Positions 1 to 64,000 of a DNA stretch of 64,000 nucleotides are shown in pieces. Under the pieces are notes generated by a model that worked only from the letters and a program-made list of their open reading frames with translations, ran no database searches and had not been told where the DNA came from. The first letter of the stretch is position 1, and every line of letters starts with the position of its first letter. The translations under genes were made by a program, and so were the position numbers. Source of the stretch: Verrucomicrobiales bacterium (GTDB lineage: Bacteria > Verrucomicrobiota > Verrucomicrobiia > Limisphaerales > CANJXF01); assembly GCA_947478865.1 (NCBI GenBank), contig CANJXF010000019.1:1-64000 (forward strand), given 5' to 3'.

Positions 1-2
1 AC

Positions 3-134
3 GCCAACGAATTCGCGTTCCGCTGGAACACGCGCCATGACTCCGATGGAATTCGCCTGGCGAAATTCGTCGGATGCATCCAAGGCAAGCGTCTCATCTA
101 TCGCCACCTGTCCCAAACTTTATGCGTTTGCTAA
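3..134 (+). CDS. IS1595-type (ISXO2-like) transposase, C-terminal end, cut by window edge
   Basis: The frame starting at base 3 is open to a TAA at 132-134 and gives 43 residues. It contains EFAFRWNTRHDSDG followed by GIQGKRLIYR-like text (CIQGKRLIYRHL). The E-F-x-F-R-x-N-x-R block and the closing G-K-R-L-x-Y element are typical of the last 40 residues of ISXO2/IS1595 DDE transposases. The catalytic domain lies off the left edge, so intactness cannot be judged. Bases about 143-175 (cccaggtgaccctgtcccc and onward) may belong to the right end of the element, but I cannot see the partner inverted repeat. Family call from recognised motifs only. Confidence 0.65.
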   Translation, partial: ANEFAFRWNTRHDSDGIRLAKFVGCIQGKRLIYRHLSQTLCVC

Positions 135-237
135 GTATACAAGCCCAGGTGACCCTGTCCCCAGTTCTGGTGACTGTTGGTCGAGAGAAACTCAGGTAAC
201 TTGATCTCGTTCTCAGTGAACGTTTAATTCGTGTGTT

Positions 238-267
238 AAAAAGCCGGAGTTGTTCTCCGGCTTTTTT
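238..267. terminator. Bidirectional rho-independent terminator
   Basis: AAGCCGGAG (241-249), a five-base loop and CTCCGGCTT (255-263) form a perfect 9-bp stem, flanked by an A-run on the left (extending the stem) and a T-run to 267. It can end transcription from the transposase side and from the minus-strand gene whose stop codon is at 289. Confidence 0.85.
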
Positions 268-288
268 GCGTACTGATGCAACCCGCCA

Positions 289-2475
289 TCACTTGATCTC
301 GCCTAGATATTTTCCCAGCCAGTAGCCAAACAAATATTCGTCACCAGGCAATTCCGTGGCGCCACCGTCGCCGCCGTCGAGAATGAACGGTTGCGTGTTG
401 ATCCGGACGAATTGGCGTTCGCCGGGCGGAAGCAATTCCTCCAGCTCTTTGCGGTAAAAATTCTCCGGCACCTTCGTCAAATCTTTGCGATGTGAGTTCT
501 CAATGCGCCAGGTGATGGTGTCGAGCGGAACGCCGCGCAAACTCCACACCGCGCCTTCGGCATCGCAATCGTGTCCGCCGCCGCAGGCCGAGTGGATGAA
601 GTTCCAAATCGCAAACTTCTCGGCGCGCTCGAATTCCCAGTGGTCGCGGACGGACTTCGCAAATTTCGCGCGCAAGTCATTGTTAAACGCGAAGTGATAC
701 AGCACCCAGTAATTGGCGAACCCGAGTTCATCGTCGGAATGATTCCACTCGTTGCCCATGTCGTCGCCAAAATGGATATAACCGGTTGTGGGACCAATCA
801 ATTTCATGGGGCTGACAATGTTTTCCAAAAACCCATGCTTATCCAAAAGCTCATACGCTTTGTCGCGATAAACTTTGTTGCCCGTCATTTTCCACGCGAG
901 CTGAAGGCCAGCGATCATTTCCGCGCTGTTCAAGCGCCGGTCCACGATGCTGTGCGGATAATGATTTAAATACTCTGGATTCCAACGCCCCCAAAGCGTC
1001 GGCTTGCCGTCAACGTCGATGAGATACCAACCATTACGAATGATGTGGTCAATGATCTGGACGTAATTGGTGGCAATGCGCTGGCGCTCGGCGTCGGTCT
1101 TGGCGACGAGTTGCCACATCACGCCGTGGGCCAAGGTGTGCGACGTGAACTCGTCGCTGCTCGTGTGGCCTTTCCAATCCCAATCGCCGCCGGGCAATTC
1201 ACGCCAGCGCTCGGGATCGGAATATTTAAACCCGTGACGCTCGATGGTGCGTGCGAAAAAACCATCGCGTTGCGGAAGCGTTTGCAACCGTTCCAGCGCG
1301 GCGAACGTTTCCCAGCAATTCGAGCGAGCCTGCGCGCTGCCCGTCGCGGCAAAACGAAACGCCTGGCTCGCCAGATAATACGAGCTCCAGCCGCCGTCGT
1401 TGTCGGTGTCGATGATTTCGCTGCTCGCCAGGTCGCCGGGCACGAGCAAACGGCGCTCGCCGGTGAGTCCGAATCGAATGTGGCGCAAACGTAATTTGCG
1501 ATCGTACCAATCGACCTTCTCCGCGAGGGTCATCGGGCGAAATTCGATCTTGTTCAGCCCGGTTTTGGTAAGCACGAGCACGTTCCCATCGGCGTCCAAT
1601 TTCAGATCGATAACGGCATCGTCCGACATCCAACGTTTGGACGCGTAGTAGCGAATCCCGCCCGGTCCGTCCGGCAAGGATGGCTCGGATTTTTTTGCGC
1701 CGTCGCGACGTTGAAAAAAGGCGCCTCGCGTCGTCCCAGCCCACAATCCCTCGGCGGTCGGCGCGAGGCAGGTGATATCCGTCACGGGCAACTTCGTTTG
1801 GAGCGCCGTCGTCCGGGTTCCATTTTTGAGATCCAATCCGTAGTAGCCGTTGTGCGTCCCGACGAGCAGTTCGTCACCGCGAAACGCGAGCGTGGTAAGC
1901 CCGGAACTTTGGTGAAATTTCGTGATCACGCCTTTGCTGATCCGATGAATTGCACCTTCTGTGAGCACAAAAAAATCGTTGCCCAACGCGAACAATTTGA
2001 ACGGACCTTTCGCTGGCGCTTCGATTGAGGCAATCCGTCCGTCGCGCATCGCGGCCAGCTTGGCGGATCCCGCGAGCAACACCGTTCCGTCATCTGCAAC
2101 GGCAAGAGAATGGAAATCACCTTTAGGCAAATGGCCGAGCGGCTTCCCACTGTCGCCATTGGAAAGCCAGCGATCTTCGAACAAATAATAAAGTTCGCCG
2201 CGCCCGAGAGCGATGTCCCGAGCAGCCAGGTTGGCCAGCGGACGAAAACTGCGGTCGGGTGCGAGCCTGTTCTCAAACGTTCGCGCCACCCCGCGATCGG
2301 TCAGCACGTATGGCACTCCGTTACGATCAATTTCCAGACGGCGGAACGTGGCGTTGGTCAACGCCGCCGTCGTCTCAAATTTAACCGAGATGTCTTGGAG
2401 AAAAGGCGTGTCCTTGACCGCAGCGCCAGCGGCCAACGTGAAAATCAGCCCGATCACGACAAGGAAATGCTTCAT
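289..2475 (-). CDS. Secreted two-domain protein: beta-propeller plus alpha/alpha-barrel-like C-terminus
   Basis: From the ATG at 2475 the protein has 728 residues and opens with a clear signal peptide (MKHFLVVIGLIFTLAAGAA); the longer in-frame extension to 2598 has no secretion signal at its start and is probably not translated. Residues about 25-320 contain propeller-like repeats such as GLWAGTTRGAFF and LLVGTHNGYYGL, resembling the 'two component regulator propeller' repeats. Residues about 390-728 are helical and rich in aromatic and His/Asp residues (ELPGGDWDWKGHTSSDEF, WGRWNPEYLNHYPHS), as in alpha/alpha-toroid sugar enzymes. A periplasmic or surface carbohydrate-related role is inference; no catalytic residue can be assigned. 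It ends 22 bases from a terminator. Confidence 0.6.
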   Translation of the reverse strand: MKHFLVVIGLIFTLAAGAAVKDTPFLQDISVKFETTAALTNATFRRLEIDRNGVPYVLTDRGVARTFENRLAPDRSFRPLANLAARDIALGRGELYYLFEDRWLSNGDSGKPLGHLPKGDFHSLAVADDGTVLLAGSAKLAAMRDGRIASIEAPAKGPFKLFALGNDFFVLTEGAIHRISKGVITKFHQSSGLTTLAFRGDELLVGTHNGYYGLDLKNGTRTTALQTKLPVTDITCLAPTAEGLWAGTTRGAFFQRRDGAKKSEPSLPDGPGGIRYYASKRWMSDDAVIDLKLDADGNVLVLTKTGLNKIEFRPMTLAEKVDWYDRKLRLRHIRFGLTGERRLLVPGDLASSEIIDTDNDGGWSSYYLASQAFRFAATGSAQARSNCWETFAALERLQTLPQRDGFFARTIERHGFKYSDPERWRELPGGDWDWKGHTSSDEFTSHTLAHGVMWQLVAKTDAERQRIATNYVQIIDHIIRNGWYLIDVDGKPTLWGRWNPEYLNHYPHSIVDRRLNSAEMIAGLQLAWKMTGNKVYRDKAYELLDKHGFLENIVSPMKLIGPTTGYIHFGDDMGNEWNHSDDELGFANYWVLYHFAFNNDLRAKFAKSVRDHWEFERAEKFAIWNFIHSACGGGHDCDAEGAVWSLRGVPLDTITWRIENSHRKDLTKVPENFYRKELEELLPPGERQFVRINTQPFILDGGDGGATELPGDEYLFGYWLGKYLGEIK

Positions 2476-2716
2476 GCCGGTGACAATGGCAAATCGGATC
2501 CGCGATGGGAAGGTTAAGCATCGATTACGCAACTGAGCCGAGGCTTTCGCAAAAGGTTCAACGGTTCCGCCGCCCAGTGGAAACCGGTAGAGGCGCACAC
2601 GGAAGCTCCCGCACCGGAAACGACTTGCTAGTTGTTCAGGGAATCTTATTCTCGCTTCACACCTAAATAAAAACGTTCACAAACAAATCGATTATCGACG
2701 GCAAGGAGTTCTTCAT

Positions 2717-3430
2717 ATGAAACAAATCAGCAAAATCTTCATGCTCGGATTGGCCGCCATGATGGCTAACTTCGGCTCGGCTGCGGAATCCCCTTCCGCT
2801 GCAAAAATCACCAAAGCCCTCAAGCAGCTTGGCGAAAAAAATTACAGCTGGACCACCCAAATGAAAGAGGCGGACGGAAGTTCCGGCCGGCTCGGCGCCA
2901 TCGAAGGCAAGGCGGAAAAAGGGGTCACTTTCCTGAGTTTTGCTCCCGGCGGTATTCCGGTTGAGGTCTGCATGAAAGGCGACAAAGGCGCGGCAAAAGC
3001 ATTGGAGGGATGGCAGACTTTCGACGAAATCTCGGCAACCAGCGGACAAGCCGCAGCCATCGTGAAATTTCTGAAAGCCTATAAAGCTCCGGTGGCGGAA
3101 TCAGCCAGCCTCGCTGGCAGTGCCAAGGAATTGAAAGAAGTCGACGGCGCTCTTACCGGCGAACTCAAGGAAGATGCCGTGAAGGAAATGTTGCTTCTCG
3201 GCGCGCGTCGCCGCGAAGGCCAGGAAGCGCCAAAAACGACCGATTCAAAAGGTTCGGTAAAATTCTGGATCAAAGACGGCGCATTGACCAAATACGAAAT
3301 TAATGTCCAAGGCAAAATCGCGGCAGGCGAACGCCAAATGGAAATCAACCGCACCACCACGGTCGAAGTCAAAGACGTCGGCTCGACGAAGCTGGAAGTG
3401 CCGGCCGAAGCGAAAGAGAAGTTGATTTAA
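2717..3430 (+). CDS. Secreted protein of unknown function, 237 aa
   Basis: A good ribosome site (AAGGAG, 2703-2708) precedes the ATG at 2717. The protein starts with a signal peptide (MKQISKIFMLGLAAMMANFGSAA) and has a predicted mature part of about 213 residues rich in Lys, Glu and Ala. I recognise no domain. The mature chain reads as an alternation of charged strands (VKFWIKDGALTKYEINVQ) and could be a small beta-rich periplasmic protein. It stands alone and is closed by a strong terminator just after its stop codon. Confidence 0.65.
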   Translation: MKQISKIFMLGLAAMMANFGSAAESPSAAKITKALKQLGEKNYSWTTQMKEADGSSGRLGAIEGKAEKGVTFLSFAPGGIPVEVCMKGDKGAAKALEGWQTFDEISATSGQAAAIVKFLKAYKAPVAESASLAGSAKELKEVDGALTGELKEDAVKEMLLLGARRREGQEAPKTTDSKGSVKFWIKDGALTKYEINVQGKIAAGERQMEINRTTTVEVKDVGSTKLEVPAEAKEKLI

Positions 3431-3461
3431 TCCCGGCGCACCAAATTTTGATCGTTCCAGG

Positions 3462-3493
3462 TTGGGCGGCATCATCGATGCCGCCCAATTTTT
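3462..3493. terminator. Bidirectional rho-independent terminator between convergent genes
   Basis: TTGGGCGGCAT (3462-3472), a five-base loop and ATGCCGCCCAA (3478-3488) form a perfect 11-bp stem followed by TTTTT. The stop codon of the minus-strand neighbour is at 3492-3494, so the structure serves both convergent genes. Confidence 0.85.
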
Positions 3494-5870
3494 ATTTGGA
3501 CGCAGCCGCCTTCAAACCCGGCAGCCAGCGCGTCAGCAGGTCGTGGCAGTTTAAGACCTTTTCCGCGAGATCCATTGGCACGTAGTAGTATTGGTTCGAG
3601 GCTTCGAATCCGATTCGCGAATCGCGCGTTTGGATTTGATACAACCTTTGAGCAAGCGCCATTTCGCTCCTCAACGTTTCCTCCAGTTCCTTGAGGACTT
3701 GAGCGACGGAATTGGGCGAGCGCTTTTTATCGGCGAGCTGGCCGCGCAATTGGACGAAGCGCGATTGATTGGCCGTGCTACGAAAATGGATTGCGGCTGC
3801 TTCCGCCACGCTCAATTCATCGTGGAAATTTTTTTGCTGAATCGCTGAGAGCTTGACGCCTTTCGCGGAAGACTTCAGCCCGACAATCGCCCGATCAAAA
3901 CCATTCGCGATTTTCTCCATTTGCCCAGCAAACACGTCGACCGGATAGGCCCCGCGCCAGCCATTGAGATCGTCGTAAGGAAACCCGACCATGGTGGCCG
4001 CGAAGCCGGTCGGTTTCTCCCACAGCAGGTTCGATGGACCGGCCTGCATTGGCGTGGAATAGAGTCCGCCGCCAAAAGGGAATTCGCTGAAGGCCACGCT
4101 GAACTCATGCCACGCCTTCACCACGGCGGGAGCGAGTTGCGGACCAAAACGCCGACGCGCGACAAGCTCCATTGCGTCGGCAGGAGTCATCGCGGCGTTC
4201 TGGCCGATTTCGGAAACGACTTCGAGATTAGGCGAGGGATAACCGCCCAGCGTCCAGCCGAGCATCAGGCCATTCACGCTGGCAGAACGGAGATTCGCGG
4301 CGTGTTGAGCCACGTTTTCCACGGCGGGAATGTAAGGCGTCGCAGAAAGCTCCCAGGTATTGCCAGCCTGAACCTTGGCAAGGGTTTTAAGTCCGCGCTG
4401 GCGAGCCATCGCCCAATGCTTGGTCGCACGCGGTCCGGGACCGACGGTAGAAATGGAATATTCGCCAATCACGCTTTTCACGCCGCCGCGTTCGATTGGA
4501 ATGCTCCACTCGCTCACACTCATCAGTGCTACCTCGGCGGGCAGCCGATCAATGATTTCCTGAACCCATCCGTCGGACCAACCCCAATCCCAGGCAATCA
4601 ATTGCGTAGCGCTGCCCGCCTTGCGAATGCCGTCGTGGAGCAAGCGGTGGAATTCACCAATGACTTCGCCCGGCGCGCGCAGGCTGCAGCGAGGGCATTT
4701 CGCTCCGCCGTAGTGCGACCAGCAGTTGGTCAAATTCTCCGAACCGCTGATCGTGAAAAATCCAGCAAGGTCCGGCACCTCGCTGCAGATCGAGAAAACG
4801 GCATCGGTCAGATATTTCTGGACGTCGGGATGACTGGTGCAAAGCGTGGCGTGGTCGCCTTCAGTCACACCCTTCAATTGCGGGTGGGTATCGAAAAAAG
4901 CCAGCGGCATGGCGCGTGGTTCGTTGAGATAAAGATAAATTCCGATGCCGTGTCGGCGGGCGCGGGCAACCAGAGACCGGAGATTTTTCAAGCGCTCTTG
5001 GAATCGAACACTGAGCTTTGCGTCCCACGGGAACGGAGCAAGCTTGTAAAGCACAGCTTGCAACCAAACGCCATTGACTCCCGCCGCAGCCATGCGGGCG
5101 AGATAACCATCCGGGTAGGGATCGGCTTCTTTTTCGAGCAGGGGATCGCCATAAAGCGCGAAGTAGGAATAACAAAAGCGGGGTGAAAACGTGGATTTGC
5201 CAGGGGATCCAGCCTCGCGGGCAGCGGAAGGTTTAGAGGCGAGCTGCGCCGCGAAATGGAAAAGCGGCTCCTCCAGTTCGCCCACGCCGTTGGGAAAGTC
5301 CTGCCGGATGAGCGCGGCAATATCCTGCGCGCACTGTCGAGAGTTCTCAGCAGGTGGAGCGTATTTTAGCGGTTCGCACTTCGGTTTCAGGTTGCCGAGC
5401 TTTACAAAAAGAAAATCGTCTTCCCGGAGCGTAAAAGCCATTTTCTCGGGAGTCCATGCGAGCAATTCCAGCAGCTGTTCGTAAGGCAATAAATGCCAGT
5501 TGCGCTTGATCACCGTGAGGTAGGAGCGGCGCTGTTGATCGGCCGTAATGCGCGGCGGTTTACTCAGGCCCATTGATTGCCCGATTCGCAGAATGTCCGC
5601 CGCTTTAGCTCCTACCACTTTGGCGAGGCGATCGGCGGGAACGAGTTGCCAGTTGCGCCAGACGTAAGCGTGCAGGCGATCCGGAAAATGCGAAAATCCG
5701 AGAGCGCCCGGAGCGCCGCCCCTGGGTAAATCGGCAACGGACAATGACTTGCCGCCGGATCCAATTTCCTCGGCAAAAAGTGATCCAGGAAAAAACGCCA
5801 ATCCCCCGATGGAAAGGGCAGAGGCTTTAAGAAAGTTGCGGCGATTAAATTCCTCGAATGATTGGTTCAT
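3492..5870 (-). CDS. Tat-exported TIM-barrel protein, glycoside hydrolase-like
   Basis: The ATG at 5870 is chosen because it places a twin-arginine signal (NRRNFLKASALSIGGLAF) at the N-terminus of a 792-residue protein. Residues about 240-560 look like a TIM barrel: a sequence of strand/helix units including GVNGVWLQAVLYKL, HGIGIYLYLNEPRAM, LAGFFTISGSENLTNCW and QLIAWDWGWSDGW, similar in style to GH20/GH67-type enzymes. A CPRC motif sits near residue 392. The C-terminal 200 residues are helical. Exact substrate and glycosidase activity are not shown by the sequence; the call is by fold impression. It could be a polysaccharide-processing enzyme at the cell envelope. Confidence 0.6.
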   Translation of the reverse strand: MNQSFEEFNRRNFLKASALSIGGLAFFPGSLFAEEIGSGGKSLSVADLPRGGAPGALGFSHFPDRLHAYVWRNWQLVPADRLAKVVGAKAADILRIGQSMGLSKPPRITADQQRRSYLTVIKRNWHLLPYEQLLELLAWTPEKMAFTLREDDFLFVKLGNLKPKCEPLKYAPPAENSRQCAQDIAALIRQDFPNGVGELEEPLFHFAAQLASKPSAAREAGSPGKSTFSPRFCYSYFALYGDPLLEKEADPYPDGYLARMAAAGVNGVWLQAVLYKLAPFPWDAKLSVRFQERLKNLRSLVARARRHGIGIYLYLNEPRAMPLAFFDTHPQLKGVTEGDHATLCTSHPDVQKYLTDAVFSICSEVPDLAGFFTISGSENLTNCWSHYGGAKCPRCSLRAPGEVIGEFHRLLHDGIRKAGSATQLIAWDWGWSDGWVQEIIDRLPAEVALMSVSEWSIPIERGGVKSVIGEYSISTVGPGPRATKHWAMARQRGLKTLAKVQAGNTWELSATPYIPAVENVAQHAANLRSASVNGLMLGWTLGGYPSPNLEVVSEIGQNAAMTPADAMELVARRRFGPQLAPAVVKAWHEFSVAFSEFPFGGGLYSTPMQAGPSNLLWEKPTGFAATMVGFPYDDLNGWRGAYPVDVFAGQMEKIANGFDRAIVGLKSSAKGVKLSAIQQKNFHDELSVAEAAAIHFRSTANQSRFVQLRGQLADKKRSPNSVAQVLKELEETLRSEMALAQRLYQIQTRDSRIGFEASNQYYYVPMDLAEKVLNCHDLLTRWLPGLKAAASK

Positions 5871-6248
5871 GGTGTTCCACCGACAATAACGGAGCCAGCT
5901 TGAGGCTTTCAATGAACTTTCTTGATCGCGGGAAAAACCTAAGTTTGAGAACGAGCAAAACTGCTTATTGCATGGACGATTCCTGAATGAGAACCGCTTT
6001 TTCGGTTTACATCTGAAAACACTCGGTCAATCAGCCCACTTCCCAGCAAAATGGCCTCAAACGGCGGATATCGCGGGTCCTCACCTTCCGGCGATTATGA
6101 CGTCAGGCAGGCAGGAAATACATGCCAGACACGTTTCTCATCGGTGAGAAACCCGCCGCTTCAATTGCTTGGTAAGCCAATTGCTCATGTCAGATCTGAT
6201 TCTTGAATTTAAGGACTCCGGTAACCGTTCAAGGAAGCGAGATCAATC
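5871..6248. other. Intergenic region between divergent genes
   Basis: This stretch separates the minus-strand Tat protein from the plus-strand HYR protein and should hold both promoters. I see one perfect inverted repeat (6133-6152, listed separately) and a purine-rich element AAGGAAGCGAG ending at 6241 that may be the ribosome site of the HYR gene. No gene is visible. Confidence 0.5.
6133..6152. promoter_or_regulatory. Perfect inverted repeat upstream of HYR gene, candidate operator
   Basis: GTTTCTCA and TGAGAAAC form a perfect 8-bp inverted repeat around TCGG. It lies about 100 bases before the HYR gene start and has no T-run, so an operator or leader hairpin is more likely than a terminator. 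Confidence 0.3.
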
Positions 6249-9200
6249 ATGCAAACAAATTGGAACCATAAGTTTATTCTGGCCGCCATCGGCATCATTC
6301 TGACGGCCAGTCCCGCTGTTGCCACGCCGCCACCCGGCGGCTCGGCGCCGATCGCGCCTCCATCCGGCGGCTTCGATATTGATGGTGATTTGATCGCCAA
6401 TACGCCCCTTTTGAACGGCGGCGACTGGGCGCCGAATACGAACGGCGCACCCGGCACCGGGCTCAGCGTGCTTGGTCCAACTGGAGTGCCGCTCGATCCG
6501 ATTCGCACGTTTCATTTTGTGGATGCCTATAACGACACGACGGACAATATTTTCAACGGCGGTGCCAAGTGGGTGGATAACCCGAACACGTGGGGTTGGA
6601 CCACTGGCAAACCCTCTTCCAAGACCGACATCAACAACGTTCTGCTCCACCTCAGTTCCGACACCAATGGTCATGTTTGGGCCGTGATTGCAGCAGATCG
6701 CTTGAGCACCTCCGGCGATTCTTACATCGATTTCGAATTTCTTCAAAATACGCTCACGCTGAACGGAAATGGAACGATCACCTCCAGCGGCCCAAATGGA
6801 GGTCGCTCCACGAACGACATTCTATTGAGCGTTGGTTTCACCGGCGGCGGCAAAGTGGCGGACTTTTTCGCATGGCGCTGGCAGTCCAGCGGCAGCGGCT
6901 TTGCCTATGCCGATGTCACAGCGAATTTGCCCGCGGGCCGCGTATTCGTCGCGATGAATAGCAACACCATCCCCACCCCCTACAGCGCCTTCGGTCAGAT
7001 GACCTACGCGCCGAACGCATTTGCCGAAGCAGCCGTTGACCTCACCGCTTTGCTCGGCAACTTCGATCCATGCATCTCCGTCGGATTCAAGACCATCATG
7101 GTCAAGACCAAGTCCTCCTCGTCGAGCAGCGCATCGATCGAGGATTTCATCAACCCGATCCAATTCACCTTGAACATCGGCCCTGGCGCAAATGCCGGCC
7201 CTGATCAGGTTCGTTGCAACGAGGGCACGGAAACAGCCTTCGCCCTCCGAGGCGTGGCGTCCAGCGGCATGCAAGCGGTAGGCAGCATTGGTTGGAGCGT
7301 CCTCAGCGGGAACGCAACGATCGATGATCCCACCTCGCTCGCAACGAGTGCGCGCGTCTCCACCGCCAGCGCCACGTTGCGTCTCACGGTTACGCAGATC
7401 AACGGTTGCGTGAAGACCGACGACGTCGTGCTCACGGCGCAATCCTCGCCCGCCTGTGCAATCACTGGTGCGACCGACACCTGTCCGCGCACTACCAACA
7501 CCTTCAACGCACCGTTAGGAATGGGCAGCTATCTATGGACCGTAGTTGGGAATGGTTCGATTTCCGGCCCGACCAATCAATCGACGGTCAAGGTTGTCGC
7601 AGGCCCGGCTTGCGGCGCAAACTACACGCTCGCGCTAGCCATGAGTACCAACGTCTGCACGGTTTCCTGTTCCACAGATGTGGCGGTGGTGGATACCGGC
7701 GCACCTGTGCTCACTTGCCCGCCGGACCTGGTCCTAGATTGTCCGGCAATTACAACCACGAACTCGACCGGCGTCGCCACGGCAACAGATAGTTGCAGCC
7801 GCGCCACAGTGACTTATAGCGATTCCGAAACCAGCAGTTGCGGTGCGACCAAAGTAATCGCGCGCACATGGACAGCCACGGATGAATGCGGTAATTCCGT
7901 AAGTTGCGTCCAGAGCATCACCGTGCGCGACCTCACCCCGCCGGTGATCACCTGCCCAGCCAATCGCACGTTGGAATTTCCAGCCGATTCCAGCCCCGCC
8001 AATACCGGCTTGGCAACGGCCGCGGATGCCTGTAGCGCAACCACCGTCACGTTCAGCGACCTGATCACGACAAACTGTGGAAACACCTTGGTCATCTCGC
8101 GCACCTGGACTGCAAACGATCAATGCAACAACCATTCAAGTTGCACACAGATTATCACGGTGCGGGATACTACGGCACCCGTCATCACCTGCCCGCCGAA
8201 CATGACGCTGGAAGCCCCTGCGGTCACGACAACCAATGTCACGGGGGCCGCCACAGCTTCGGACACGGCCGGTTCATTCACCATCAGCTATGCGGATACG
8301 ACGACCACCAACTGTGGCAATACCTACACGATTTTGCGTCGCTGGACCGCAACCGACCAGTGCAGCAACAGTTCAAGCTGCACCCAGACCATCACGGTGC
8401 GGGACACGACGGCCCCAGTCATAATCTGCCCTACAAATTTGACCCTGGAATGCCCGGCTATTACTACGACGAACGCCACCGGTGTTGCAACGGCCACGGA
8501 TGCCGCCGGATCGGTTTCCATCACCTTCGTCGACTCCACCACGAATGGTTGCGGCGGCACTCAAACCATTTCGCGCCGCTGGATCGCCACCGACCTTTGC
8601 GGCAACAGTTCAGGTTGCACACAGACGATCCTCGTTCGCGATACGACGGCACCGGTTATCAGTTGCCCGACGAACATGACGCTTGAATACCCAGCGGCCA
8701 CGACAACCAACGTCACGGGAGCCGCCACAGCCACCGATGCTTGCGGCACGTTCACAATCACCTATGCAGACTCGGCCACCACGAATTGCGGCAACACTTT
8801 CACGATCTCCCGTCGCTGGACCGCAACCGATCAATGCAACAATTCCTCAAGCTGCACGCAGACCATCACCGTGCGCGACACGACTGCTCCTGTCGTTGCG
8901 TGCCCAGCCAGCGTCATTCTCGACTGTCCCGCCGTCACGACAACCAACGCCACCGGCGCAGCCACCGCCACGGATGCTGGCGGCTCGGTCTCGATCACCT
9001 TCGTTGACTCGACAACGAACGCTTGTGGAAATACGAAGACTATCACGCGTCGCTGGACGGCCACGGACCTTTGCGGCAACAGTTCGAGCTGCGTGCAGAG
9101 CATAACCGTCCGCGACATCACGCCACCGGTGATTACGTGCCCGCCCAGCCTCACCGTCGAGTGCGGCACAAGCACGTTGCCCGTCGCGACCGGCACGGCA

Positions 9201-11723
9201 ACGGCGTTGGATACCTGCAATTCCGTAACCGTTGCCTATACAGATGTCGTGACTAACCTGTGTGGCAACACGAAAATCATCACCCGGACCTGGACCGCCA
9301 GCGACTCCTGCGGCAACAAATCAAGCTGTGATCAAACCATCACGGTGCGGGACATTACCCCACCCTCGCTCAAGCTGCCGGCCGATCTCGTAATGGAGTG
9401 TCCCGGTGACACACGCACGAATGTGACGGGTGTGCCCACCGCAGTGGACGGCTGCGGATCCGTCTCGATCAGCTACAGTGATGTGGTCAGCAATAGTTGC
9501 GGTGCGACCCGAACAATCCTTCGACTATGGACGGCGATTGACCAGTGCGGCAACACAACCAACGGATTGCAAACCGTAAGGGTGGTTGACACACAGAAAC
9601 CAAGGATCACCTGCCCTGCGATCGCAGTCCAGTGTGCGGGCGATGTGCCGGCGGCCTACTCTGATCTGGCAACTTTCCTCGCCGCAGGCGGAACTGCCAG
9701 CGATAATTGCGATGCCGCCCTGACGTTTTCCATCACCAGTGCCGGCGGCCTGGTGGGCAGCTGTCCCGGGACGGTAACCCGGGTTTACAGGGTGACCGAT
9801 GATTGCGGCAACTTTGCCGAAGCGACTCAAACCATCGTCGTGAAAGACACCATCGCCCCAGTTCTAACCTGCGCTCCCAGCATGACGGTCCAATGTGGCG
9901 ACTCATTGGATCCGGCCCTCACCGGTCGTGCCAGCGCCACGGATAACTGCGACACCAACGTGGTTGTCACCTACAGCGATGCTATCGTCCCTAGCTCCTA
10001 CAGCATCAACTGGTATGCCGCCGATCCGGTCAGCGGCAGCGCGCCATACCTGCCGACATATCTCAAGCTTGCCCCCGGCAGCCTGTCGTGCCCTAACGGC
10101 GGCCGGGCCGCCGATCCGCTCCGGAATGCTGTCGCCTATGGACCGACCTCCAGCCAGCTGGATGCCTTGACTTCATTGGGCGGCGAACCGATGTCGCTGG
10201 GACAGATTGTGCCGTTTGAGGCTGTCATAGAAGCCACCGGAGGTACTGGGCCAGAACACGGCACGATTGAATTCAAGACCAGCTGGAGCACGCACACCAC
10301 CTCCAACGACGAATTCGGTTACGATAAAAACTACAAGGTCTATTGCGCATTCGTGGATACCGCCGACCAGGGCTCAGTGGACCCACACAACAATGCCAAG
10401 GTGGAATCCTTCAGTTCGGTGATGGTCAACACCGGCACCATTGACGAAAAGATTCAAGGCACGTTCCGGGTCTCAGGCCTCGATTCTGGCGACCGCGTGA
10501 TCGTGGAGGTCTGGGTGGTGCTCATGACCACTCAACCAGATCATGTGGGTGGCACCATTGCCTCAGACCTCGTCTCGGCCCAGAAAGTCCTCACTCCACC
10601 CGAGGCCATCATCACAGGCGGCAAGACCATCTCGATCGGGAATCTCAACAAGATGACCGCGCTTCCGCAAGCGCAGACCCAACCCCCGCTGCCGCCTCAG
10701 CCACCGCAACCACCGGCTCCCGCGGGTCGCCTCGTCAATGTAATTAACCGCACCTGGGCGGCTGCGGATAATTGCAACAATCGCAGCACTTGCGTTCAGC
10801 AAATCACCGTGCGCGACGCGACACCTCCGACCCTCATCGCGCCTGAGAGTCTGGTTCTCGAATGCCCATCGGACACTCGAACCAATGCGACTGGCGTTGC
10901 CCTGGCCCAGGACTCCTGCGGCTCGGCAAGCATCACTTACAGCGACACGATCAGCAATGGTTGTGGCGGCACCCAGATCATCTCCCGCCTTTGGTCCGCA
11001 ATCGACGAGTGGGGCAATACCACCAACGTCATGCAGACCATCACCGTTCGCGACACCACACCGCCGACAATTTCCTCTGTGACCAATAAGACGATCAGCT
11101 CAGACACGGCGCTCGTGTTTGACACCCCCACCGCGAGCGACACCTGCGGCGTGGCGTCCGTCCAGGTCTTGGGCACAACCACCAACGTGATCAGCGCCAG
11201 CGCTTATGCTGTCACCCGCACCTGGCAGGCGACTGACTCATGCGGCAACGTTTCTTCCAACCAATCGCAGACCATCACGGTTCAGGTGGTTCAAACTCCT
11301 GCAATCCCCAGACTCGCGCTGACGAAGGCTTCGAGTCCCGGCCTGTTGATTCGCTGGCCCACGAACGCATCCGAGTATCGCCTGGAATGCGCGGACAGCA
11401 TCTCGGCCACGCGTTGGTACCCGGTCGCCATCACCCCCGTTATCACCAACGCTGAATGCTGGGTCTACATCGAGCCCAAAGGCCCATGCCAATTCTTCCG
11501 TCTGGCCAACACCCCGCCCGCTCTGGAAGCCCTGAAGCTCACGGGCGGGAGCATGCAACTAACCTGGCCAACGGCGCCGAGCGGTTTCCAACTGGAATCA
11601 AGCGACACCTTGGCCCCGGGCAGCTGGATGCCGGTGGTGCTAACACCCGCCGTGAGCAACACGCTCAACCATGTGGACGTGCCGCCCAACGGGCTGAAGA
11701 AATTCTTCCGGTTGAAGAAGTGA
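6249..11723 (+). CDS. Giant secreted HYR (hyalin) repeat protein, 1824 aa
   Basis: A signal peptide (MQTNWNHKFILAAIGIILTA, cleavage near AVA-T) leads a secreted protein. Residues about 30-310 are a non-repetitive N-terminal domain; 310-480 look like two Ig/PKD-like modules. From residue 487 a series of HYR modules follows, each starting with a CPxN/CPP element and ending C-x-Q-x-I-x-V-R-D-x-x-x-P. Eight units keep an exact 79-residue length; a ninth is 86; a tenth is split by about 244 foreign residues; two more follow. Residues 1686-1824 form a C-terminal tail with two FRL-ending repeats (CQFFRLAN and KKFFRLKK) common in secreted proteins of this lineage. HYR domains are known as Ig-like adhesion modules; an adhesive or matrix role at the surface is inferred. 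Confidence 0.85.
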   Translation: MQTNWNHKFILAAIGIILTASPAVATPPPGGSAPIAPPSGGFDIDGDLIANTPLLNGGDWAPNTNGAPGTGLSVLGPTGVPLDPIRTFHFVDAYNDTTDNIFNGGAKWVDNPNTWGWTTGKPSSKTDINNVLLHLSSDTNGHVWAVIAADRLSTSGDSYIDFEFLQNTLTLNGNGTITSSGPNGGRSTNDILLSVGFTGGGKVADFFAWRWQSSGSGFAYADVTANLPAGRVFVAMNSNTIPTPYSAFGQMTYAPNAFAEAAVDLTALLGNFDPCISVGFKTIMVKTKSSSSSSASIEDFINPIQFTLNIGPGANAGPDQVRCNEGTETAFALRGVASSGMQAVGSIGWSVLSGNATIDDPTSLATSARVSTASATLRLTVTQINGCVKTDDVVLTAQSSPACAITGATDTCPRTTNTFNAPLGMGSYLWTVVGNGSISGPTNQSTVKVVAGPACGANYTLALAMSTNVCTVSCSTDVAVVDTGAPVLTCPPDLVLDCPAITTTNSTGVATATDSCSRATVTYSDSETSSCGATKVIARTWTATDECGNSVSCVQSITVRDLTPPVITCPANRTLEFPADSSPANTGLATAADACSATTVTFSDLITTNCGNTLVISRTWTANDQCNNHSSCTQIITVRDTTAPVITCPPNMTLEAPAVTTTNVTGAATASDTAGSFTISYADTTTTNCGNTYTILRRWTATDQCSNSSSCTQTITVRDTTAPVIICPTNLTLECPAITTTNATGVATATDAAGSVSITFVDSTTNGCGGTQTISRRWIATDLCGNSSGCTQTILVRDTTAPVISCPTNMTLEYPAATTTNVTGAATATDACGTFTITYADSATTNCGNTFTISRRWTATDQCNNSSSCTQTITVRDTTAPVVACPASVILDCPAVTTTNATGAATATDAGGSVSITFVDSTTNACGNTKTITRRWTATDLCGNSSSCVQSITVRDITPPVITCPPSLTVECGTSTLPVATGTATALDTCNSVTVAYTDVVTNLCGNTKIITRTWTASDSCGNKSSCDQTITVRDITPPSLKLPADLVMECPGDTRTNVTGVPTAVDGCGSVSISYSDVVSNSCGATRTILRLWTAIDQCGNTTNGLQTVRVVDTQKPRITCPAIAVQCAGDVPAAYSDLATFLAAGGTASDNCDAALTFSITSAGGLVGSCPGTVTRVYRVTDDCGNFAEATQTIVVKDTIAPVLTCAPSMTVQCGDSLDPALTGRASATDNCDTNVVVTYSDAIVPSSYSINWYAADPVSGSAPYLPTYLKLAPGSLSCPNGGRAADPLRNAVAYGPTSSQLDALTSLGGEPMSLGQIVPFEAVIEATGGTGPEHGTIEFKTSWSTHTTSNDEFGYDKNYKVYCAFVDTADQGSVDPHNNAKVESFSSVMVNTGTIDEKIQGTFRVSGLDSGDRVIVEVWVVLMTTQPDHVGGTIASDLVSAQKVLTPPEAIITGGKTISIGNLNKMTALPQAQTQPPLPPQPPQPPAPAGRLVNVINRTWAAADNCNNRSTCVQQITVRDATPPTLIAPESLVLECPSDTRTNATGVALAQDSCGSASITYSDTISNGCGGTQIISRLWSAIDEWGNTTNVMQTITVRDTTPPTISSVTNKTISSDTALVFDTPTASDTCGVASVQVLGTTTNVISASAYAVTRTWQATDSCGNVSSNQSQTITVQVVQTPAIPRLALTKASSPGLLIRWPTNASEYRLECADSISATRWYPVAITPVITNAECWVYIEPKGPCQFFRLANTPPALEALKLTGGSMQLTWPTAPSGFQLESSDTLAPGSWMPVVLTPAVSNTLNHVDVPPNGLKKFFRLKK
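7707..11303 (+). repeat. HYR tandem repeat array with exact 237-bp period
   Basis: The start codons of the conserved (V/I)xxCP element fall at 7707, 7944, 8181, 8418, 8655, 8892, 9129, 9366 and 9603, always 237 bases apart. Next starts are 9861 (after a 258-base unit), 10830 (after a split unit) and 11067 (237 bases later). Units 3 and 5 resemble each other more than their neighbours, as do units 4 and 6, giving a 474-base higher-order duplication (8181-8654 and 8655-9128). Confidence 0.9.
9984..10740 (+). other. Non-HYR domain inserted within one HYR unit
   Basis: The tenth HYR unit reads normally up to VVVTYSDA (ending near 9983) and resumes at NRTWAAADNCNNRSTC near 10745. Between them lie roughly 244 residues with no HYR character, including a beta-rich part (HGTIEFKTSWSTHTTSNDEF, DSGDRVIVEVWVVLM) and a proline-rich linker (QPPLPPQPPQPPAP). 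The spacing from 9861 to 10830 is 969 bases, equal to one 237-base unit plus 732 bases. Confidence 0.8.
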
Positions 11724-11899
11724 GATTAATCACGAAGCCATCGTGCCTGCTAACTGATTCATTCAATCAACACTGGACTGCCGTCTATACGAACGAGGTC
11801 GAACAAGCTCTGAACAACTAAAGCCTATTCTCCAAAACTACGTTCTTCCGCCAAAAATGGCTGAAGCTGCCGTAAGGAGAAAAACACAACCTGAACGCG

Positions 11900-13765
11900 T
11901 CATGAACGGACTTTGCGCGCTTTGTCTTTTCCATCCCACAGATGATTGACGACATAGAGTAAGGTCAGGCCGCTGACGACAAACACCCCGGTCAGAATAA
12001 TAGCTGGCCCGGTGCGCCCGTATAGATAGCTGCCGATGGCGAAGAGCGACGACCAGATCAGCACACAACCAGACACCCACCCCGCCGTCGCCATGCCCAT
12101 GTGGTCGCCATGCAACGCTGCGTCGGCTTCCGTCACTCCAGCTTCCACACGCACCCTGGTCCAGCCTGGCCCAGCAGGGTGGACCTTCTTGTAAAAATCA
12201 ACGAGTTTCGCGGCGTCCGTCTGGGGAGCAAGAAACGCTGCGACCAGCCAGCAAACGGTCGTAAAACTGACTTGCAGGATTGTAGTTTGCGCAAAGCCGA
12301 TGTGCGGCAGCACCCCGAGCTTCTCCAGGTAGGGAAATCCAGCCGCGCTGATCAGAGAGGCTGCCATCGCACTGACTTCGCACCAGGCGGATACCCGCCA
12401 CCAGAACCAGCGCACGATGTAAAGCAAGCCGGTGCCTGCGCCGATCGAGAGCAGGATCTGAAACGCCTGTTGGGCCGAACTCATCTGCGTGCTCAACAGC
12501 GCCGCCACCACGTAAAGGCCGATGGTGCAGAGCCGCCCCACGTTCACATAATGCCGCTCGCTCGCATCCTTTTTCATGAATCGCCGGTATAGATCATGCA
12601 CCAGATAAGATGATCCCCAGTTCAGATGCGTCAGGATGGTGGAGGAATTGGCGGCGATGAGGCCGCCCACCATCAAACCGACAAACCCGACGGGCAGGAA
12701 CTTGAGCATCGCTGGAAAGGCACTGTCGTGCCCGATGAGTTTCGGGTCGGCATTCGGAAAAGCCGTCTGGATGGAGGCCAGGTCCGGAAATATAATAATA
12801 GAACAAAGCGCCGTGATGATCCATGGCCAGGGACGCAGCACGTAATGGGCGAGGTTAAAGAAGAGCACGCCGCCCAGGGAGTCCTTCTCCGACCTGGAAG
12901 CCAGCATCCGTTGGGCAATGAAGCTGCCGCCACCCGGCTCGGATCCGGGATACCAGTTGGCCCACCAACCGATGGCAATGGGCATAATGAAAATCATCAA
13001 GGCCAACTGCCACATCGAGAAGTTTGGCAGCAGGTTTAGAATAGGCTGGCCAGTGCCGTTGATGGCGGACATCACCGGTTCGCCGCCGTCCGGAGTGATG
13101 ACCTGAAGCTTGCCAAGTTTTTCAATCAATACATCCAGCCCGCCCACCGCCTTCAGAGAAAAATACGCCGCCGCGATCACCGCCGTCATCTTAATGAAGA
13201 ACTGGATCATATCGATGACCAGCACCCCCCACAGACCGGAGTGCGAGGCAAAGGCCACGTTCAAGATTCCGCAAATGACAATCGTCTGCCAGGGAGGCAT
13301 GCCAAAGAGGATGTTGGCGATTTTGCAACCCGCCAGGGTCACAATGCCCATGATGAAACAGTTGTAGAACAATCCCAGATACACGGCGCGGAAGCCGCGC
13401 ACGACGGAGGCCGCCTTGCCCGAATAACGCAATTCGTAAAATTCCAGGTCGGTCATCACGCCCGAGCGTCGCCAGAGCCGGGCGAAGAAGAACACGGTCG
13501 CAACACCCGTCAATACAAAGGCCCACCATTGCCAGTTGCCGGCCACCCCGAACTTGCGCACTTGCTCCGTCACCCAGTTGGGAGTGTCGCTGCTGAAGGT
13601 CGTCGCAACCATCGAAAGTCCAGCCAGCCACCAGGGCACGGAGCGGCCCGACGCAAAAAACTCCGAGGTGTTCTTGCCCGCGCGTTTGCCAAAAAACAAG
13701 GCGGGCACAAAACAGATCAGCAGCGTGGCTGCAACGATGATCCAGTCAATCAGTTGTAGTTTCAT
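11900..13765 (-). CDS. Sodium:solute symporter (SSS family)
   Basis: A 621-residue integral membrane protein with about 13-14 hydrophobic segments. The N-terminus (EFFASGRSVPWWLAGLSMVA, then TTFSSDTPNWVTEQVRKFG) is the hallmark opening of SSS-family sodium-coupled symporters such as sugar and proline carriers. The family imports sugars, amino acids or other small solutes using the sodium gradient; here the substrate is probably a sugar or sugar acid because the divergent neighbour is a beta-helix polysaccharide-type protein and a sugar dehydrogenase follows. The substrate assignment is inference from context only. Confidence 0.9.
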   Translation of the reverse strand: MKLQLIDWIIVAATLLICFVPALFFGKRAGKNTSEFFASGRSVPWWLAGLSMVATTFSSDTPNWVTEQVRKFGVAGNWQWWAFVLTGVATVFFFARLWRRSGVMTDLEFYELRYSGKAASVVRGFRAVYLGLFYNCFIMGIVTLAGCKIANILFGMPPWQTIVICGILNVAFASHSGLWGVLVIDMIQFFIKMTAVIAAAYFSLKAVGGLDVLIEKLGKLQVITPDGGEPVMSAINGTGQPILNLLPNFSMWQLALMIFIMPIAIGWWANWYPGSEPGGGSFIAQRMLASRSEKDSLGGVLFFNLAHYVLRPWPWIITALCSIIIFPDLASIQTAFPNADPKLIGHDSAFPAMLKFLPVGFVGLMVGGLIAANSSTILTHLNWGSSYLVHDLYRRFMKKDASERHYVNVGRLCTIGLYVVAALLSTQMSSAQQAFQILLSIGAGTGLLYIVRWFWWRVSAWCEVSAMAASLISAAGFPYLEKLGVLPHIGFAQTTILQVSFTTVCWLVAAFLAPQTDAAKLVDFYKKVHPAGPGWTRVRVEAGVTEADAALHGDHMGMATAGWVSGCVLIWSSLFAIGSYLYGRTGPAIILTGVFVVSGLTLLYVVNHLWDGKDKARKVRS

Positions 13766-13847
13766 TTAGTCTTTTCCGCACCCACTTCGCTTCATGAGCC
13801 GATTGCCTTAGCATGGATGACTCAACGATTTAAAATAGAAGGGGCGC

Positions 13848-13865
13848 ACTGGCAAGATGGCCAGT
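13848..13865. promoter_or_regulatory. Short inverted repeat between divergent symporter and beta-helix genes
   Basis: ACTGGC and GCCAGT are separated by six bases in the gap between two divergent genes of the sugar cluster. The position suits an operator shared by both, but a 6-bp repeat can arise by chance. Confidence 0.2.
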
Positions 13866-14022
13866 CAGAAAGCGCAAACCAACCTCAAAATTTTTTGCCG
13901 GCCAATTGGTTTTCCAACGCTACCCAGTATAACCGGCCGTCGCGACCGTGCATCAAATCCTTGCAACCATCACTGTGCCATGCTCATTCTTGCGGACAGA
14001 CGGACGTTGCTTGAAAAACATT

Positions 14023-15333
14023 ATGAAATCACAAATCCAATCAGCACTCGCGCAGGTTTTCATCAGTTTGATTCTGGCCGCGCCAAGCCCGGCAGCCGGT
14101 CCCGACTCCTATTCCGTAACCGACTTCGGCGCCAAGGGCGATGGCAAGTCGGACGACACGGCGGCGTTTCAAAAAGCACTCGACACTGCGGGCAAGGCTG
14201 GCGGTGGCGTGGTTTATGCCCCGCGCGGAAATTATTTCTTTGCCGGACACCTCAATATTCCGGTGGCTGTCACCCTTAAAGGAGTTTGGGAATCCGTCCC
14301 GGCGCACAACGGCATCCGCGACGCGGGCCTGCCCAAACCCACGGACGACGGCACCACGTTTCTTGTCACGGAAAGTGCGGGCAAGGAGGATGGCCCGCCA
14401 TTCATTACCCTAACCCACAATAGCACGCTCAAAGGAGTGGTAATCTATTATCCCGACCAGAAGCCGGAGGAAGAGCCCAAGCCGTATCCCTACGCGATCG
14501 CCATGCGTAACAAAAACCCGGCGGTCCTCGCCGTCGAGTTGCTCAATCCCTACAACGGCATCGATGCCTCCCAGAATGAGCGCCATCTGATCCGCGACGT
14601 CCAGGGGCAGCCGCTGCGGCGCGGGATTTTTGTGGATTTCATCTACGACATCGGGCGCATCGAGAACGTCCACTTCAATCCGTGGTGGAGCCTGCACCCT
14701 AAATTATTTGCCTGGCAGCAGGAGCACGGCGAGGCGTTCATCTTTGGGAAGAGCGATTGGCAATACGTCTTCAACACCTTCTGCTTCGGCTACAACGTTG
14801 GTTACAAATTCATCAAAACCAAGTCCGGGGATTGCAATGGAAATTTTGTCGGCATCGGCGCGGATGATTGCTTTACGGCGCTGGACGTGGAGCAATGCTC
14901 GAACATCGGTCTGCTCATTTCCAGCGGCGAATTTGTTTCATTCCACGGTCCAGACCCGACGATGGTGCGGGTGGGCACGAATAACGCCGGAAGCATTCGC
15001 TTCGTCAACTCGGCGTTCTGGGGGCCGTGCAATCAGATCGCCAAAATCGCCGGCAGAGGAACCGTGGGTTTCAGCGATTGCACGTTCGTGCAATGGGATC
15101 GCAACAAGGAAGGCCGGCACGCGATCCAAGCCGGGAGCGGCAGCGTCGTTGTGCGTGGCTGCGAGTTTCAGGAAAACAAGCCGCAGATCGAACTTGGCGA
15201 GAACGTGCGCCGGGCCGTGGTCACGGACAATCTGATCAAGGGCAAGCAGCGCGTGGTGAATCACAGCCGGGGAATGGTCGTCCTGAGCAACAATGCCAGC
15301 GACGTCCCGAATCCTCCGGCGAGCAAGCCATGA
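14023..15333 (+). CDS. Secreted right-handed beta-helix protein, pectate lyase/GH28-like (Pectate_lyase_3)
   Basis: The ATG at 14023 gives a 436-residue protein with signal peptide ([20 protein letters not shown]). Right after it comes [20 protein letters not shown], the classic opening of the Pectate_lyase_3 beta-helix domain shared by rhamnogalacturonases, epimerase-like and GH28-type enzymes. The rest shows short beta-helix rungs ([50 protein letters not shown]). Activity is likely on a pectin-like or other uronate polymer, but no catalytic triad can be assigned by eye. It is divergent from the symporter and 52 bases upstream of the sugar dehydrogenase gene. Confidence 0.8.
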
Positions 15334-15385
15334 GAGCGTAAGCCAGGTGAAGATTTCAAAGCCGCTTCTCGTCAGTAACATAACT

Positions 15386-16591
15386 ATGAACCATCGGATC
15401 GTTTACGGTTTGCTCCTATCCATCCTGTTTACCGCAGCTTCACCCGTCCGCGCAGCGCTACCCCAGATCGCGCTGACCAACGCCTTCCCGGCATTGCCGC
15501 TGGAACGCCCGATTTGGATGAGCCAGGCGCCCGATGGATCGAGCCGCCTTTTTATCGTGGAGCAGCGGGGCCGCATCCTCATCGCGCAAAAGGGCAGCGA
15601 TGGCTCGAGCGCCGTGGAGTTTCTGAATATCGTTGGCCGCAAGCCCCAAGAAGACAACGAGGAAGGCTTGCTCAGCCTCGCGTTCCACCCGCAGTTCAAG
15701 ACGAATGGGCTTTTCTACATCTCCTACAACCAGCAGAAGCCTCGGCGCAGTGTCATCAGCGAATTCAAAGTCTCCGCGACCAATTCCAACCAAGCGGACC
15801 TCGCGTCGGAGCGGGTTCTGTTACAAGTGCCGCAGCCTTATGGAAATCACAAAGGCGGCCAGATAGGTTTTGGGCCGGACGGGTTTCTTTACATCATGCT
15901 CGGGGACGGCGGCGCAGCCAACGACCCCCATGCCAACGGCCAGAACACCGCCACGTTGCTAGGCAAAATCCTGCGCATCGACGTGAACACGCCTTCGACG
16001 GTGGGCAAAGACAAGCTTCCCTATGGCATCCCGCGCGACAACCCGTTTAACGCCGAACCGGATCAATATGGCGTGCGCAAGGAAATCTGGGCCTATGGCC
16101 TGCGCAACGCGTGGCGCTTCAGTTGGGATCGCGAGACCGGCACCCTTTGGGCGGGCGACGTGGGCCAGGACGAGTGGGAGGAAGTGAACATCCTGGTCAA
16201 GGGCGGCAATTACGGGTGGTCAGTCCGCGAGGGCACCCATCATTTCAAGCCAGGCCCGGAAGGCGGGCGTTACATCGAGCCTGTCCTCGAATACCCGCAT
16301 CGGCCCGACCTGCTCCCGAAATCCCACCTGCCCAATCACGGCATCGGCTTGAGCGTGACCGGCGGTTACGTCTATCGCGGCTCGAAATATCCGGAGTTAC
16401 GCGGCGTGTATTTGTATGCGGACTACGCGCTGGGCACCATCTGGGGATTGCGCTACGCGGACGGCAAAGTGGTGGAACAATGCACGCTTCTCTCTCAGCC
16501 GAAGAACGTTGTCAGCTTCGCCGAAGACGCCGATGGCGAACTCTACGTCCTCTGTTTCGACGATAAGATTTTCAAACTCATCCTGCCCTGA
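15386..16591 (+). CDS. Secreted PQQ-dependent sugar dehydrogenase (GSDH family)
   Basis: The ATG at 15386 gives 401 residues with a signal peptide ([20 protein letters not shown]). Family motifs of the six-bladed soluble glucose/sorbosone dehydrogenase fold are clear: [46 protein letters not shown] and [12 protein letters not shown]. The family oxidises aldose sugars in the periplasm with pyrroloquinoline quinone. Natural sugar and electron acceptor are unknown; diheme proteins nearby could accept electrons, which is speculation. An upstream in-frame extension overlapping the beta-helix gene is not favoured because it hides the signal peptide. Confidence 0.88.
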
Positions 16592-16715
16592 ACGGTTCAC
16601 AGCCGTGGAACGGGATATCGCCGTTTCACAGCGCCGTTATTGAGACTGCGGGGATAAGGGAGGGTCGGCAGCCATGAGTGGGACCGTGGCAAGACAGGCT
16701 CCTACGCTTAAAGCT

Positions 16716-17738
16716 CTACAGCTGGATCACCTGCCCCGTCTTGATCGATCGTTCTTCCGCTTCGCAAATTTCCACGGCGCTCTGTCCATCCTGCGCTGTG
16801 ACAATGGTCGGCGGACTTCCGGTGCGAATCGATTCCAACAGATACTTCAACTCGCCAACATAGCCGTCTTCGCCTCCGCCCGGGATCGTGCGCGGCTCTT
16901 TTCCTGGTTCAAATAATTTCAACGCATCGGCGCCGCGGGCCGCATCGAAATCCGCCGTGGCATTCTCAAAATTTACCGTGTAAGTCATACTGAAGCCGAA
17001 CCCTTCGGTCATCGCCCAGGCGCCTTCCGCATAAACCGCCGCGCCCGAGGCCACCTGGTACTGCGCGACCACGTGGTCGATTGCGCCGCTGAATTTACTG
17101 TAACCGGTGGCATAAACGGCGCGGGGCCGGCCGAAGCAATACTGCACAAAGTCCACGTCGTGAATGTGCAAGTCCAGCAACGCTCCGCCGGATTTCTCGC
17201 CGAGCAGAAAATGTTGATGGCCCCACCCCGGCCGCTGGGCAACGCGGCGGAAGCGCGCCCCGAGCACCTTTCCAAAAGTCTGTTCGTCGATCGCCTTCTT
17301 CACCCACGCCCACTCGGGCCAAAAGCGCATGCACATGGCCGGCATGAAAAACGATTTCGCCTCCGACGCGGCCTGAACGATCTGCCGGGCTTGCGCCGAA
17401 GTGCGGGCAAGCGGCTTTTCGCAAAGCACGTGTTTACCGGCCTTGAGCGCGGCGATGGCTAGCTCGGTATGCGCCAGCGTCGGCGCGCAAATGTCGATGA
17501 GCTGAATCGCCGGGTCGGCGAGCAGCTCGGCGTAATTTCTGAATGCTTTGACCTCGCCCATGTCGAGCTTTACCGCCTCGTTGTCCCCCACGTTGCCCGA
17601 GACGCCGGAGAAATCGCCGTCCAAATGGCGTCCGCTGGGATTGCAAAGCGCGGCAATGCGCGCACCGGCAAGCTGGCGATACGCTTTAATGTGTGCGGCG
17701 GCCATGAAGCCCAGGCCAACAATGCCAACGTTTATCAT
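16716..17738 (-). CDS. Gfo/Idh/MocA family NAD(P)-dependent oxidoreductase
   Basis: A 340-residue cytoplasmic protein. The N-terminal Rossmann fold begins VGIVGLGFMAAAHIKAYRQL; the family EKP motif is present (HVLCEKPLARTSAQ), and the substrate-side segment GGALLDLHIHDVDFVQY carries the conserved aspartate and histidine. The family oxidises or reduces sugars and inositols, in several cases making or using 3-keto sugars. In this context, with a DUF1080 protein annotated as 3-keto-disaccharide hydrolase 8 kb away, a role in 3-keto sugar turnover is a reasonable but unproven inference. Confidence 0.9.
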   Translation of the reverse strand: MINVGIVGLGFMAAAHIKAYRQLAGARIAALCNPSGRHLDGDFSGVSGNVGDNEAVKLDMGEVKAFRNYAELLADPAIQLIDICAPTLAHTELAIAALKAGKHVLCEKPLARTSAQARQIVQAASEAKSFFMPAMCMRFWPEWAWVKKAIDEQTFGKVLGARFRRVAQRPGWGHQHFLLGEKSGGALLDLHIHDVDFVQYCFGRPRAVYATGYSKFSGAIDHVVAQYQVASGAAVYAEGAWAMTEGFGFSMTYTVNFENATADFDAARGADALKLFEPGKEPRTIPGGGEDGYVGELKYLLESIRTGSPPTIVTAQDGQSAVEICEAEERSIKTGQVIQL

Positions 17739-17818
17739 AAGCGGCCCTGGTTTTGAATTAGGTTGAGTCGGTTGTTATGCTCCGTGTTTTTCATACTGGC
17801 TGATTTCGTCGTGGAAAC

Positions 17819-18589
17819 TTACCGCTGCTTCTGCCATTCACGCACTGTCTCCCGCGCAATCCTCTGGAGGAATGCAGCCTCTTCCGCGGAGACACCCGTC
17901 GGACAATAGGCAAACCCCTTCGGGGTTTCCCCAAACAGGGTCGCGTGGATCACGTTAGCGGCCAGGTAGGTGCCGTGGATGGTCTCGTGTTCTTTGTCGC
18001 GGCCCAGCATGGCCAGCTTCGGACGCTCCGCCAGCGCGCGCTGAAACGCCAGCCCCACCGGCGCCACGGGCACTCCCAGTTCTTTGCCGATGTCGCGATG
18101 AGCCTGGGCAATCTCCGCGAGGGTAACCCAGTTCAACCGCTCGTAGGGCCAGGCCATAAACAGCACCGTCCGGCTCCCGGCGCTCCTGATTTCCTGGTCG
18201 AACCGCCGCGCCTGTTCAAAGAACGGCGCGACGCTATGTTCGGTCAATTCCGGAATATCTTCTTGCAGGATAATCGCGTCATAAGCGCCCTCGCGGATCT
18301 TGTCGTGAACTATTTGCTTGCCATTGAGTATCTTCAAGGTCGCACCCCCTTGCGTGGCGCGGTCGGTTTCGATGCTTCGCGGGGGTCGGGAGGATTTTGC
18401 CAGTTCTTTCACGTGATTCTCTAGTCCGCCATTGTAGTAGGTGAAACTGTTACCAACGAACAAAAGCCGCCCAGGCGCCTTCGAGCCATTGTGCGCCGAA
18501 GACGGCGGCACGAGCAGCGGCTTGCAACCGCCCAACGCCAAGGCGAAGAGCAGCAGCAGGAGGGAGAACGGCATTTGGGACAGGTTCAT
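17819..18589 (-). CDS. SGNH-type lipoprotein (DUF4886-like)
   Basis: Starting at the ATG at 18589 gives 256 residues with a lipoprotein signal (LLLLLFALALGGC), so the protein should be lipid-anchored. LLFVGNSFTYYNGG matches block I of SGNH/DUF4886 hydrolases, with DAIILQEDIPEL and a C-terminal HETIHGTYLAANVIH carrying the conserved histidine. SGNH enzymes are esterases or deacetylases; removal of acyl groups from polysaccharides would fit the surrounding genes. The upstream in-frame extension lacks any signal and is rejected as the start. Confidence 0.75.
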   Translation of the reverse strand: MNLSQMPFSLLLLLFALALGGCKPLLVPPSSAHNGSKAPGRLLFVGNSFTYYNGGLENHVKELAKSSRPPRSIETDRATQGGATLKILNGKQIVHDKIREGAYDAIILQEDIPELTEHSVAPFFEQARRFDQEIRSAGSRTVLFMAWPYERLNWVTLAEIAQAHRDIGKELGVPVAPVGLAFQRALAERPKLAMLGRDKEHETIHGTYLAANVIHATLFGETPKGFAYCPTGVSAEEAAFLQRIARETVREWQKQR

Positions 18590-18759
18590 TGGCCAGAACG
18601 TTAGTCCTCTGTGGGGCGGCTGAAAAGGGTTATTGCGATTCAATCCGTCGGGCCTCTGCTCCGCCGACCCCAACGCTCCGGCCAGCGGATCGTTGGCTGC
18701 TCAGCGCGGTGTGACCTGGCACGTTGAAGGCCGCCCGGTTTTGATTGCGGCCGCGGCCC

Positions 18760-21700
18760 TTACGGACAAGGAACCCACGGAAGACCGGGGCCGTAGCGCG
18801 TGCTCAAAATATCCGGCTGATTCGGGGGCGTCCCGGTGCCGCCCACGTTGGCCGTCTTGCTTCCCCACATGATGGAGAAGGTGCGCTGGGCGTCGGGCAT
18901 GACGAGGATATTGCAGACGTTGTAGCCGCAGGAGCCCACCTGGGACGGCGAGCTGAAATCCAGGCCGCGCGTGGTGTGGCAGGCCCGGCAGGAAGTCTTG
19001 ACTGTGTCGCGGTAGACGGGCAGGTCGCTGACACCTTGCCATGCGGTGGGAACGTAATTCTTGTCGAAGGTGCCGGTGCCGCTAATGCCATACCAGCCAT
19101 TGACCATCGCCTGGATCGCCGGCGTGGGGCTGGTGTTGTCCCGGATGGCGAGGTTCATGGTCCGGAAGGCATTGTGTTGTGCGGCCGGTTTGTAGGCGGC
19201 AGCCGTCGAATAGGTGTAGGACTCCATATCGAAGGGTATGAATTTCGAGTTCAGATTCCACCCGGTGCTGGCAGTGCCGGAGACGCCATGAGAGCCGCCG
19301 TGGCAGATGATGCAAAGGTTGGGGACAAATTTGTCACCGTTGTTGTCGAGGTTGGCGCGGTCCACCCGGTTGCCGCTGGCGTCAAAGACGTAAAACTTCG
19401 TGTAACGGCCGAGTGACGGATACGCCGGATCGTAGGCATAGTCCATGGCCACGCTGGCAATGACGCTAAACCCGGTGCGGGCATGATCCACGGTGTCGTG
19501 GTTGGACACGTAAAACGCGGTGTCCGTGTTGCTATCGGCGCCGACCTTGCGCCGCATGTGCATCTGGCGTCCAAAGCCAAGATCGCTGGCATTGAAATAG
19601 GCAGCCGAAGCTTCGTCGCCGGCGTTGAATCCGTTGGCGGTTTTCCAGGCGGCCAGGGTGGTCTTTTGGTTGGCAGGGTCGATGGCCGCATAATAACTGG
19701 CCGCCGTGGCAGCACTGCCAACACCGAAACCGTGGGTCAGAAATGGCTCGGCCTGTTCCACCTTGGTGGAGAGCAAGGGGACTTGCAGGCCCAACTTCAA
19801 TGGCACCACGAGGTCCGCGTAGGCGATGGGCGAGGCTACCGTGACTTTCAGGTTGACCGTTTTGGCCGTGTCGGGCGTGGCGACGCCCAGCGGGTTGACC
19901 GGGTCGGCGAAATAGCCGCCGGGCGCCTGCCGGTGATCCAACACCGAGATGTTGAAGACGGTTTGGGGAGGGACAAAAAGCGTGGTGGGCGTGACGTAGA
20001 CGGTGCGCGTATAAGCCAGGCTTCCCCCGACAACGCGAATGTCAAACGGCAAGGCCAGGGTGCGGTCGGCGGTGAGGGTGAGCGTCGAATAGGGCCCGCT
20101 CGGGTCAACGGCATTATGGTTGTTGAACGGAACGGCAACGCCAGTGAGAACATAAACAGGCGTGGCGCCGATGGGACTGGGTCGGAAAGTGGCGGTGCCC
20201 GATGGGGTCCAGGTGCCGGAGCCGAGGTTATACGACCAGACGCCGGCAGTTTTGGGAAGGGTGGGATAGTTCGAGGCGCATCCGGAACTGACGGGCAAAG
20301 CCAGAGTGACGGCGGAGTCGGCGAGCGGGGAGAGCTCCGCACCCGAGGCGTCCTGCACCCGCACATGGGCAGTGGTGAGGCTGGAGAAGAATCCCTCCGG
20401 CGCGCCAGAGCCGCCAGCGATGGCGCTAACCGGCGATTCAAACAACGGGTTGCAAGGATCAATCGTTGTTATCGCCACCGTCACGGGATTAACCACTGGA
20501 AGTCCATCCAGCCGTGTCAGTGAATTGGAAGGGATAAACACTTCCGTTCCCTGGGAGCTGACAAGGGCCATATCCTGATCCACCGTTCGAGAGAAAATCT
20601 CCGGCTTGAAGAAGGTGTAAGTCCCGCCGGCATTCTCGTCGGTGAAGACGCGGGAGATCGGGGCAAATCCAGGTTTGGAGAGGGTCAGCACAAAAGGCGG
20701 ACTGTCGTTCGTGACAACGAGGGCAAATGAACCTCCGGGCTCCGTCAGGGCGAAAGCATTGCCGAGGGTAACCGTGGCGTCGCCAACCGGCTGCCCGTCA
20801 CTGTCCGAGACTACCCCCGAGAAGAGCAGCTCGGAGGCGGTGGAGACGCGGACCCGGGCCGTGGCAAAACCGCCACGATTGTCGCTGACCCGGACGTACA
20901 TGACGTGAATGCCAGCGGACGAAGGGAGCTTCCATTGCACATTGGTCGAGTCCGAAGAGGTGAAGGCGCCTTGGCTCAGGCTGGGCACCCAATAATAGTG
21001 GAGCGCATCGCCGTCAGCATCCTGAGCCGCCACCGCAAGAGTGACGGTGGCGCCAGGCGCGGCGCGCTTGACTGGCTGGCCGTTGAAGGTGGCGATGACG
21101 CTGGCGATCTCCGGCCGATGATTCGGCAGGAGGACGTTCGCTGGATCGGTTTGGGCGAGGCTGACATCCGTTTGTGCGGAGAGGGTTTCGCACGTGGCGA
21201 CCACACGGCCACTGCCGACCAGCGGAACGCCGGTCAGGATGAACTGCCCGGATGAATTCGGAAGCGCCGAAGCGATGGGCGTTCCGTTCAAGGATTCCAG
21301 GCGCACCGTCGTTTGAAGATCGAGGTCGTAAAAGGCATCGTGCCGGTGCAGCGGGGAGTTATCGAGGAAACTGACCTGTCCGAACAGGGCGTGGCTGTTG
21401 CCGTTGTTCTGCAGAAACGCCGGCTCAGGAGCGAGGTAAACAATGTCGTCTACAATTGCAACGTGCTGGGTGCTGCAGCCGGAGATGAAGCCCGGCGCCT
21501 GCCAGCACAACTGATAATGGCCTGGTGGTTGCCGGCTCAGAACGAACATCCCGTTGACATCGGTCGTGACCGGGTCGCTCGGGATCTGCGTGGCTAAATT
21601 GACCAGGCGAACCGACATGCCGGGAAGCACCACCTGCGTCGGAACCGATCCATTGAACATAACACTGTAGAGGGAGCCGACCACGTCACCACCTGCCCCT

Positions 21701-21972
21701 TTGATCAACCGGAAGAATCGGGCGCTGCTTGTCGGCAGGATTTGGTGCGGACTCGTGGCTTCCAGCACAAAGTTCCATGGCCCGGACGGCCCGTCGGACT
21801 GCTGCAACACCGCGCCGGGATCGGCCCACGATGTTTCAATGCCTTCCCCCACCGCGCGAATCTGGATGGCGGGTTGAGCGAAGGCACTGCCCGCGAGCAA
21901 AGCGAGAACAAAAGCCAGGGATGACCACGAGCGGACGAGAGCCGCCTCGTGTTTGAAGGTCAGGTTGATCAT
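18760..21972 (-). CDS. Secreted multidomain protein with two CxxCH haem motifs
   Basis: A 1070-residue protein with a signal peptide (SLAFVLALLAGSAFAQ). The first 90 residues form a small FxRL-type module (SSARFFRLIK). Several carboxypeptidase-regulatory-like beta domains follow (near 95-170, 185-265 and 380-450), with a PKD-like stretch between about 270 and 375 (HRPEIASVIATFNG..., AAQDADGDALHYYW). The last 200 residues carry two c-type haem sites, CIICH (about 19300-19314) and CRACH (18976-18990), close to SCGYNVC. A cell-surface electron-carrier or redox-sensing role is possible. The domain order is unusual; the product cannot be named. Confidence 0.7.
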   Translation of the reverse strand: MINLTFKHEAALVRSWSSLAFVLALLAGSAFAQPAIQIRAVGEGIETSWADPGAVLQQSDGPSGPWNFVLEATSPHQILPTSSARFFRLIKGAGGDVVGSLYSVMFNGSVPTQVVLPGMSVRLVNLATQIPSDPVTTDVNGMFVLSRQPPGHYQLCWQAPGFISGCSTQHVAIVDDIVYLAPEPAFLQNNGNSHALFGQVSFLDNSPLHRHDAFYDLDLQTTVRLESLNGTPIASALPNSSGQFILTGVPLVGSGRVVATCETLSAQTDVSLAQTDPANVLLPNHRPEIASVIATFNGQPVKRAAPGATVTLAVAAQDADGDALHYYWVPSLSQGAFTSSDSTNVQWKLPSSAGIHVMYVRVSDNRGGFATARVRVSTASELLFSGVVSDSDGQPVGDATVTLGNAFALTEPGGSFALVVTNDSPPFVLTLSKPGFAPISRVFTDENAGGTYTFFKPEIFSRTVDQDMALVSSQGTEVFIPSNSLTRLDGLPVVNPVTVAITTIDPCNPLFESPVSAIAGGSGAPEGFFSSLTTAHVRVQDASGAELSPLADSAVTLALPVSSGCASNYPTLPKTAGVWSYNLGSGTWTPSGTATFRPSPIGATPVYVLTGVAVPFNNHNAVDPSGPYSTLTLTADRTLALPFDIRVVGGSLAYTRTVYVTPTTLFVPPQTVFNISVLDHRQAPGGYFADPVNPLGVATPDTAKTVNLKVTVASPIAYADLVVPLKLGLQVPLLSTKVEQAEPFLTHGFGVGSAATAASYYAAIDPANQKTTLAAWKTANGFNAGDEASAAYFNASDLGFGRQMHMRRKVGADSNTDTAFYVSNHDTVDHARTGFSVIASVAMDYAYDPAYPSLGRYTKFYVFDASGNRVDRANLDNNGDKFVPNLCIICHGGSHGVSGTASTGWNLNSKFIPFDMESYTYSTAAAYKPAAQHNAFRTMNLAIRDNTSPTPAIQAMVNGWYGISGTGTFDKNYVPTAWQGVSDLPVYRDTVKTSCRACHTTRGLDFSSPSQVGSCGYNVCNILVMPDAQRTFSIMWGSKTANVGGTGTPPNQPDILSTRYGPGLPWVPCP

Positions 21973-22271
21973 AAGGGCAATGATAGGTTGGGTCGGCGCA
22001 AATCTTGCGCCTGTCCGCGATCACCGTCAAGGGCGGATTGGCCACGAAGGTGTCCAAGGTTCAAAGGAAGGGGCGGCCGCGAATCTGGGTCGTAGCGGGG
22101 TTACAAATCCCCAGGGCACTATCGCCGCTTAAGAACGGAGGGTCCTTCACATCGGGGTTTGACACCCTCTCGGTTCGGAATAGCCTTCAGCCATTACTCG
22201 ATGCGAAAGCAATTTTCCGGCGCGCCCGGCGCATCCAAAATCAATTTGTTATCAGCCTTGAACAAGTTTTC

Positions 22272-23834
22272 ATGAATAAATTTATCTCCGCGAGTTTGCT
22301 CAGCGCCGTTTTTGCTGCAACCAGTTTCGCCGGCCCAATCGAGATCGGCGATCGGCGGCAACTGTTCATCGACCGGATCTTTCTGGCGGAAGCGAAGGGG
22401 GTGGAGATCGCTGTCCACCCGCCGCGGAAGAGTGGAGAAATGGCAATCAAGCCGGAGCAGCCCTGGGAAAAAGGCGGGATCGGGCCCTACAGCAGTGTGC
22501 TGTTCGACGGCGAGACCTACCACATGTGGTACCACGCCATGGACATGGTGCAGTGGGACTCGGGGCATACCAACGGCTCCATCTGCTATGCCACATCCAA
22601 GGACGGCATCCGGTGGGATAGAGCGAAGGCCGGCTTGATCGATTACAATGGCAATCGCGAGAACAATATTGTCTTTGGCCACGGGGCCAACGGCGTGATC
22701 CTGGGCCAGGACGGCGGAATGGTTTTCCTCGATCCGAACGCACCGCCGGAGCAGCGGTTCCGCATGGCCTGCCGCCTTGGGCCGGAAGGTCAAGGGGTGC
22801 GTGTTTTTTCATCAGGTGACGGTGTTCATTGGAAGTTGACCCATCCTTCAGTCATCACCGCTCGGCCCGAGGAGAAGCGCAGCCATCTGGACTCGCAAAA
22901 TGTGATTTTCTGGGATGACGCGCTGCGAAAGTATGTCGCCTATGTGCGATACAATCGCCCCGAACGGCGCGGGCGGGCGAGGAGCATCTCGCGCGCTGAA
23001 TCCGACCGGCTCGGAGGCTTTCCGGTCGTGCAGGATATGCAGGTGGTATTTCAGCCGGACGATCAGGACCTCAAGGAGGATGGCCTACCGGCGGTGGACT
23101 TCTACGTGAGCGCCGCCGTCAAGTATCCTTGGGCGGACAATGCTTACTTCATGTTCCCCACGGCCTACTTCCACTATTCAGGGCGGCTGGCGGAGTTCGC
23201 CAAGCAATCCCCCGCCAACGCCGGCCCGCTCGACAGCCAGTTCGCCGCGAGCCGTGACGGGATCAAGTGGGAGCGATATGACCGGCGTCCGTTCGTGCCG
23301 CTGGGAATGAAGGGGGAATTCGACTGGGGCTGCGCCCGCACAATTTGGGGGCTCGTGCCCGATAAAACCGGGCGCGAAATGTATATCTATTACCGGGCGG
23401 GTGAATGGCTGCACGGATGGGATCGAAACGAGCAGAACAAGAACATCCTGACCTCAAAAGGCTTTGGCGCAACGCGGGATATTACGTGCATCAGCCGGCT
23501 CATTTCGCGGCGCGACGGGTTCACCTCCATACGCGGTGCCTATGTGGGCGGCGAGTTCACAACGCCGCCGGTTCTGTTCACAGGGAGCAAGCTGCTCCTC
23601 AACGTGGACACATCGGCGACCGGAATCGTGCAGGTGGGGATTCTCGACGAGCAAGGCTCGGCCATCGAGGGTTTCGCGCCGGGGCAGTGCGACATCATTC
23701 ACACCGCCAACGAGATTAATCGCGTTGTAAGCTGGCATGGGCGCGCGGACGTCAGCAAGCTCGCGGGAAGGCCGGTGCGGATCAAATTCCTCGTGCGGGA
23801 TGCGGACGTTTACGCGTTCCAATTTGGAAAGTGA
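22272..23834 (+). CDS. Secreted five-bladed beta-propeller protein, GH32/GH43/GH130-like
   Basis: The ATG at 22272 gives 520 residues with a signal peptide (MNKFISASLLSAVFAATSFA); the open frame continues 89 codons upstream without a signal and is not used. IEIGDRRQLFIDRIFLAEA is a frequent opening of planctomycete/verrucomicrobial secreted propeller proteins. Blade-like strands follow: GPYSSVLFDGETYHMWYHAM, NGSICYATSKDGIRWDRA, FRMACRLGPEGQGVRVFSS. These are typical of the beta-fructosidase/arabinanase superfamily. Catalytic acids cannot be assigned by eye, so activity remains open. Its neighbour at 23885-25336 belongs to the same general superfamily. Confidence 0.7.
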   Translation: MNKFISASLLSAVFAATSFAGPIEIGDRRQLFIDRIFLAEAKGVEIAVHPPRKSGEMAIKPEQPWEKGGIGPYSSVLFDGETYHMWYHAMDMVQWDSGHTNGSICYATSKDGIRWDRAKAGLIDYNGNRENNIVFGHGANGVILGQDGGMVFLDPNAPPEQRFRMACRLGPEGQGVRVFSSGDGVHWKLTHPSVITARPEEKRSHLDSQNVIFWDDALRKYVAYVRYNRPERRGRARSISRAESDRLGGFPVVQDMQVVFQPDDQDLKEDGLPAVDFYVSAAVKYPWADNAYFMFPTAYFHYSGRLAEFAKQSPANAGPLDSQFAASRDGIKWERYDRRPFVPLGMKGEFDWGCARTIWGLVPDKTGREMYIYYRAGEWLHGWDRNEQNKNILTSKGFGATRDITCISRLISRRDGFTSIRGAYVGGEFTTPPVLFTGSKLLLNVDTSATGIVQVGILDEQGSAIEGFAPGQCDIIHTANEINRVVSWHGRADVSKLAGRPVRIKFLVRDADVYAFQFGK

Positions 23835-23884
23835 CGCGGCCTTAGATTCCTGCCGGCCAGCGCGGTGCTGGAGCGCGCTTGGAG

Positions 23885-25336
23885 TCAGCGTTCGGTTCCC
23901 AGCCCATAGATGCGCGCGCTGCGCAGGTGGAACCGGAGGGAAACCTTTTTGCCGCTGAGTTCCCTGCCCGTTTTTTCGCCCCAGCGCAGCGGGATGCGCG
24001 TATCGTCTATGTTCTGGAGCAAACACTGGCTGGGTTCGTAGCCGGGTATCACCTTATGGTTCTCATCACGGAGTTCAACTTGCACATAGGCCTGGTTGAA
24101 GAGTCCGTGTCCCTTGGGCACGGATGCGTTGAGCAGAAGCGTCTTTTCGGGCATTGAGAACGCCGCGGAGGAGAACTCGGCATTGGATCGCGCGCCGATC
24201 GCAGCGAGGCGGTACTCGGGCAACCCCCACACCTGCCCTGACAGCCAGAAGAGCATCTCCCGACCGAACCACATCGGCGCCATCTTGATGGGGTAGGAGG
24301 CATCGCCCTGGGCATCGACCGTTCGCCACGGCCGCTGCCAGTTGATCCCGTCCGCGCTGACCCACCATTCGCAGGACAGGTGCGGGCCATGCTTGTTCGG
24401 CGTCAGCGGAGATGCGGCGTAGAGGTCGGCCATGGCGATATACCGGTCGCCGTATGCAAAAGGCTGCATGCGATAGAATTCGACTTCGGGCGAATCCTTG
24501 TCATCGGGAGTGATTAGGCCGCCTGTCCCAGCATGGCCAGCCGTTTCCCATTGCAAGCCGTCCTGGCTGGTGCGCATGCTGAGCACGCGGCGTTGCGAGG
24601 AACCCAGGTTGTCTGCAATCGGTTTCTTCCAAGGCTGATGCGTCACTTGACCGGTCAGGAAACGGTTGGATCGCCCATCCCACATCATTCCAAATGCATC
24701 GTGGTCGAGGTAGATCGGCTTGTCTGAAAGCGGACCCCATTTCTCGCCGTCATCACTCACAAAACCCCAAAGGGCATGCCCCTGCCCCGGCTGGCTGGAC
24801 CGGCTCCATGGATAAAAGAACAGCCGTCCGGTGGTCGCCTGCCGAACCATCGAAGCTTCGATCAGCCAGGGGCCTTTGGGGTTGCGATAGATTTCCATTA
24901 AGTCGGTGAAGTGATAACCGTCCGGGGTTCGGGCCCGGTAGAGCCGCCAAAGAAAATTCTTCGGCTGCTCCGGGGATTCATGACTGTCGCCGCCGAACAC
25001 GAGGCAACCGCCCTCCGGCTGTGGAACGGCCAGGAGCGAACGAAATGGGATTCCGGCCTTCGCCTCCTTCCCCTGCCCTGGTCCCGCCGACGGCGTGATT
25101 GACCCGCGCAGGGTGAGCGGATTTGCTTCAAAAGTAAGCATCCCAACCGGTTCAAGGGCGTCGGCCGGCTGCATGAAGGTCAGCACGGGATTGATGGGCG
25201 ATTCCGCCCCGCTGGCCGACCGGCTGGCAAAAGGAACGACGCACAGCCCGATGAATAGGATAGCGATCAACCGCTCGCATCGGCTCCCGGCCGCCAGGAT
25301 GCCTGCCTGCTTTAGGGGATTCTCAATCAAGCTCAT
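23885..25336 (-). CDS. Secreted beta-propeller protein, glycosidase-like
   Basis: From the ATG at 25336 the protein has 483 residues with a hydrophobic export segment (LIAILFIGLCVVPFASRSAS). The body repeats propeller-type signatures: GPWLIEASMVRQATTGRLFF, YLDHDAFGMMWDGRSNRF, SQDGLQWETAGH and CEWWVSADGINWQRPW. This pattern (SxDGxxW) is common in GH32/GH43-like and sialidase-like folds. It converges with the previous propeller gene, 50 bases apart, suggesting related substrates. Specific activity is not deducible. Confidence 0.65.
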   Translation of the reverse strand: MSLIENPLKQAGILAAGSRCERLIAILFIGLCVVPFASRSASGAESPINPVLTFMQPADALEPVGMLTFEANPLTLRGSITPSAGPGQGKEAKAGIPFRSLLAVPQPEGGCLVFGGDSHESPEQPKNFLWRLYRARTPDGYHFTDLMEIYRNPKGPWLIEASMVRQATTGRLFFYPWSRSSQPGQGHALWGFVSDDGEKWGPLSDKPIYLDHDAFGMMWDGRSNRFLTGQVTHQPWKKPIADNLGSSQRRVLSMRTSQDGLQWETAGHAGTGGLITPDDKDSPEVEFYRMQPFAYGDRYIAMADLYAASPLTPNKHGPHLSCEWWVSADGINWQRPWRTVDAQGDASYPIKMAPMWFGREMLFWLSGQVWGLPEYRLAAIGARSNAEFSSAAFSMPEKTLLLNASVPKGHGLFNQAYVQVELRDENHKVIPGYEPSQCLLQNIDDTRIPLRWGEKTGRELSGKKVSLRFHLRSARIYGLGTER

Positions 25337-25515
25337 CTTCAACACGGTTGCTCTGAAAGCTGCCAAGGCGATTTGCCGGTGGAACAAGGATTAGCAAAGC
25401 TCGCTCGGCGCCGCTAATGGAAAAGGGTTACCTCAGCAAGCCGTTCGCGTAATCCAGCGGGACGAACGAGCCATCTGTCCAATTCCGGTCAGGTGGCTCG
25501 CCGCCGCGCTTTACA

Positions 25516-26475
25516 TCACGGCTTGGGCACGATCCAGATGTTGCGATAGAAGACGGGATTGCCATGTCCCTGGAGTTGTATTCCACCGCCGTCGGCGACT
25601 TCCTTCATCCCGCCTCCCGGGGTTTCAGATTTCAACTCCAGTTTGTCGTGAATCACCACTCCATTATGTTTCACCGATACCACCGTGTTTTTCGTCTTCT
25701 TGCCTTCGTCATTGAAGGTTGCCGCAGCCACTTCAAAATCATAGGTCTGCCAGGTCAAGGGCGGGAAGCACATGTTCACCGCCGGCTTGGCCTGCTGGTA
25801 AAATCCGCCGCACTCATTGTTCTCGCCGTTGAGCCCGAAACTGTCGAGCACCTGACATTCGTAACGGTCCAGGAGGTAAACCCCGCTGTTGCCCCGGTCC
25901 TGGCCGCGGCCATGCGGTTTGAACGGCAGCAGGAACTCGATGTGCAACGTGAAGTTGGTGAACTTTTGTTTTGAAATCGTCCCAGACTGGAGCAGGCCGC
26001 GTTCATCCATGCGCCCACCTTTCCATGCGTCGGCATTGTGACCGTCGAACAGGACAATGGCACCCGCCGGCGGCTTGGCTCCGAGGGTCGGGCTCTTGCG
26101 TTCGGTCTTGGTCATGGTCCAGGGCCCACCCGCTTCGCTCCGAATCGTGATCTTGCCGGCGGCCAGCTCGGCGCGATACTTGTTCGCACCGGTGAAAATG
26201 ATCTTATCCCCTTCACGCTGGCCGCTGATCTCCTGTTTCGCTTCCTTATCCCAGCCGGCTCCCGGCAATCCACCGTGATAAGTCACCAGGCGGAATTTGT
26301 CGTCGCCCAAGGCGATGACCTGCGCCCCACCCCAGTCGTTTTTGTATTCGCCCTGACTGCTATAATCCGGTCCGGCATGGGCAGGGTCGGTGAAGGTTTC
26401 ATGTTTAGGTTTGTCATCGGCCGCAAAAACCGTGACGGCCATTGCGAGAGGAACGAGAGCGAGCCATTTTTTCAT
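25516..26475 (-). CDS. DUF1080 protein (3-keto-disaccharide hydrolase family)
   Basis: A 319-residue secreted protein (signal MKKWLALVPLAMAVTVFA). Residues about 25-130 form an N-terminal module common in this lineage; residues about 135-319 are the DUF1080 concanavalin-like domain: GAIVLFDGHNADAWKGG, FTLHIEFLLPFKPHGRGQ, RGNSGVYLLDRYECQVLDSF and GGIQLQGHGNPVFYRNIWIV. DUF1080 proteins are now annotated as 3-keto-disaccharide hydrolases; the neighbouring Gfo/Idh/MocA oxidoreductase and PQQ dehydrogenase are consistent with oxidising sugars before cleaving them. The exact glycoside is unknown. Confidence 0.88.
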   Translation of the reverse strand: MKKWLALVPLAMAVTVFAADDKPKHETFTDPAHAGPDYSSQGEYKNDWGGAQVIALGDDKFRLVTYHGGLPGAGWDKEAKQEISGQREGDKIIFTGANKYRAELAAGKITIRSEAGGPWTMTKTERKSPTLGAKPPAGAIVLFDGHNADAWKGGRMDERGLLQSGTISKQKFTNFTLHIEFLLPFKPHGRGQDRGNSGVYLLDRYECQVLDSFGLNGENNECGGFYQQAKPAVNMCFPPLTWQTYDFEVAAATFNDEGKKTKNTVVSVKHNGVVIHDKLELKSETPGGGMKEVADGGGIQLQGHGNPVFYRNIWIVPKP

Positions 26476-27244
26476 AATGTGAAAGTAATATTGAGAATGT
26501 AATTAAGGCATCAGCATTTCCCGCCGCCATCCTGTAAGCAACCAAAACTTTTGCGGGCCCGCTTGGCCTCTCGTTTCCCGCGCGGCTGTGCTCGACCCCT
26601 GGCCCGGCCGCTGCCGGGACGCAAAAATAAGTTCAAAAAATGCCTACCCCACCCTTGGCCAATATGATTCAATCGGCTCGTCTCACCCTTTCTGGTTCTT
26701 AGGCCGTGAATCAAAACGTTGTGACACCAGTGTCAACTCAGTGAACCCACGGCCACAATCCGAACGTTGCAGGCCAACGCCACTCTCGCCACCGGCGCGT
26801 GGGGCAATTACCTCGGCCCCGTCGTCAATAATCGCGCCACCAACTCGCCACCCGCGGGCGCTCTGTTCTTCCGGCTCAGGCAGTAAGAATAGGCCGGGCG
26901 GGCGCCGGTGAGCCCCGCCTCGCCCTGGATGTCGGGCGCGAGCATCCCTTCCAGGGCCGGCTGCACGATGATTTACGGCGCCATGTTTGACGAAGTGGGT
27001 GAGGGAACGGCGATGTTCCACTGCAAGCGACCATGCCGATTGCGCCACGAGCGCCGCACAAGGAGCCACCAGCTTCGCCGCAGGATTTGGTTCAACTTCC
27101 GCCACCGCTTTCGGGGTCACTCCAAACCAGCGCCTGGCCTGATCGCGCGTCGCGCTGGTGGATTCACTTCACCTCTTCCCGGTTCCAGGCTGCCTTGAGG
27201 TATGTTCAGCGCAGCCCCTCCTCCTTGTCGCTATTGAACACGGA
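26476..27244. other. Gene-poor gap with a decayed gene end
   Basis: The region between DUF1080 and the subtilase-cytochrome chimera holds the remnant listed at 26746-26886 and an inverted repeat TGACAC-CA-GTGTCA near 26722-26735. The remainder shows no convincing coding frame on either strand, although its composition resembles old coding DNA. Confidence 0.5.
26746..26886 (+). pseudogene. Remnant: C-terminal end of a secreted FxRL-tail protein
   Basis: In one frame the DNA reads NATLATGAWGNYLGPVVNN followed by SPPAGALFFRLRQ and a TAA at 26884-26886. This is the standard closing sequence of secreted proteins in this lineage (compare the end of the HYR gene, KKFFRLKK). The frame has a stop about 15 codons upstream (26722-26724) and no start, so only the 3' end of a former gene remains. 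Confidence 0.6.
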
Positions 27245-30200
27245 CTACTCCCCGAGCTGTTGGAGAAGCTGCCGGGCTTCGGCATAGGCCGGATTGATCT
27301 CCAGGGCTCGCCGCGCGGCGAGGACCGCCTTCTGGGTTTGGCCCAAGCGCGCGTGAATGGTCGCCCGGGCATAGGGAATCCGCGGATCGCGCGGCTCGAC
27401 CGATTCGCCGCGCCGGAGCGATTCAATGGCTAATTCGGGTTGCTTTGAAGCGTTCTGGGCCAGGCCGAGATTGTACCAGGCGGCGGCGTGGCGCGGGTTG
27501 AGTTGAACGGCCGTCTCCAGCTCTTGCCGGGCCTGATTGAGGTCGCCGGCTTCGTTGCAGGCCAGGCCAAGTTGGTAACGCGCCTCGGCATCTTTCGGAC
27601 TGAGCCGACAGGCTTCGCGCAATGCTTCGACCGCTTCACGGGGACGATTCAAAACGCTCAACGCCACGGCGGCTTGCTGGCGGAATGGTGCGGAATAGGG
27701 ATCCCAGGACACCGCCTTTTCGTAATGCCCCAGGGCCGTTTGCGGTTCATTTCGCGCCAGAAAATAATCGCCTTTGCGCATCTGGCCGCTGGGCTGGTCG
27801 GCGTTCGAATCCAGGAAATGCCGCAACTCTTGCCCGGCCGGGGAGTCGGGATCGAGGGAAGCGCGCAGCGGCCAGGCGGACGCCAGCCGAACGCTCAGGG
27901 ACGGATCGCCCAACCGCCGGCGCAGCGCCTCGGTCACTCCTGGAACGGACAGCGCGGGTTCAAGGGCGTGGGCCGCCGCGCCGCGGACAAGGTCATTGGT
28001 GTGTTCCAGACTTCGCTTCAGGACGGCTGTGATCTCCGGTTCCGCGGCCCAGGGCGCCAGCAGTCCCAGCAGGGCGGCCCGCCAGTAGGCAGATTCCTCC
28101 CGTGCCAGCAGGTCAAGCAGACCGGCGCGCGCCGCGGGATCGTTCTGCTGCGCGCGCGCGATCCACTCGGCGCGGGTGCGGGTGGAACGATTCATCTTCG
28201 CGCCGTACCATTGGTCGGAGTAGGCGAGGGCCCAGTCCACACTCTTGTCCTGATGGCAGCGGTTGCAGGCGTTGGGGATGTTGAATTTCTTGGTGAGCAG
28301 CGGATCGGGGATGGTGAAGCCGTGGTCGTGCCGCCGGTGCCGCTGCATGTAGGTGGTCTGCGGCATGTGGCAGTTCACGCATTCACCGCCGGTTTCCGCA
28401 ATTTCACTGGGCTTGTAGCTGGTCAGGTCGTTGTTGACGAGCAGACCTTTCGCGTCGTGGCCGAACACCTTGTGCCGGCTGTGCGTGACGGGATTGATCG
28501 CGGGCGCGTTCGTGTCGCTGCCGTTGTGGCAGCGCAGGCAAAGGGTGTTGCCGGGCAAAATCGTCTTGGCCGAATGCGGGTCGTGGCAATCCGTGCAGAT
28601 GACCCCGCGCTGATGCATCCGGCTGCCGAGGAATGACCCGTATTCGTAATCCTCATCCCGCACCTGGCCGTCGGCGTAGTAACGCTCGCTGTCATCCACC
28701 ACGGTCAGGTCGAAGTGATCGGAGAAACGGTCGCCGGGTTTGAAGTCGCCCGTGAGATCGCTGCGGCGCGCGTGGCAGAATCCGCAGTTGTCCAGAACCT
28801 GCGCGCGGCTTGCCTTGGCCAGCGTGGGATCTTTGCGGCCAGCCTGGCCGGATCTTCGCTGCCATTCGTTGTGCGCCTTCAGCGGGCCGTGGCAAGCCCC
28901 CGCGTCCGCCAACTGCACGTTGGTCAACACCAGTGAAACCGTGGCCGCGCCGGAGATATTTCCGCCATCCGCCAGCGATGAACCGTCCTTTTGCCAGAGA
29001 TAGCTGAACGGCGGCGTGCCGGCAACTGACACACTCAGGCTCAAAGTTGTGCCGGGCAGTTTTGCCCAGCCGGATGCTGGCTGCGTGGTGATCACCTGCG
29101 GCACGCCTCCCGATGGATTGCGTTCGAGGCGATAAAAACTTTGGCTCGCAGCGTTCGTGTCCGTCACGCTGGCGGGGGCGACGTTGCTACCGCCGGTGAC
29201 GGTGGCGAGGTTCGTCCAGACGGTGGGCGCAGCGAGATTGGTAGAGGATTGAACCGTGTAGTTGTAGCCGGGAACGGTGGCGAAGCGGACCGAGAAATTG
29301 CCGGGCGCCCCGGCGGTGTTGGTGATGACCGGCTTGGGAATCCAGTTCTCGGAGGCGATGGCGAGCGGTTCGCGATTGGTATCTGGATCGTCTGTGGCAC
29401 CCGCCGTGGCCCATTGCGATTGCGGCTGGCTCGCGTCAATGATCGCCTGGCGGATTTTATAGACGCCGTATTCATTGGTGGCGCGACCATTGGCGGCGAT
29501 GTAGAGCGCGACCAGGCCTGCGACGTGCGGGGCGGCGAAGCTGGTGCCAGTCTGCGGGGAGTAACCATTCGGGACGCTACCCGGTCCACCGGCGGTCGTG
29601 TAAATCTCGACGCCGGGTGCGGCGACATCAATCGCACCGCCGGGCGAGACGGGATAAACCGGTTCGATAGTTGGAGGCGGAAGCGGATCCGGCGCGGGCC
29701 GGGGAACTTGGCTGAAGTTTGAACCCGGCCACAACTTGTCCCATGGATGTTCTTCGCCTGGATATTGGGTGGAATCCATGGCACTAACCGCCATCGAATA
29801 AGGCGTCGAGGCAGGAATTGCATCGTCCCCAGTTCCATAGACTCCGTCCGGGCCTGCCATGTCCCAGCCCGGACTGACTCCATCACCCGGGCCATTCCCT
29901 GCGGCTGCAACCACAACAATTCCCGAACGCACTAAGCTGCGAACCGCGCCTCTCAGGGCGGAATACGGGGCGGTTGTGGTGGTGTTGACAATGCTGATGT
30001 TGGCTACTGAAATTTTGTTGGCATGTTGACGGACGTAGTCCATTCCATTCAAAAAAACGGTCCAATTATTGAATGGCGGTGGTCCTATGCTCTTCACATT
30101 CCAAATCCGAACTCCCGGCGCCACGCCCACAGACCCGATTCCGTTGTCCAATGCACCCACAATACCGGCGACGCTAGTGCCGTGGCCAAGGGTATCTAGG

Positions 30201-30679
30201 CCATCCTCATCATAGGTAGAGTAGTTATCGACGATGTTCAGGTCTGCATGGGGACCAATGCCCGAATCCAGGACGGCCACGTCCACATCAATGGGTTCGG
30301 TGATGCCGTTGTAGCGGGCGGGCGGGAACGCGGGAATGCCCATGCGCACAATCCCGAAGGCGTTGTATCCTTCTCCAATACCATCCGCGCACAAGCTTAC
30401 CGGCCCGTCCGCCTCCACGGCCACCACGCGCGGGTCGGCCTTCAACTTCTTGATGGCCGCATCGTCCAGCGTGGCGAAAAACATCTTCAAGTTGCGCAGG
30501 TGGTGCTTGGGGTTTTGCAGGGTGATGTGGAACTCCGCCACGAGCGCGTCCACGTCCACATCCTCGCGGCAGGTGACAATCTTCAGCGGATAAGCGTTGG
30601 TGGCCGCCATGGGTGAATTGGTGGAAAGGACGGCGGCACCCGCGGAGAGCGCGGTCAGCGCAAACAACAGAGGCAACAA
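27245..30679 (-). CDS. Chimeric protein: subtilisin-like protease fused to multihaem cytochrome/HEAT/TPR
   Basis: One 1144-residue frame joins two normally separate secreted proteins. Residues 1-520 are an S8 subtilase with triad D138 (VAVLDSGIG), H166 (GHGTSVAG) and S380 (GTSFAAPHVAG), followed by an FYRLER-ended module and an Ig-like module (525-593). At ADAG-ACHG (593-597) the Ig strand breaks off and a c-type cytochrome begins in the middle of its first haem motif, losing the first Cys. Five intact CxxCH sites follow (632, 695, 714, 767, 805), then HEAT-like helices (about 840-930) and TPRs (965-1144). No ATG fits the 5' end; TTG at 30679 is the best available start, so the 5' end may also be altered. 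Deletion in the genome or a misassembly would both explain it. Confidence 0.8.
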   Translation of the reverse strand: MLPLLFALTALSAGAAVLSTNSPMAATNAYPLKIVTCREDVDVDALVAEFHITLQNPKHHLRNLKMFFATLDDAAIKKLKADPRVVAVEADGPVSLCADGIGEGYNAFGIVRMGIPAFPPARYNGITEPIDVDVAVLDSGIGPHADLNIVDNYSTYDEDGLDTLGHGTSVAGIVGALDNGIGSVGVAPGVRIWNVKSIGPPPFNNWTVFLNGMDYVRQHANKISVANISIVNTTTTAPYSALRGAVRSLVRSGIVVVAAAGNGPGDGVSPGWDMAGPDGVYGTGDDAIPASTPYSMAVSAMDSTQYPGEEHPWDKLWPGSNFSQVPRPAPDPLPPPTIEPVYPVSPGGAIDVAAPGVEIYTTAGGPGSVPNGYSPQTGTSFAAPHVAGLVALYIAANGRATNEYGVYKIRQAIIDASQPQSQWATAGATDDPDTNREPLAIASENWIPKPVITNTAGAPGNFSVRFATVPGYNYTVQSSTNLAAPTVWTNLATVTGGSNVAPASVTDTNAASQSFYRLERNPSGGVPQVITTQPASGWAKLPGTTLSLSVSVAGTPPFSYLWQKDGSSLADGGNISGAATVSLVLTNVQLADAGACHGPLKAHNEWQRRSGQAGRKDPTLAKASRAQVLDNCGFCHARRSDLTGDFKPGDRFSDHFDLTVVDDSERYYADGQVRDEDYEYGSFLGSRMHQRGVICTDCHDPHSAKTILPGNTLCLRCHNGSDTNAPAINPVTHSRHKVFGHDAKGLLVNNDLTSYKPSEIAETGGECVNCHMPQTTYMQRHRRHDHGFTIPDPLLTKKFNIPNACNRCHQDKSVDWALAYSDQWYGAKMNRSTRTRAEWIARAQQNDPAARAGLLDLLAREESAYWRAALLGLLAPWAAEPEITAVLKRSLEHTNDLVRGAAAHALEPALSVPGVTEALRRRLGDPSLSVRLASAWPLRASLDPDSPAGQELRHFLDSNADQPSGQMRKGDYFLARNEPQTALGHYEKAVSWDPYSAPFRQQAAVALSVLNRPREAVEALREACRLSPKDAEARYQLGLACNEAGDLNQARQELETAVQLNPRHAAAWYNLGLAQNASKQPELAIESLRRGESVEPRDPRIPYARATIHARLGQTQKAVLAARRALEINPAYAEARQLLQQLGE

Positions 30680-31238
30680 AAGAACCTTCGATGCGATGGA
30701 AATTTGGCGATTGACCCAGATGAGCGCGCGGCCACCATTTCATGGATGCGCCAGCCATGGCGAGGTTTTTATTGTGAGGCAAATGCCTCTATTGACCCCG
30801 CGGACAGGCCTGCCGCGAGGGGCGGCGGGAAAAGGAGGAAAGCAGACTTGTCCCGGGTCGAAGTTGTTTTTGACAGGGCGGCGGAGGGGAGAAAAGTTCG
30901 CGAGCCATGCCGCCTCCCACGGCCGGGCGCAGCGCTGCGAGCGGAGACCGCTCGCGGTCCGGGGGTTGTGGAGCGCGGAGGGTTCCCGTTCGCAGCGGAC
31001 CTTCCCTCCGAGTGAATTCCTTTCGTCGCTTCCCGCGCTTCTCAAGTCCTCGATCGAGGCGGAGAGGGAGAACTCTGTCCTGGTTCAACGCGCCGCTCAT
31101 CGCCTCAAACGGCACCGGCAGCCGCATCGGCTCGCTCGCGGTGGATTGGGAGGTGCTTGCACACGGCCACTATCTTCGGGGTGCTTCCGCATAGGCAATT
31201 TGATTCGCAGAAGCGTCCACTTCGGCTACAGTGCCACG
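30680..31238. other. Gene-poor gap with dispersed repeat
   Basis: Between the chimera and the SOUL lipoprotein gene I see no convincing gene. The stretch is very GC-rich and includes the palindromic repeat at 30932-30961. It should contain the promoters of both divergent transcription units; none is recognisable. Confidence 0.5.
30932..30961. repeat. Dispersed palindromic repeat, copy 1
   Basis: GCGAGCGG and CCGCTCGC form an 8-bp stem with a three-base loop inside a 30-base unit that recurs at 39676-39705 with one difference and, diverged, at 44766-44795. It looks like a REP-type intergenic element. Confidence 0.7.
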
Positions 31239-31856
31239 GTGAAGAAAATGTGGATTGCGCTTTCCATTCTCGTCGTGGCGGTGGCCCTGATTCTGGCGGG
31301 CTGTCAGGCCATCCGCGCGGGCTACGAGTCCGCCCCTTACCAGGTCGTGCGGTCGGACGGAAAGTTCGAGCTGCGGGATTATCCGGCGCTGACGGTGGTG
31401 GAGACGCCGATGGCCAATGCGAACGGTAGCGACGGAAGTTTCATGCGGCTGTTCCGATTCATCACCGGCGCGAACGAGGCGAAGCAGAAGATCGCCATGA
31501 CCACGCCGGTCTTCATGTCCGGCAGTGCCACCAACCTGACGATGGCGTTTGTGCTGCCGGCGAAGTTGAAGGCGGACGCCGTGCCCAAGCCGGCGGATGG
31601 CGCGCTGACGGTGCGCGAGCTGGCGGCGGGCCGGTTTGCGGTGCTGCGCTTCAGCGGCGGGCGGAGTGCGAAGCATGAGGCGGAGTCGCTGGGAAAGTTG
31701 AAAGCGTGGATGGAGGTGGAGAAGTTAAGCGTGCTGTCGCCGCCGGTGTATGGCTATTTCGACCCGCCGTGGACGCCGGCCTTCCTGCGGCGCAACGAGG
31801 TGATGCTGCGGACGGAATCGAGCGCGCCGATCAACACTCCGGCGAAACCAAACTGA
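31239..31856 (+). CDS. SOUL-family haem-binding lipoprotein
   Basis: GTG at 31239 (or ATG at 31248) starts a 205-residue protein with a lipoprotein signal ending LILAGC. The SOUL/HBP core is clear: YESAPYQVVRSDGKFELRDY, then FRFITGANEAKQKIAMTTPV and FMSGSATNLTMAFVLP; the C-terminus is YGYFDPPWTPAFLRRNEVML as usual in this family. SOUL proteins bind haem or porphyrin; a periplasmic haem-handling role is inferred. It is the first gene of a tight five-gene set, 8 bases ahead of uvsE. The long in-frame 5' extension has no signal sequence and is rejected. Confidence 0.85.
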   Translation: MKKMWIALSILVVAVALILAGCQAIRAGYESAPYQVVRSDGKFELRDYPALTVVETPMANANGSDGSFMRLFRFITGANEAKQKIAMTTPVFMSGSATNLTMAFVLPAKLKADAVPKPADGALTVRELAAGRFAVLRFSGGRSAKHEAESLGKLKAWMEVEKLSVLSPPVYGYFDPPWTPAFLRRNEVMLRTESSAPINTPAKPN

Positions 31857-31864
31857 GCACGCGC

Positions 31865-32821
31865 ATGGCATCCAAGACCAAAAAATCCACTGAGCCGGTA
31901 AAAGGCGGGTTGCGCCTTGGACTGTGCTGCCAGTTCGCGCGCGAGCCGATCAAGTTCCGCACGACGACGGTGACGGCGATGTTGCGCTTAACCCAGCCCC
32001 AGCGGCTCGCGCGGCTGGCGGAGTTGTGCCGGAGCAATGCCGACGCCCTGATGGCCGCGTTGCAGTTCTGCGCGGCACATGGCATCGGCGCGTTCCGCAT
32101 CAACAGCCAGATTCTGCCGGTGAAGGCACATCCCACGGCGGGTTACGACGTAGCCGAGTTGCCGGGCAGCGCGGGCCTGGTGGCGCGCTTCCGGGAGTGC
32201 AGGGAGTTCGCCCTTCAAAACAATCTGCGGCTGTCGTTTCATCCGGATCAATTCGTGGTGCTGAATTCGCCCAATCCCAAGACGCTGGCGCATTCGCTGG
32301 CGGAACTGGTCTATCAGGCCGAGGTCGCCGAATGGGTTGGCGCGGACACGCTGAACTTGCACGGCGGCGGCGCGTATGGCGACAAGGTGGGGGCTTTGCG
32401 GACGCTGCGGCAGACCATCGAACGCCTGCCGGCGGCGGTGCGCTCGCGGCTCACGCTGGAGAACGATGACAAGGTTTACACGCCGGCGGATCTGCTGCCG
32501 GTGTGTGCGGATACCGGCGTGCCGCTGGTTTACGACGTGCATCATCATCGTTGCCTGCCCGACGGGCTTAGCGTGGCCGAGGCCACCGAGCGGGCGCGGA
32601 CCACGTGGAAGACCGAGCCGCTGTTCCACCTCTCCAGTCCGCTCGAAGGCTGGGACGGGCCAAAACCGGAGCGGCATCACGATTACATCAACGTGGCGGA
32701 CTTTCCCCACGAGTGGCTGGGCTGGCCGCTTACTGTGGAAGTCGAGGCCAAAGCCAAGGAGCTGGCGGTGGCGAGACTGATCGCCGATCTGCCCGGGGAA
32801 GCGAGGTCGCATGGCCGCTAA
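31865..32821 (+). CDS. uvsE: UV damage endonuclease UvsE
   Basis: The ATG at 31865 gives 318 residues. Conserved metal-site motifs of the UVDE TIM barrel appear in order: LRLGLCCQF, LSFHPDQFVVLNSP, LNLHGGGAYGDK, LTLENDDKVYTPADL and DVHHHRCLPD. UvsE nicks DNA 5' of UV photoproducts and some other lesions, in the cytoplasm, independently of UvrABC. It overlaps the next gene by 11 bases, so the two are translationally coupled. An alternative repair nuclease of this kind is patchy in bacteria and often found in light-exposed species. Confidence 0.93.
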   Translation: MASKTKKSTEPVKGGLRLGLCCQFAREPIKFRTTTVTAMLRLTQPQRLARLAELCRSNADALMAALQFCAAHGIGAFRINSQILPVKAHPTAGYDVAELPGSAGLVARFRECREFALQNNLRLSFHPDQFVVLNSPNPKTLAHSLAELVYQAEVAEWVGADTLNLHGGGAYGDKVGALRTLRQTIERLPAAVRSRLTLENDDKVYTPADLLPVCADTGVPLVYDVHHHRCLPDGLSVAEATERARTTWKTEPLFHLSSPLEGWDGPKPERHHDYINVADFPHEWLGWPLTVEVEAKAKELAVARLIADLPGEARSHGR

Positions 32822-34049
32822 CAAGCTGATCCTCGTCACCGGAGCAACGGGTTATGTCGGCGGCCGTTTGTTGCCGCTCTTGGTGGCAGATGGCTGGCGG
32901 GTGCGATGCCTCGCGCGGCAACCAGAGCGTCTGCTATCGCGCGTGCCGGCGGGCGTCGAAGTCGTGTCGGGCGATGTGCTCAATGCCACATCGCTGTCGG
33001 CGGCCATGCAGGGTGTGGAAGCCGCGTTTTATCTAGTTCATTCGATGGGCGCGACGGGTGATTTTGAAACGCAGGACCGTGAGGCCGCGGAGAATTTCGC
33101 CGCCGCCGCGCGCGCCGCGGGCGTACTGCGCATCATCTATCTCGGTGGCCTGGGCGAGGATGAGCCGGATTTGTCGGCGCACTTGCGGAGCCGGCACGAG
33201 GTGGGCGAGCGATTGCGGGCGCACGCGGTGCCGGTGATCGAGTTCCGGGCATCCATCATCATTGGCTCGGGCAGCCTGTCGTTTGAAATGATCCGCGCCT
33301 TGGTGGAGCGGTTGCCGGTGATGGTAATGCCGCGCTGGGTGCGGGTGACGGCGCAACCCATCGCCATCGGCGACGTGCTGGATTATCTCCGTGCGGCACT
33401 GACCCTCAAGCTGGAGGGCAGCGTCGTGGTCGAGATTGGCGGGCCGGACCAGGTTTCGTATGGCGAGCTGATGCGCGAATACGCACGGCAGCGCGGGCTG
33501 CGGCGGTGGATGATCCCCGTGCCCCTGCTGACTCCGCGGCTGTCGAGTTTGTGGTTGGGCTTAGTGACGCCGCTCTATGCCCGTGTCGGACGCAAGTTGG
33601 TGGACAGCCTTCGTCACCCGACCATCGTGCGCGATGCTTCCGCGCAGCGTCTTTTCGCCATCCGCATGGCCACGCCGCTGTTCGTGGTGCTGCTGCTGGT
33701 GGAAATCTCCGATGTGATCTTCGCGGTGGATTCCATCCCGGCGATCTTCGCGGTCACGAAAGACCCGTTCATCGTCTATACCTCGAACGTGTTCGCCATC
33801 CTCGGGCTGCGCTCGCTCTACTTCGCGCTGGCGGGCGTGATGGACAAGTTTCATTACCTCAAGATCGGCCTGGGCGTGGTGCTGACGTTCGTGGGCGTGA
33901 AGATGATCCTCGCGCATACGGCGTGGAAGATTGACACGCTGGTTTCGCTCGGCGTGATCGTGCTGATCCTCGCGACGAGCGTGGTCATGTCGCTGCTGCG
34001 ACCGAAGAAGATCGTGATGCCGGTCGTGTCGCCCAAAGTGGTGAGCTGA
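32811..34049 (+). CDS. SDR (NAD(P)-binding epimerase-like) fused to C-terminal half of TerC
   Basis: A 412-residue frame with two unrelated parts. Residues 1-285 are an atypical SDR with the dinucleotide motif VTGATGYVGGRLL and typical YLVHSMG and GGPDQVSYGELM segments, ending at a piece (PTIVRDASAQRLFAIR) that normally runs on for more residues. From M286 the sequence is TerC: ATPLFVVLLLVEISDVIFAV, DSIPAIFAVTKDPFIVYTSN and AILGLRSLYFALAGVMDKF, the last four or so membrane helices of this metal-ion/tellurite-resistance transporter family. The N-terminal half of TerC is absent. The join is in frame and inside a fairly similar sequence, so deletion or misassembly is likely. It overlaps uvsE and is 2 bases from the channel gene. 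Confidence 0.85.
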   Translation: MAANKLILVTGATGYVGGRLLPLLVADGWRVRCLARQPERLLSRVPAGVEVVSGDVLNATSLSAAMQGVEAAFYLVHSMGATGDFETQDREAAENFAAAARAAGVLRIIYLGGLGEDEPDLSAHLRSRHEVGERLRAHAVPVIEFRASIIIGSGSLSFEMIRALVERLPVMVMPRWVRVTAQPIAIGDVLDYLRAALTLKLEGSVVVEIGGPDQVSYGELMREYARQRGLRRWMIPVPLLTPRLSSLWLGLVTPLYARVGRKLVDSLRHPTIVRDASAQRLFAIRMATPLFVVLLLVEISDVIFAVDSIPAIFAVTKDPFIVYTSNVFAILGLRSLYFALAGVMDKFHYLKIGLGVVLTFVGVKMILAHTAWKIDTLVSLGVIVLILATSVVMSLLRPKKIVMPVVSPKVVS

Positions 34050-34051
34050 AC

Positions 34052-34909
34052 ATGAACCCATTCATCAAAATCGTCGCAGCGAAAGCGTTTCACCACGTCA
34101 TTGTGGCCGTCATCGTGTTGGCGGGCGTCATCGCGGGATTGGAAACCAGCCCCGCGATCATGGCGCAACACGGAGCGTGGCTGCACGGCTTGGACAAATT
34201 CATTCTCGCCATCTTCATCGTCGAGGCGCTGCTCAAGATGGCGGCGCATGGTCGCCAGCCGTGGCGCTATTTTGCCGACGGCTGGAACGTGTTCGACTTC
34301 CTGATCATTGTGATTTGCCTGTTGCCGGTGGGCGGACCGTTCGCTGCGGTGCTGCGACTGGCCCGGGCGCTGCGGTTGCTGCGGCTCGTGAGTGCGTTGC
34401 CCAAACTGCAACTACTCGTCGGAGCGCTGCTGAAAAGTTTGTCCGCGATGGGTTACGTCAGTCTGCTGCTCGGGCTGTTGTTCTACATCTACGCCGTGGC
34501 GGGCATTCATCTGTTCGGAGCGCATGACCCGAAGAATTTCGGTTCGCTGCCGACGGCCTTCCTGTCGCTGTTCCGGCTCGTGACGCTGGACAACTGGGCG
34601 GACTTGTTCAACGGACAACTGCCGCACGTGCCAGGCATCAAGGTTGCGATCTACTTCGTCACGTTCATCGTGTTCGGCACGATGATCATCCTGAATCTAT
34701 TCATCGGCATCATCATGAACAGCATGTCGGAGATGCACGCCGAGATCGCCGAGCGCGAGACCGGCGCGACCACGCTGGAGCATGAACTCAAGTCGCTCGA
34801 GGCCGAGCTGAAAGCCGCGCAGGCGCGCCTCGCCAGCTTGCGCCGCAGGTGCAGTCAGGCCGGGTTGCAAGAGGCGCGGCGGGAACGCCCGGAGGAACTC
34901 GCCGCATGA
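34052..34909 (+). CDS. Voltage-gated cation channel (BacNaV-like) with CavAb-like filter
   Basis: A 285-residue six-helix channel subunit. S4 carries four arginines at every third residue (R102, R105, R108, R111). The pore has T178-L-D-N-W-A-D184, between S5 and S6, where sodium channels of this family read TLESWxx. S6 (YFVTFIVFGTMIILNLFIGI) is followed by a coiled-coil tail (LEHELKSLEAELKAAQARL), as in NaChBac-type tetramers. An aspartate at the first filter acid and at the last position is the change used to make the calcium-selective CavAb from NavAb, so calcium permeation is predicted. The start codon is 2 bases after the SDR-TerC stop; the stop overlaps the next gene by 4 bases. Confidence 0.88.
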   Translation: MNPFIKIVAAKAFHHVIVAVIVLAGVIAGLETSPAIMAQHGAWLHGLDKFILAIFIVEALLKMAAHGRQPWRYFADGWNVFDFLIIVICLLPVGGPFAAVLRLARALRLLRLVSALPKLQLLVGALLKSLSAMGYVSLLLGLLFYIYAVAGIHLFGAHDPKNFGSLPTAFLSLFRLVTLDNWADLFNGQLPHVPGIKVAIYFVTFIVFGTMIILNLFIGIIMNSMSEMHAEIAERETGATTLEHELKSLEAELKAAQARLASLRRRCSQAGLQEARRERPEELAA

Positions 34910-35217
34910 AAAAGTTTTTCATCGCGCTCATCGGCGGGACGGTGCTGCTCGTCGGCGTTGCGTTGCTGGTGTTGCCCGGGCCGGGCCTGCCGATCATCGC
35001 TGCCGGACTGGCGATCCTCGCGACGGAATTCTTCTGGGCGAAACGGGCGTTGCGCCGGGCCAAGGGTGCCTTTGCAAAAGTTCGCCGCAAATCTGGTTTG
35101 AAAGATTGGCTGAACCGACGCTGGTTCGCGCGCGCTGGCAACAAGCGAGCCGTTCCCCTTCACTCCGCCCCCTTGGGACATCCCATTCCCAAACCACCGC
35201 CCGCCTCGACGCAGTAG
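34906..35217 (+). CDS. PGPGW-family small membrane protein
   Basis: Starting at the ATG at 34906 (ATGA overlap with the channel stop) gives 103 residues: a first helix (FFIALIGGTVLLVGVALLVL), the LPGPGLPIIAAGLAILATEF element that defines the PGPGW family, and a basic tail. Function of the family is unknown. The overlap shows co-translation with the channel. A longer upstream start would lie inside the channel gene and is not favoured. Confidence 0.8.
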   Translation: MKKFFIALIGGTVLLVGVALLVLPGPGLPIIAAGLAILATEFFWAKRALRRAKGAFAKVRRKSGLKDWLNRRWFARAGNKRAVPLHSAPLGHPIPKPPPASTQ

Positions 35218-35249
35218 CTTCGTTCTGCGCTCGATGAAGCGTGAGCCAC

Positions 35250-35545
35250 ATGAAAACCCTCTTCAGTTCCTGTCGGCTGGTTGTTTCCACCTGCCCATTG
35301 CTGCAAGCCGGCGTGGCCGGATAAACTCGACACTAACCATCCGCACCGGGTCCGGTGCGCCGAGCTTGGGCCGAGCGACGCCGGTGGTCAGCGGGTTGCG
35401 GGTGTTCACCATCGAGACCAAGGACAAGAAGGTGGAGATCGTTACGACTTTTGACCGCAAGTCAGGCAAGGAACTCTGGCGCGCGAAATGGGCCGGCGCG
35501 GTGAGCGCGCCTTTCTTCGCCAAATCGAACGGCGACCGGATGCAG
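35250..35545 (+). pseudogene. Remnant of a PQQ-like beta-propeller (BamB-like) gene
   Basis: An ATG at 35250 opens a short export-like peptide (MKTLFSSCRLVVSTCPLL) that stops at 35322. In another frame the DNA then reads GRATPVVSGLRVFTIETKD and TTFDRKSGKELWRAKWAG plus APFFAKSNGD, which is one to two blades of a PQQ-like propeller. The rest of a propeller gene (normally about 400 residues) is missing and a frame change separates the two parts, so it is a truncated, decayed gene. Confidence 0.65.
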
Positions 35546-35636
35546 GCTGCTGGCGCCTTACCTGGCCTAGGTGAGCTTCGCCGCCGCGTTGAACTTTACT
35601 CTGTGGCGGTTGAAGCCCTAAACTATTGAAACGCAA

Positions 35637-36224
35637 ATGACCTCGATTCTAACCACCTTCGCGCGACGGATTACCCTGCTCGCACTGACCTCTCTGGCCA
35701 TCACCATGAACGCTGACACGGCAACCAACAAAACCCTCTTCGACTTTCAGGCCACGACCCATGCGCCCGCCTGGGAAGTGGTCAACGACGATGTGATGGG
35801 CGGTGTTTCCACGAGTCGATTTCAGGTGCTGACCAACGGTTGCAGCGTTTTCAGCGGCACGGTGCGGCTGGAGAACAACGGCGGGTTCGCCTCCGTCCGC
35901 TCCGCGCCCGTGCGCGAGAACCTCGCCAGCCTCACCGCTTTCGTCCTGCGGGTGCGCGGAGATGGGCGCCGTTACAAATTCAGCGTGCGCACCGGGGCGG
36001 GATTCGACGCCCCGCTTTACCAATGCAGTTTCACGACGAAGCCAGGCGAATGGGAGGAGCATCGGCTGGCGTTCGGCGATTTCGTCCCCACCTTCCGTGG
36101 CCGGGTGCTGACCGACGTGCCGCCGCTGGATCCTGCGAAGGTCGCCTCGGTCGGCTTCCTCATCTCGGACAAACAGGCCGGGCCGTTCCGGCTGGAGATT
36201 GGCTGGATCAAAGCCTCACGCTAA
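35637..36224 (+). CDS. CIA30-family protein
   Basis: A 195-residue protein with an N-terminal hydrophobic export segment (RRITLLALTSLAITMNADT). VVNDDVMGGVSTSRFQV and GGFASVRSAP match the start of the CIA30 beta-sandwich domain, followed by LRVRGDGRRYKFSVRT and VASVGFLISDKQAGPFRLEI. CIA30 is named after a complex I assembly factor, but bacterial secreted versions have no proven function; carbohydrate-binding-like beta sandwich is the safest description. ATG at 35637; a weak purine stretch precedes it. Confidence 0.82.
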   Translation: MTSILTTFARRITLLALTSLAITMNADTATNKTLFDFQATTHAPAWEVVNDDVMGGVSTSRFQVLTNGCSVFSGTVRLENNGGFASVRSAPVRENLASLTAFVLRVRGDGRRYKFSVRTGAGFDAPLYQCSFTTKPGEWEEHRLAFGDFVPTFRGRVLTDVPPLDPAKVASVGFLISDKQAGPFRLEIGWIKASR

Positions 36225-36621
36225 GGACCCATGCCCCACGCCTACCTGCGTGTGGAAGCCCCGAACGGTCGCGGGTCAATTCATCCACGGCGGCGGTGAT
36301 GGCCTCGGGCCCCGGTACGGGTGATGGATTGGTCCCCCGATGGCGGGTTCCTCGGCGTGAACAACACCCTCGCCTCGATGCTCCAAATCCGTGGCAGCAG
36401 CGGACGTGAGTCCGCTCTAACTCCTCCTGCGGGTGGAAAAGAAGTGAGCCGACTCACGTCGGCTGCCACGAGTAGGGAGTTGCCCGCCTGGTCAAAGCGC
36501 GGAATTCAGAATGCGGGACGCGGACGCCACCCGGGGCATCGAAGCGAAGGTCAAAAAAAGGCGAAATTAACCATGGCCCAATTGACCGTAATTCATTAGA
36601 CATTTGCCGACGTACCACTTT
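36225..36621. other. Gene-poor gap with paired hairpin repeat
   Basis: No convincing gene. A short frame around 36321-36390 (MDWSPDGGFLGVNNTLASM) may be a fragment of a former coding region, but I cannot place it. The REP-like pair at 36393-36467 is inside. The promoter of the next gene should be near its right end. Confidence 0.45.
36393..36467. repeat. Two head-to-head copies of a short hairpin element (BIME-like)
   Basis: AGCGGAC-GTGA-GTCCGCT (36399-36416) and AGCCGAC-TCAC-GTCGGCT (36447-36464) are 7-bp stems with complementary tetraloops. The reverse complement of the second, with its flank GGCTGCC, matches the first and its flank GGCAGC. This is an inverted pair of one element, like bacterial interspersed mosaic elements. 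Confidence 0.7.
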
Positions 36622-37887
36622 ATGAAAAAATCCATCAACCGCCGCCAGTTTATCGCCGCGGCCTCAATCACCTCCCTGGCCCTGGTCGCGTGCCGTTCCG
36701 CAAAAGTTGCCGGCCGCGCGGGCGCAGGTGCTTCGGCACGGTTCTTTTTCACTTCGCAGGGGAAAACGGCCATGATGAACGCCGACGGGACCGGCCTGCG
36801 TTATTTTGATTTCAAAGAGCCGGGGCAAGTCACCTGGCAGCCGTTTGGTTTCCTGGGGGACGGTCATCGCGTCCTGTTCCTGAGCATGGAGGCGCGCCGT
36901 GACGGGCCGGGCAAACCGTTCGAAGAGTATTACCACCAGACGCCCACCCACATCTGGATTCACGACCTGGACAAAGGAACTTTGACCGAGGTCGCCCATC
37001 GAGACCGGCTGTCGCCCTTCTACGGGGGCGGACCTCTGATCAAAGACAGCCGTTTCCTCATGCAGGTCGTGCGCAAGGGCAACACCCAGATCTACAGCAT
37101 GAACCTGGACGGCTCGGACGCGCAGGAATTTACCCGGTCCGGAGAAGGCTTTCCCTACGGGCTGAGCGTGAGTCCGGACGGCCGCCGGGTGGCCTTTCAC
37201 CTGGCCACCCCATCGGGCTACCAGGTCTGGGTGAGCGACGCCGACGGGCGCAATCGGGTGAAGGTGGCGGGCCTCCCCGAACATTTATATTTCGGCCCCC
37301 GATGGTCGGCCGACGGCGGCTGGCTCTTTTTCCACGACTGCCTGCACCGCGAGGATCCCGGCCATGATTGGGCCGATGTGTATTTGTGCCGGCCGGATGG
37401 CTCGGAGGTGCGCCATCTGACCAAGGACCGGGAGGTGTGGTTCGGGGCGACCTACGGCTCCCTTGAAAATCACAGCGGCGGTTCTGAGACGCTCTATTGG
37501 TCGCAGGACGGGAAAGTGCTTTGCTCCCGGCGCCTGCCCGGGTCCAAAGTCCCCTGGGAATTCCAGGCGCAACGCCCCGACACGGATCATTTCAATCGCG
37601 ATTACAAACCCGAACTCGCGCGGGGCGGCACTGAGGTCTGCAAGATCGATCCGCGCGACGGTTCGGTCACGCGAATCACCCGGCCCGGAGAAGGAGTCTG
37701 GGACTTCCGCGCGAGCGAATCGCCGGACGGCAAGCACATCGTCTTCTGCCGCGCGAAAACCGGCGCGTCTGCGGCGATCTGGATGATGAACTCCGACGGC
37801 ACGAACCAGCGCGAACTGACCCAAGGCATTGACCAACGCGGAGCCGACCATCCCCGTTGGGTGCCGCAGGGGAGGAAGGAAGTTTAG
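36622..37887 (+). CDS. Exported PD40/TolB-like beta-propeller protein
   Basis: The ATG at 36622 gives 421 residues beginning with a twin-arginine lipoprotein-like signal (INRRQFIAAASITSLALVAC). Repeated propeller elements follow: GKTAMMNADGTGLRYFD, GNTQIYSMNLDGSDAQEFT, GYQVWVSDADGRNRVKV, SAAIWMMNSDGTNQRELTQ; N/S-x-DGT/S-x-x is the WD40-like PD40 signature seen in TolB and in oligogalacturonate lyases. A sugar-lyase role is possible given the region but not proven; it may be a periplasmic binding scaffold. Confidence 0.75.
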   Translation: MKKSINRRQFIAAASITSLALVACRSAKVAGRAGAGASARFFFTSQGKTAMMNADGTGLRYFDFKEPGQVTWQPFGFLGDGHRVLFLSMEARRDGPGKPFEEYYHQTPTHIWIHDLDKGTLTEVAHRDRLSPFYGGGPLIKDSRFLMQVVRKGNTQIYSMNLDGSDAQEFTRSGEGFPYGLSVSPDGRRVAFHLATPSGYQVWVSDADGRNRVKVAGLPEHLYFGPRWSADGGWLFFHDCLHREDPGHDWADVYLCRPDGSEVRHLTKDREVWFGATYGSLENHSGGSETLYWSQDGKVLCSRRLPGSKVPWEFQAQRPDTDHFNRDYKPELARGGTEVCKIDPRDGSVTRITRPGEGVWDFRASESPDGKHIVFCRAKTGASAAIWMMNSDGTNQRELTQGIDQRGADHPRWVPQGRKEV

Positions 37888-38556
37888 AGGGCGCAAACCG
37901 TGAAACGCGGAGGCCGGAGCGCGGAACGCAGAATTGAGAATTGTGGATTAGGAATAAAGCAGACAGATCGCGGAGGGCAGGAGTATAAAAAAAACCGGGT
38001 CAAACAGCCAGAGGGTGGCGGAGCGGCCCGGGGAATTTCGATGGGTTCATGGCAGGTTCGAATGTCACCGCTGATGCGGCCCAGAACCGGAATGCCGCAC
38101 CGTATTCGTCAAAGGCTTCAAAGATCAGGCCACCCCCACGCTGAACCATTTTGCCCGGTGGAGACGACGCGCTTAGGAGGGTTGGACGCGGCCGGGGGCC
38201 AATCCTTCGCGTCTCTGGAACGATTGCAGGTCCGTTAATGCAGAGGATAAGGCAACTGAAGCGAAGGAGAGATTCACACCTAGGCGCAGGCGGTAGGAGT
38301 TCACGCAAGGCCAATGACACGATCCGATCCGTGATGGGGACGATCGGACGCGATAAAATCGTGGACCGCCGTTGGCCGCCTGCGGGTCCGTAAACCGGAA
38401 CTGGCCAGGCAAAACTTCGGTGACGCCGCCAAGCGAGGTCCAACTGCTCATGGGCCGGCTGTCGTTAGACTAGTGTCCATAGACAACTTCTCCACTCCGG
38501 TTGGTTGCTCCTGGAACACTTGTGATTTCCACACGGCCACCGCCACGAGGCGCGGT
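37888..38556. other. Gene-poor gap with a decayed gene end
   Basis: No intact gene between the PD40 propeller and the potassium channel. The remnant at 38338-38451 is inside. The rest has no frame that resembles a known protein, on either strand. Confidence 0.5.
38338..38451 (-). pseudogene. Remnant: C-terminal end of a secreted autotransport-tail-like protein
   Basis: On the minus strand the DNA reads MSSWTSLGGVTEVLPGQF then RFTDPQAANGGPRFYRVRS. W-x-x-L-G-x-V-T and the closing F-Y-R-V-R-S element are standard final residues of secreted proteins in this lineage (compare SQSFYRLER in the chimera). There is a stop seven codons upstream of the ATG-like triplet, and the frame runs on into unrelated sequence downstream, so only a fragment remains. 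Confidence 0.6.
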
Positions 38557-39441
38557 CTAGACGTCCAGCTTGGCTCCGCACTGCTGGCAGTGGCGGGCGC
38601 GGGCGTCGTGGCCATCCCATCCGCATTGATGGCAGTGCCGATCGGAGCGGCGGCGGGATATCTCGCGCCCGAGTTCTGCACTAACGATGCCAGTCGGCAC
38701 GGCCAGGATGGCAAACCCGGTCAGCATGATGATGGACGCCATTATTTTGCCGAGGACCGTGACGGGCGTCAGATCGCCATAGCCGACGGTGGTAATGGTG
38801 ACGATGGCCCAATAGATCGACTGAGGGATGTTGCTGAACCCGGGATTAGCCGAGTGTTCGAGCAGGTACATCACCGTGCCTTCCACGCAGACGAGGGCGA
38901 GGACGCTGAAAAGAAAAACCGATATCTTCGCGCGGCTGGCCAGCAGCGCGTTGAGGAGAACACCCGCCTCGCCGATGTGATGCGCCATCTTGAGCACGCG
39001 GAACATCCGCAGCAGGCGCAGCACCCGGAGGATCATCAGGTAATGGGAGCCGGCCAGGAATAGCTCCAGGTAGCCAGGCGCAAAGGCGAGAAGATCGATG
39101 ACGCCAAAGAAGCTGGCGGCATAATACATCGGCCGCCGCACCACCCAGAGGCGAAGGATGTATTCGATCGTGAACACGAGAGTGAACGCCCACTCAGCGA
39201 CTTGAAAGACAAGCTCATGAGAGGTTCGGAGCGAGTCAACACTCTCCAGCGCCACCACGAGCACGCTGATCCCGATGAGCCAGAGTAGAACGATATCGAA
39301 GGCTCGTCCCGCGGCTGTGTCCGAAAGGAAGATGATCCGCCAAAGCCTTTCGCGAAACGGGCCCGAGGCGGGTTCAGTGGAACTGAACGACGCGCGTTGC
39401 CCCGAAGGGTTCGTCGGCGATTTCATCGGTGCGGCTAACAT
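38557..39441 (-). CDS. Voltage-gated potassium channel with C-terminal zinc ribbon
   Basis: A 294-residue six-helix channel. The pore contains T-T-V-G-Y-G-D (217-223), the potassium selectivity filter. S4 is RVLRLLRMFRVLKMAHH with regularly spaced Arg/Lys. After S6 (SIIMLTGFAILAVPTGIVSA) the tail has a zinc ribbon, C270-x2-C273 and C285-x2-C288 (CHQCGW ... CQQCGAKL). This arrangement of KvAP-like channel plus CxxC ribbon is seen in some bacterial genomes, but its function there is unknown. ATG at 39441 or 39426 are both possible starts; neither has a clear ribosome site. Confidence 0.9.
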   Translation of the reverse strand: MLAAPMKSPTNPSGQRASFSSTEPASGPFRERLWRIIFLSDTAAGRAFDIVLLWLIGISVLVVALESVDSLRTSHELVFQVAEWAFTLVFTIEYILRLWVVRRPMYYAASFFGVIDLLAFAPGYLELFLAGSHYLMILRVLRLLRMFRVLKMAHHIGEAGVLLNALLASRAKISVFLFSVLALVCVEGTVMYLLEHSANPGFSNIPQSIYWAIVTITTVGYGDLTPVTVLGKIMASIIMLTGFAILAVPTGIVSAELGREISRRRSDRHCHQCGWDGHDARARHCQQCGAKLDV

Positions 39442-39675
39442 GGCATCGCAATGTCCGAAGTCCAGCCCGTTCCACCTTCGCCATTCCCCGGTTGACTTAG
39501 CTATCCCTGATCATTTCTTACAGCGGGCTAGACCGATCGGACCCGGTCGGAGCATCGGTCAGCCTAATGCCTCTGGAATGGAACGGCCCTTCTCCGGCGC
39601 CCGGACGGTCTCCGCCCGCCGCGGGTGGCGGAGGAGAGTGGGTCCGGGTTTTTCGAGGTCTCGCTGCCTGGCAAG

Positions 39676-39705
39676 GCGCTGCGAGCGGGGACCGCTCGCG
39701 GTCCG
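39676..39705. repeat. Dispersed palindromic repeat, copy 2
   Basis: This 30-base unit differs from copy 1 (30932-30961) only at one loop position; GCGAGCGG (39681-39688) and CCGCTCGC (39692-39699) are the stem. Confidence 0.7.
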
Positions 39706-39931
39706 CCGCTTATCGCCAGGGTGCGCCGGCCGAGGTGCTGGCCTGGCTCGGACCCGCGCCGGCTACGGCTGATCCTTTGGGCGCAACCAGTGATTTTTGT
39801 CGATCAAATGCGATGCGTTCCAGCCTTCATGGAGTTAGGTCGAGTCGTTCGAGGAGCTGGCACGGGGTTTCTGTCGATCGGAAAAAGCTGGGTGAAGCGC
39901 GCGCGGCTTTCGGGCAGCTACCGCTAAAATT

Positions 39932-39958
39932 GGCGGGTGGCACCCGATGCCACCCGCC
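39932..39958. other. Strong intergenic hairpin
   Basis: GGCGGGTGGCA and TGCCACCCGCC form a perfect 11-bp stem with a five-base loop. No T-run follows on either side (gcggtcccgg to the right), so it is not a standard terminator. It might be a transcript-stabilising or REP-like element. Confidence 0.5.
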
Positions 39959-40102
39959 GCGGTCCCGGAGGCAAACCCCCGACCCCGTGTCAAACAACGT
40001 TGTCACCCCCCGTTTGCCTCAAATTTCAATCGGTTGAGCAGATGCCTCAGAGGACTGGCTGCTCATTCATTCATAATTACCACCTTCCCCCCGGCATTGC
40101 CT

Positions 40103-40143
40103 AGTGACGTACGTCACTGACGAATGTCACTTAAATGTCACTT
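40103..40143. promoter_or_regulatory. Operator-like array: 16-bp palindrome plus two more half-sites
   Basis: AGTGACGT-ACGTCACT (40103-40118) is a perfect 16-bp palindrome. ATGTCACT follows twice (40124-40131 and 40135-40142), so the half-site RYGTCACT occurs three times in one direction. The array ends about 50 bases before the likely GTG start of the histidine kinase at 40194. Autoregulation by the NarL-type partner is a plausible guess. Confidence 0.5.
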
Positions 40144-40193
40144 TCGGGCTTCGCGGTGGACATCCGGAATGGCATTGGCTAAGCCTATTCCCC

Positions 40194-41975
40194 GTGTCCA
40201 GTCCAACGCCCAGATCCTTCACCCGCGCCCTCGGGCCGCATTGGCCGGTGGCCTGTGTGCTCGTCGCCGGGTGCGTGGCCACGGTGGTTCTTTGCGTCGG
40301 GCTGCGGAGCAAGGCGCTCTCCGCCGACCGGGCGCGCCTGCACGAAGAGGCCGGGATGCAGATGGAAATGATTGAGACCCGCATCGAACTGTTCGTTGAG
40401 ATGCTGCAACGCTTCCAGAATCAAATAATGCGAACGCCGGATCTGGACCTCTCGCATTGGGACGGGCTGGTGTGGGAATTGAATCTGCGCGGCAATTATC
40501 CCGGGCTGGCATCGGCTGGCTTCTGGCATTACCAACCGCCAGAGAAAGCATTTCCGGGGCGGGAAGCGTGGCAGGCCGTCGGATTAGCGCCACCGCACCA
40601 CACCGGTGAACCCGGCCAAGGACGTTTTATCCGCTCCTTTCATTCCATTGTTTATGACAGCATCGTTCAACCCTTTGCGACCGCCGCCGCCGGCGAAGCG
40701 TTGGTGCCGGACGAAAAACTTTGGGCGACGATTGCCTGGAACGTGGGGGTAGGTCCGGGTGCGCGGCCGGGCCAGGAAGTGTTTGATGGCCGGAGCCAAA
40801 TGCAGGACCGCGGTTTTCGGATCATGCTGCCGATCTTTTACCCGGAACGCCATTCCCGGGCGCTCATCCGGGAACGGCGCGCAGCGGCAGCCCCCGGTCC
40901 CCAACCGAACGGACCTGATCTCATCACGCAAAACGACTGGGGCAATTTCCGGGGGATTCTTTACGGCGACTTTGCCCTGAAACAATTCGTGGCCAGCACC
41001 CTCGGCACCCGCCCACGCGCGGTTGAATTCGTCATTTACGATGCCGAAGCGGTCTGGCGGGAGAACCCGGCCAGCCGGTTAACGCCGATCTTTGGCACCC
41101 CGCCTTCGCCCGGAGAACGGCCCTACCTCGAAGAGCGGCTGGAAATGAAACATTACAGCCGGCGGCTTGTTTTTGATTTTCGCACCACCCCGGCCTTCGC
41201 CCCGCACTCGCTGCGGCGCTGGCCGTTAATGGCCGGGTTGACCGGTGGATGCCTTACCCTGCTGGTCGCGGGGCTGGCCTACAGCCAGACGCGGGCCCGG
41301 CTGCGCGAAACGGTGGACGCAGCCCGACTGCGCGCGGCGAATGACCAGCTCGCCGTCGCCTTGCACGACCGCGAACGCATCAGCCGGGAACTGCACGATG
41401 GCGCCCTCCAATCCATTTACGCCCTGGGCCTTGGACTGGCCCATTGCCGGAACATTTTTCCGACTCAACCCGAGCGCGTCCCCTCGCTCATTTCCGAAAC
41501 GATGGATTCGATCAACACATTGGTGGCGGAGCTGCGGCAGTTCCTCCTGACCCTCGAGGCGGACGCATTGCAAGGCGGCTCGCTGGAACCAATGCTCAAT
41601 GCCATGGCCCGACGCGTCGAAATCACCACCTCCACCCGCGTCACGGTGCAGGTCGATCCCACGGTGGCCGCGGCCTTGCCTGCGGCCCAATCGCTGCATC
41701 TGATGAATCTGGTCCGGGAATCCGTGTCCAACTCGATCCGTCACGGCGAGCCCAAGGAGGTCACGGTGAACCTCAGTGCCGCCGACGGCGGCTGGCTTCT
41801 GGAGATCCGGGACGACGGCTGCGGTTTTGACCTGGACAAAATGGATGCTGGACCCGGCCATGGCCTGCGCAACCTGCGGGCGCGGGCGACGGAACTGGGC
41901 GCGTCGTTTGTGCTCGAATCCAAACCTGGCTCCGGCACACTGGTGCGCGTCAAATGCGGCCACAAAATTTCATGA
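40194..41975 (+). CDS. Sensor histidine kinase, CHASE sensor plus HisKA_3 (NarL-type)
   Basis: GTG at 40194 is preferred (593 residues) because the longer in-frame start at 40104 would place the operator array inside the gene. Domains in order: a first TM helix (VACVLVAGCVATVVLCVGL), an extracytoplasmic CHASE-like sensor (GLRSKALSAD... GLASAGFWHY ... RGFRIMLPIFYPERHSRALI), a second TM (WPLMAGLTGGCLTLLVAGLA), then HisKA_3 with H-box ISRELHDGALQSIYALGLG (phospho-His near residue 401) and an HATPase with N-box ESVSNSIRHG and the G box DDGCGFD. It senses an unknown outside signal and phosphorylates the regulator it overlaps by 4 bases. Confidence 0.9.
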   Translation: MSSPTPRSFTRALGPHWPVACVLVAGCVATVVLCVGLRSKALSADRARLHEEAGMQMEMIETRIELFVEMLQRFQNQIMRTPDLDLSHWDGLVWELNLRGNYPGLASAGFWHYQPPEKAFPGREAWQAVGLAPPHHTGEPGQGRFIRSFHSIVYDSIVQPFATAAAGEALVPDEKLWATIAWNVGVGPGARPGQEVFDGRSQMQDRGFRIMLPIFYPERHSRALIRERRAAAAPGPQPNGPDLITQNDWGNFRGILYGDFALKQFVASTLGTRPRAVEFVIYDAEAVWRENPASRLTPIFGTPPSPGERPYLEERLEMKHYSRRLVFDFRTTPAFAPHSLRRWPLMAGLTGGCLTLLVAGLAYSQTRARLRETVDAARLRAANDQLAVALHDRERISRELHDGALQSIYALGLGLAHCRNIFPTQPERVPSLISETMDSINTLVAELRQFLLTLEADALQGGSLEPMLNAMARRVEITTSTRVTVQVDPTVAAALPAAQSLHLMNLVRESVSNSIRHGEPKEVTVNLSAADGGWLLEIRDDGCGFDLDKMDAGPGHGLRNLRARATELGASFVLESKPGSGTLVRVKCGHKIS

Positions 41976-42607
41976 GCGAAGACCAACCCGTGCGCGTGTT
42001 TCTGGTGGACGATCATAAGGTGGTGCGGATTGGGCTGCGGACCCTGTTGTCGGATTCACCATTGATCCGCGTGATCGGCGAGGCGGGAACGGTGGGGGAG
42101 GCGATGGCCGGCTGCGCACAATTGAATCCGGACGTGGTGCTGATGGACATTCGCCTGCCCGACGGCACCGGCGTGGAGGGAACGCGGCGCATCAAAGCAC
42201 TTTTACCAGCCACCCGGGTTCTGATCCTTACCTCCTACGCGGATGATGAAACCATTCTGAACGCCATCGAAGCCGGGGCGGACGGGTATCTGCTGAAGGA
42301 AGTGGATAATCTCGATCTGGCCGCAGCGGTGATTCATGTCGCCCGCGGCGGAGCGATGCTGGATCCCTCGGTGGCCCGGCGCATCCTCAACCAACACCGC
42401 GCCGAAAGCGCCGCCAGCAAGCCCTCCCTTTCCGCCCAGGAACAGCGGCTGCTTGACCTGGTGGCCGGCGGCTGCACGAACAAGGAAATCGCCGAGACCC
42501 TGGGGCTGGGAGAAAACACGGTGCGAAATTACCTCAGCCGGCTCTACCAAAAACTGCACGTCTCCAACCGCGCGCAGGCGGTGGCGGTCCATCAAGCCCG
42601 TCCATAA
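41972..42607 (+). CDS. NarL/FixJ-family response regulator
   Basis: ATG at 41972 sits in an ATGA overlap with the kinase stop, so the pair is co-translated. A 211-residue receiver-HTH protein: DVVLMDIRLPDGTGVEG with the phosphoacceptor Asp near residue 56, ILTSYADDETILNAIEAGAD and GYLLKEVD with the conserved Lys, then a LuxR-type HTH (QEQRLLDLVAGGCTNKEIAE, TLGLGENTVRNYLSRLY). Its targets are unknown; no target gene is adjacent. Confidence 0.93.
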   Translation: MSEDQPVRVFLVDDHKVVRIGLRTLLSDSPLIRVIGEAGTVGEAMAGCAQLNPDVVLMDIRLPDGTGVEGTRRIKALLPATRVLILTSYADDETILNAIEAGADGYLLKEVDNLDLAAAVIHVARGGAMLDPSVARRILNQHRAESAASKPSLSAQEQRLLDLVAGGCTNKEIAETLGLGENTVRNYLSRLYQKLHVSNRAQAVAVHQARP

Positions 42608-42961
42608 AGAGGTTGCCGAAAAAAAATTTGCATTCCAGACGCTGTGGACGACGATAAGCGCACGTTAGAACAAGTGAGAGTTCAGATTTGTTAGATCGTC
42701 AGCTTCCGGAGTGATGATTCGAGGCCCGGCAACCGGGAACAGTCCGTCTTCAGCATTCTTCTAAAGTTAGAAAAAATCATCATGACAAAATCATTAAACC
42801 TTTCCTGCCACCCCGCTGAGAATGAACTTCCAGACGCCTTTCACGCGCAGGGCAAGTGCAGCTTTCGGGATACCGGCGCACGCAACTAATCCGAAGGATC
42901 CAACGGAAGCCCCAGCCGGGGCCTCCCTCGGTCCAAAACAACACAACCCATCCAATTCTTT
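42608..42961. other. Intergenic region, nothing recognised
   Basis: No gene. I see two small inverted repeats (CCCGG-CAA-CCGGG, 42725-42737, and TTCTAA-AG-TTAGAA, 42759-42772, followed by A's) and GCCCC-AGCC-GGGGC (42909-42922). None is strong enough to call a terminator or operator. The promoter of the hydroxylase gene should lie here. Confidence 0.4.
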
Positions 42962-43534
42962 ATGACTACTTTCCTTTTCTGGTGTTCGGTCGGCGCGATC
43001 GCATCGACGATCTTCGCCTCGGTTTTCGAGTGGGTCCTGCATCGCTTTGTCATGCATCGGCCGGTCGGCCGATTCCGTTATCCATTCGAACGCCATGCCC
43101 TGGTCCATCACCAGATTTTCAAAGCCGATCACAGTTACCATCTCGTGAATGAAAACGATAAACACACAATCCCCATGGCCTGGTGGAATGGCCCCGCCCT
43201 GGTTGCGCTCAGTCAATTGCCGTTTTTAGCGCTCGCGTTTCTGCTGCAGAAATGGGGGCTCCTATGCGGCGCCGCGCTGGCGTTCACCGCCTACTACGCG
43301 GTTTACGAATACCTGCATTGGTGCATGCATTTGCCGCGCAAACGTCACGTGGAACGCTCGGGAATTTTCTTCCGCCTCAACGGCCACCATTTGCTGCACC
43401 ATCGTTACATGCACAAAAATTTCAACGTCGTATTGCCGCTGGCCGATCTGTTGTTCGGCACATTCATCCCGCGTTCCAGGGTGGCCTTCGCCCAGGCCCA
43501 GGGACCAGCCGTGCCCAACGTGCAACCGGCCTAG
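42962..43534 (+). CDS. Fatty acid hydroxylase superfamily membrane protein
   Basis: A 190-residue membrane protein with the full histidine-box set of the di-iron hydroxylase/desaturase superfamily: HRFVMH, HALVHHQ, HWCMH and HHLLHHRYMHKNF, and the closing VVLPLADLLFGTF typical of sterol desaturase-like hydroxylases. These enzymes insert oxygen into lipid or carotenoid chains. The HpnA-like gene follows 98 bases later, so a lipid or hopanoid-related role is a reasonable guess. Substrate unknown. Confidence 0.85.
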   Translation: MTTFLFWCSVGAIASTIFASVFEWVLHRFVMHRPVGRFRYPFERHALVHHQIFKADHSYHLVNENDKHTIPMAWWNGPALVALSQLPFLALAFLLQKWGLLCGAALAFTAYYAVYEYLHWCMHLPRKRHVERSGIFFRLNGHHLLHHRYMHKNFNVVLPLADLLFGTFIPRSRVAFAQAQGPAVPNVQPA

Positions 43535-43632
43535 CGACCCGCGCCAAGCCCCAATTCTCTTTCAAATAAAAAATTGGAGAAATGGCATGGGCAGGATGGA
43601 TTGAGCCAAAATTTTCTGTCACGCTAGGGGCG

Positions 43633-44667
43633 ATGAACTGTTTTGTCACCGGCGCATCCGGCTTTATCGGCGCGAATCTCGTCCACGAGCTGGTCGCGCG
43701 CGGGCATCGCGTCAAAGTCCTCGTGCGCGGTCGAAGCGACCTGCGCGGGCTGGCCGGCGCCGACGTGGAGCGGGTCGAAGGCGACGTCGCGGATGCGGCC
43801 AAATTGCGAACCGCTTTGCGCGGATGCGATTGGTGTTTCCACGTGGCGGCGAGCTACCACCTTTGGCTGCCCGATTACGCGCCGATGTATGCCGCCAATG
43901 TGGAGGGGACGCGCCATGTGATTGAAGCCGCGGCGAGCGCCGGTTGCTCCCGGATTGTTTACACGAGCACGGTAGGATGCATTGGATTGCCTCAGGAACG
44001 CGGGGAAACAGGAGAACACCGAAGATCGAACCAGAGGATTATTCCCACGGACGAAACGACGCCGGTTTCCGAGGCGCAGATGACCAATCATTATAAATTA
44101 TCCAAATGGCAGGCGGAGCTAGTCGCCCGCGAACTCGCAGCCAAAGGATTGCCGGTCGTCATCGTCAACCCCAGCGCGCCCGTCGGACCGCGCGACGTCA
44201 AGCCGACCCCCACGGGCAAAGTAATTGTCGATTTTCTCAACCGCCGAATGCCCGCCTATCTCGACACCGGTTTGAATTGGGTCCATGTGCGCGACGTCGC
44301 GCTCGGCCACATTCTCGCCGCGGAAAAAGGACGCATCGGCGAGCGCTATATCCTGGGGAATGCGACCGGCAATTGGACCATGAAAGAAGCGTTTGCCGTC
44401 CTGGAAAAGATCACCGGAATACCCGCGCCGAAATTTCGCGTCCCCTACCCCATTGCCCTTCTGGCCGCACACGTGGACGAAGCCATTTCAAGATTAACCG
44501 GCCGGCCGCCCAAAGCCCCGCTCGCCGGTGTGCGCATGGCCCGATACAAAATGTATTTCAATCCCGCGAAGGCGATTCGCGAACTGGGCCTGCCGCAGAC
44601 CCCGCCCGAACAAGCGCTGGCCGATGCCGCGGAATGGTTCCGTGCCAACGGGTATGCGAACCAATGA
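43633..44667 (+). CDS. hpnA: NAD-dependent epimerase, HpnA-like (hopanoid-associated)
   Basis: The ATG at 43633 gives 344 residues. The Rossmann start is FVTGASGFIGANLVHELVAR; HVAASYHLWLPDYAPMYAAN and NHYKLSKWQAELVARELA hold the YxxxK catalytic pair; VVIVNPSAPVGPRDVKPTPT followed by GKVIVDFLNRRMPAYLDTG is highly characteristic of HpnA. HpnA genes usually sit with hopanoid genes; none of the other hopanoid genes is visible here, so the role could be broader. It is probably a sugar-nucleotide epimerase of envelope lipid or glycan synthesis. The 17-residue upstream extension is not favoured. Confidence 0.85.
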   Translation: MNCFVTGASGFIGANLVHELVARGHRVKVLVRGRSDLRGLAGADVERVEGDVADAAKLRTALRGCDWCFHVAASYHLWLPDYAPMYAANVEGTRHVIEAAASAGCSRIVYTSTVGCIGLPQERGETGEHRRSNQRIIPTDETTPVSEAQMTNHYKLSKWQAELVARELAAKGLPVVIVNPSAPVGPRDVKPTPTGKVIVDFLNRRMPAYLDTGLNWVHVRDVALGHILAAEKGRIGERYILGNATGNWTMKEAFAVLEKITGIPAPKFRVPYPIALLAAHVDEAISRLTGRPPKAPLAGVRMARYKMYFNPAKAIRELGLPQTPPEQALADAAEWFRANGYANQ

Positions 44668-45030
44668 ATCGGGTGCGTCCGAATCGGACCGCGGACGCCC
44701 CCCGTCCGCAGCGCATGAATGAGAGAGAAAAGTTCGAGGACGATGCCACATCTCTGCCTGTCGAAGTGCTGCGGGCGAGCGACCGCCCGCGCTCCAACTC
44801 AATTTCCCCCGATACTCGTTAAATCACAATGCGAGAACGATCCGCTAAAAGCATGAGCCTGAAGGGAAAGCTTCTGAGTCGCTGCTTGACACAACCAAAT
44901 CATTTCGATTCAGGACGGTGTCATGTCCTCAGCCGAACGAACCTCCTTGCCGAAGCAGATCGAGAAGCCTAGCCTCCGGAGTAACTACGAGCTGTAGGGA
45001 AAAAATCCGGTCTTTACACCACCATCCAAT
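44668..45030. other. Intergenic region with repeat
   Basis: No gene. It holds the diverged palindromic repeat at 44766-44795. The DUF2721 promoter should be near the right side. Confidence 0.45.
44766..44795. repeat. Dispersed palindromic repeat, diverged copy 3
   Basis: GCGGGCG (44771-44777) and CGCCCGC (44784-44790) form a 7-bp stem with a six-base loop. Compared with copies 1 and 2, an A:T pair has become G:C in the stem by changes on both arms, so pairing has been kept. Confidence 0.6.
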
Positions 45031-45510
45031 ATGCGATCCAACGAATTAACTTCCATTCTTCAGGCGGCGGTCAGCCCGGTCATCCTTGTCTCGGGGGTCG
45101 GCCTGTTGATTTTGTCGATGACCAACCGCTTTGGCCGGTTGATCGATCGCTCCCGAAAACTGGGAGATCTCCTGCGCAATGCGGCATCCGATGAGAGAAT
45201 TCGTTTTAGCGCGCAGCTAGAAATCCTGACCAAACGCGCGCGGCTACTCCGGCTGGCGATCACCTTCGCCACCTGGAGCGTGTTGATGGCGGCGATTCTG
45301 GTGATCGCATTGTTCCTGACGGCGTTCCTGCAGGTGGAAGTCGTCTTGCTCAGCGCCGTCCTGTTTATCGCCTGCCTGGTCTCGCTGATCATTTCGTTGC
45401 TGGCATTCCTGCAAGACATCAACCTTTCCCTGGCCGCCCTGAAACTGGAGCTGGCGGCCAAGGAGGGCACCAACCGCTCGTCGAAGGATGCAACTCCGCC
45501 GCAGATGTAA
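45031..45510 (+). CDS. DUF2721 membrane protein
   Basis: A 159-residue protein with three to four hydrophobic segments (AVSPVILVSGVGLLILSM, FATWSVLMAAILVIALFL, EVVLLSAVLFIACLVSLIIS). The opening LTSILQAAVSPVILVSGVGL and MTNRFGRLIDRSRKL is the DUF2721 signature. Function unknown; the conserved arginine-rich loop lies after the first helix. It stands alone. Confidence 0.85.
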   Translation: MRSNELTSILQAAVSPVILVSGVGLLILSMTNRFGRLIDRSRKLGDLLRNAASDERIRFSAQLEILTKRARLLRLAITFATWSVLMAAILVIALFLTAFLQVEVVLLSAVLFIACLVSLIISLLAFLQDINLSLAALKLELAAKEGTNRSSKDATPPQM

Positions 45511-45816
45511 CATCCCTTCACATCCCGGGCAAAACGATCGTAGGGCAGAACGGCAACACAACCGCCGGCATTTGCAACGCATGCCCAAACCGCTCAACCC
45601 CGATAGCCTTGGTTTGCTATTTTTGGCTCCATTCAAAAACCGTTGTCAAACCTCCCGCAAAAACTCCGCGTTGCGTTCACCGCGCCGCCCTAAAATACAG
45701 CTTCCTCTCCGCCGCCGTACGAGGTTGAATTGACCGAACATTGCCGAGCTGAATATCGATCCGTCTTTGGACTCGGTTTGCTGAAGGACTTGATCTGTAA
45801 ACAAAGGAAATTTCGC
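45511..45816. other. Intergenic region, nothing recognised
   Basis: No gene or strong structure. AAAGGAAA (45803-45810) is a likely ribosome site for the acylase gene. The bulk is presumably promoter DNA for that gene. Confidence 0.45.
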
Positions 45817-47931
45817 ATGAAAAAATATTTAGTCGGGCTCGCGCTGGTGGCGCTGCTGCCGTTGGCGTCGACAAACCGGGCGCTGGCCAAGGGGAAGAAT
45901 GAAGCAACGATTTACCGCGATGCATTCGGGGTGCCGCATGTGTTCGCGGAGACTCTCGAGACGGCGGCCTATGCGATCGGTTACGCGCAGGCGGAGGACC
46001 GGCTGGAGGAATTGTTGAAGAATTACCGGCGCGCAACCGGCACCATGGCTGAAGTGTTCGGGCCGGACCATTACCGGAACGATATCATTCAGCGGATGTG
46101 GCGTCATGATGAGATCAGCCGGGACAAATACCACGAGGTCAGCCCAAAAATGCGCGCGGTGATCGAAGCCTATATCGAAGGGGTGAAACGGTTCATGAAG
46201 GAACATCCCGAACAAGTGCCGCCGTGGGCGCAGGAAATTCACCCGTCCGACGTGGTCGCGCTGGGCCGTTACATCATCTGGGGCTGGCCGATGGGTGAAG
46301 CCGGCGGCGATCTGGCGCGCGCGGGCATTGAGCCGGATGAAATGGCCTATCGCGGTTCGAACGAGATATTGCTCGCGCCGAGTCGCACGGCAATGAAGGC
46401 GCCGATTGCCGTCCTGGATCCGCATTTGAGCTGGTATGGCGAGTTCCGATTTTATCAGGTGCGGATCTACGCCGGCAGTTACAACGTCTCGGGCATTTCG
46501 GTTCTTGGTTCGCCTCTGCCGAGCATCGCGCATAGCCGCTACTGTTCCCTGGGAATGACCACCGGCGGCCCGGACACGTCGGATATTTTTGAGGAGGAAT
46601 TGAATCCTGACAACCCGCGCCAATATCGCTATGACGGTAAATGGCGCGACATGACCGTGCGCAAGACGAAGATCGGCGTGAAAAACGGCGACAAGGTGGA
46701 GTCGAAAGACGTCGAACTCGAATCGAGCCACCACGGGCCGATTGTCGCGCGCAAGAACGGCAAAGCCTACGCGATGGCGATTCCTTACGCCGACCAGGTT
46801 GGACTCACCGACCAGACCTACGAAACGATGATGGCCCGCAACCTGGAGGAGATGAAACGGGCGCTGAGCCATTTGCAATTGATGATGCAAAACCTGATGG
46901 TGTCCACGATTCAGGGAGACATTTATTACGTCCGCAACGGGCGCGTGCCGATTCGCGCACCCGGCACCGACCCCAGCCGGCCTATTCCCGGCCATACCTC
47001 AGCCAACGAGTGGCGCGGGATTCATCCCTTCTCCGATCTCGTGCAAATCAAGAACCCGCCGCAAGGTTACATGCACAACAACAACGTGACGCCATTCGGA
47101 ATGATGAAGGACAGTCCATTGACGCCGGAGAAATACTCAAAATACCCCTACCTCTACAACGCCACCCGCGAAATGCCGCGCCATCAACGCGGCGAGGTCA
47201 TGACCGAACTCCTCGATGCCGCACACGATGTCACCGTGGAAGAGGCACTGGACATTGCTTTCAATCCGCAGGTCTATCACGCGGAGCTGTGGCAGGCGCG
47301 TTTGAAGGAGGCTTGGGCGTCGGCAGCGGACAAGCAGCCCGACTCGGCGGAGGTCTATGGGCTGATCGATAAATGGAATCGCCGCAGCGATGCCAATTCG
47401 GAGGGGGCGCTGGCTTTCTACGCCTTCAAAATAGGACTCGGTGACGAACTGGCAAAAAAAGTCAGTCCCCCGAGCGAGATGACCGATGCACAGCTGCTGG
47501 ATGGATTGAACAAAGGGGCGGTCTGGCTAAAAGCGAATTTCGGTTCTTTGCGCGTTCCTTACGGCAGCTACTTTCAGGTTGGCCGCGAAGGTGGAAATCG
47601 CACCTGGCCGACCAGTGGCGGTTCGGTCTCCGATGCCGGGATGGCCACCATCAAAGCCACCAGCTTCCGCAAAGTGGGAAACAAAATGGTGGGGCATAGC
47701 GGGCAGACCTCGACCCAGATTGTCATCATGACCGATCCTCCAGAGTCTTACACCGTCGTCCCTTTGGGCCAAAGCGATCACAAGGAGAGCGGACATTGGG
47801 ATGACCAGGCCGAAAAGCTCTACAGCAAAAGCCAGGCGAACCCGACCTATTTCCTGCGCAAAAAGGAATTACTCAAACATGTGACGGCGACGACCGTGTT
47901 GCAGCGGGAAACCTCAGCGGCAGCAAAGTAA
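45817..47931 (+). CDS. Penicillin acylase family (Ntn hydrolase) protein
   Basis: The ATG at 45817 gives 704 residues with a signal peptide ([19 protein letters not shown]). The alpha-subunit part begins [20 protein letters not shown] and [20 protein letters not shown]; the nucleophile of the mature beta chain is likely S181 in [19 protein letters not shown], followed by the usual DPHLSW. Later motifs include [12 protein letters not shown] and [13 protein letters not shown]. Ntn hydrolases of this group cut N-acyl bonds such as beta-lactams, acyl-homoserine lactones or other amides; the substrate here is unknown. It is a single-gene unit. Confidence 0.88.
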
Positions 47932-47950
47932 CGCGGACGGGTATCGAGGT

Positions 47951-48042
47951 TTATTGATCGGTCAAAACAACCGTGCGCGTGGCGGGATCGATCACGAATC
48001 TTTTGCCGGGCGGCGGCGGGGGAATGCGTTTGCCTTGCCTTT
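47951..48042 (-). pseudogene. Possible decayed C-terminus of a small gene
   Basis: On the minus strand one frame reads RQGKRIPPPPPGKRFVIDP then ATRTVVLTDQ and a TAA (stop at 47951-47953). The wording looks like a genuine protein end. The frame is closed upstream by a TGA within about 12 codons, so any gene here is broken. Weak evidence. Confidence 0.25.
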
Positions 48043-48189
48043 GGCGACATCGAATACAGCCCGCTCAAAATGACAGGGCGAGACTGCTCGGGTTCGAAAA
48101 GTCTTTCCCGGCAACGGGTTGATCCGCCAAGGATCAGCAAAACTCCACTTGCCTTCACCCTGCGCATCTGAAAACTTTTCGGCCTATTT

Positions 48190-49278
48190 ATGGCACACGT
48201 AAAATTGCACATTCCCGGACCGGTTGAAGTCAGCGACAAAACTTTCGAGGCGTTTCGCTCGCCGATGATTGGTCATCGCGGACAAGGGTTCAAAGATCTT
48301 TACGCGAAGATGCAGCCACAATTGCAAACCCTGCTCTCCACGCGGCAGCTGGTTTACCTCAGCACCTCCTCCGCCTGGGGCGTGATGGAAGGGGCGTTGC
48401 GCAATCTCGTTTCCAAAAAAGTTCTCTGCTGCATGTGCGGCGCATTCTCGGATAAATGGCTGGATGTCGCCAAGCGTTGCGGAAAACAAGCGGAAGCGCT
48501 GCAGGCCGATTGGGGCTCCCCCATTCGCGCCGAGGACGTCGACAAAAAACTTGCGACCGGCGAATTTGATGCGCTTACGCTCATTCACAACGAAACTTCG
48601 ACCGGCGTCATGAGTCCGCTCAGCCAGATCGCCGCGCTGAAAGATAAATATCCCGACGTGATGTTCATCGTGGACGCCGTCAGCTCGATGACCGCCGTGC
48701 CGTTGGATTTCGACGCGATGCGCATCGATGTGCTGCTCGCTGGAACCCAAAAGGCCTTCGCCCTGCCGCCCGGCTTGACCGTTTTCACCTGTTCGCCTGC
48801 CGCGCTATCGAAAGCAGCGAGCGCAAAGGATCGCGGTTACTACTTCGACTTCGTTGAATTCGAAAAGAATGCGCGCGATCACATGACCCCGAGCACGCCG
48901 AGCATTAGCCACATTTACGCGCTCTCCTCGAAGCTCGACGATTTCTTCGCCGAAGGACTCGACGCGCGCTACGCACGGCATCGCAAGCTGGCGCAAATGA
49001 CCCGCGACTGGGCGGCGCGTCACGGCTTCAATTTATTCCCGGAAAAAGATTATGAATCCGTCACGCTCACGTGCATCAGCAACGGCGCCCGCCCCGGCGG
49101 ACGCGTGGTGGATGTGGCGAAGCTGCAAAAGCTCGTGAAGGACCAGGGATTCCTCATCGACGGCGGCTACGGAAAAATCAAAGGCACGACGTTCCGCCTC
49201 TCCAACATGGGCGACGAAACCGAAGCGACGATGAACCAGCTTTACGCGGCGTTGGACAATGCGATGAAGCAGTTGTGA
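48190..49278 (+). CDS. Class V aminotransferase (serine/alanine-glyoxylate type)
   Basis: A 362-residue PLP enzyme, fold type I class V. Conserved features: LHIPGPVEVSDKTFEAFRSP at the start, IVDAVSSMTAVPLDF, and the PLP lysine K188 in LLAGTQKAFALPPG. KIKGTTFRLSNMGDETEAT closes the small domain. The family includes serine-pyruvate, alanine-glyoxylate and phosphoserine-type transaminases; the exact reaction cannot be chosen by eye. The Lrp-type regulator gene converges on it with one base between stops, a common arrangement for amino-acid genes. Confidence 0.88.
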   Translation: MAHVKLHIPGPVEVSDKTFEAFRSPMIGHRGQGFKDLYAKMQPQLQTLLSTRQLVYLSTSSAWGVMEGALRNLVSKKVLCCMCGAFSDKWLDVAKRCGKQAEALQADWGSPIRAEDVDKKLATGEFDALTLIHNETSTGVMSPLSQIAALKDKYPDVMFIVDAVSSMTAVPLDFDAMRIDVLLAGTQKAFALPPGLTVFTCSPAALSKAASAKDRGYYFDFVEFEKNARDHMTPSTPSISHIYALSSKLDDFFAEGLDARYARHRKLAQMTRDWAARHGFNLFPEKDYESVTLTCISNGARPGGRVVDVAKLQKLVKDQGFLIDGGYGKIKGTTFRLSNMGDETEATMNQLYAALDNAMKQL

Positions 49279-49279
49279 G

Positions 49280-49759
49280 CTAAGGCGAAATTGCCAGGCG
49301 CTCTTCGTTGTGCTCGTGGCTCATGAGCACGCCCTGCTCTTTGTAAGGCTTGAGCATGAAATGCGTGGCGGTCGAAACGACGCCTTGAATCGTGGCCAAT
49401 TTTTCCGAAACGAACGTCGCCACCTCGCGGAGATTATTTCCCTCGACGATGACGAGAAGATCGTAGCCGCCAGACATCAGATAGCAGGAACGGACCTCGG
49501 AATATTTGGCAATGCGTTCGGCCAATCGATCGAATCCGCCGCCGCGTTCAGGCGTGATTTTCACTTCGATCACCGCGCGCACGATGTCCACGCCGATCTT
49601 TTCCTCGTTCAAAACCGTGCGATAACCGAGAATCACGTGCTCGGCTTCATAGGATTTTATTTTCGCGGCTACTTCGGCTTCGGATTGGTTGAGCATCGAA
49701 GCGAGCTGCGCCGGTTTGAGGGCTGCGTTGTCGTGCAAAAGTTTTAAAAGCGGATCCAT
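49280..49759 (-). CDS. Lrp/AsnC-family transcription regulator
   Basis: A 159-residue protein. Residues about 1-50 look like the winged HTH (LKPAQLASMLNQSEAEVAAK); the RAM-type effector domain follows (IVRAVIEVKITPERGGGFDR, SEVRSCYLMSGGYDLLVIVE, GVVSTATHFMLKPYK). These regulators sense amino acids. The nearby aminotransferase on the other strand may be a target, though it is convergent, so this is inference. Confidence 0.9.
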   Translation of the reverse strand: MDPLLKLLHDNAALKPAQLASMLNQSEAEVAAKIKSYEAEHVILGYRTVLNEEKIGVDIVRAVIEVKITPERGGGFDRLAERIAKYSEVRSCYLMSGGYDLLVIVEGNNLREVATFVSEKLATIQGVVSTATHFMLKPYKEQGVLMSHEHNEERLAISP

Positions 49760-49996
49760 GGGTGTTGTTTACCATTGGTGCAGAAAGGCACAAAGAAAAT
49801 AACTGCGCTGGGTAGCACCTGCTTCCGGCGGGTGCGCGGGAATATAAATACCGGTGTTCAATGTTAACTGCCGCTTGTTTTAGCCTCAAAGATTCAAGAA
49901 TCAGACGAGGCTGACTCCTGACCCGCCGGAGGCAGGTGCAACCCGAACCATTTCCTTTTTGTGATTTTCCGATTGTTTTGTGCCTAAACTCCACAC

Positions 49997-50854
49997 GTGC
50001 AATCAGACGGATATAAAATTGTTCAGCTCGCGAATGGAACTTACAGCATCCATTCGGTGGCGGAACGCGAGACGTTTCATCCCGTGATCGGTCCGGTGGC
50101 CGAAGCGGAAGCGCTTTACGTGAAGCAACTCCGGTTATGCGGGCGACTGGAACGCCATGCTGGCGAATTTGTGATCTGGGACGTCGGCCTAGGCGCCGCC
50201 GCCAACGTGCTGACGCTCCTTCGATCCACGAAGGAGATTTCATCCAAAATTCGGATCGTCAGTTTCGATCACAAAATCGAACCGCTGCAATTTGCGGCCA
50301 GCCACGCCGAGAACCTTGGCTATTTTTCCGGCTACGAAAAAAACGTTCAGGACTTTGTGGAAAGGGGAAACGTCACATTTGTGAATGGAAGGCAAAACGT
50401 GGATTGGGAATTTCATTTAGGCGATTTCCCGACCTTGCTGGCTGAAACCGTTTCGGTAAAAAAGTTTCCAGCGCCGCATGCGATTTTGTTTGATGCCTTT
50501 TCCCCGGCGAAAAACCCCGCGATGTGGACGCTTCCCCTGTTCACAAAACTCTTTAACTCGCTTGACCCGCTGCGCCCGTGCGCGATGCCGACCTATTCGC
50601 GGGCGACAATGCTGCGCGTGACATTGCTGCTGGCGGGATTTTTCGTTGGCGTCGGCCACGCCACGGGTGAAAAAGAGGAGACGACAATTGCCGCGAACGC
50701 GATGAATTTAATCGATGAACCGTTGCCAAAAAAGTGGCTGGAGCGGGTGCGCAATTCCAAGAGCGCGGAACCGATGCATGATCCGTTTTATCAGCAGCGG
50801 TTCATTTCACCCGATTCCTGGGAGCGACTGGTTAAACATCCGCAGTTTCGATGA
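49997..50854 (+). CDS. MnmC N-domain-like SAM-dependent methyltransferase
   Basis: GTG at 49997 starts a 285-residue protein; no ATG fits upstream of the conserved part. IWDVGLGAAANVLTLL is the SAM-binding motif where classical MnmC reads DVGFGSGLN; ILFDAFSPAKNPAMWTLPLF is the tail motif shared with MnmC proteins. The FAD-oxidase half of bifunctional MnmC is absent. In MnmC the methyltransferase part makes the last step of 5-methylaminomethyl-2-thiouridine in tRNA; here the start is related but the residue changes leave the substrate open. A Dus gene lies 76 bases downstream. Confidence 0.8.
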   Translation: MQSDGYKIVQLANGTYSIHSVAERETFHPVIGPVAEAEALYVKQLRLCGRLERHAGEFVIWDVGLGAAANVLTLLRSTKEISSKIRIVSFDHKIEPLQFAASHAENLGYFSGYEKNVQDFVERGNVTFVNGRQNVDWEFHLGDFPTLLAETVSVKKFPAPHAILFDAFSPAKNPAMWTLPLFTKLFNSLDPLRPCAMPTYSRATMLRVTLLLAGFFVGVGHATGEKEETTIAANAMNLIDEPLPKKWLERVRNSKSAEPMHDPFYQQRFISPDSWERLVKHPQFR

Positions 50855-50930
50855 TTTTTCCCGGCAGAATTGACAGGATTTTTGCGCCCTTTCTCAATTC
50901 AATTAATTTTGTAAATTCCGTCTAAGTTTG

Positions 50931-51971
50931 ATGAATGATTTCGATTCCATTTTAAAAAATCCAGAACCGCTGTTGGCGCTCGCGCCGATGCAGGACGTGA
51001 CGGATCTGCCGTTCTGGAAGCTGATGACGCGCTACGGCGGCCCGGACATTTATTACACGGAATATTTTCGCGTTCACCCGACTTCGAACCTGGAAAAATG
51101 GATTCTCGAATCAATCACCAAAAACCCGACGGGAAAACCGGCGATTGCGCAGATGATCGGCAATGATATTCCCGCCCTCGTGCGGACCGTGAAACAACTG
51201 CAACGCCATCCCGTCGCCGCGATCGATTTGAATCTCGGTTGTCCCGCCCCGGTGGTCTATCGCAAATGTGCGGGCGGCGGTTTGTTGCGCGAACCCAAGC
51301 GGGTGGATTCCATCCTGGGCGCGTTGCGCGACGCCATAACCACGAAGTTCACGGTGAAGACACGGATTGGTTTTGATTCGCCCGAAGTCTTTGAGGAGTT
51401 GCTCCCGATTTTTGCGAAACACAAAATCGACCTGCTCACGGTGCACGGACGCACGGTGAAGGAAATGTATCGCAGCGAAGTGCATTACGATTACATCGCG
51501 CGCGCGGCGGCGACGCTCCCGTTTCCGGTGCTGGCGAATGGAAATATTTATTCCGCCGCCAAAGCAGAGGAGGTTTTGAGAATCACCGGCGCGCGCGGAC
51601 TGATGATTGGCCGCGGGGCGATTCGCAATCCGTGGTTGTTCCAACAGATCCGCCAGCATCAGCGCGGCGAGGCGCGGTTCATCCCGACTGGCCGTGACGT
51701 TCTGAGTTACTTGCGCGATTTGTTTGAAACGGTTCGCCCGCCGCAAATCAAGGAACTGGCGCACGTTCAGAAGATGAAAAAATACATGAACTACGTCGGT
51801 ATGGGCCTTGAGCCGACCGGAAAATTCCTGCACGAGATTCGCCGCGTCACGACCGAGACAGCTTTCTTCCAATTGTGCGAACAGTTTCTAGATCACGACG
51901 AGCCGATGCCGCTGGAACCTTTCGATCTCGGGCTGAAAGAAACCGACGTGATGGCCGGCGAACATTTGTAA
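50931..51971 (+). CDS. dus: tRNA-dihydrouridine synthase
   Basis: ATG at 50931 (a TTG three bases earlier is less likely) gives 346 residues. Dus motifs: LLALAPMQDVTDLPFWKLM, AIDLNLGCPAPVVYRKCAG with the catalytic Cys, DLLTVHGRTVKEMYR, FPVLANGNIYSAAKAEEVL and GLMIGRGAIRNPWLFQQI. The FMN enzyme reduces uridine in tRNA. Which of DusA/B/C-type it is cannot be told from sequence by eye. The start is 76 bases after the MnmC-like gene. Confidence 0.92.
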   Translation: MNDFDSILKNPEPLLALAPMQDVTDLPFWKLMTRYGGPDIYYTEYFRVHPTSNLEKWILESITKNPTGKPAIAQMIGNDIPALVRTVKQLQRHPVAAIDLNLGCPAPVVYRKCAGGGLLREPKRVDSILGALRDAITTKFTVKTRIGFDSPEVFEELLPIFAKHKIDLLTVHGRTVKEMYRSEVHYDYIARAAATLPFPVLANGNIYSAAKAEEVLRITGARGLMIGRGAIRNPWLFQQIRQHQRGEARFIPTGRDVLSYLRDLFETVRPPQIKELAHVQKMKKYMNYVGMGLEPTGKFLHEIRRVTTETAFFQLCEQFLDHDEPMPLEPFDLGLKETDVMAGEHL

Positions 51972-51982
51972 GGGCCGCGCTG

Positions 51983-54712
51983 CTATTTTCTGGTTTTAAT
52001 TTCTTTTTCGGCGCGCTGCAAATTTTCCTCCATCTCGTCGTCGTCATCCATTTGCGGCGAAGGCAGAAGACGGGCATTGCCGTAGTCCGGGTCTTTGGGA
52101 TCGATGGCTTTTTCCGGATCGAAAATCCGGCGATCCACGGGCACGCACTTGTAGGGACGAAAATCCGGTTTCGTCGTGAAGCAATCCGAGAAATCGTTCG
52201 CCAATGCATCGAACATATTCAGCGGAGGCAGTCCAAAAATTTGATAAAGCGTGCGGTGCATGCTGACAATCGTCGTGTGCCGATGGGAAACGAAGCTGCG
52301 CCTTGCCCAAGGGCTAATGACCAGCAGAACGCTGCGTTGGCTGTCCACGTGATCGGGTTCGCCGCCAGAGTCGTCCTGCGTGACGAATATGGCCATGTTC
52401 TTCCAATAACGGGTGTGGCTCAGGAACTCGACGATGCGTCCAAGCGCCAGGTCATTATCCGCCATCCATGAAGCGAGGTAGGGATAGCCTTTTTCAGGTT
52501 TTGGCCCCGTGCCGTGATCGTTGCAAATCGCGATGTTAATAAATTGCGGGAAGGGGTTTTTCTCCTTTTGAAATAATTTCTCCACATCTTTCATGAACCA
52601 ATGGGCGCGGTATTGGTCCGGAATATTCATGTTGAAGATCGGAAATTCCCGGCAGGTATTATCGTAGAGAACTTTGGACATCGGGATGTTAACGACTTCT
52701 CGCGCGCCAGTCGGATGCGTATCCACCGCTTCGTCAACGCCGGGGAATTCAAAGCCTTCGCCGTAATTCCGAAAGCGGATGCCATTCCTTGCCAGATGCT
52801 CCCACATCGCACCGGCTTCGGGATAATCCTCAGGAATGAGCGAACCGTTCGAGCCCATTGAATAGCGGCGACCCGGAGCCGTGCTGTTCTTCTTGAACGA
52901 CCAACCCACCGAGTAGGTCATCTGCATGAGGTTGTTCGGTTGCACTCCTACCAGCCAACGATGACCGACACCGCTGCCTTCCGGCTCCATGTAGAAGTTG
53001 TCGCTCACTGTGAACTGCCTTGCCAGCGCGTTGTGATTCACCATCACCCCGACGTTCTCAAGGGTCGGCTGATTGGATCCCGCAATGGTTTGATGCAACC
53101 CCCAGCGCAGCAAACTCGGATCGCTCTTGGCGCCTGGAATGCGATCAAAGATCGTGTCGTAGGAATGATTTTCTTTGGTAATGAACACGACGTATTTGAT
53201 CTCTTTGGAAATCTTGCCAGGAACCGTCGGGATAACGGGCGAGGCCATTTTTTCTCGGTCAACGGCCTTGTCCACGATGCCGTTGTAGCTCAGGACGTCG
53301 CGGGTCATGCCCTCAAGTTGCGAATCGGTGGGCACATCCAAAACGCTGACCACTCCGCGCATGCCCAGAAAATCGCTCTGGGGAACTTCCTTCCCGGCAT
53401 TCGGGCCATTGCCGAAGCCGCGAAAGCAGATGCAAACCAGCTGCTTTCCATCGGGCGAAAGCGCGACCCGGTACGGATACCATGCGGTAGGAATGTGCCC
53501 GAGCACGGCCAATGTCTTCGCGTCCAATACGGCGATGGCGTTAATGCCCAACTCGGCCACGTAGAGGCGTTTTCCATCCGGCGAAACAACCATGCCCGAT
53601 GGACTGACGCCTCTCACGCGCGCGACCACCGGAGAAGGGACGATGCGCTGCTTTGCCACGATCTGGTTCCGCGCCAAATCGATTCGCTCGATCATGTCGT
53701 TGTTTCCGTTGGAGACAAAAAGTTCGTCGCCATGTGCGGCCAGAAAATTAGGCGCGCTGCCTCCCACGGTTTTTCCGTTGTCAGACGGGGCGCCGACCAG
53801 CAATCCGGTTTTCAGGCGGCTGACGACTTTAGGCGCATCGGGCTTCGAGACGTCCACTCCCCAGACCGAAAACGATTCGGGCACGTTGGGTTCGCCAAGG
53901 CCGGGAATTTTCCGACCTTCAAACTCGACCCCGTCGCGTGCTTCTTTGCTCGGGTAACCGAAGGCTGGAAACGTCAAGCCGCGTTTATCAAAACGATCGT
54001 CGGTCGGCAGAGGAATCGCGCTGTATTCAAACAAACCAATGTTGGCCGCGTAGACTTTATCACCGACAACAGCCAATGCGTAAGGATAGCGACCCACGGG
54101 TACTGAGCTGATGACTTTCCGGCGTTCCGCGTCGACGATGACGAAACGAAAATTGGTCACATCGGAGCAGTAAACATATTTCCCATCTGCGCTCACCTTG
54201 ACATCGGTAACGTAACTATCTTCAAAGTTTCGGCCACCGACCTCGGTGTTGATCGAGATTTCGACGATGTTTGAAGGCGAGGCTACATCGAAAACCAGAA
54301 TTGCACCTGTTTCTCCGCTGCTCCAATAAAGTTTCAATCCATCAGGCGAAAAGTCCGCTCCGCCTCCACTTGAGGGCCGCTCTTTCTTGCCTGGTCTCGC
54401 AGCCACGGGTGGATTGACCACCTTGACGACCGGCCTCGCCTCACGCCAATCGGTGATGATCTGACCGACGCGCTCGCTGGCGACGAAGAGTGTTTTTCCA
54501 TCGCGACTCATCGCCAGGCCATACGGCTCTGAGCCCACGGGCAAATGGCGGCCGACCGGTTTCAAATACCGCCCGGAGGAAAGGATCGTAAGTGCAGTTG
54601 GATCGTGCTTCGCGTAAGTGTCGACGGAGGGAGCGTGGAGATAAGGCGCGTTGGCCGCTGCGGCGGTTAAGGCCAACCCCATCACACCGATCGAAGTTAA
54701 AAAGGTTTTCAT
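51983..54712 (-). CDS. Secreted beta-propeller/phosphoesterase (alkaline phosphatase family)
   Basis: A 909-residue protein with a signal peptide (MKTFLTSIGVMGLALTAAAA). Residues about 30-500 form a YncE-like propeller (GKTLFVASERVGQIITDW, GKYVYCSDVTNFRFVIVD, SPDGKRLYVAELGINAIAVL). Residues about 530-890 are a phosphoesterase of the PF04185 type: VVFITKENHSYDTIFDRI, GHRWLVGVQPNNLMQMT, and DDSGGEPDHVDSQRSVLLVI, with HRHTTIVSMHRTLYQIFG. A phosphate-releasing or phospholipase role in the envelope is likely. The fusion of propeller and phosphoesterase is known in Acidobacteria and PVC bacteria. Confidence 0.85.
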   Translation of the reverse strand: MKTFLTSIGVMGLALTAAAANAPYLHAPSVDTYAKHDPTALTILSSGRYLKPVGRHLPVGSEPYGLAMSRDGKTLFVASERVGQIITDWREARPVVKVVNPPVAARPGKKERPSSGGGADFSPDGLKLYWSSGETGAILVFDVASPSNIVEISINTEVGGRNFEDSYVTDVKVSADGKYVYCSDVTNFRFVIVDAERRKVISSVPVGRYPYALAVVGDKVYAANIGLFEYSAIPLPTDDRFDKRGLTFPAFGYPSKEARDGVEFEGRKIPGLGEPNVPESFSVWGVDVSKPDAPKVVSRLKTGLLVGAPSDNGKTVGGSAPNFLAAHGDELFVSNGNNDMIERIDLARNQIVAKQRIVPSPVVARVRGVSPSGMVVSPDGKRLYVAELGINAIAVLDAKTLAVLGHIPTAWYPYRVALSPDGKQLVCICFRGFGNGPNAGKEVPQSDFLGMRGVVSVLDVPTDSQLEGMTRDVLSYNGIVDKAVDREKMASPVIPTVPGKISKEIKYVVFITKENHSYDTIFDRIPGAKSDPSLLRWGLHQTIAGSNQPTLENVGVMVNHNALARQFTVSDNFYMEPEGSGVGHRWLVGVQPNNLMQMTYSVGWSFKKNSTAPGRRYSMGSNGSLIPEDYPEAGAMWEHLARNGIRFRNYGEGFEFPGVDEAVDTHPTGAREVVNIPMSKVLYDNTCREFPIFNMNIPDQYRAHWFMKDVEKLFQKEKNPFPQFINIAICNDHGTGPKPEKGYPYLASWMADNDLALGRIVEFLSHTRYWKNMAIFVTQDDSGGEPDHVDSQRSVLLVISPWARRSFVSHRHTTIVSMHRTLYQIFGLPPLNMFDALANDFSDCFTTKPDFRPYKCVPVDRRIFDPEKAIDPKDPDYGNARLLPSPQMDDDDEMEENLQRAEKEIKTRK

Positions 54713-54899
54713 GGTTCTTTGATGTTTTTTCCGGCTCTGATTCCAACAACGATTCAGCAGCGCATTTTATCGTCGTGGAGGTTGATGCTGTCCTCGTTTT
54801 CTTCCAACACGGAACGCGCAGCACACTGAAAAGGTTGGCGCAGCCGGTGATCAAGAAACAACCTTATTATCGTGCGATTCGGAGTTTTAAACGGAGCAT

Positions 54900-57800
54900 C
54901 TACTTTGGCAACGGCACTTGGCGCGGGTTCATGAGGTAGCTGATGAGATCACGGCGATCGTTCGGCGGAAGCGATTCAAGCAGGCCCTCGGGCATCACCG
55001 ACAACTCGGAATTCTGGAGTGCTGCGATCTGCGTCCGCTCCAGCGTGGTCAATCCGGTCTGGCTTTGAATCGTCACCGTGCGCGCGGTTTGGTCGCGCAG
55101 CACGCCATTCAACACTCGCTCGTCTTTCAAGGTTACAACCGTCATTCGATAATCGGCCGGCACCACGGCGCTTGGATCCACAATGTTCTCCAGCAGGTAA
55201 TCAAGATTCGCGCGACCCGAGCCGGTAAGGTCGGGACCGACACTGCCGCCTTCGCCGTAAAGCTTGTGACACGCCGCGCAGGTTTGGTTGAATAATTGGC
55301 GGCCGCGGACGAGATCGGCGGACTTGAGGCGATCCGGTGAAAGTTCCTCGCGCAACTTAGCGCCGCTCGCGCGCTTCTCCGCGTCGCTAGAACGAACCGA
55401 GCCCCAAACTTCCGCGAGACGCTTGGTGAGCGCAGCGTCTTTGAGACTCGTAATTTGACGCGCATGAAATGGCGTGAGACTCGCTCGCGGAATTTTTCCG
55501 TCGCCGATGGTCTGAAGCAAAACGGCTGCAGCCGCAGGTCGGGTCACGAGCGCGCCGAGGAGACGCGTTTGATCAATGGCGGCCCCGGTCTGATATTTCT
55601 TAACCGCCAAGGCAGGGCTCTCTGCATCTCCGAGTTCGATCAAAGCAACGATTGCGTCCGTGCCCAGCATATCTTCCTGAGCCACTTGTTTGAGCAACGG
55701 CACCAGGTTTTCCGCAGGGTGTTGGAGCAAAGTGCGCAGGGCAGCGCGGCGCGCAACGGGATCGGCGGCCGCATCCGTTGAAATTTTTCGGACGACTTCG
55801 AGCGCGCGGCGATCACCAAAAAGCACGCTCAGTTCCTGCGCGGCGTTCTGAACCTCGCGGTTGTCGCTGCCCGAGGCCCGCTGCGCGAAAGCGCTCCAAT
55901 TCGCGGGCGGTTTCGCCTTGCGCCAGCCATGCAACGCTTCGCTCATGCCGCGGAGAATATCCTCAGCGTTGGCGGAAAAAGCCTTGCGCAAATTCTCAAC
56001 CTGGGCGGCCGCCAACAGCCGCTCCAACCCGAGCGGCTTCGTTTCGATATCTTCCGCCAGACGTCGCGCAATGTATTGCCGCACGATGCGATGCTGGCTG
56101 GCCATGGCGAGTTCGACGCTGTCCTCGGGCTTTGCGCCGACGAACGCCTCGCTGCCAAACCAAATCATCAAACCGAGATTGTGGTCGCCGATATCTTCAG
56201 CATGACCCGCAAGGGCAAGGGCAAGTTCGCGCCGGGAATCGAGCGGAAGTTTCTGAAGCGCCGAGGAAAGGTAAAGGCGAACGAGCGGAGAGGAATCTTT
56301 CCGCGCCAATTCGGTAAAGCGGGCCGGAATTGTTTGGAGAATTTTTTGACCTTTCGAATCGTAAGCAGTGACGCGATCAGTGAGAAGGCGGATCGCCCAA
56401 CTCCGAATCGATTCGTCCGCGTGATGCGTTTGTTCCAGCAGCCATTCACTCGAGAGCCCGCCGATTGAATCCATCGCCCAAAGCGCTTTTAATTTTTGTG
56501 GCGTCTCGCGTTCCTTGACGAAAGCCCGCTGCAGTTCTTTAGAGATGTTTGGCGCTTTCCCTGTTTCGAAATTTCGGTCGGCCAACACCCTTCGCGCATG
56601 ACGAGCGGTCCATTCGTCTTTCGAAAAAAGGAACGGAAACAATTGCTTTTCGGCGAGTCGGGTTAGGTCGCCGGACTTCAGCAGTTTCGGTTCGCCATAA
56701 GTGACTTTGTAAATACGCCCCGAACTGCGATGCACGCCATCGGCTTCGTGGCATTCGCCGGTGTCCGACCAGTCAGCGATGAACACGCCGCCATCGGGAC
56801 CTTGGATCAAATCGATCCCGCGAAACCAGGGATCGCCCACGCTCAACAAGTCGCGGTCGTGCTGTCCGACGAAGCCGGAACCGTTGCGCTTGAGGTGTTC
56901 CACATTGATGCGTCGTCCGTGAAAATTCAGCGTGAACAATTTACCGCGATACTCCTGCGGCCAATTGTCGCCCTGATAAATCATCAAGCCCGTGTGCGCG
57001 TGACCGCCGCCCAGCGAATCACTGCCCGACGCAAAAGAACTGCCGTCCATTGCCGCGCGCGACTTTGTCCAGCCCGCGCCGGTGTCGAAGTGGTAGTGAT
57101 CCGCGTGTTGATCGATCAGTCCGTAGCTGTGCGGATTCGCGTCGTCGCCGTACATCAACTTGAAGTGCGCGCCCGGAATGGCGTGCCAGAGATGGCCAAT
57201 GACGGTGTTGATGAAAAACGGCTCGCCGACCTCATTCCAATCAAGCCCCCAGGGGTTGGTTGTGCCGTGGCAAACGGCTTCGACGACGTGACGGGTCGGG
57301 TGGTAACGCCAGATGCCGCCGTTCATGCGCACGCGCTCTGCTTCCGGTGTGCCGGGCTTACCGAGGCGCGGCGTATTTGAAATCCCTACCCTGCCCCACA
57401 ACCAGCCATCCGGGCCCCAGCGCAGGCCATTCGCGAAGGTATGATGGTTGCCACCCGTCACATCAAAGCCATCGAGCAAGACCTCGGGCTCTCCGTCGGG
57501 AATATCGTCGTGATTACGATCGGGTATGAAGAGCAGGCGCGGCGGGCAAAGCACATACACACCGCCCATACCCACCTCAACACTGGTAAGCACCTTGGCC
57601 TTGTCGTAGAAAACCGTCCGCTTATCAAAGTGGCCGTCATGGTTCGTGTCCTCGAAAATCAAGACGCGATCGGAAAGGTTGGTGTCGTATTTAATCCTTG
57701 CCTCGGCGTAGGTGTAATTCTCCGCAACCCAAAGTCGGCCTCGGGCATCGAAGGACAGCGCGATCGGTTGGCGCACATCCGGTTCGCTCGCAAAAACGGT

Positions 57801-57956
57801 GACCTTGAAACCAGGCGGCATCTTGAAGCTGCCCGCCGATTGCTCCGCAGCCATGGGCTGGCCGTTGGTCTCCGAATCGTACGGCTTGGGAAAGCTTTCG
57901 GCACCTGTCGCCCATAAGGGAGCGAGAGCTAAAAGCGCAGTGAGAGTGTGCAGCAT
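54900..57956 (-). CDS. PVC-type haem-binding CxxCH protein (propeller/HEAT/cytochrome)
   Basis: The ATG at 57956 gives 1018 residues with a signal peptide (MLHTLTALLALAPLWATGA). Residues about 50-420 are a sugar-dehydrogenase-like propeller (FKVTVFASEPDVRQPIALSF, LRWGPDGWLWGRVGISN, GIDLIQGPDGGVFIADW). A long HEAT-like helical part follows (about 450-830), then a single c-type haem, C-A-A-C-H, in FNQTCAACHKLYGEGGSVGP, with NIVDPSAVVPADYRMTVVTL. This is the PVC-specific propeller-cytochrome family. Likely a periplasmic dehydrogenase that passes electrons through its own haem. Upstream in-frame codons overlap the ABM gene and are not used. Confidence 0.9.
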   Translation of the reverse strand: MLHTLTALLALAPLWATGAESFPKPYDSETNGQPMAAEQSAGSFKMPPGFKVTVFASEPDVRQPIALSFDARGRLWVAENYTYAEARIKYDTNLSDRVLIFEDTNHDGHFDKRTVFYDKAKVLTSVEVGMGGVYVLCPPRLLFIPDRNHDDIPDGEPEVLLDGFDVTGGNHHTFANGLRWGPDGWLWGRVGISNTPRLGKPGTPEAERVRMNGGIWRYHPTRHVVEAVCHGTTNPWGLDWNEVGEPFFINTVIGHLWHAIPGAHFKLMYGDDANPHSYGLIDQHADHYHFDTGAGWTKSRAAMDGSSFASGSDSLGGGHAHTGLMIYQGDNWPQEYRGKLFTLNFHGRRINVEHLKRNGSGFVGQHDRDLLSVGDPWFRGIDLIQGPDGGVFIADWSDTGECHEADGVHRSSGRIYKVTYGEPKLLKSGDLTRLAEKQLFPFLFSKDEWTARHARRVLADRNFETGKAPNISKELQRAFVKERETPQKLKALWAMDSIGGLSSEWLLEQTHHADESIRSWAIRLLTDRVTAYDSKGQKILQTIPARFTELARKDSSPLVRLYLSSALQKLPLDSRRELALALAGHAEDIGDHNLGLMIWFGSEAFVGAKPEDSVELAMASQHRIVRQYIARRLAEDIETKPLGLERLLAAAQVENLRKAFSANAEDILRGMSEALHGWRKAKPPANWSAFAQRASGSDNREVQNAAQELSVLFGDRRALEVVRKISTDAAADPVARRAALRTLLQHPAENLVPLLKQVAQEDMLGTDAIVALIELGDAESPALAVKKYQTGAAIDQTRLLGALVTRPAAAAVLLQTIGDGKIPRASLTPFHARQITSLKDAALTKRLAEVWGSVRSSDAEKRASGAKLREELSPDRLKSADLVRGRQLFNQTCAACHKLYGEGGSVGPDLTGSGRANLDYLLENIVDPSAVVPADYRMTVVTLKDERVLNGVLRDQTARTVTIQSQTGLTTLERTQIAALQNSELSVMPEGLLESLPPNDRRDLISYLMNPRQVPLPK

Positions 57957-57978
57957 AAAAAAGTCTAAAGAACTTAAG

Positions 57979-58260
57979 TTATAAGTGACCTGATTCAATC
58001 TGATCCAAGTAGATAAACTCAGGAGATTTCACCCCGGCCTCGGCTCGGATTTTAACTAGTCTGGGTGACTCAAAGAAACACCGGGCGTCGTCGATTGAAG
58101 TCCAGGTCGAAAAATGAACGATCTTGTTCGGGTCGTCCTGATACTTGAGAACCTGGTAAGATCGCTCACCAGCGTCCTTTCTAATGCCAGCGGCACTATC
58201 GAACACTTTCTTCCAAGCTGGGTAATCTGCTACTTCGTGAATAATTAAAACGTATTGCAT
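57979..58260 (-). CDS. Small ABM-domain (dimeric alpha/beta barrel) protein
   Basis: A 93-residue protein starting MQYVLIIHEVADYPAWKKV, with KIVHFSTWTSIDDARCFFES and LVKIRAEAGVKSPEFIYLD. This strand-helix pattern is the antibiotic biosynthesis monooxygenase-like ferredoxin fold, usually dimeric. These small proteins often sit beside redox enzymes. Specific activity is unknown. It is the upstream neighbour of the haem protein on the same strand, 22 bases apart. Confidence 0.75.
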   Translation of the reverse strand: MQYVLIIHEVADYPAWKKVFDSAAGIRKDAGERSYQVLKYQDDPNKIVHFSTWTSIDDARCFFESPRLVKIRAEAGVKSPEFIYLDQIESGHL

Positions 58261-58336
58261 AATGGAATGCCGGTTATGGCTCTTCGTCGGTTACTGGTGG
58301 AGGTTCGGTTTCAACACGGCTTCTTAAGTTCTGGAT

Positions 58337-59731
58337 CTAGGGATTCTTCGCCTCGTTAAGCATCTGCAATGCTTTTTCGATCAGCACCTCGCCGGAGCCC
58401 TCGGCGCAACGCGCGCTGACGACTTCATAGAGACCTTCGGGATAGGCGCTGCGGTTTGGGATGTAGCCGATGCTGCCATTGGCAAGTTCGGCGATGAAGG
58501 TGCGCTTGAAAGGCGATGCTTTCTTCAAGGCCAGGCCCAGCTCCACAAAAATTTCGCCGGGCAGTCCCACGAAGGCGAGGCCGTCGCTGAAAGCAATGAC
58601 CTGCAACTCGACTTCGAGCGGCGCATCCTTCTTCGCCACAGTATCCAGGATGCAGACGGCCTTGGCTTTCGTTGTCGTATCCACTTTGGGATCGGAGATG
58701 CGGCGGGCCGTGAGGCGTGCCTCGGCAATCTCTTCGCCAGAGAAGGTGCGGCGTTGCAGCATAACCATTCTCGAGCGCACGCGGGGCGCAAACGTTTGCA
58801 ACGGCTGAAGGTTCGGCAACGCCCGGAATACAGCAGCGGCGAGCACTGTTCCAACGCGTTCGCCTTCATGGATGCCGCTCTGGCTGGCGGCCCAGTTCAC
58901 GTTGTTCTGGTTAATATTTCCGCAGCAGCCGTTGGCGAAGAACGTTAACATCTCCGCGCCGTAGTATTCCGCGAGTCTTTTGGCGAGGTAGCCGGGATAG
59001 TCGGGAGAAACCTTCACCCCGCCGATGGTCGTCGGATGCATGGCGAAGTTCACATAGGTCGCCAGCGGTTCAGCTTTCTTGTCGCTACTCGCCAAATAGC
59101 AGACGCCCACGTCGGGATCGATCGGCCCCGCGGGACTCAGGATGTTTTTATCCAACTTCCTACCCTGCCACGCGAACGTGCCATCCTTCATCACGTAACG
59201 TCGATTAAAGCTGAGGTTCTCCTCGCGGCCAATCGTGGCTGAGGCATTCGCTGGAGCGAGTCTTGCATTCGCATCGGCCACGGCCTTGGCGATGAGCAAG
59301 GGGAGCTTGCCCATGTAATCCACGACCGGCGGCGTCTTTCCGCCCGTGATGTCGTCCATCATTGAGTCGCGCGTCAATGTGGGGCCGCTGTGCGTGTGCG
59401 TGGCCGAAATCATCACCCGCTCGCCAGCGATGCCGGTTTGCTCGGCAATGGATTTGCGCGTTGCGACGATCAGAGATCGTGGCGTGTAAGCGACGTCGAG
59501 CACCACGAACGCCGCCTTCCCGCCGTCCTGCTCTACCACGATGGCTTTGGCGTAAATCGGGTCAATCACCCCGACGCTCGACCGCATGGCATAGAAACCG
59601 GCCATCGGCGTGCCGATGGGCGGCGTGATGTCCACCCGTGCCGCGCCGGCGCGAAACGGCGTGTCGGCAGCGCAAATCGACAGGGCACCCAGCAGAAGTG
59701 TGGCGAGGCAAGTGTTGAGCATTTTTCTCAT
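58337..59731 (-). CDS. Secreted neutral/alkaline ceramidase-like protein
   Basis: ATG at 59731 is chosen because it gives a compact signal peptide (MRKMLNTCLATLLLGALSIC) and 464 residues; an earlier in-frame ATG exists at 59764. Motifs of the neutral/alkaline ceramidase N-terminal domain: RAGAARVDITPPIGTPMAGF, VMISATHTHSGPTLT with metal-site His, and FFANGCCGNINQNNV. The C-terminal part (FVGLPGEIFVELGLALKK, SIGYIPNRSAYPEGLYEVV) agrees. True ceramidases cut sphingolipid amides; in PVC bacteria the substrate of these proteins is mostly unknown. Confidence 0.85.
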   Translation of the reverse strand: MRKMLNTCLATLLLGALSICAADTPFRAGAARVDITPPIGTPMAGFYAMRSSVGVIDPIYAKAIVVEQDGGKAAFVVLDVAYTPRSLIVATRKSIAEQTGIAGERVMISATHTHSGPTLTRDSMMDDITGGKTPPVVDYMGKLPLLIAKAVADANARLAPANASATIGREENLSFNRRYVMKDGTFAWQGRKLDKNILSPAGPIDPDVGVCYLASSDKKAEPLATYVNFAMHPTTIGGVKVSPDYPGYLAKRLAEYYGAEMLTFFANGCCGNINQNNVNWAASQSGIHEGERVGTVLAAAVFRALPNLQPLQTFAPRVRSRMVMLQRRTFSGEEIAEARLTARRISDPKVDTTTKAKAVCILDTVAKKDAPLEVELQVIAFSDGLAFVGLPGEIFVELGLALKKASPFKRTFIAELANGSIGYIPNRSAYPEGLYEVVSARCAEGSGEVLIEKALQMLNEAKNP

Positions 59732-59768
59732 AAGCAGAGCGATTGCAGGGTGGAAGAGATTCATAAAT

Positions 59769-61253
59769 TCAAGGCCTGGCCGCGCGCCAGCCTGCCTCCA
59801 GCCGTGCGGTGAGTTCCTTCACCAGGGCGGCATTCTCCGGGCGTACGGCGATGTTCTCAACCTCAACCGGGTTCTTGAGATAGTCGTAGAGCTCCACTGC
59901 CAACATCTGTCCCGGCGCTTTGGTTTGATTCCAGCGGGTGAACCGATAGCGCTCCGTGCGCAAAGAAATGCCCATGGCGCCATCATGGATGACCTGGGTG
60001 AAGGCAGCGGTTTTCCACGGTTTGTTCGGAGTATCGAGCAGCGGCACGAAGCTATTGCCTTCAAGATGCGAGGGAAGCGGCAGGCCCGCCAACTCACACA
60101 GCGATGGATAGACGTCCACGAATTCGACCAGCGCTCCGCTTTTCGCGCCAAGGGCCTTCCGGCCCGGCGCGCTGATGATCAAAGGCACGCGGGCGGCCAG
60201 CTCAAAATCGGTGAGTTTACCCCAGAGATTCTGTTCCCCGAGGTGCCAGCCATGGTCACCCCACAGGACGATGATCGTGTTCTGGCGCAGGCCAAGCCGG
60301 TCCAGCTCGCCGACCAACCGGCCGATCAGCGCATCCACATAGCTCACGCAAGCGTAGTAGCCGTGCAGCAGCTCGCGCGTTTGTGCCTCGCTCAACGGAT
60401 CATTGCGCATATCGGTGTATTGCCCGCGCAGTTCGGCGCTGTTATGCAAGGCAACGGCGGGAGCGTCCTTCGGAGCCGCGGAAGGACTGGGCAGCTTGAG
60501 GCTCGCGCGGTCGTAAAGATCCCAATACTTCCTTGGCGCGACGAACGGCAGGTGCGGTTTCAAATAACCTACTGCCAGGAAGAATGGCTTTCCCTTGAGT
60601 TCGGCCAAGGCCTGAATGGCGCGATCGGTCATCTCTCCATCGTAAAGCGTGGCGTCGGGCACATTGGGAGCTTCAGTTGCGAGGCCTTGCACGAATTCGC
60701 CTTTCCATCCATCCAGCTCCGCGCCGGACTTGTGAAACTTTTCCGCATAGACCTGGCGTGCGACTTCGATGCCGCGCAGCGTGAAATAATATTGCGGCGA
60801 TCCATACCAATGCCCGGCGCTCCATGAAAGCGGATCGTCCATCGTGCGGCCGACATACGCCTTCTCGAACGCTCCGTGATACAGCTTGCCGAATGCCTGC
60901 GTGCGGTAGCCATGCGTTTTGAACTGCTGCGGCAATGTGACGACATCCGGGGCCTTTTTGCGGAAGTGCGTGCCGTTGTCAAAGACGCCCGTCGAGTCCG
61001 GCCGCAGCCCGGTGAGGATGCTCGCGCGCGAGGCGTTGCAGACCGGGTACTGGCAATAGGCGCGGCTGAACAAAACGCCGCTTGCGGCGAGCCGGTCGAT
61101 GTTCGGACTGTGAATGTGTGACTGGCCATAGCAGCCAAGTTCCGGCCGCAGATCATCTACGGCGATGAAGAGAACGTTGGGCTTCGATTCCGCAGCGTGA
61201 ACAGCGCCGCCAAGGATGCCGAGGAGAAAGAGCGTAATCAGATGGCGTTGCAT
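59769..61253 (-). CDS. Secreted formylglycine sulfatase, iduronate-2-sulfatase-like
   Basis: A 494-residue protein with a signal peptide (MQRHLITLFLLGILGGAVHA). PNVLFIAVDDLRPELGCYG is the metal-site start of the S1 sulfatase family; the formylglycine motif is C72-N-A-S-R76 in CQYPVCNASRASILTGLRP. Later WGDHGWHLGEQNLWGK and YLKPHLPFVAPRKYWDLYD match iduronate-2-sulfatase-like enzymes. It would desulfate uronate-rich polysaccharide. The activating formylglycine-generating enzyme is not in the window. It heads the minus-strand run with the ceramidase-like gene 37 bases downstream. Confidence 0.93.
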   Translation of the reverse strand: MQRHLITLFLLGILGGAVHAAESKPNVLFIAVDDLRPELGCYGQSHIHSPNIDRLAASGVLFSRAYCQYPVCNASRASILTGLRPDSTGVFDNGTHFRKKAPDVVTLPQQFKTHGYRTQAFGKLYHGAFEKAYVGRTMDDPLSWSAGHWYGSPQYYFTLRGIEVARQVYAEKFHKSGAELDGWKGEFVQGLATEAPNVPDATLYDGEMTDRAIQALAELKGKPFFLAVGYLKPHLPFVAPRKYWDLYDRASLKLPSPSAAPKDAPAVALHNSAELRGQYTDMRNDPLSEAQTRELLHGYYACVSYVDALIGRLVGELDRLGLRQNTIIVLWGDHGWHLGEQNLWGKLTDFELAARVPLIISAPGRKALGAKSGALVEFVDVYPSLCELAGLPLPSHLEGNSFVPLLDTPNKPWKTAAFTQVIHDGAMGISLRTERYRFTRWNQTKAPGQMLAVELYDYLKNPVEVENIAVRPENAALVKELTARLEAGWRAARP

Positions 61254-61461
61254 GGGACGGCGGCAATTGGTTTTTCCGGCTGGCTGGTTTCATTGGAGAT
61301 CCCGCCGCCCTTCGTCTCGATCCATCGCGCGCGCGGCTCCATAGAAAAGAATCCAGGACTCTGTGACAGCGGGCAAGTTCTCATGGAACAAATCGTAAAC
61401 TTCATGCTCTCCTTCTCCCATTTATTTTTTCCACTGGGTTCCAACGTTGTTCGCCGCGCCT

Positions 61462-61890
61462 TCATCCGTAGCGATAAGGTGCCGACATTTGAAACGTGTT
61501 AGGCAGATGGCGAATTTCGTGAACGGCGCCGTCGTTCAGCAGCACCTCGACAATATCGAAACGGATCTTTAGCTCCGGATTTTTCAGCAGCTGCAAATAA
61601 TCCAGCGCGCATTGGGAAAGGAGTTTCCGTTTGTGCGCGTTCACGGCCGCGGCGGGCCGGGCCCAGTCCTCGGAGGACCGTGTTTTCACTTCGACGAAGA
61701 CCAAACAATCTTTCTCGCGGAAAACCAGATCAAGTTCGCCGCGTGCCGAGCGAAAGTTTGCACAAAGAAATTTCAAACCCCGCTTCTGTAAATATTTTTT
61801 CGCGGCCCGCTCGCCCAGCACGCCACGCTGCAAGTGGACCGGAAGAACCTTGCCAGCCCACCATGTTTTAATCAGCGCCCAAAGATGCAT
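61462..61890 (-). CDS. yraN: UPF0102/YraN-family protein
   Basis: A 142-residue protein. The core GVLGERAAKKYLQKRGLKFL and GELDLVFREKDCLVFVEVKT is the UPF0102 nuclease-like fold, with E/D and K residues in the order of an endonuclease-like site. Its start lies 23 bases inside rnhB, so the two are co-transcribed and co-translated, a common pairing. Function is unproven; a nuclease in DNA processing is the usual suggestion. Confidence 0.92.
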   Translation of the reverse strand: MHLWALIKTWWAGKVLPVHLQRGVLGERAAKKYLQKRGLKFLCANFRSARGELDLVFREKDCLVFVEVKTRSSEDWARPAAAVNAHKRKLLSQCALDYLQLLKNPELKIRFDIVEVLLNDGAVHEIRHLPNTFQMSAPYRYG

Positions 61891-62548
61891 CGAAGAATTC
61901 GGTTTGCGTCGGGCGAATGGGATAAAAAGTCATCCGATGAATCGCACACGGCCCATGTTGTTTGATTGCAGCAAAATGTCCGGGCGTTCCATATCCCTTG
62001 TGTTCATCGAATCCGTAAGCGGGATAAAGCTCGTGATACTTCAGCATCATCCGGTCGCGCGTGACTTTGGCAATGATGCTTGCGGCCGCAATCGAATAGC
62101 TCAAGCAATCGCCATCGACGATTGCAGTTTGTGGACACGACAATGTTTTCACCCGCAATCCGTCCACGAGCGCGTGCTCAACCACGGGACTGAGTTGCGC
62201 GAGGGCAAAGTTCATGGCGCGATGGGTCGCTTGCAAAATATTGATCTGGTCGATCATTCGTTCATCCACGTGGGCGACGGCGCAATGAATTGCCGAGTGC
62301 GAAGTCAGGTCTGAAAAAAGATTTTCCCGCTCCTTTGCCGTCAGCTGCTTGGAGTCGTTGATTTTCCGAAATTTTTTGGGCATCGCGCCGAAGATCCATT
62401 CTACCGGCAAGATGACCGCTGCGGCCACAACAGGGCCGGCCAACGGGCCGCGGCCGGCTTCATCCACGCCACAAATGCGCGTCAGGCCTTTTTCCAAGAG
62501 GGCATGCTCGAAACGAAATCGGCGCAAAACTTTTATCTGCTTTGCCAT
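61868..62548 (-). CDS. rnhB: Ribonuclease HII
   Basis: ATG at 62548 gives 226 residues (a start three codons upstream is possible). RNase HII motifs: [20 protein letters not shown] with the DE(G)R site, [20 protein letters not shown] and [14 protein letters not shown], and [15 protein letters not shown]. The enzyme removes RNA from RNA-DNA hybrids and single ribonucleotides. The 3' end overlaps yraN by 23 bases. Confidence 0.95.
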
Positions 62549-62714
62549 TCGGACCATTTATCCAACTGGCCGGGCGGCAGGCAAACAGAATCCGAAGATT
62601 CGATGAGCCGCAACAGGGAATTGCCTGCTCAAACAATCCGCCGCTGGCCTGATTGAGGTTCGTCGCGAGCAGCCTCAAGATGCGGAGGGAAAAGAAACCA
62701 AGAAAAGAGGCGCT

Positions 62715-63179
62715 ATGATGCTGAATGAATTTGACCGGGTCCGCGCGCACACGGCGCCGGAAGTTTTGGAGAAAATAGATCACGAGATCGAACGAAGCAT
62801 TCAGTTCTATGCGACGCAAAGCAAGGGGACGATCTCGGCGCGGCTGGAAGAGCTCGAAAACGAGTGGGACATCGAGCGCTTCCTGGAAATCAATGCCTCG
62901 GCCCTTGCGCTCACCGGATTAACACTGGGCCTGGCCGTGAATAAAAAATGGCTCTGGCTGACGGGCGGCGTGCTGGGCTTTCTGCTGCAACATGCGGTGC
63001 AAGGCTGGTGCCCGCCGATTCCTCTGTTGCGACGAGCCGGCGTTCGCACCCGCGGAGAAATCGACATCGAAAAATTCGCGCTCAAGGCTCTCCGCGGTGA
63101 CTTCGAAAATATTCCGATCCGGACGGAAACCAACCCGATGGCGCGCGCCCACAATGCGATGCTGGCGGTGAGCGTGTAA
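62715..63179 (+). CDS. DUF2892 (YgaP-like) membrane protein
   Basis: A 154-residue protein. The DUF2892 element is DIERFLEINASALALTGLTL and GLAVNKKWLWLTGGVLGFLL, ending QHAVQGWCPPIPLLRRAGV, the common W-C-P-P element. N-terminal residues 1-50 form a helical part (DRVRAHTAPEVLEKIDHEIE). Function unknown; YgaP-like membrane parts are often linked to sulfur handling. Two adjacent ATGs (62715, 62718). Confidence 0.8.
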   Translation: MMLNEFDRVRAHTAPEVLEKIDHEIERSIQFYATQSKGTISARLEELENEWDIERFLEINASALALTGLTLGLAVNKKWLWLTGGVLGFLLQHAVQGWCPPIPLLRRAGVRTRGEIDIEKFALKALRGDFENIPIRTETNPMARAHNAMLAVSV

Positions 63180-63336
63180 TATTTCGCCCGCTCGACGAAC
63201 GGTGTTCAGCATTTTCACGAGCCACCCTAGTCTTTTCCTTGGCTAGCCAAAAATGGGGATCCCCGATTGTTTCAAGCGCCGTTTCCTCGCGACCATTCAA
63301 CCGTGACCGAAGACTTCTCGATGGGAACAAGCCAAT

Positions 63337-63666
63337 ATGAAAACTCTTTTCGACTGCGAAACCGAGGTTGCAAAATGTGATTGCGGGCGAATCCGCCACC
63401 GCCCTTTCAATTGTTGCGAATCCGATAATGCGGCGGTCCGCGTGCATACGATTGCTTCTCTGACCCCCCGCGGGGTCTTGAAAATCGAGCAGGACTGCTA
63501 CCTCGACAACGGCGGAGAACTGCCGGAACAATCGCGGGTTCCACGGCAAATCATTTGGGAAGCAGCGCCCGAAACCGAGGTGGCCATACGAGGACTGGCG
63601 AAGTCGTTGCATGAGCAATTCGTCGCCGAGGCTCGCAAACGGCTGCCGCCGGAGTTTTTGGTTTAA
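63337..63666 (+). CDS. Small cysteine-rich protein of unknown function
   Basis: A 109-residue frame. Five cysteines lie in the first 27 residues (C7, C14, C16, C26, C27: CETEVAKCDCG and RPFNCC), suggesting a metal site. The rest (IASLTPRGVLKIEQDCYLD, VAIRGLAKSLHEQFVAEARK) has no recognised domain. An overlapping minus-strand frame (63082-63693) is longer but runs through the DUF2892 gene, so this one is preferred. It could also be noncoding. Confidence 0.4.
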   Translation: MKTLFDCETEVAKCDCGRIRHRPFNCCESDNAAVRVHTIASLTPRGVLKIEQDCYLDNGGELPEQSRVPRQIIWEAAPETEVAIRGLAKSLHEQFVAEARKRLPPEFLV

Positions 63667-63855
63667 AGCCTGGCAATTTTTAAAAGGGACCAACGTTCAG
63701 CGAGATTTCCGAAAAGGTCTCAGCAGATTTATGCAGTGGAAAGCGGGGCCCGATTGCGGCATTCGGAACATCGCACCGACGCCTTTTGTTCCAATGCGCG
63801 CGGACAGTCGAACAGGCTATCGCGATCTCTTTTCGAGTATTAAACAACTGCTCCT

Positions 63856-64000
63856 ATGCCAGAACCTCTGAAACAGCGCAGCCTTTACCCAGCGGTTTTT
63901 CTCGCGGCGATTTTGTATGTCGTGATCGCGAATTTTCCAACGCTCTCACCGATTCTTCTCACGATCATTTTGATCCTCCTCATCTCGCTCGCAATAAATC
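63856..64000 (+). CDS. Membrane protein, N-terminal part (possibly AI-2E/PerM-type), cut by window edge
   Basis: An ATG at 63856 opens a frame that remains open to the last base. It reads MPEPLKQRSLYPAVFLAAIL then YVVIANFPTLSPILLTIILI and LLISLAIN. The two hydrophobic segments with a proline between them are reminiscent of the first helices of AI-2E-family transporters, but 48 residues are too few to decide. Partial. Confidence 0.5.
   Translation, partial: MPEPLKQRSLYPAVFLAAILYVVIANFPTLSPILLTIILILLISLAIN

Follow-up and report, generated by a model that had tools for sequence, protein, structure and literature searches.

Which ions does a bacterial voltage-gated channel admit when its selectivity filter naturally carries aspartates, and what would such a channel do for the cell? 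CavMr is the only native prokaryotic calcium channel described in the literature we searched. Both points are raised by a gene in a 64,000-nucleotide stretch of Verrucomicrobiales DNA (positions 1 to 64,000 of the forward strand of contig CANJXF010000019.1, assembly GCA_947478865.1), hereafter the window. An initial annotation had suggested that this gene may encode a native calcium-permeable channel with a filter like that of the engineered calcium channel CavAb.

The channel subunit and its selectivity filter

The gene (34052–34909, +) encodes a 285-residue subunit with six transmembrane (TM) segments, whose Ion_trans domain (PF00520) scored 162.5 bits in a Pfam search. It starts 2 bases past the stop of the upstream open reading frame (ORF), and its own stop overlaps the start of the next gene in an ATGA at 34906–34909. 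The AlphaFold2 model, computed for one chain from 43 sequences, has a pLDDT of 85.8 and a pTM of 0.55. Its pore is composed of the P1 helix (residues 166–177), the filter, and the P2 helix (182–189), with a pLDDT of about 94–95. S6 continues into the C-terminus as a single unbroken helix (195–278), with lower pLDDT at residues 221–250; the tail past S6 (residues ~225–278; 34724–34885, +) is coiled-coil-like. S4 bears the regularly spaced arginines R102, R105, R108, and R111 (34355–34384, +), which are invariant in every relative with a TLD filter. The four-arginine S4 and the coiled-coil tail that the initial annotation described as intact are hence both present, the latter as a predicted helix. 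The top structural matches of the model are a CatSper chain (Z 18.1), NavAb (17.4), CavAb (16.6), and NaChBac (16.3), with root mean square deviations of 3.4–4.6 over 217–263 residues. The NavAb and NaChBac chains align over about 220 residues. As matches no more than 1 Z apart count as tied, the NavAb and CavAb entries tie, and a structural search cannot tell Na+ channels from Ca2+ channels. The one-domain, six-TM Ion_trans architecture with a P1-filter-P2 pore and regularly spaced S4 arginines is that of the BacNaV superfamily, a protein family already known. Judged by fold and homology, the window gene encodes a BacNaV-type channel that is predicted to be voltage-gated. A second Ion_trans gene in the window (38557–39441, −) encodes a K+ channel whose filter is TVGYG and whose C-terminal CxxC...CxxC tail is zinc-ribbon-like.

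The filter, T178-L-D-N-W-A-D184, is encoded in frame at 34583–34603 (+), exactly where the initial annotation had placed and numbered it. In BLAST alignments, T178, L179, D180, N181, and W182 match T175, L176, E177, S178, and W179 of NavAb and the TLESW of NaChBac, and the modelled pore agrees with this placement. The NavAb alignment ends at A183/S180, and the pairing of D184 with M181 comes from its ungapped continuation; the NaChBac alignment continues across the position of D184, with a gap placed adjacent. In the MAFFT survey alignment, D184 occupies filter column 7. The NavAb and NaChBac reference sequences used here match PDB entries gaplessly, with one residue off in NavAb entries 5yua and 4ekw. 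D180 and D184 therefore both align inside the filter, a point on which the initial annotation had staked its proposal. From the alignment to NavAb residues 177 and 178, D180 is the high-field-strength (HFS) residue and N181 is HFS+1. The filter differs from the TLESW of canonical BacNaVs, and position 4 is Asn instead of the Gly of CavMr. As in CavAb, there is Asp at HFS and an acidic residue at position 7. The statement that aspartates occupy both key positions thus holds for D180 but not for the second key position of CavAb, HFS+1 (NavAb 178), which is Asn181. The motif is real and not a chance occurrence, as it recurs in tens of related genomes and the gene is under purifying selection (dN/dS 0.13–0.19 versus five relatives). 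No occurrence of "TLDNW" was found in a literature search that covered few subscription papers.

A clade of channels with TLD filters

Relatives were collected, among the matches listed, from a scan of 84,980 genomes and from searches of 388 phylum-, 320 order-, and 384 class-level genomes; a family-level search returned the window's own genome only. We built a tree of 104 rows comprising NavAb, NaChBac, NavCt, and 101 loci, in which CavMr and NavPp are represented only by loci with their filter sequences. The TLD filters form one group of 41 rows with an SH-aLRT of 99 (100/99 in a careful 51-row tree). This group is nested among ancestor-like channels with TLEDWTD or TLEGWxD filters, away from the TLESW channels. 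The window channel lies outside both the Bacillus group and the NavAb-like group, the placement looked for in an ancestor-like BacNaV (AnclNav). The pore phylogeny suggested in the initial annotation, run here as a BacNaV tree, thus puts the window channel in a TLD clade among the ancestor-like BacNaVs. All named TLD records are from Verrucomicrobiota except L022, which is labelled Proteobacteria; since L022 nests with a Pedosphaera row, we suspect that the label is wrong. About 24 of the 320 genomes of the window's order have a TLD-group channel.

Eight loci were added later. One of them, L213, carries TLEGWVD and lands inside the TLD group, without a starred placement; TLD is hence the usual filter of the group and no absolute rule. 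The L213 channel (genome G884, 4475–5278, −) has exactly the calcium filter of CavMr. Another, L215 (TLEGWTD), is sister to the TLD group in the same extended tree, where it is weakly placed.

Positions 4 and 6 of the filter covary. Asn at position 4 accompanies Ala, Gly, or Ser at position 6 in 30 of the 41 TLD rows, and Asp at position 4 accompanies Lys or Arg at position 6 in the other 11. The latter state requires at least two changes on the careful 51-row tree, with the filter columns kept in. Two loci found later, L190 and L193, have Val and Thr at position 6 with Asn at position 4, still uncharged. The filter charge per subunit is −2 in all filters with Asn4, and −1 or −2 in those with Asp4. 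TLDDWKF occurs in L029, L037–L040, L050, and L051, and Asp at HFS+1 is also combined with Lys or Arg at position 6 in L026, L031, L032, and L034. As homotetramers, these sister channels would have a ring of basic residues in the filter, and the two filter solutions would then be natural experiments on selectivity. The P2-S6 loop of the TLD group measures 18–19 residues, compared with a median of 36–38 in other ancestor-like channels. As far as we searched, in literature including few subscription papers, neither the TLD clade nor its filter covariation nor the linkage to exporter genes described below has been reported.

Exporter genes beside the channels

In the TLD group, a TerC/Alx gene is followed directly by the channel gene, or a CNNM-CBS-CorC_HlyC gene lies between them. 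Further upstream, there are often HPF and a divergent LysR-type gene, and downstream PGPGW or ExoD. The regulator occurs in 16 of 30 TLD loci and is called NhaR-like, as its assignments reach 200–202 bits against a cut-off of 219. The neighbouring TerC/Alx and CNNM/CorC proteins of the relatives are ordinary members of their families; the TerC of L004 matches TIGR03718 (Alx type) with 454 bits, above the cut-off, which those of other relatives exceed as well. L025 and L036 lack TerC and have an adjoining P-type ATPase that matches the PMR1-type Ca2+ ATPase family best, at 708–713 bits and thus below the cut-off of 798. No TerC, CNNM, or P-type ATPase exporter adjoins the channel in L009, L024, and L030. 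On the 10-kb stretch of L213, the scan for neighbour families such as TerC and CNNM gave no match.

Where 2.4 kb or more of upstream sequence is available, a same-strand upstream TerC is found in 29/34 TLD rows versus 0/49 other BacNaVs, and TerC, CNNM, or a P-type ATPase within 3.5 kb in 31/34 versus 1/49. An exporter gene (TerC/Alx, CNNM/CorC, or PMR1-type Ca2+-ATPase) lies within 3.5 kb in 38/41 TLD rows versus 0/36 Verrucomicrobiota controls, the flank being 1.5 kb or less in some of the latter. The Fisher p of ~1e-17 overstates the independent evidence, because it ignores shared ancestry and the linkage is largely one inherited arrangement; it should be read as strong conservation and not as so many independent events. 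The sister-lineage locus L215 also has TerC upstream. An exclusive linkage of one strict TLD clade, which we had considered, is weakened by this locus and by the position of L213 inside the group. In L163 (genome G099), NhaR-like, HPF, and TerC genes (the last 83% identical to the TerC of L004) stand together with no BacNaV found beside them, which implies that a metal gene cluster either gained the channel or lost it. In the literature searched, we found no voltage-gated channel described within TerC/Alx or CNNM/CorC operons, and Rfam detected no riboswitch, yybP-ykoY or other, before TerC in the window and 14 loci.

Several further observations concern these neighbourhoods. ORFs of 598–678 residues in L016, L021, L047, and L052 resembled TerC-channel fusions, and were rejected because their N-terminal part is an out-of-frame open shadow in GC-rich DNA. 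A TerB-like/DUF533 protein is encoded directly 5' of the BacNaV genes of L045, L113, L039, and L050, which represent two filter types. An odd pyruvate-kinase-barrel protein whose N-terminus is greatly extended is encoded near the channels of L030, L025, and L036, and an Mrp/NuoL-like antiporter subunit near those of L025 and L030.

The window's own locus reads as a degraded version of the clade's cluster. In the upstream ORF (32811–34049, +), an in-frame fusion joins an NAD(P)-binding SDR/NmrA part to the C-terminal half of TerC/Alx (33657–34046, +), starting at about TerC residue 185. Pfam matches cover NAD_binding_10/NmrA and only positions 98–177 of TerC, and the NCBIfam match covers positions 185–303 of TIGR03718. 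This half shares 91% identity with the TerC of L004, which is full-length and immediately precedes the channel there; its dN/dS is 0.17, and the homology to L004 and L005 starts at 33656–33659. The junction may be a real deletion or an assembly junction. No separate copy of the missing N-terminal half was found in the window's genome, which elsewhere has two other TerC genes (C2 and C5) and three CNNM genes. Downstream of the channel, a small PGPGW membrane protein is encoded (34906–35217, +; PF09656, 58 bits), as is also the case in L004–L010 and L012. The L009 locus keeps its channel with no TerC within 5 kb upstream. Together with the window, it indicates that an adjoining TerC is not required for persistence of the channel. 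As only half a TerC gene is present locally, any exporter that acts together with the window channel, if one does so at all, must be encoded at another locus.

Permeant ions and role of the channel

We consider it about an even chance (probability roughly 0.5) that the window gene encodes a voltage-gated cation channel, permeable to divalents yet weakly selective, that works together with metal exporters. Four subunits would assemble into a homotetramer of the ancestor-like BacNaV type that opens on depolarisation. Given Asn at HFS+1, rings of four Asp each at HFS and at the outer rim would most likely confer permeability to Ca2+, perhaps to Mn2+, and to Na+, with a Ca2+ selectivity below the high level of CavAb. 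In the clade, the channel usually belongs to a metal-handling cluster of NhaR-like regulator, HPF, TerC, CNNM, channel, and PGPGW or ExoD. In the simplest cycle, depolarisation would let divalent ions enter as a signal or by way of uptake, and the presumably co-expressed exporters would return them. TerC proteins can metalate exported enzymes (PMC10550928). TerC may do so here instead of removing metal from the cytosol, a point against the preferred reading; the channel might then supply the metal. The more specific view is possible though somewhat doubtful that this is a native clade of voltage-gated Ca2+/Mn2+ channels in a TerC/Alx-CNNM metal cluster, an influx-efflux unit for signalling or metal cycling whose filter swaps between D-N-W-(A/G/S)-D and D-D-W-(K/R)-x.

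Filter chemistry alone, with Asp at HFS and Asn at HFS+1, leads one to expect a mixed, divalent-permeable channel, unlike CavAb. NsvBa (TLDSWGSG) does not discriminate between Na+, Ca2+, and K+; the Asp at its HFS site admits Ca2+ and Ba2+, which D186E abolishes, and the variant TLDSWAS retains Ca2+ and Ba2+ permeation with K+ reduced (PMC4225499). These data support divalent permeation in the window channel, and so do the exporter linkage, the PMR1-type ATPase in place of TerC, and the CavMr filter in L213. N181, at the position whose Asp is the most important one in CavAb, counts against it: Asp or Gly at HFS+1 are the residues tied to Ca2+ selectivity in one-domain channels, a single S178D change in NavAb (TLEDWSM) is reported to raise Ca2+ over Na+ permeability ~100-fold, and an HFS+1 D-to-N change renders animal Cav channels Na+-permeable (PMC10120453). 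So does the behaviour of acidic filters in ancestor-like channels. NavPp (TLEDWTD) conducts Na+ and is blocked by Ca2+, and equipping it with CavAb/CaChBac-type filters produced no Ca2+ permeation, while TLEGWVD among ancestor-like BacNaVs is Ca2+-selective (PMC7041947). This pair makes motif reading unreliable, and it cannot alone decide selectivity. The exporter-less loci L009, L024, and L030, the lack of a TerC or CNNM match around L213, and the truncated TerC of the window also weigh against the divalent reading.

A channel resembling NavPp, selective for or dominated by Na+ and blocked by divalents at low affinity, in a cluster serving Na+ or alkaline-pH stress, appears rather unlikely to us; its acidic filter would bind Ca2+ but pass it poorly. 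The NhaR family takes its name from Na+-responsive regulation in E. coli, and the frequent NhaR-like regulators fit such a role. So do the induction of E. coli alx by alkaline pH (PMC9603457) and the supply of Na+ for pH homeostasis by Bacillus Nav channels (PMC4225499); the regulators and alx thereby count against the divalent reading, and the grouping with ancestor-like BacNaVs and the Asn at HFS+1 also favour Na+. However, the HFS residue is Asp, and it is Glu at this site that makes NsvBa Na+-selective (PMC4225499). Moreover, the recurrent neighbours, among scanned families that left aside Na+/H+ antiporters, are divalent exporters; an Mrp/NuoL-like antiporter subunit was seen near L025 and L030. 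A genuinely Ca2+-selective native channel, the natural CavAb of the initial annotation, seems quite improbable. Its two acidic filter rings give −2 per subunit, the same as TLEGWVD of CavMr, the exact CavMr filter occurs in one clade member, and a PMR1-type Ca2+ ATPase is among the neighbours, but HFS+1 is neither Asp nor Gly, and the P2-S6 loop is short whereas CavMr is described with a long, disulfide-bearing loop (PMC10120453). What stands of that proposal is a BacNaV-type channel with Asp at HFS and position 7 and an intact voltage sensor and tail; its calcium permeability is made plausible by the HFS Asp and the divalent-exporter context, and the close likeness to CavAb falls with N181 and the ancestor-like grouping.

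The linkage to TerC and CNNM could also simply reflect a gene order passed on by descent, without functional significance; the channel would then have an unrelated role. This can hold with either ion choice. The TLD rows are one clade, so the linkage is possibly one ancient event; G099 retains NhaR-HPF-TerC with no channel found, and the window and L009 keep a channel with half a TerC or none. We nevertheless regard this explanation as unlikely, since the linkage persists down to ~56% channel identity and in several Verrucomicrobiota families whose other neighbour genes vary, CNNM moves (L015), a P-type ATPase replaces TerC in two lineages, and the sister-lineage L215 also has an upstream TerC. 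The preferred reading, a weakly selective divalent-permeable channel working with exporters, gives the clade a concrete and testable role through its predicted HFS Asp ring, invariant voltage sensor, and repeated exporter linkage.

Among known systems, the AnclNavs NavPp (TLEDWTD) and CavMr (TLEGWVD) share with the TLD clade the six-TM one-domain fold, the acidic position 7, and a place among TLEDWTD/TLEGWxD channels. The TLD clade differs from them in that its HFS residue is Asp where they have Glu, HFS+1 is Asn (or is Asp when position 6 is Lys/Arg), the P2-S6 loop is short, and the channel gene is linked to TerC/CNNM. The engineered CavAb (TLDDWSD) and CaChBac (TLDDWAD) resemble the window channel in Asp at positions 3 and 7, and CaChBac also in Ala6. 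However, HFS+1 of the window channel is Asn and not Asp, and the canonical backbones are distant, with 37% identity over aligned parts. NsvBa of Bacillus alcalophilus has a natural HFS Asp, a neutral HFS+1, and the Gly6 seen in some TLD members, whereas the window channel has an acidic position 7 and no GxG at positions 6–8, and its clade lies apart from the Bacillus channels in a tree without NsvBa. CatSper, likewise built of one-domain subunits, is the top structural match, within 1 Z of NavAb, and CatSper1 has an HFS Asp; it differs as a eukaryotic sperm heterotetramer, with Asp at HFS+1 in CatSper1 and, as reported, Gly in CatSper2/3/4 (PMC10120453).
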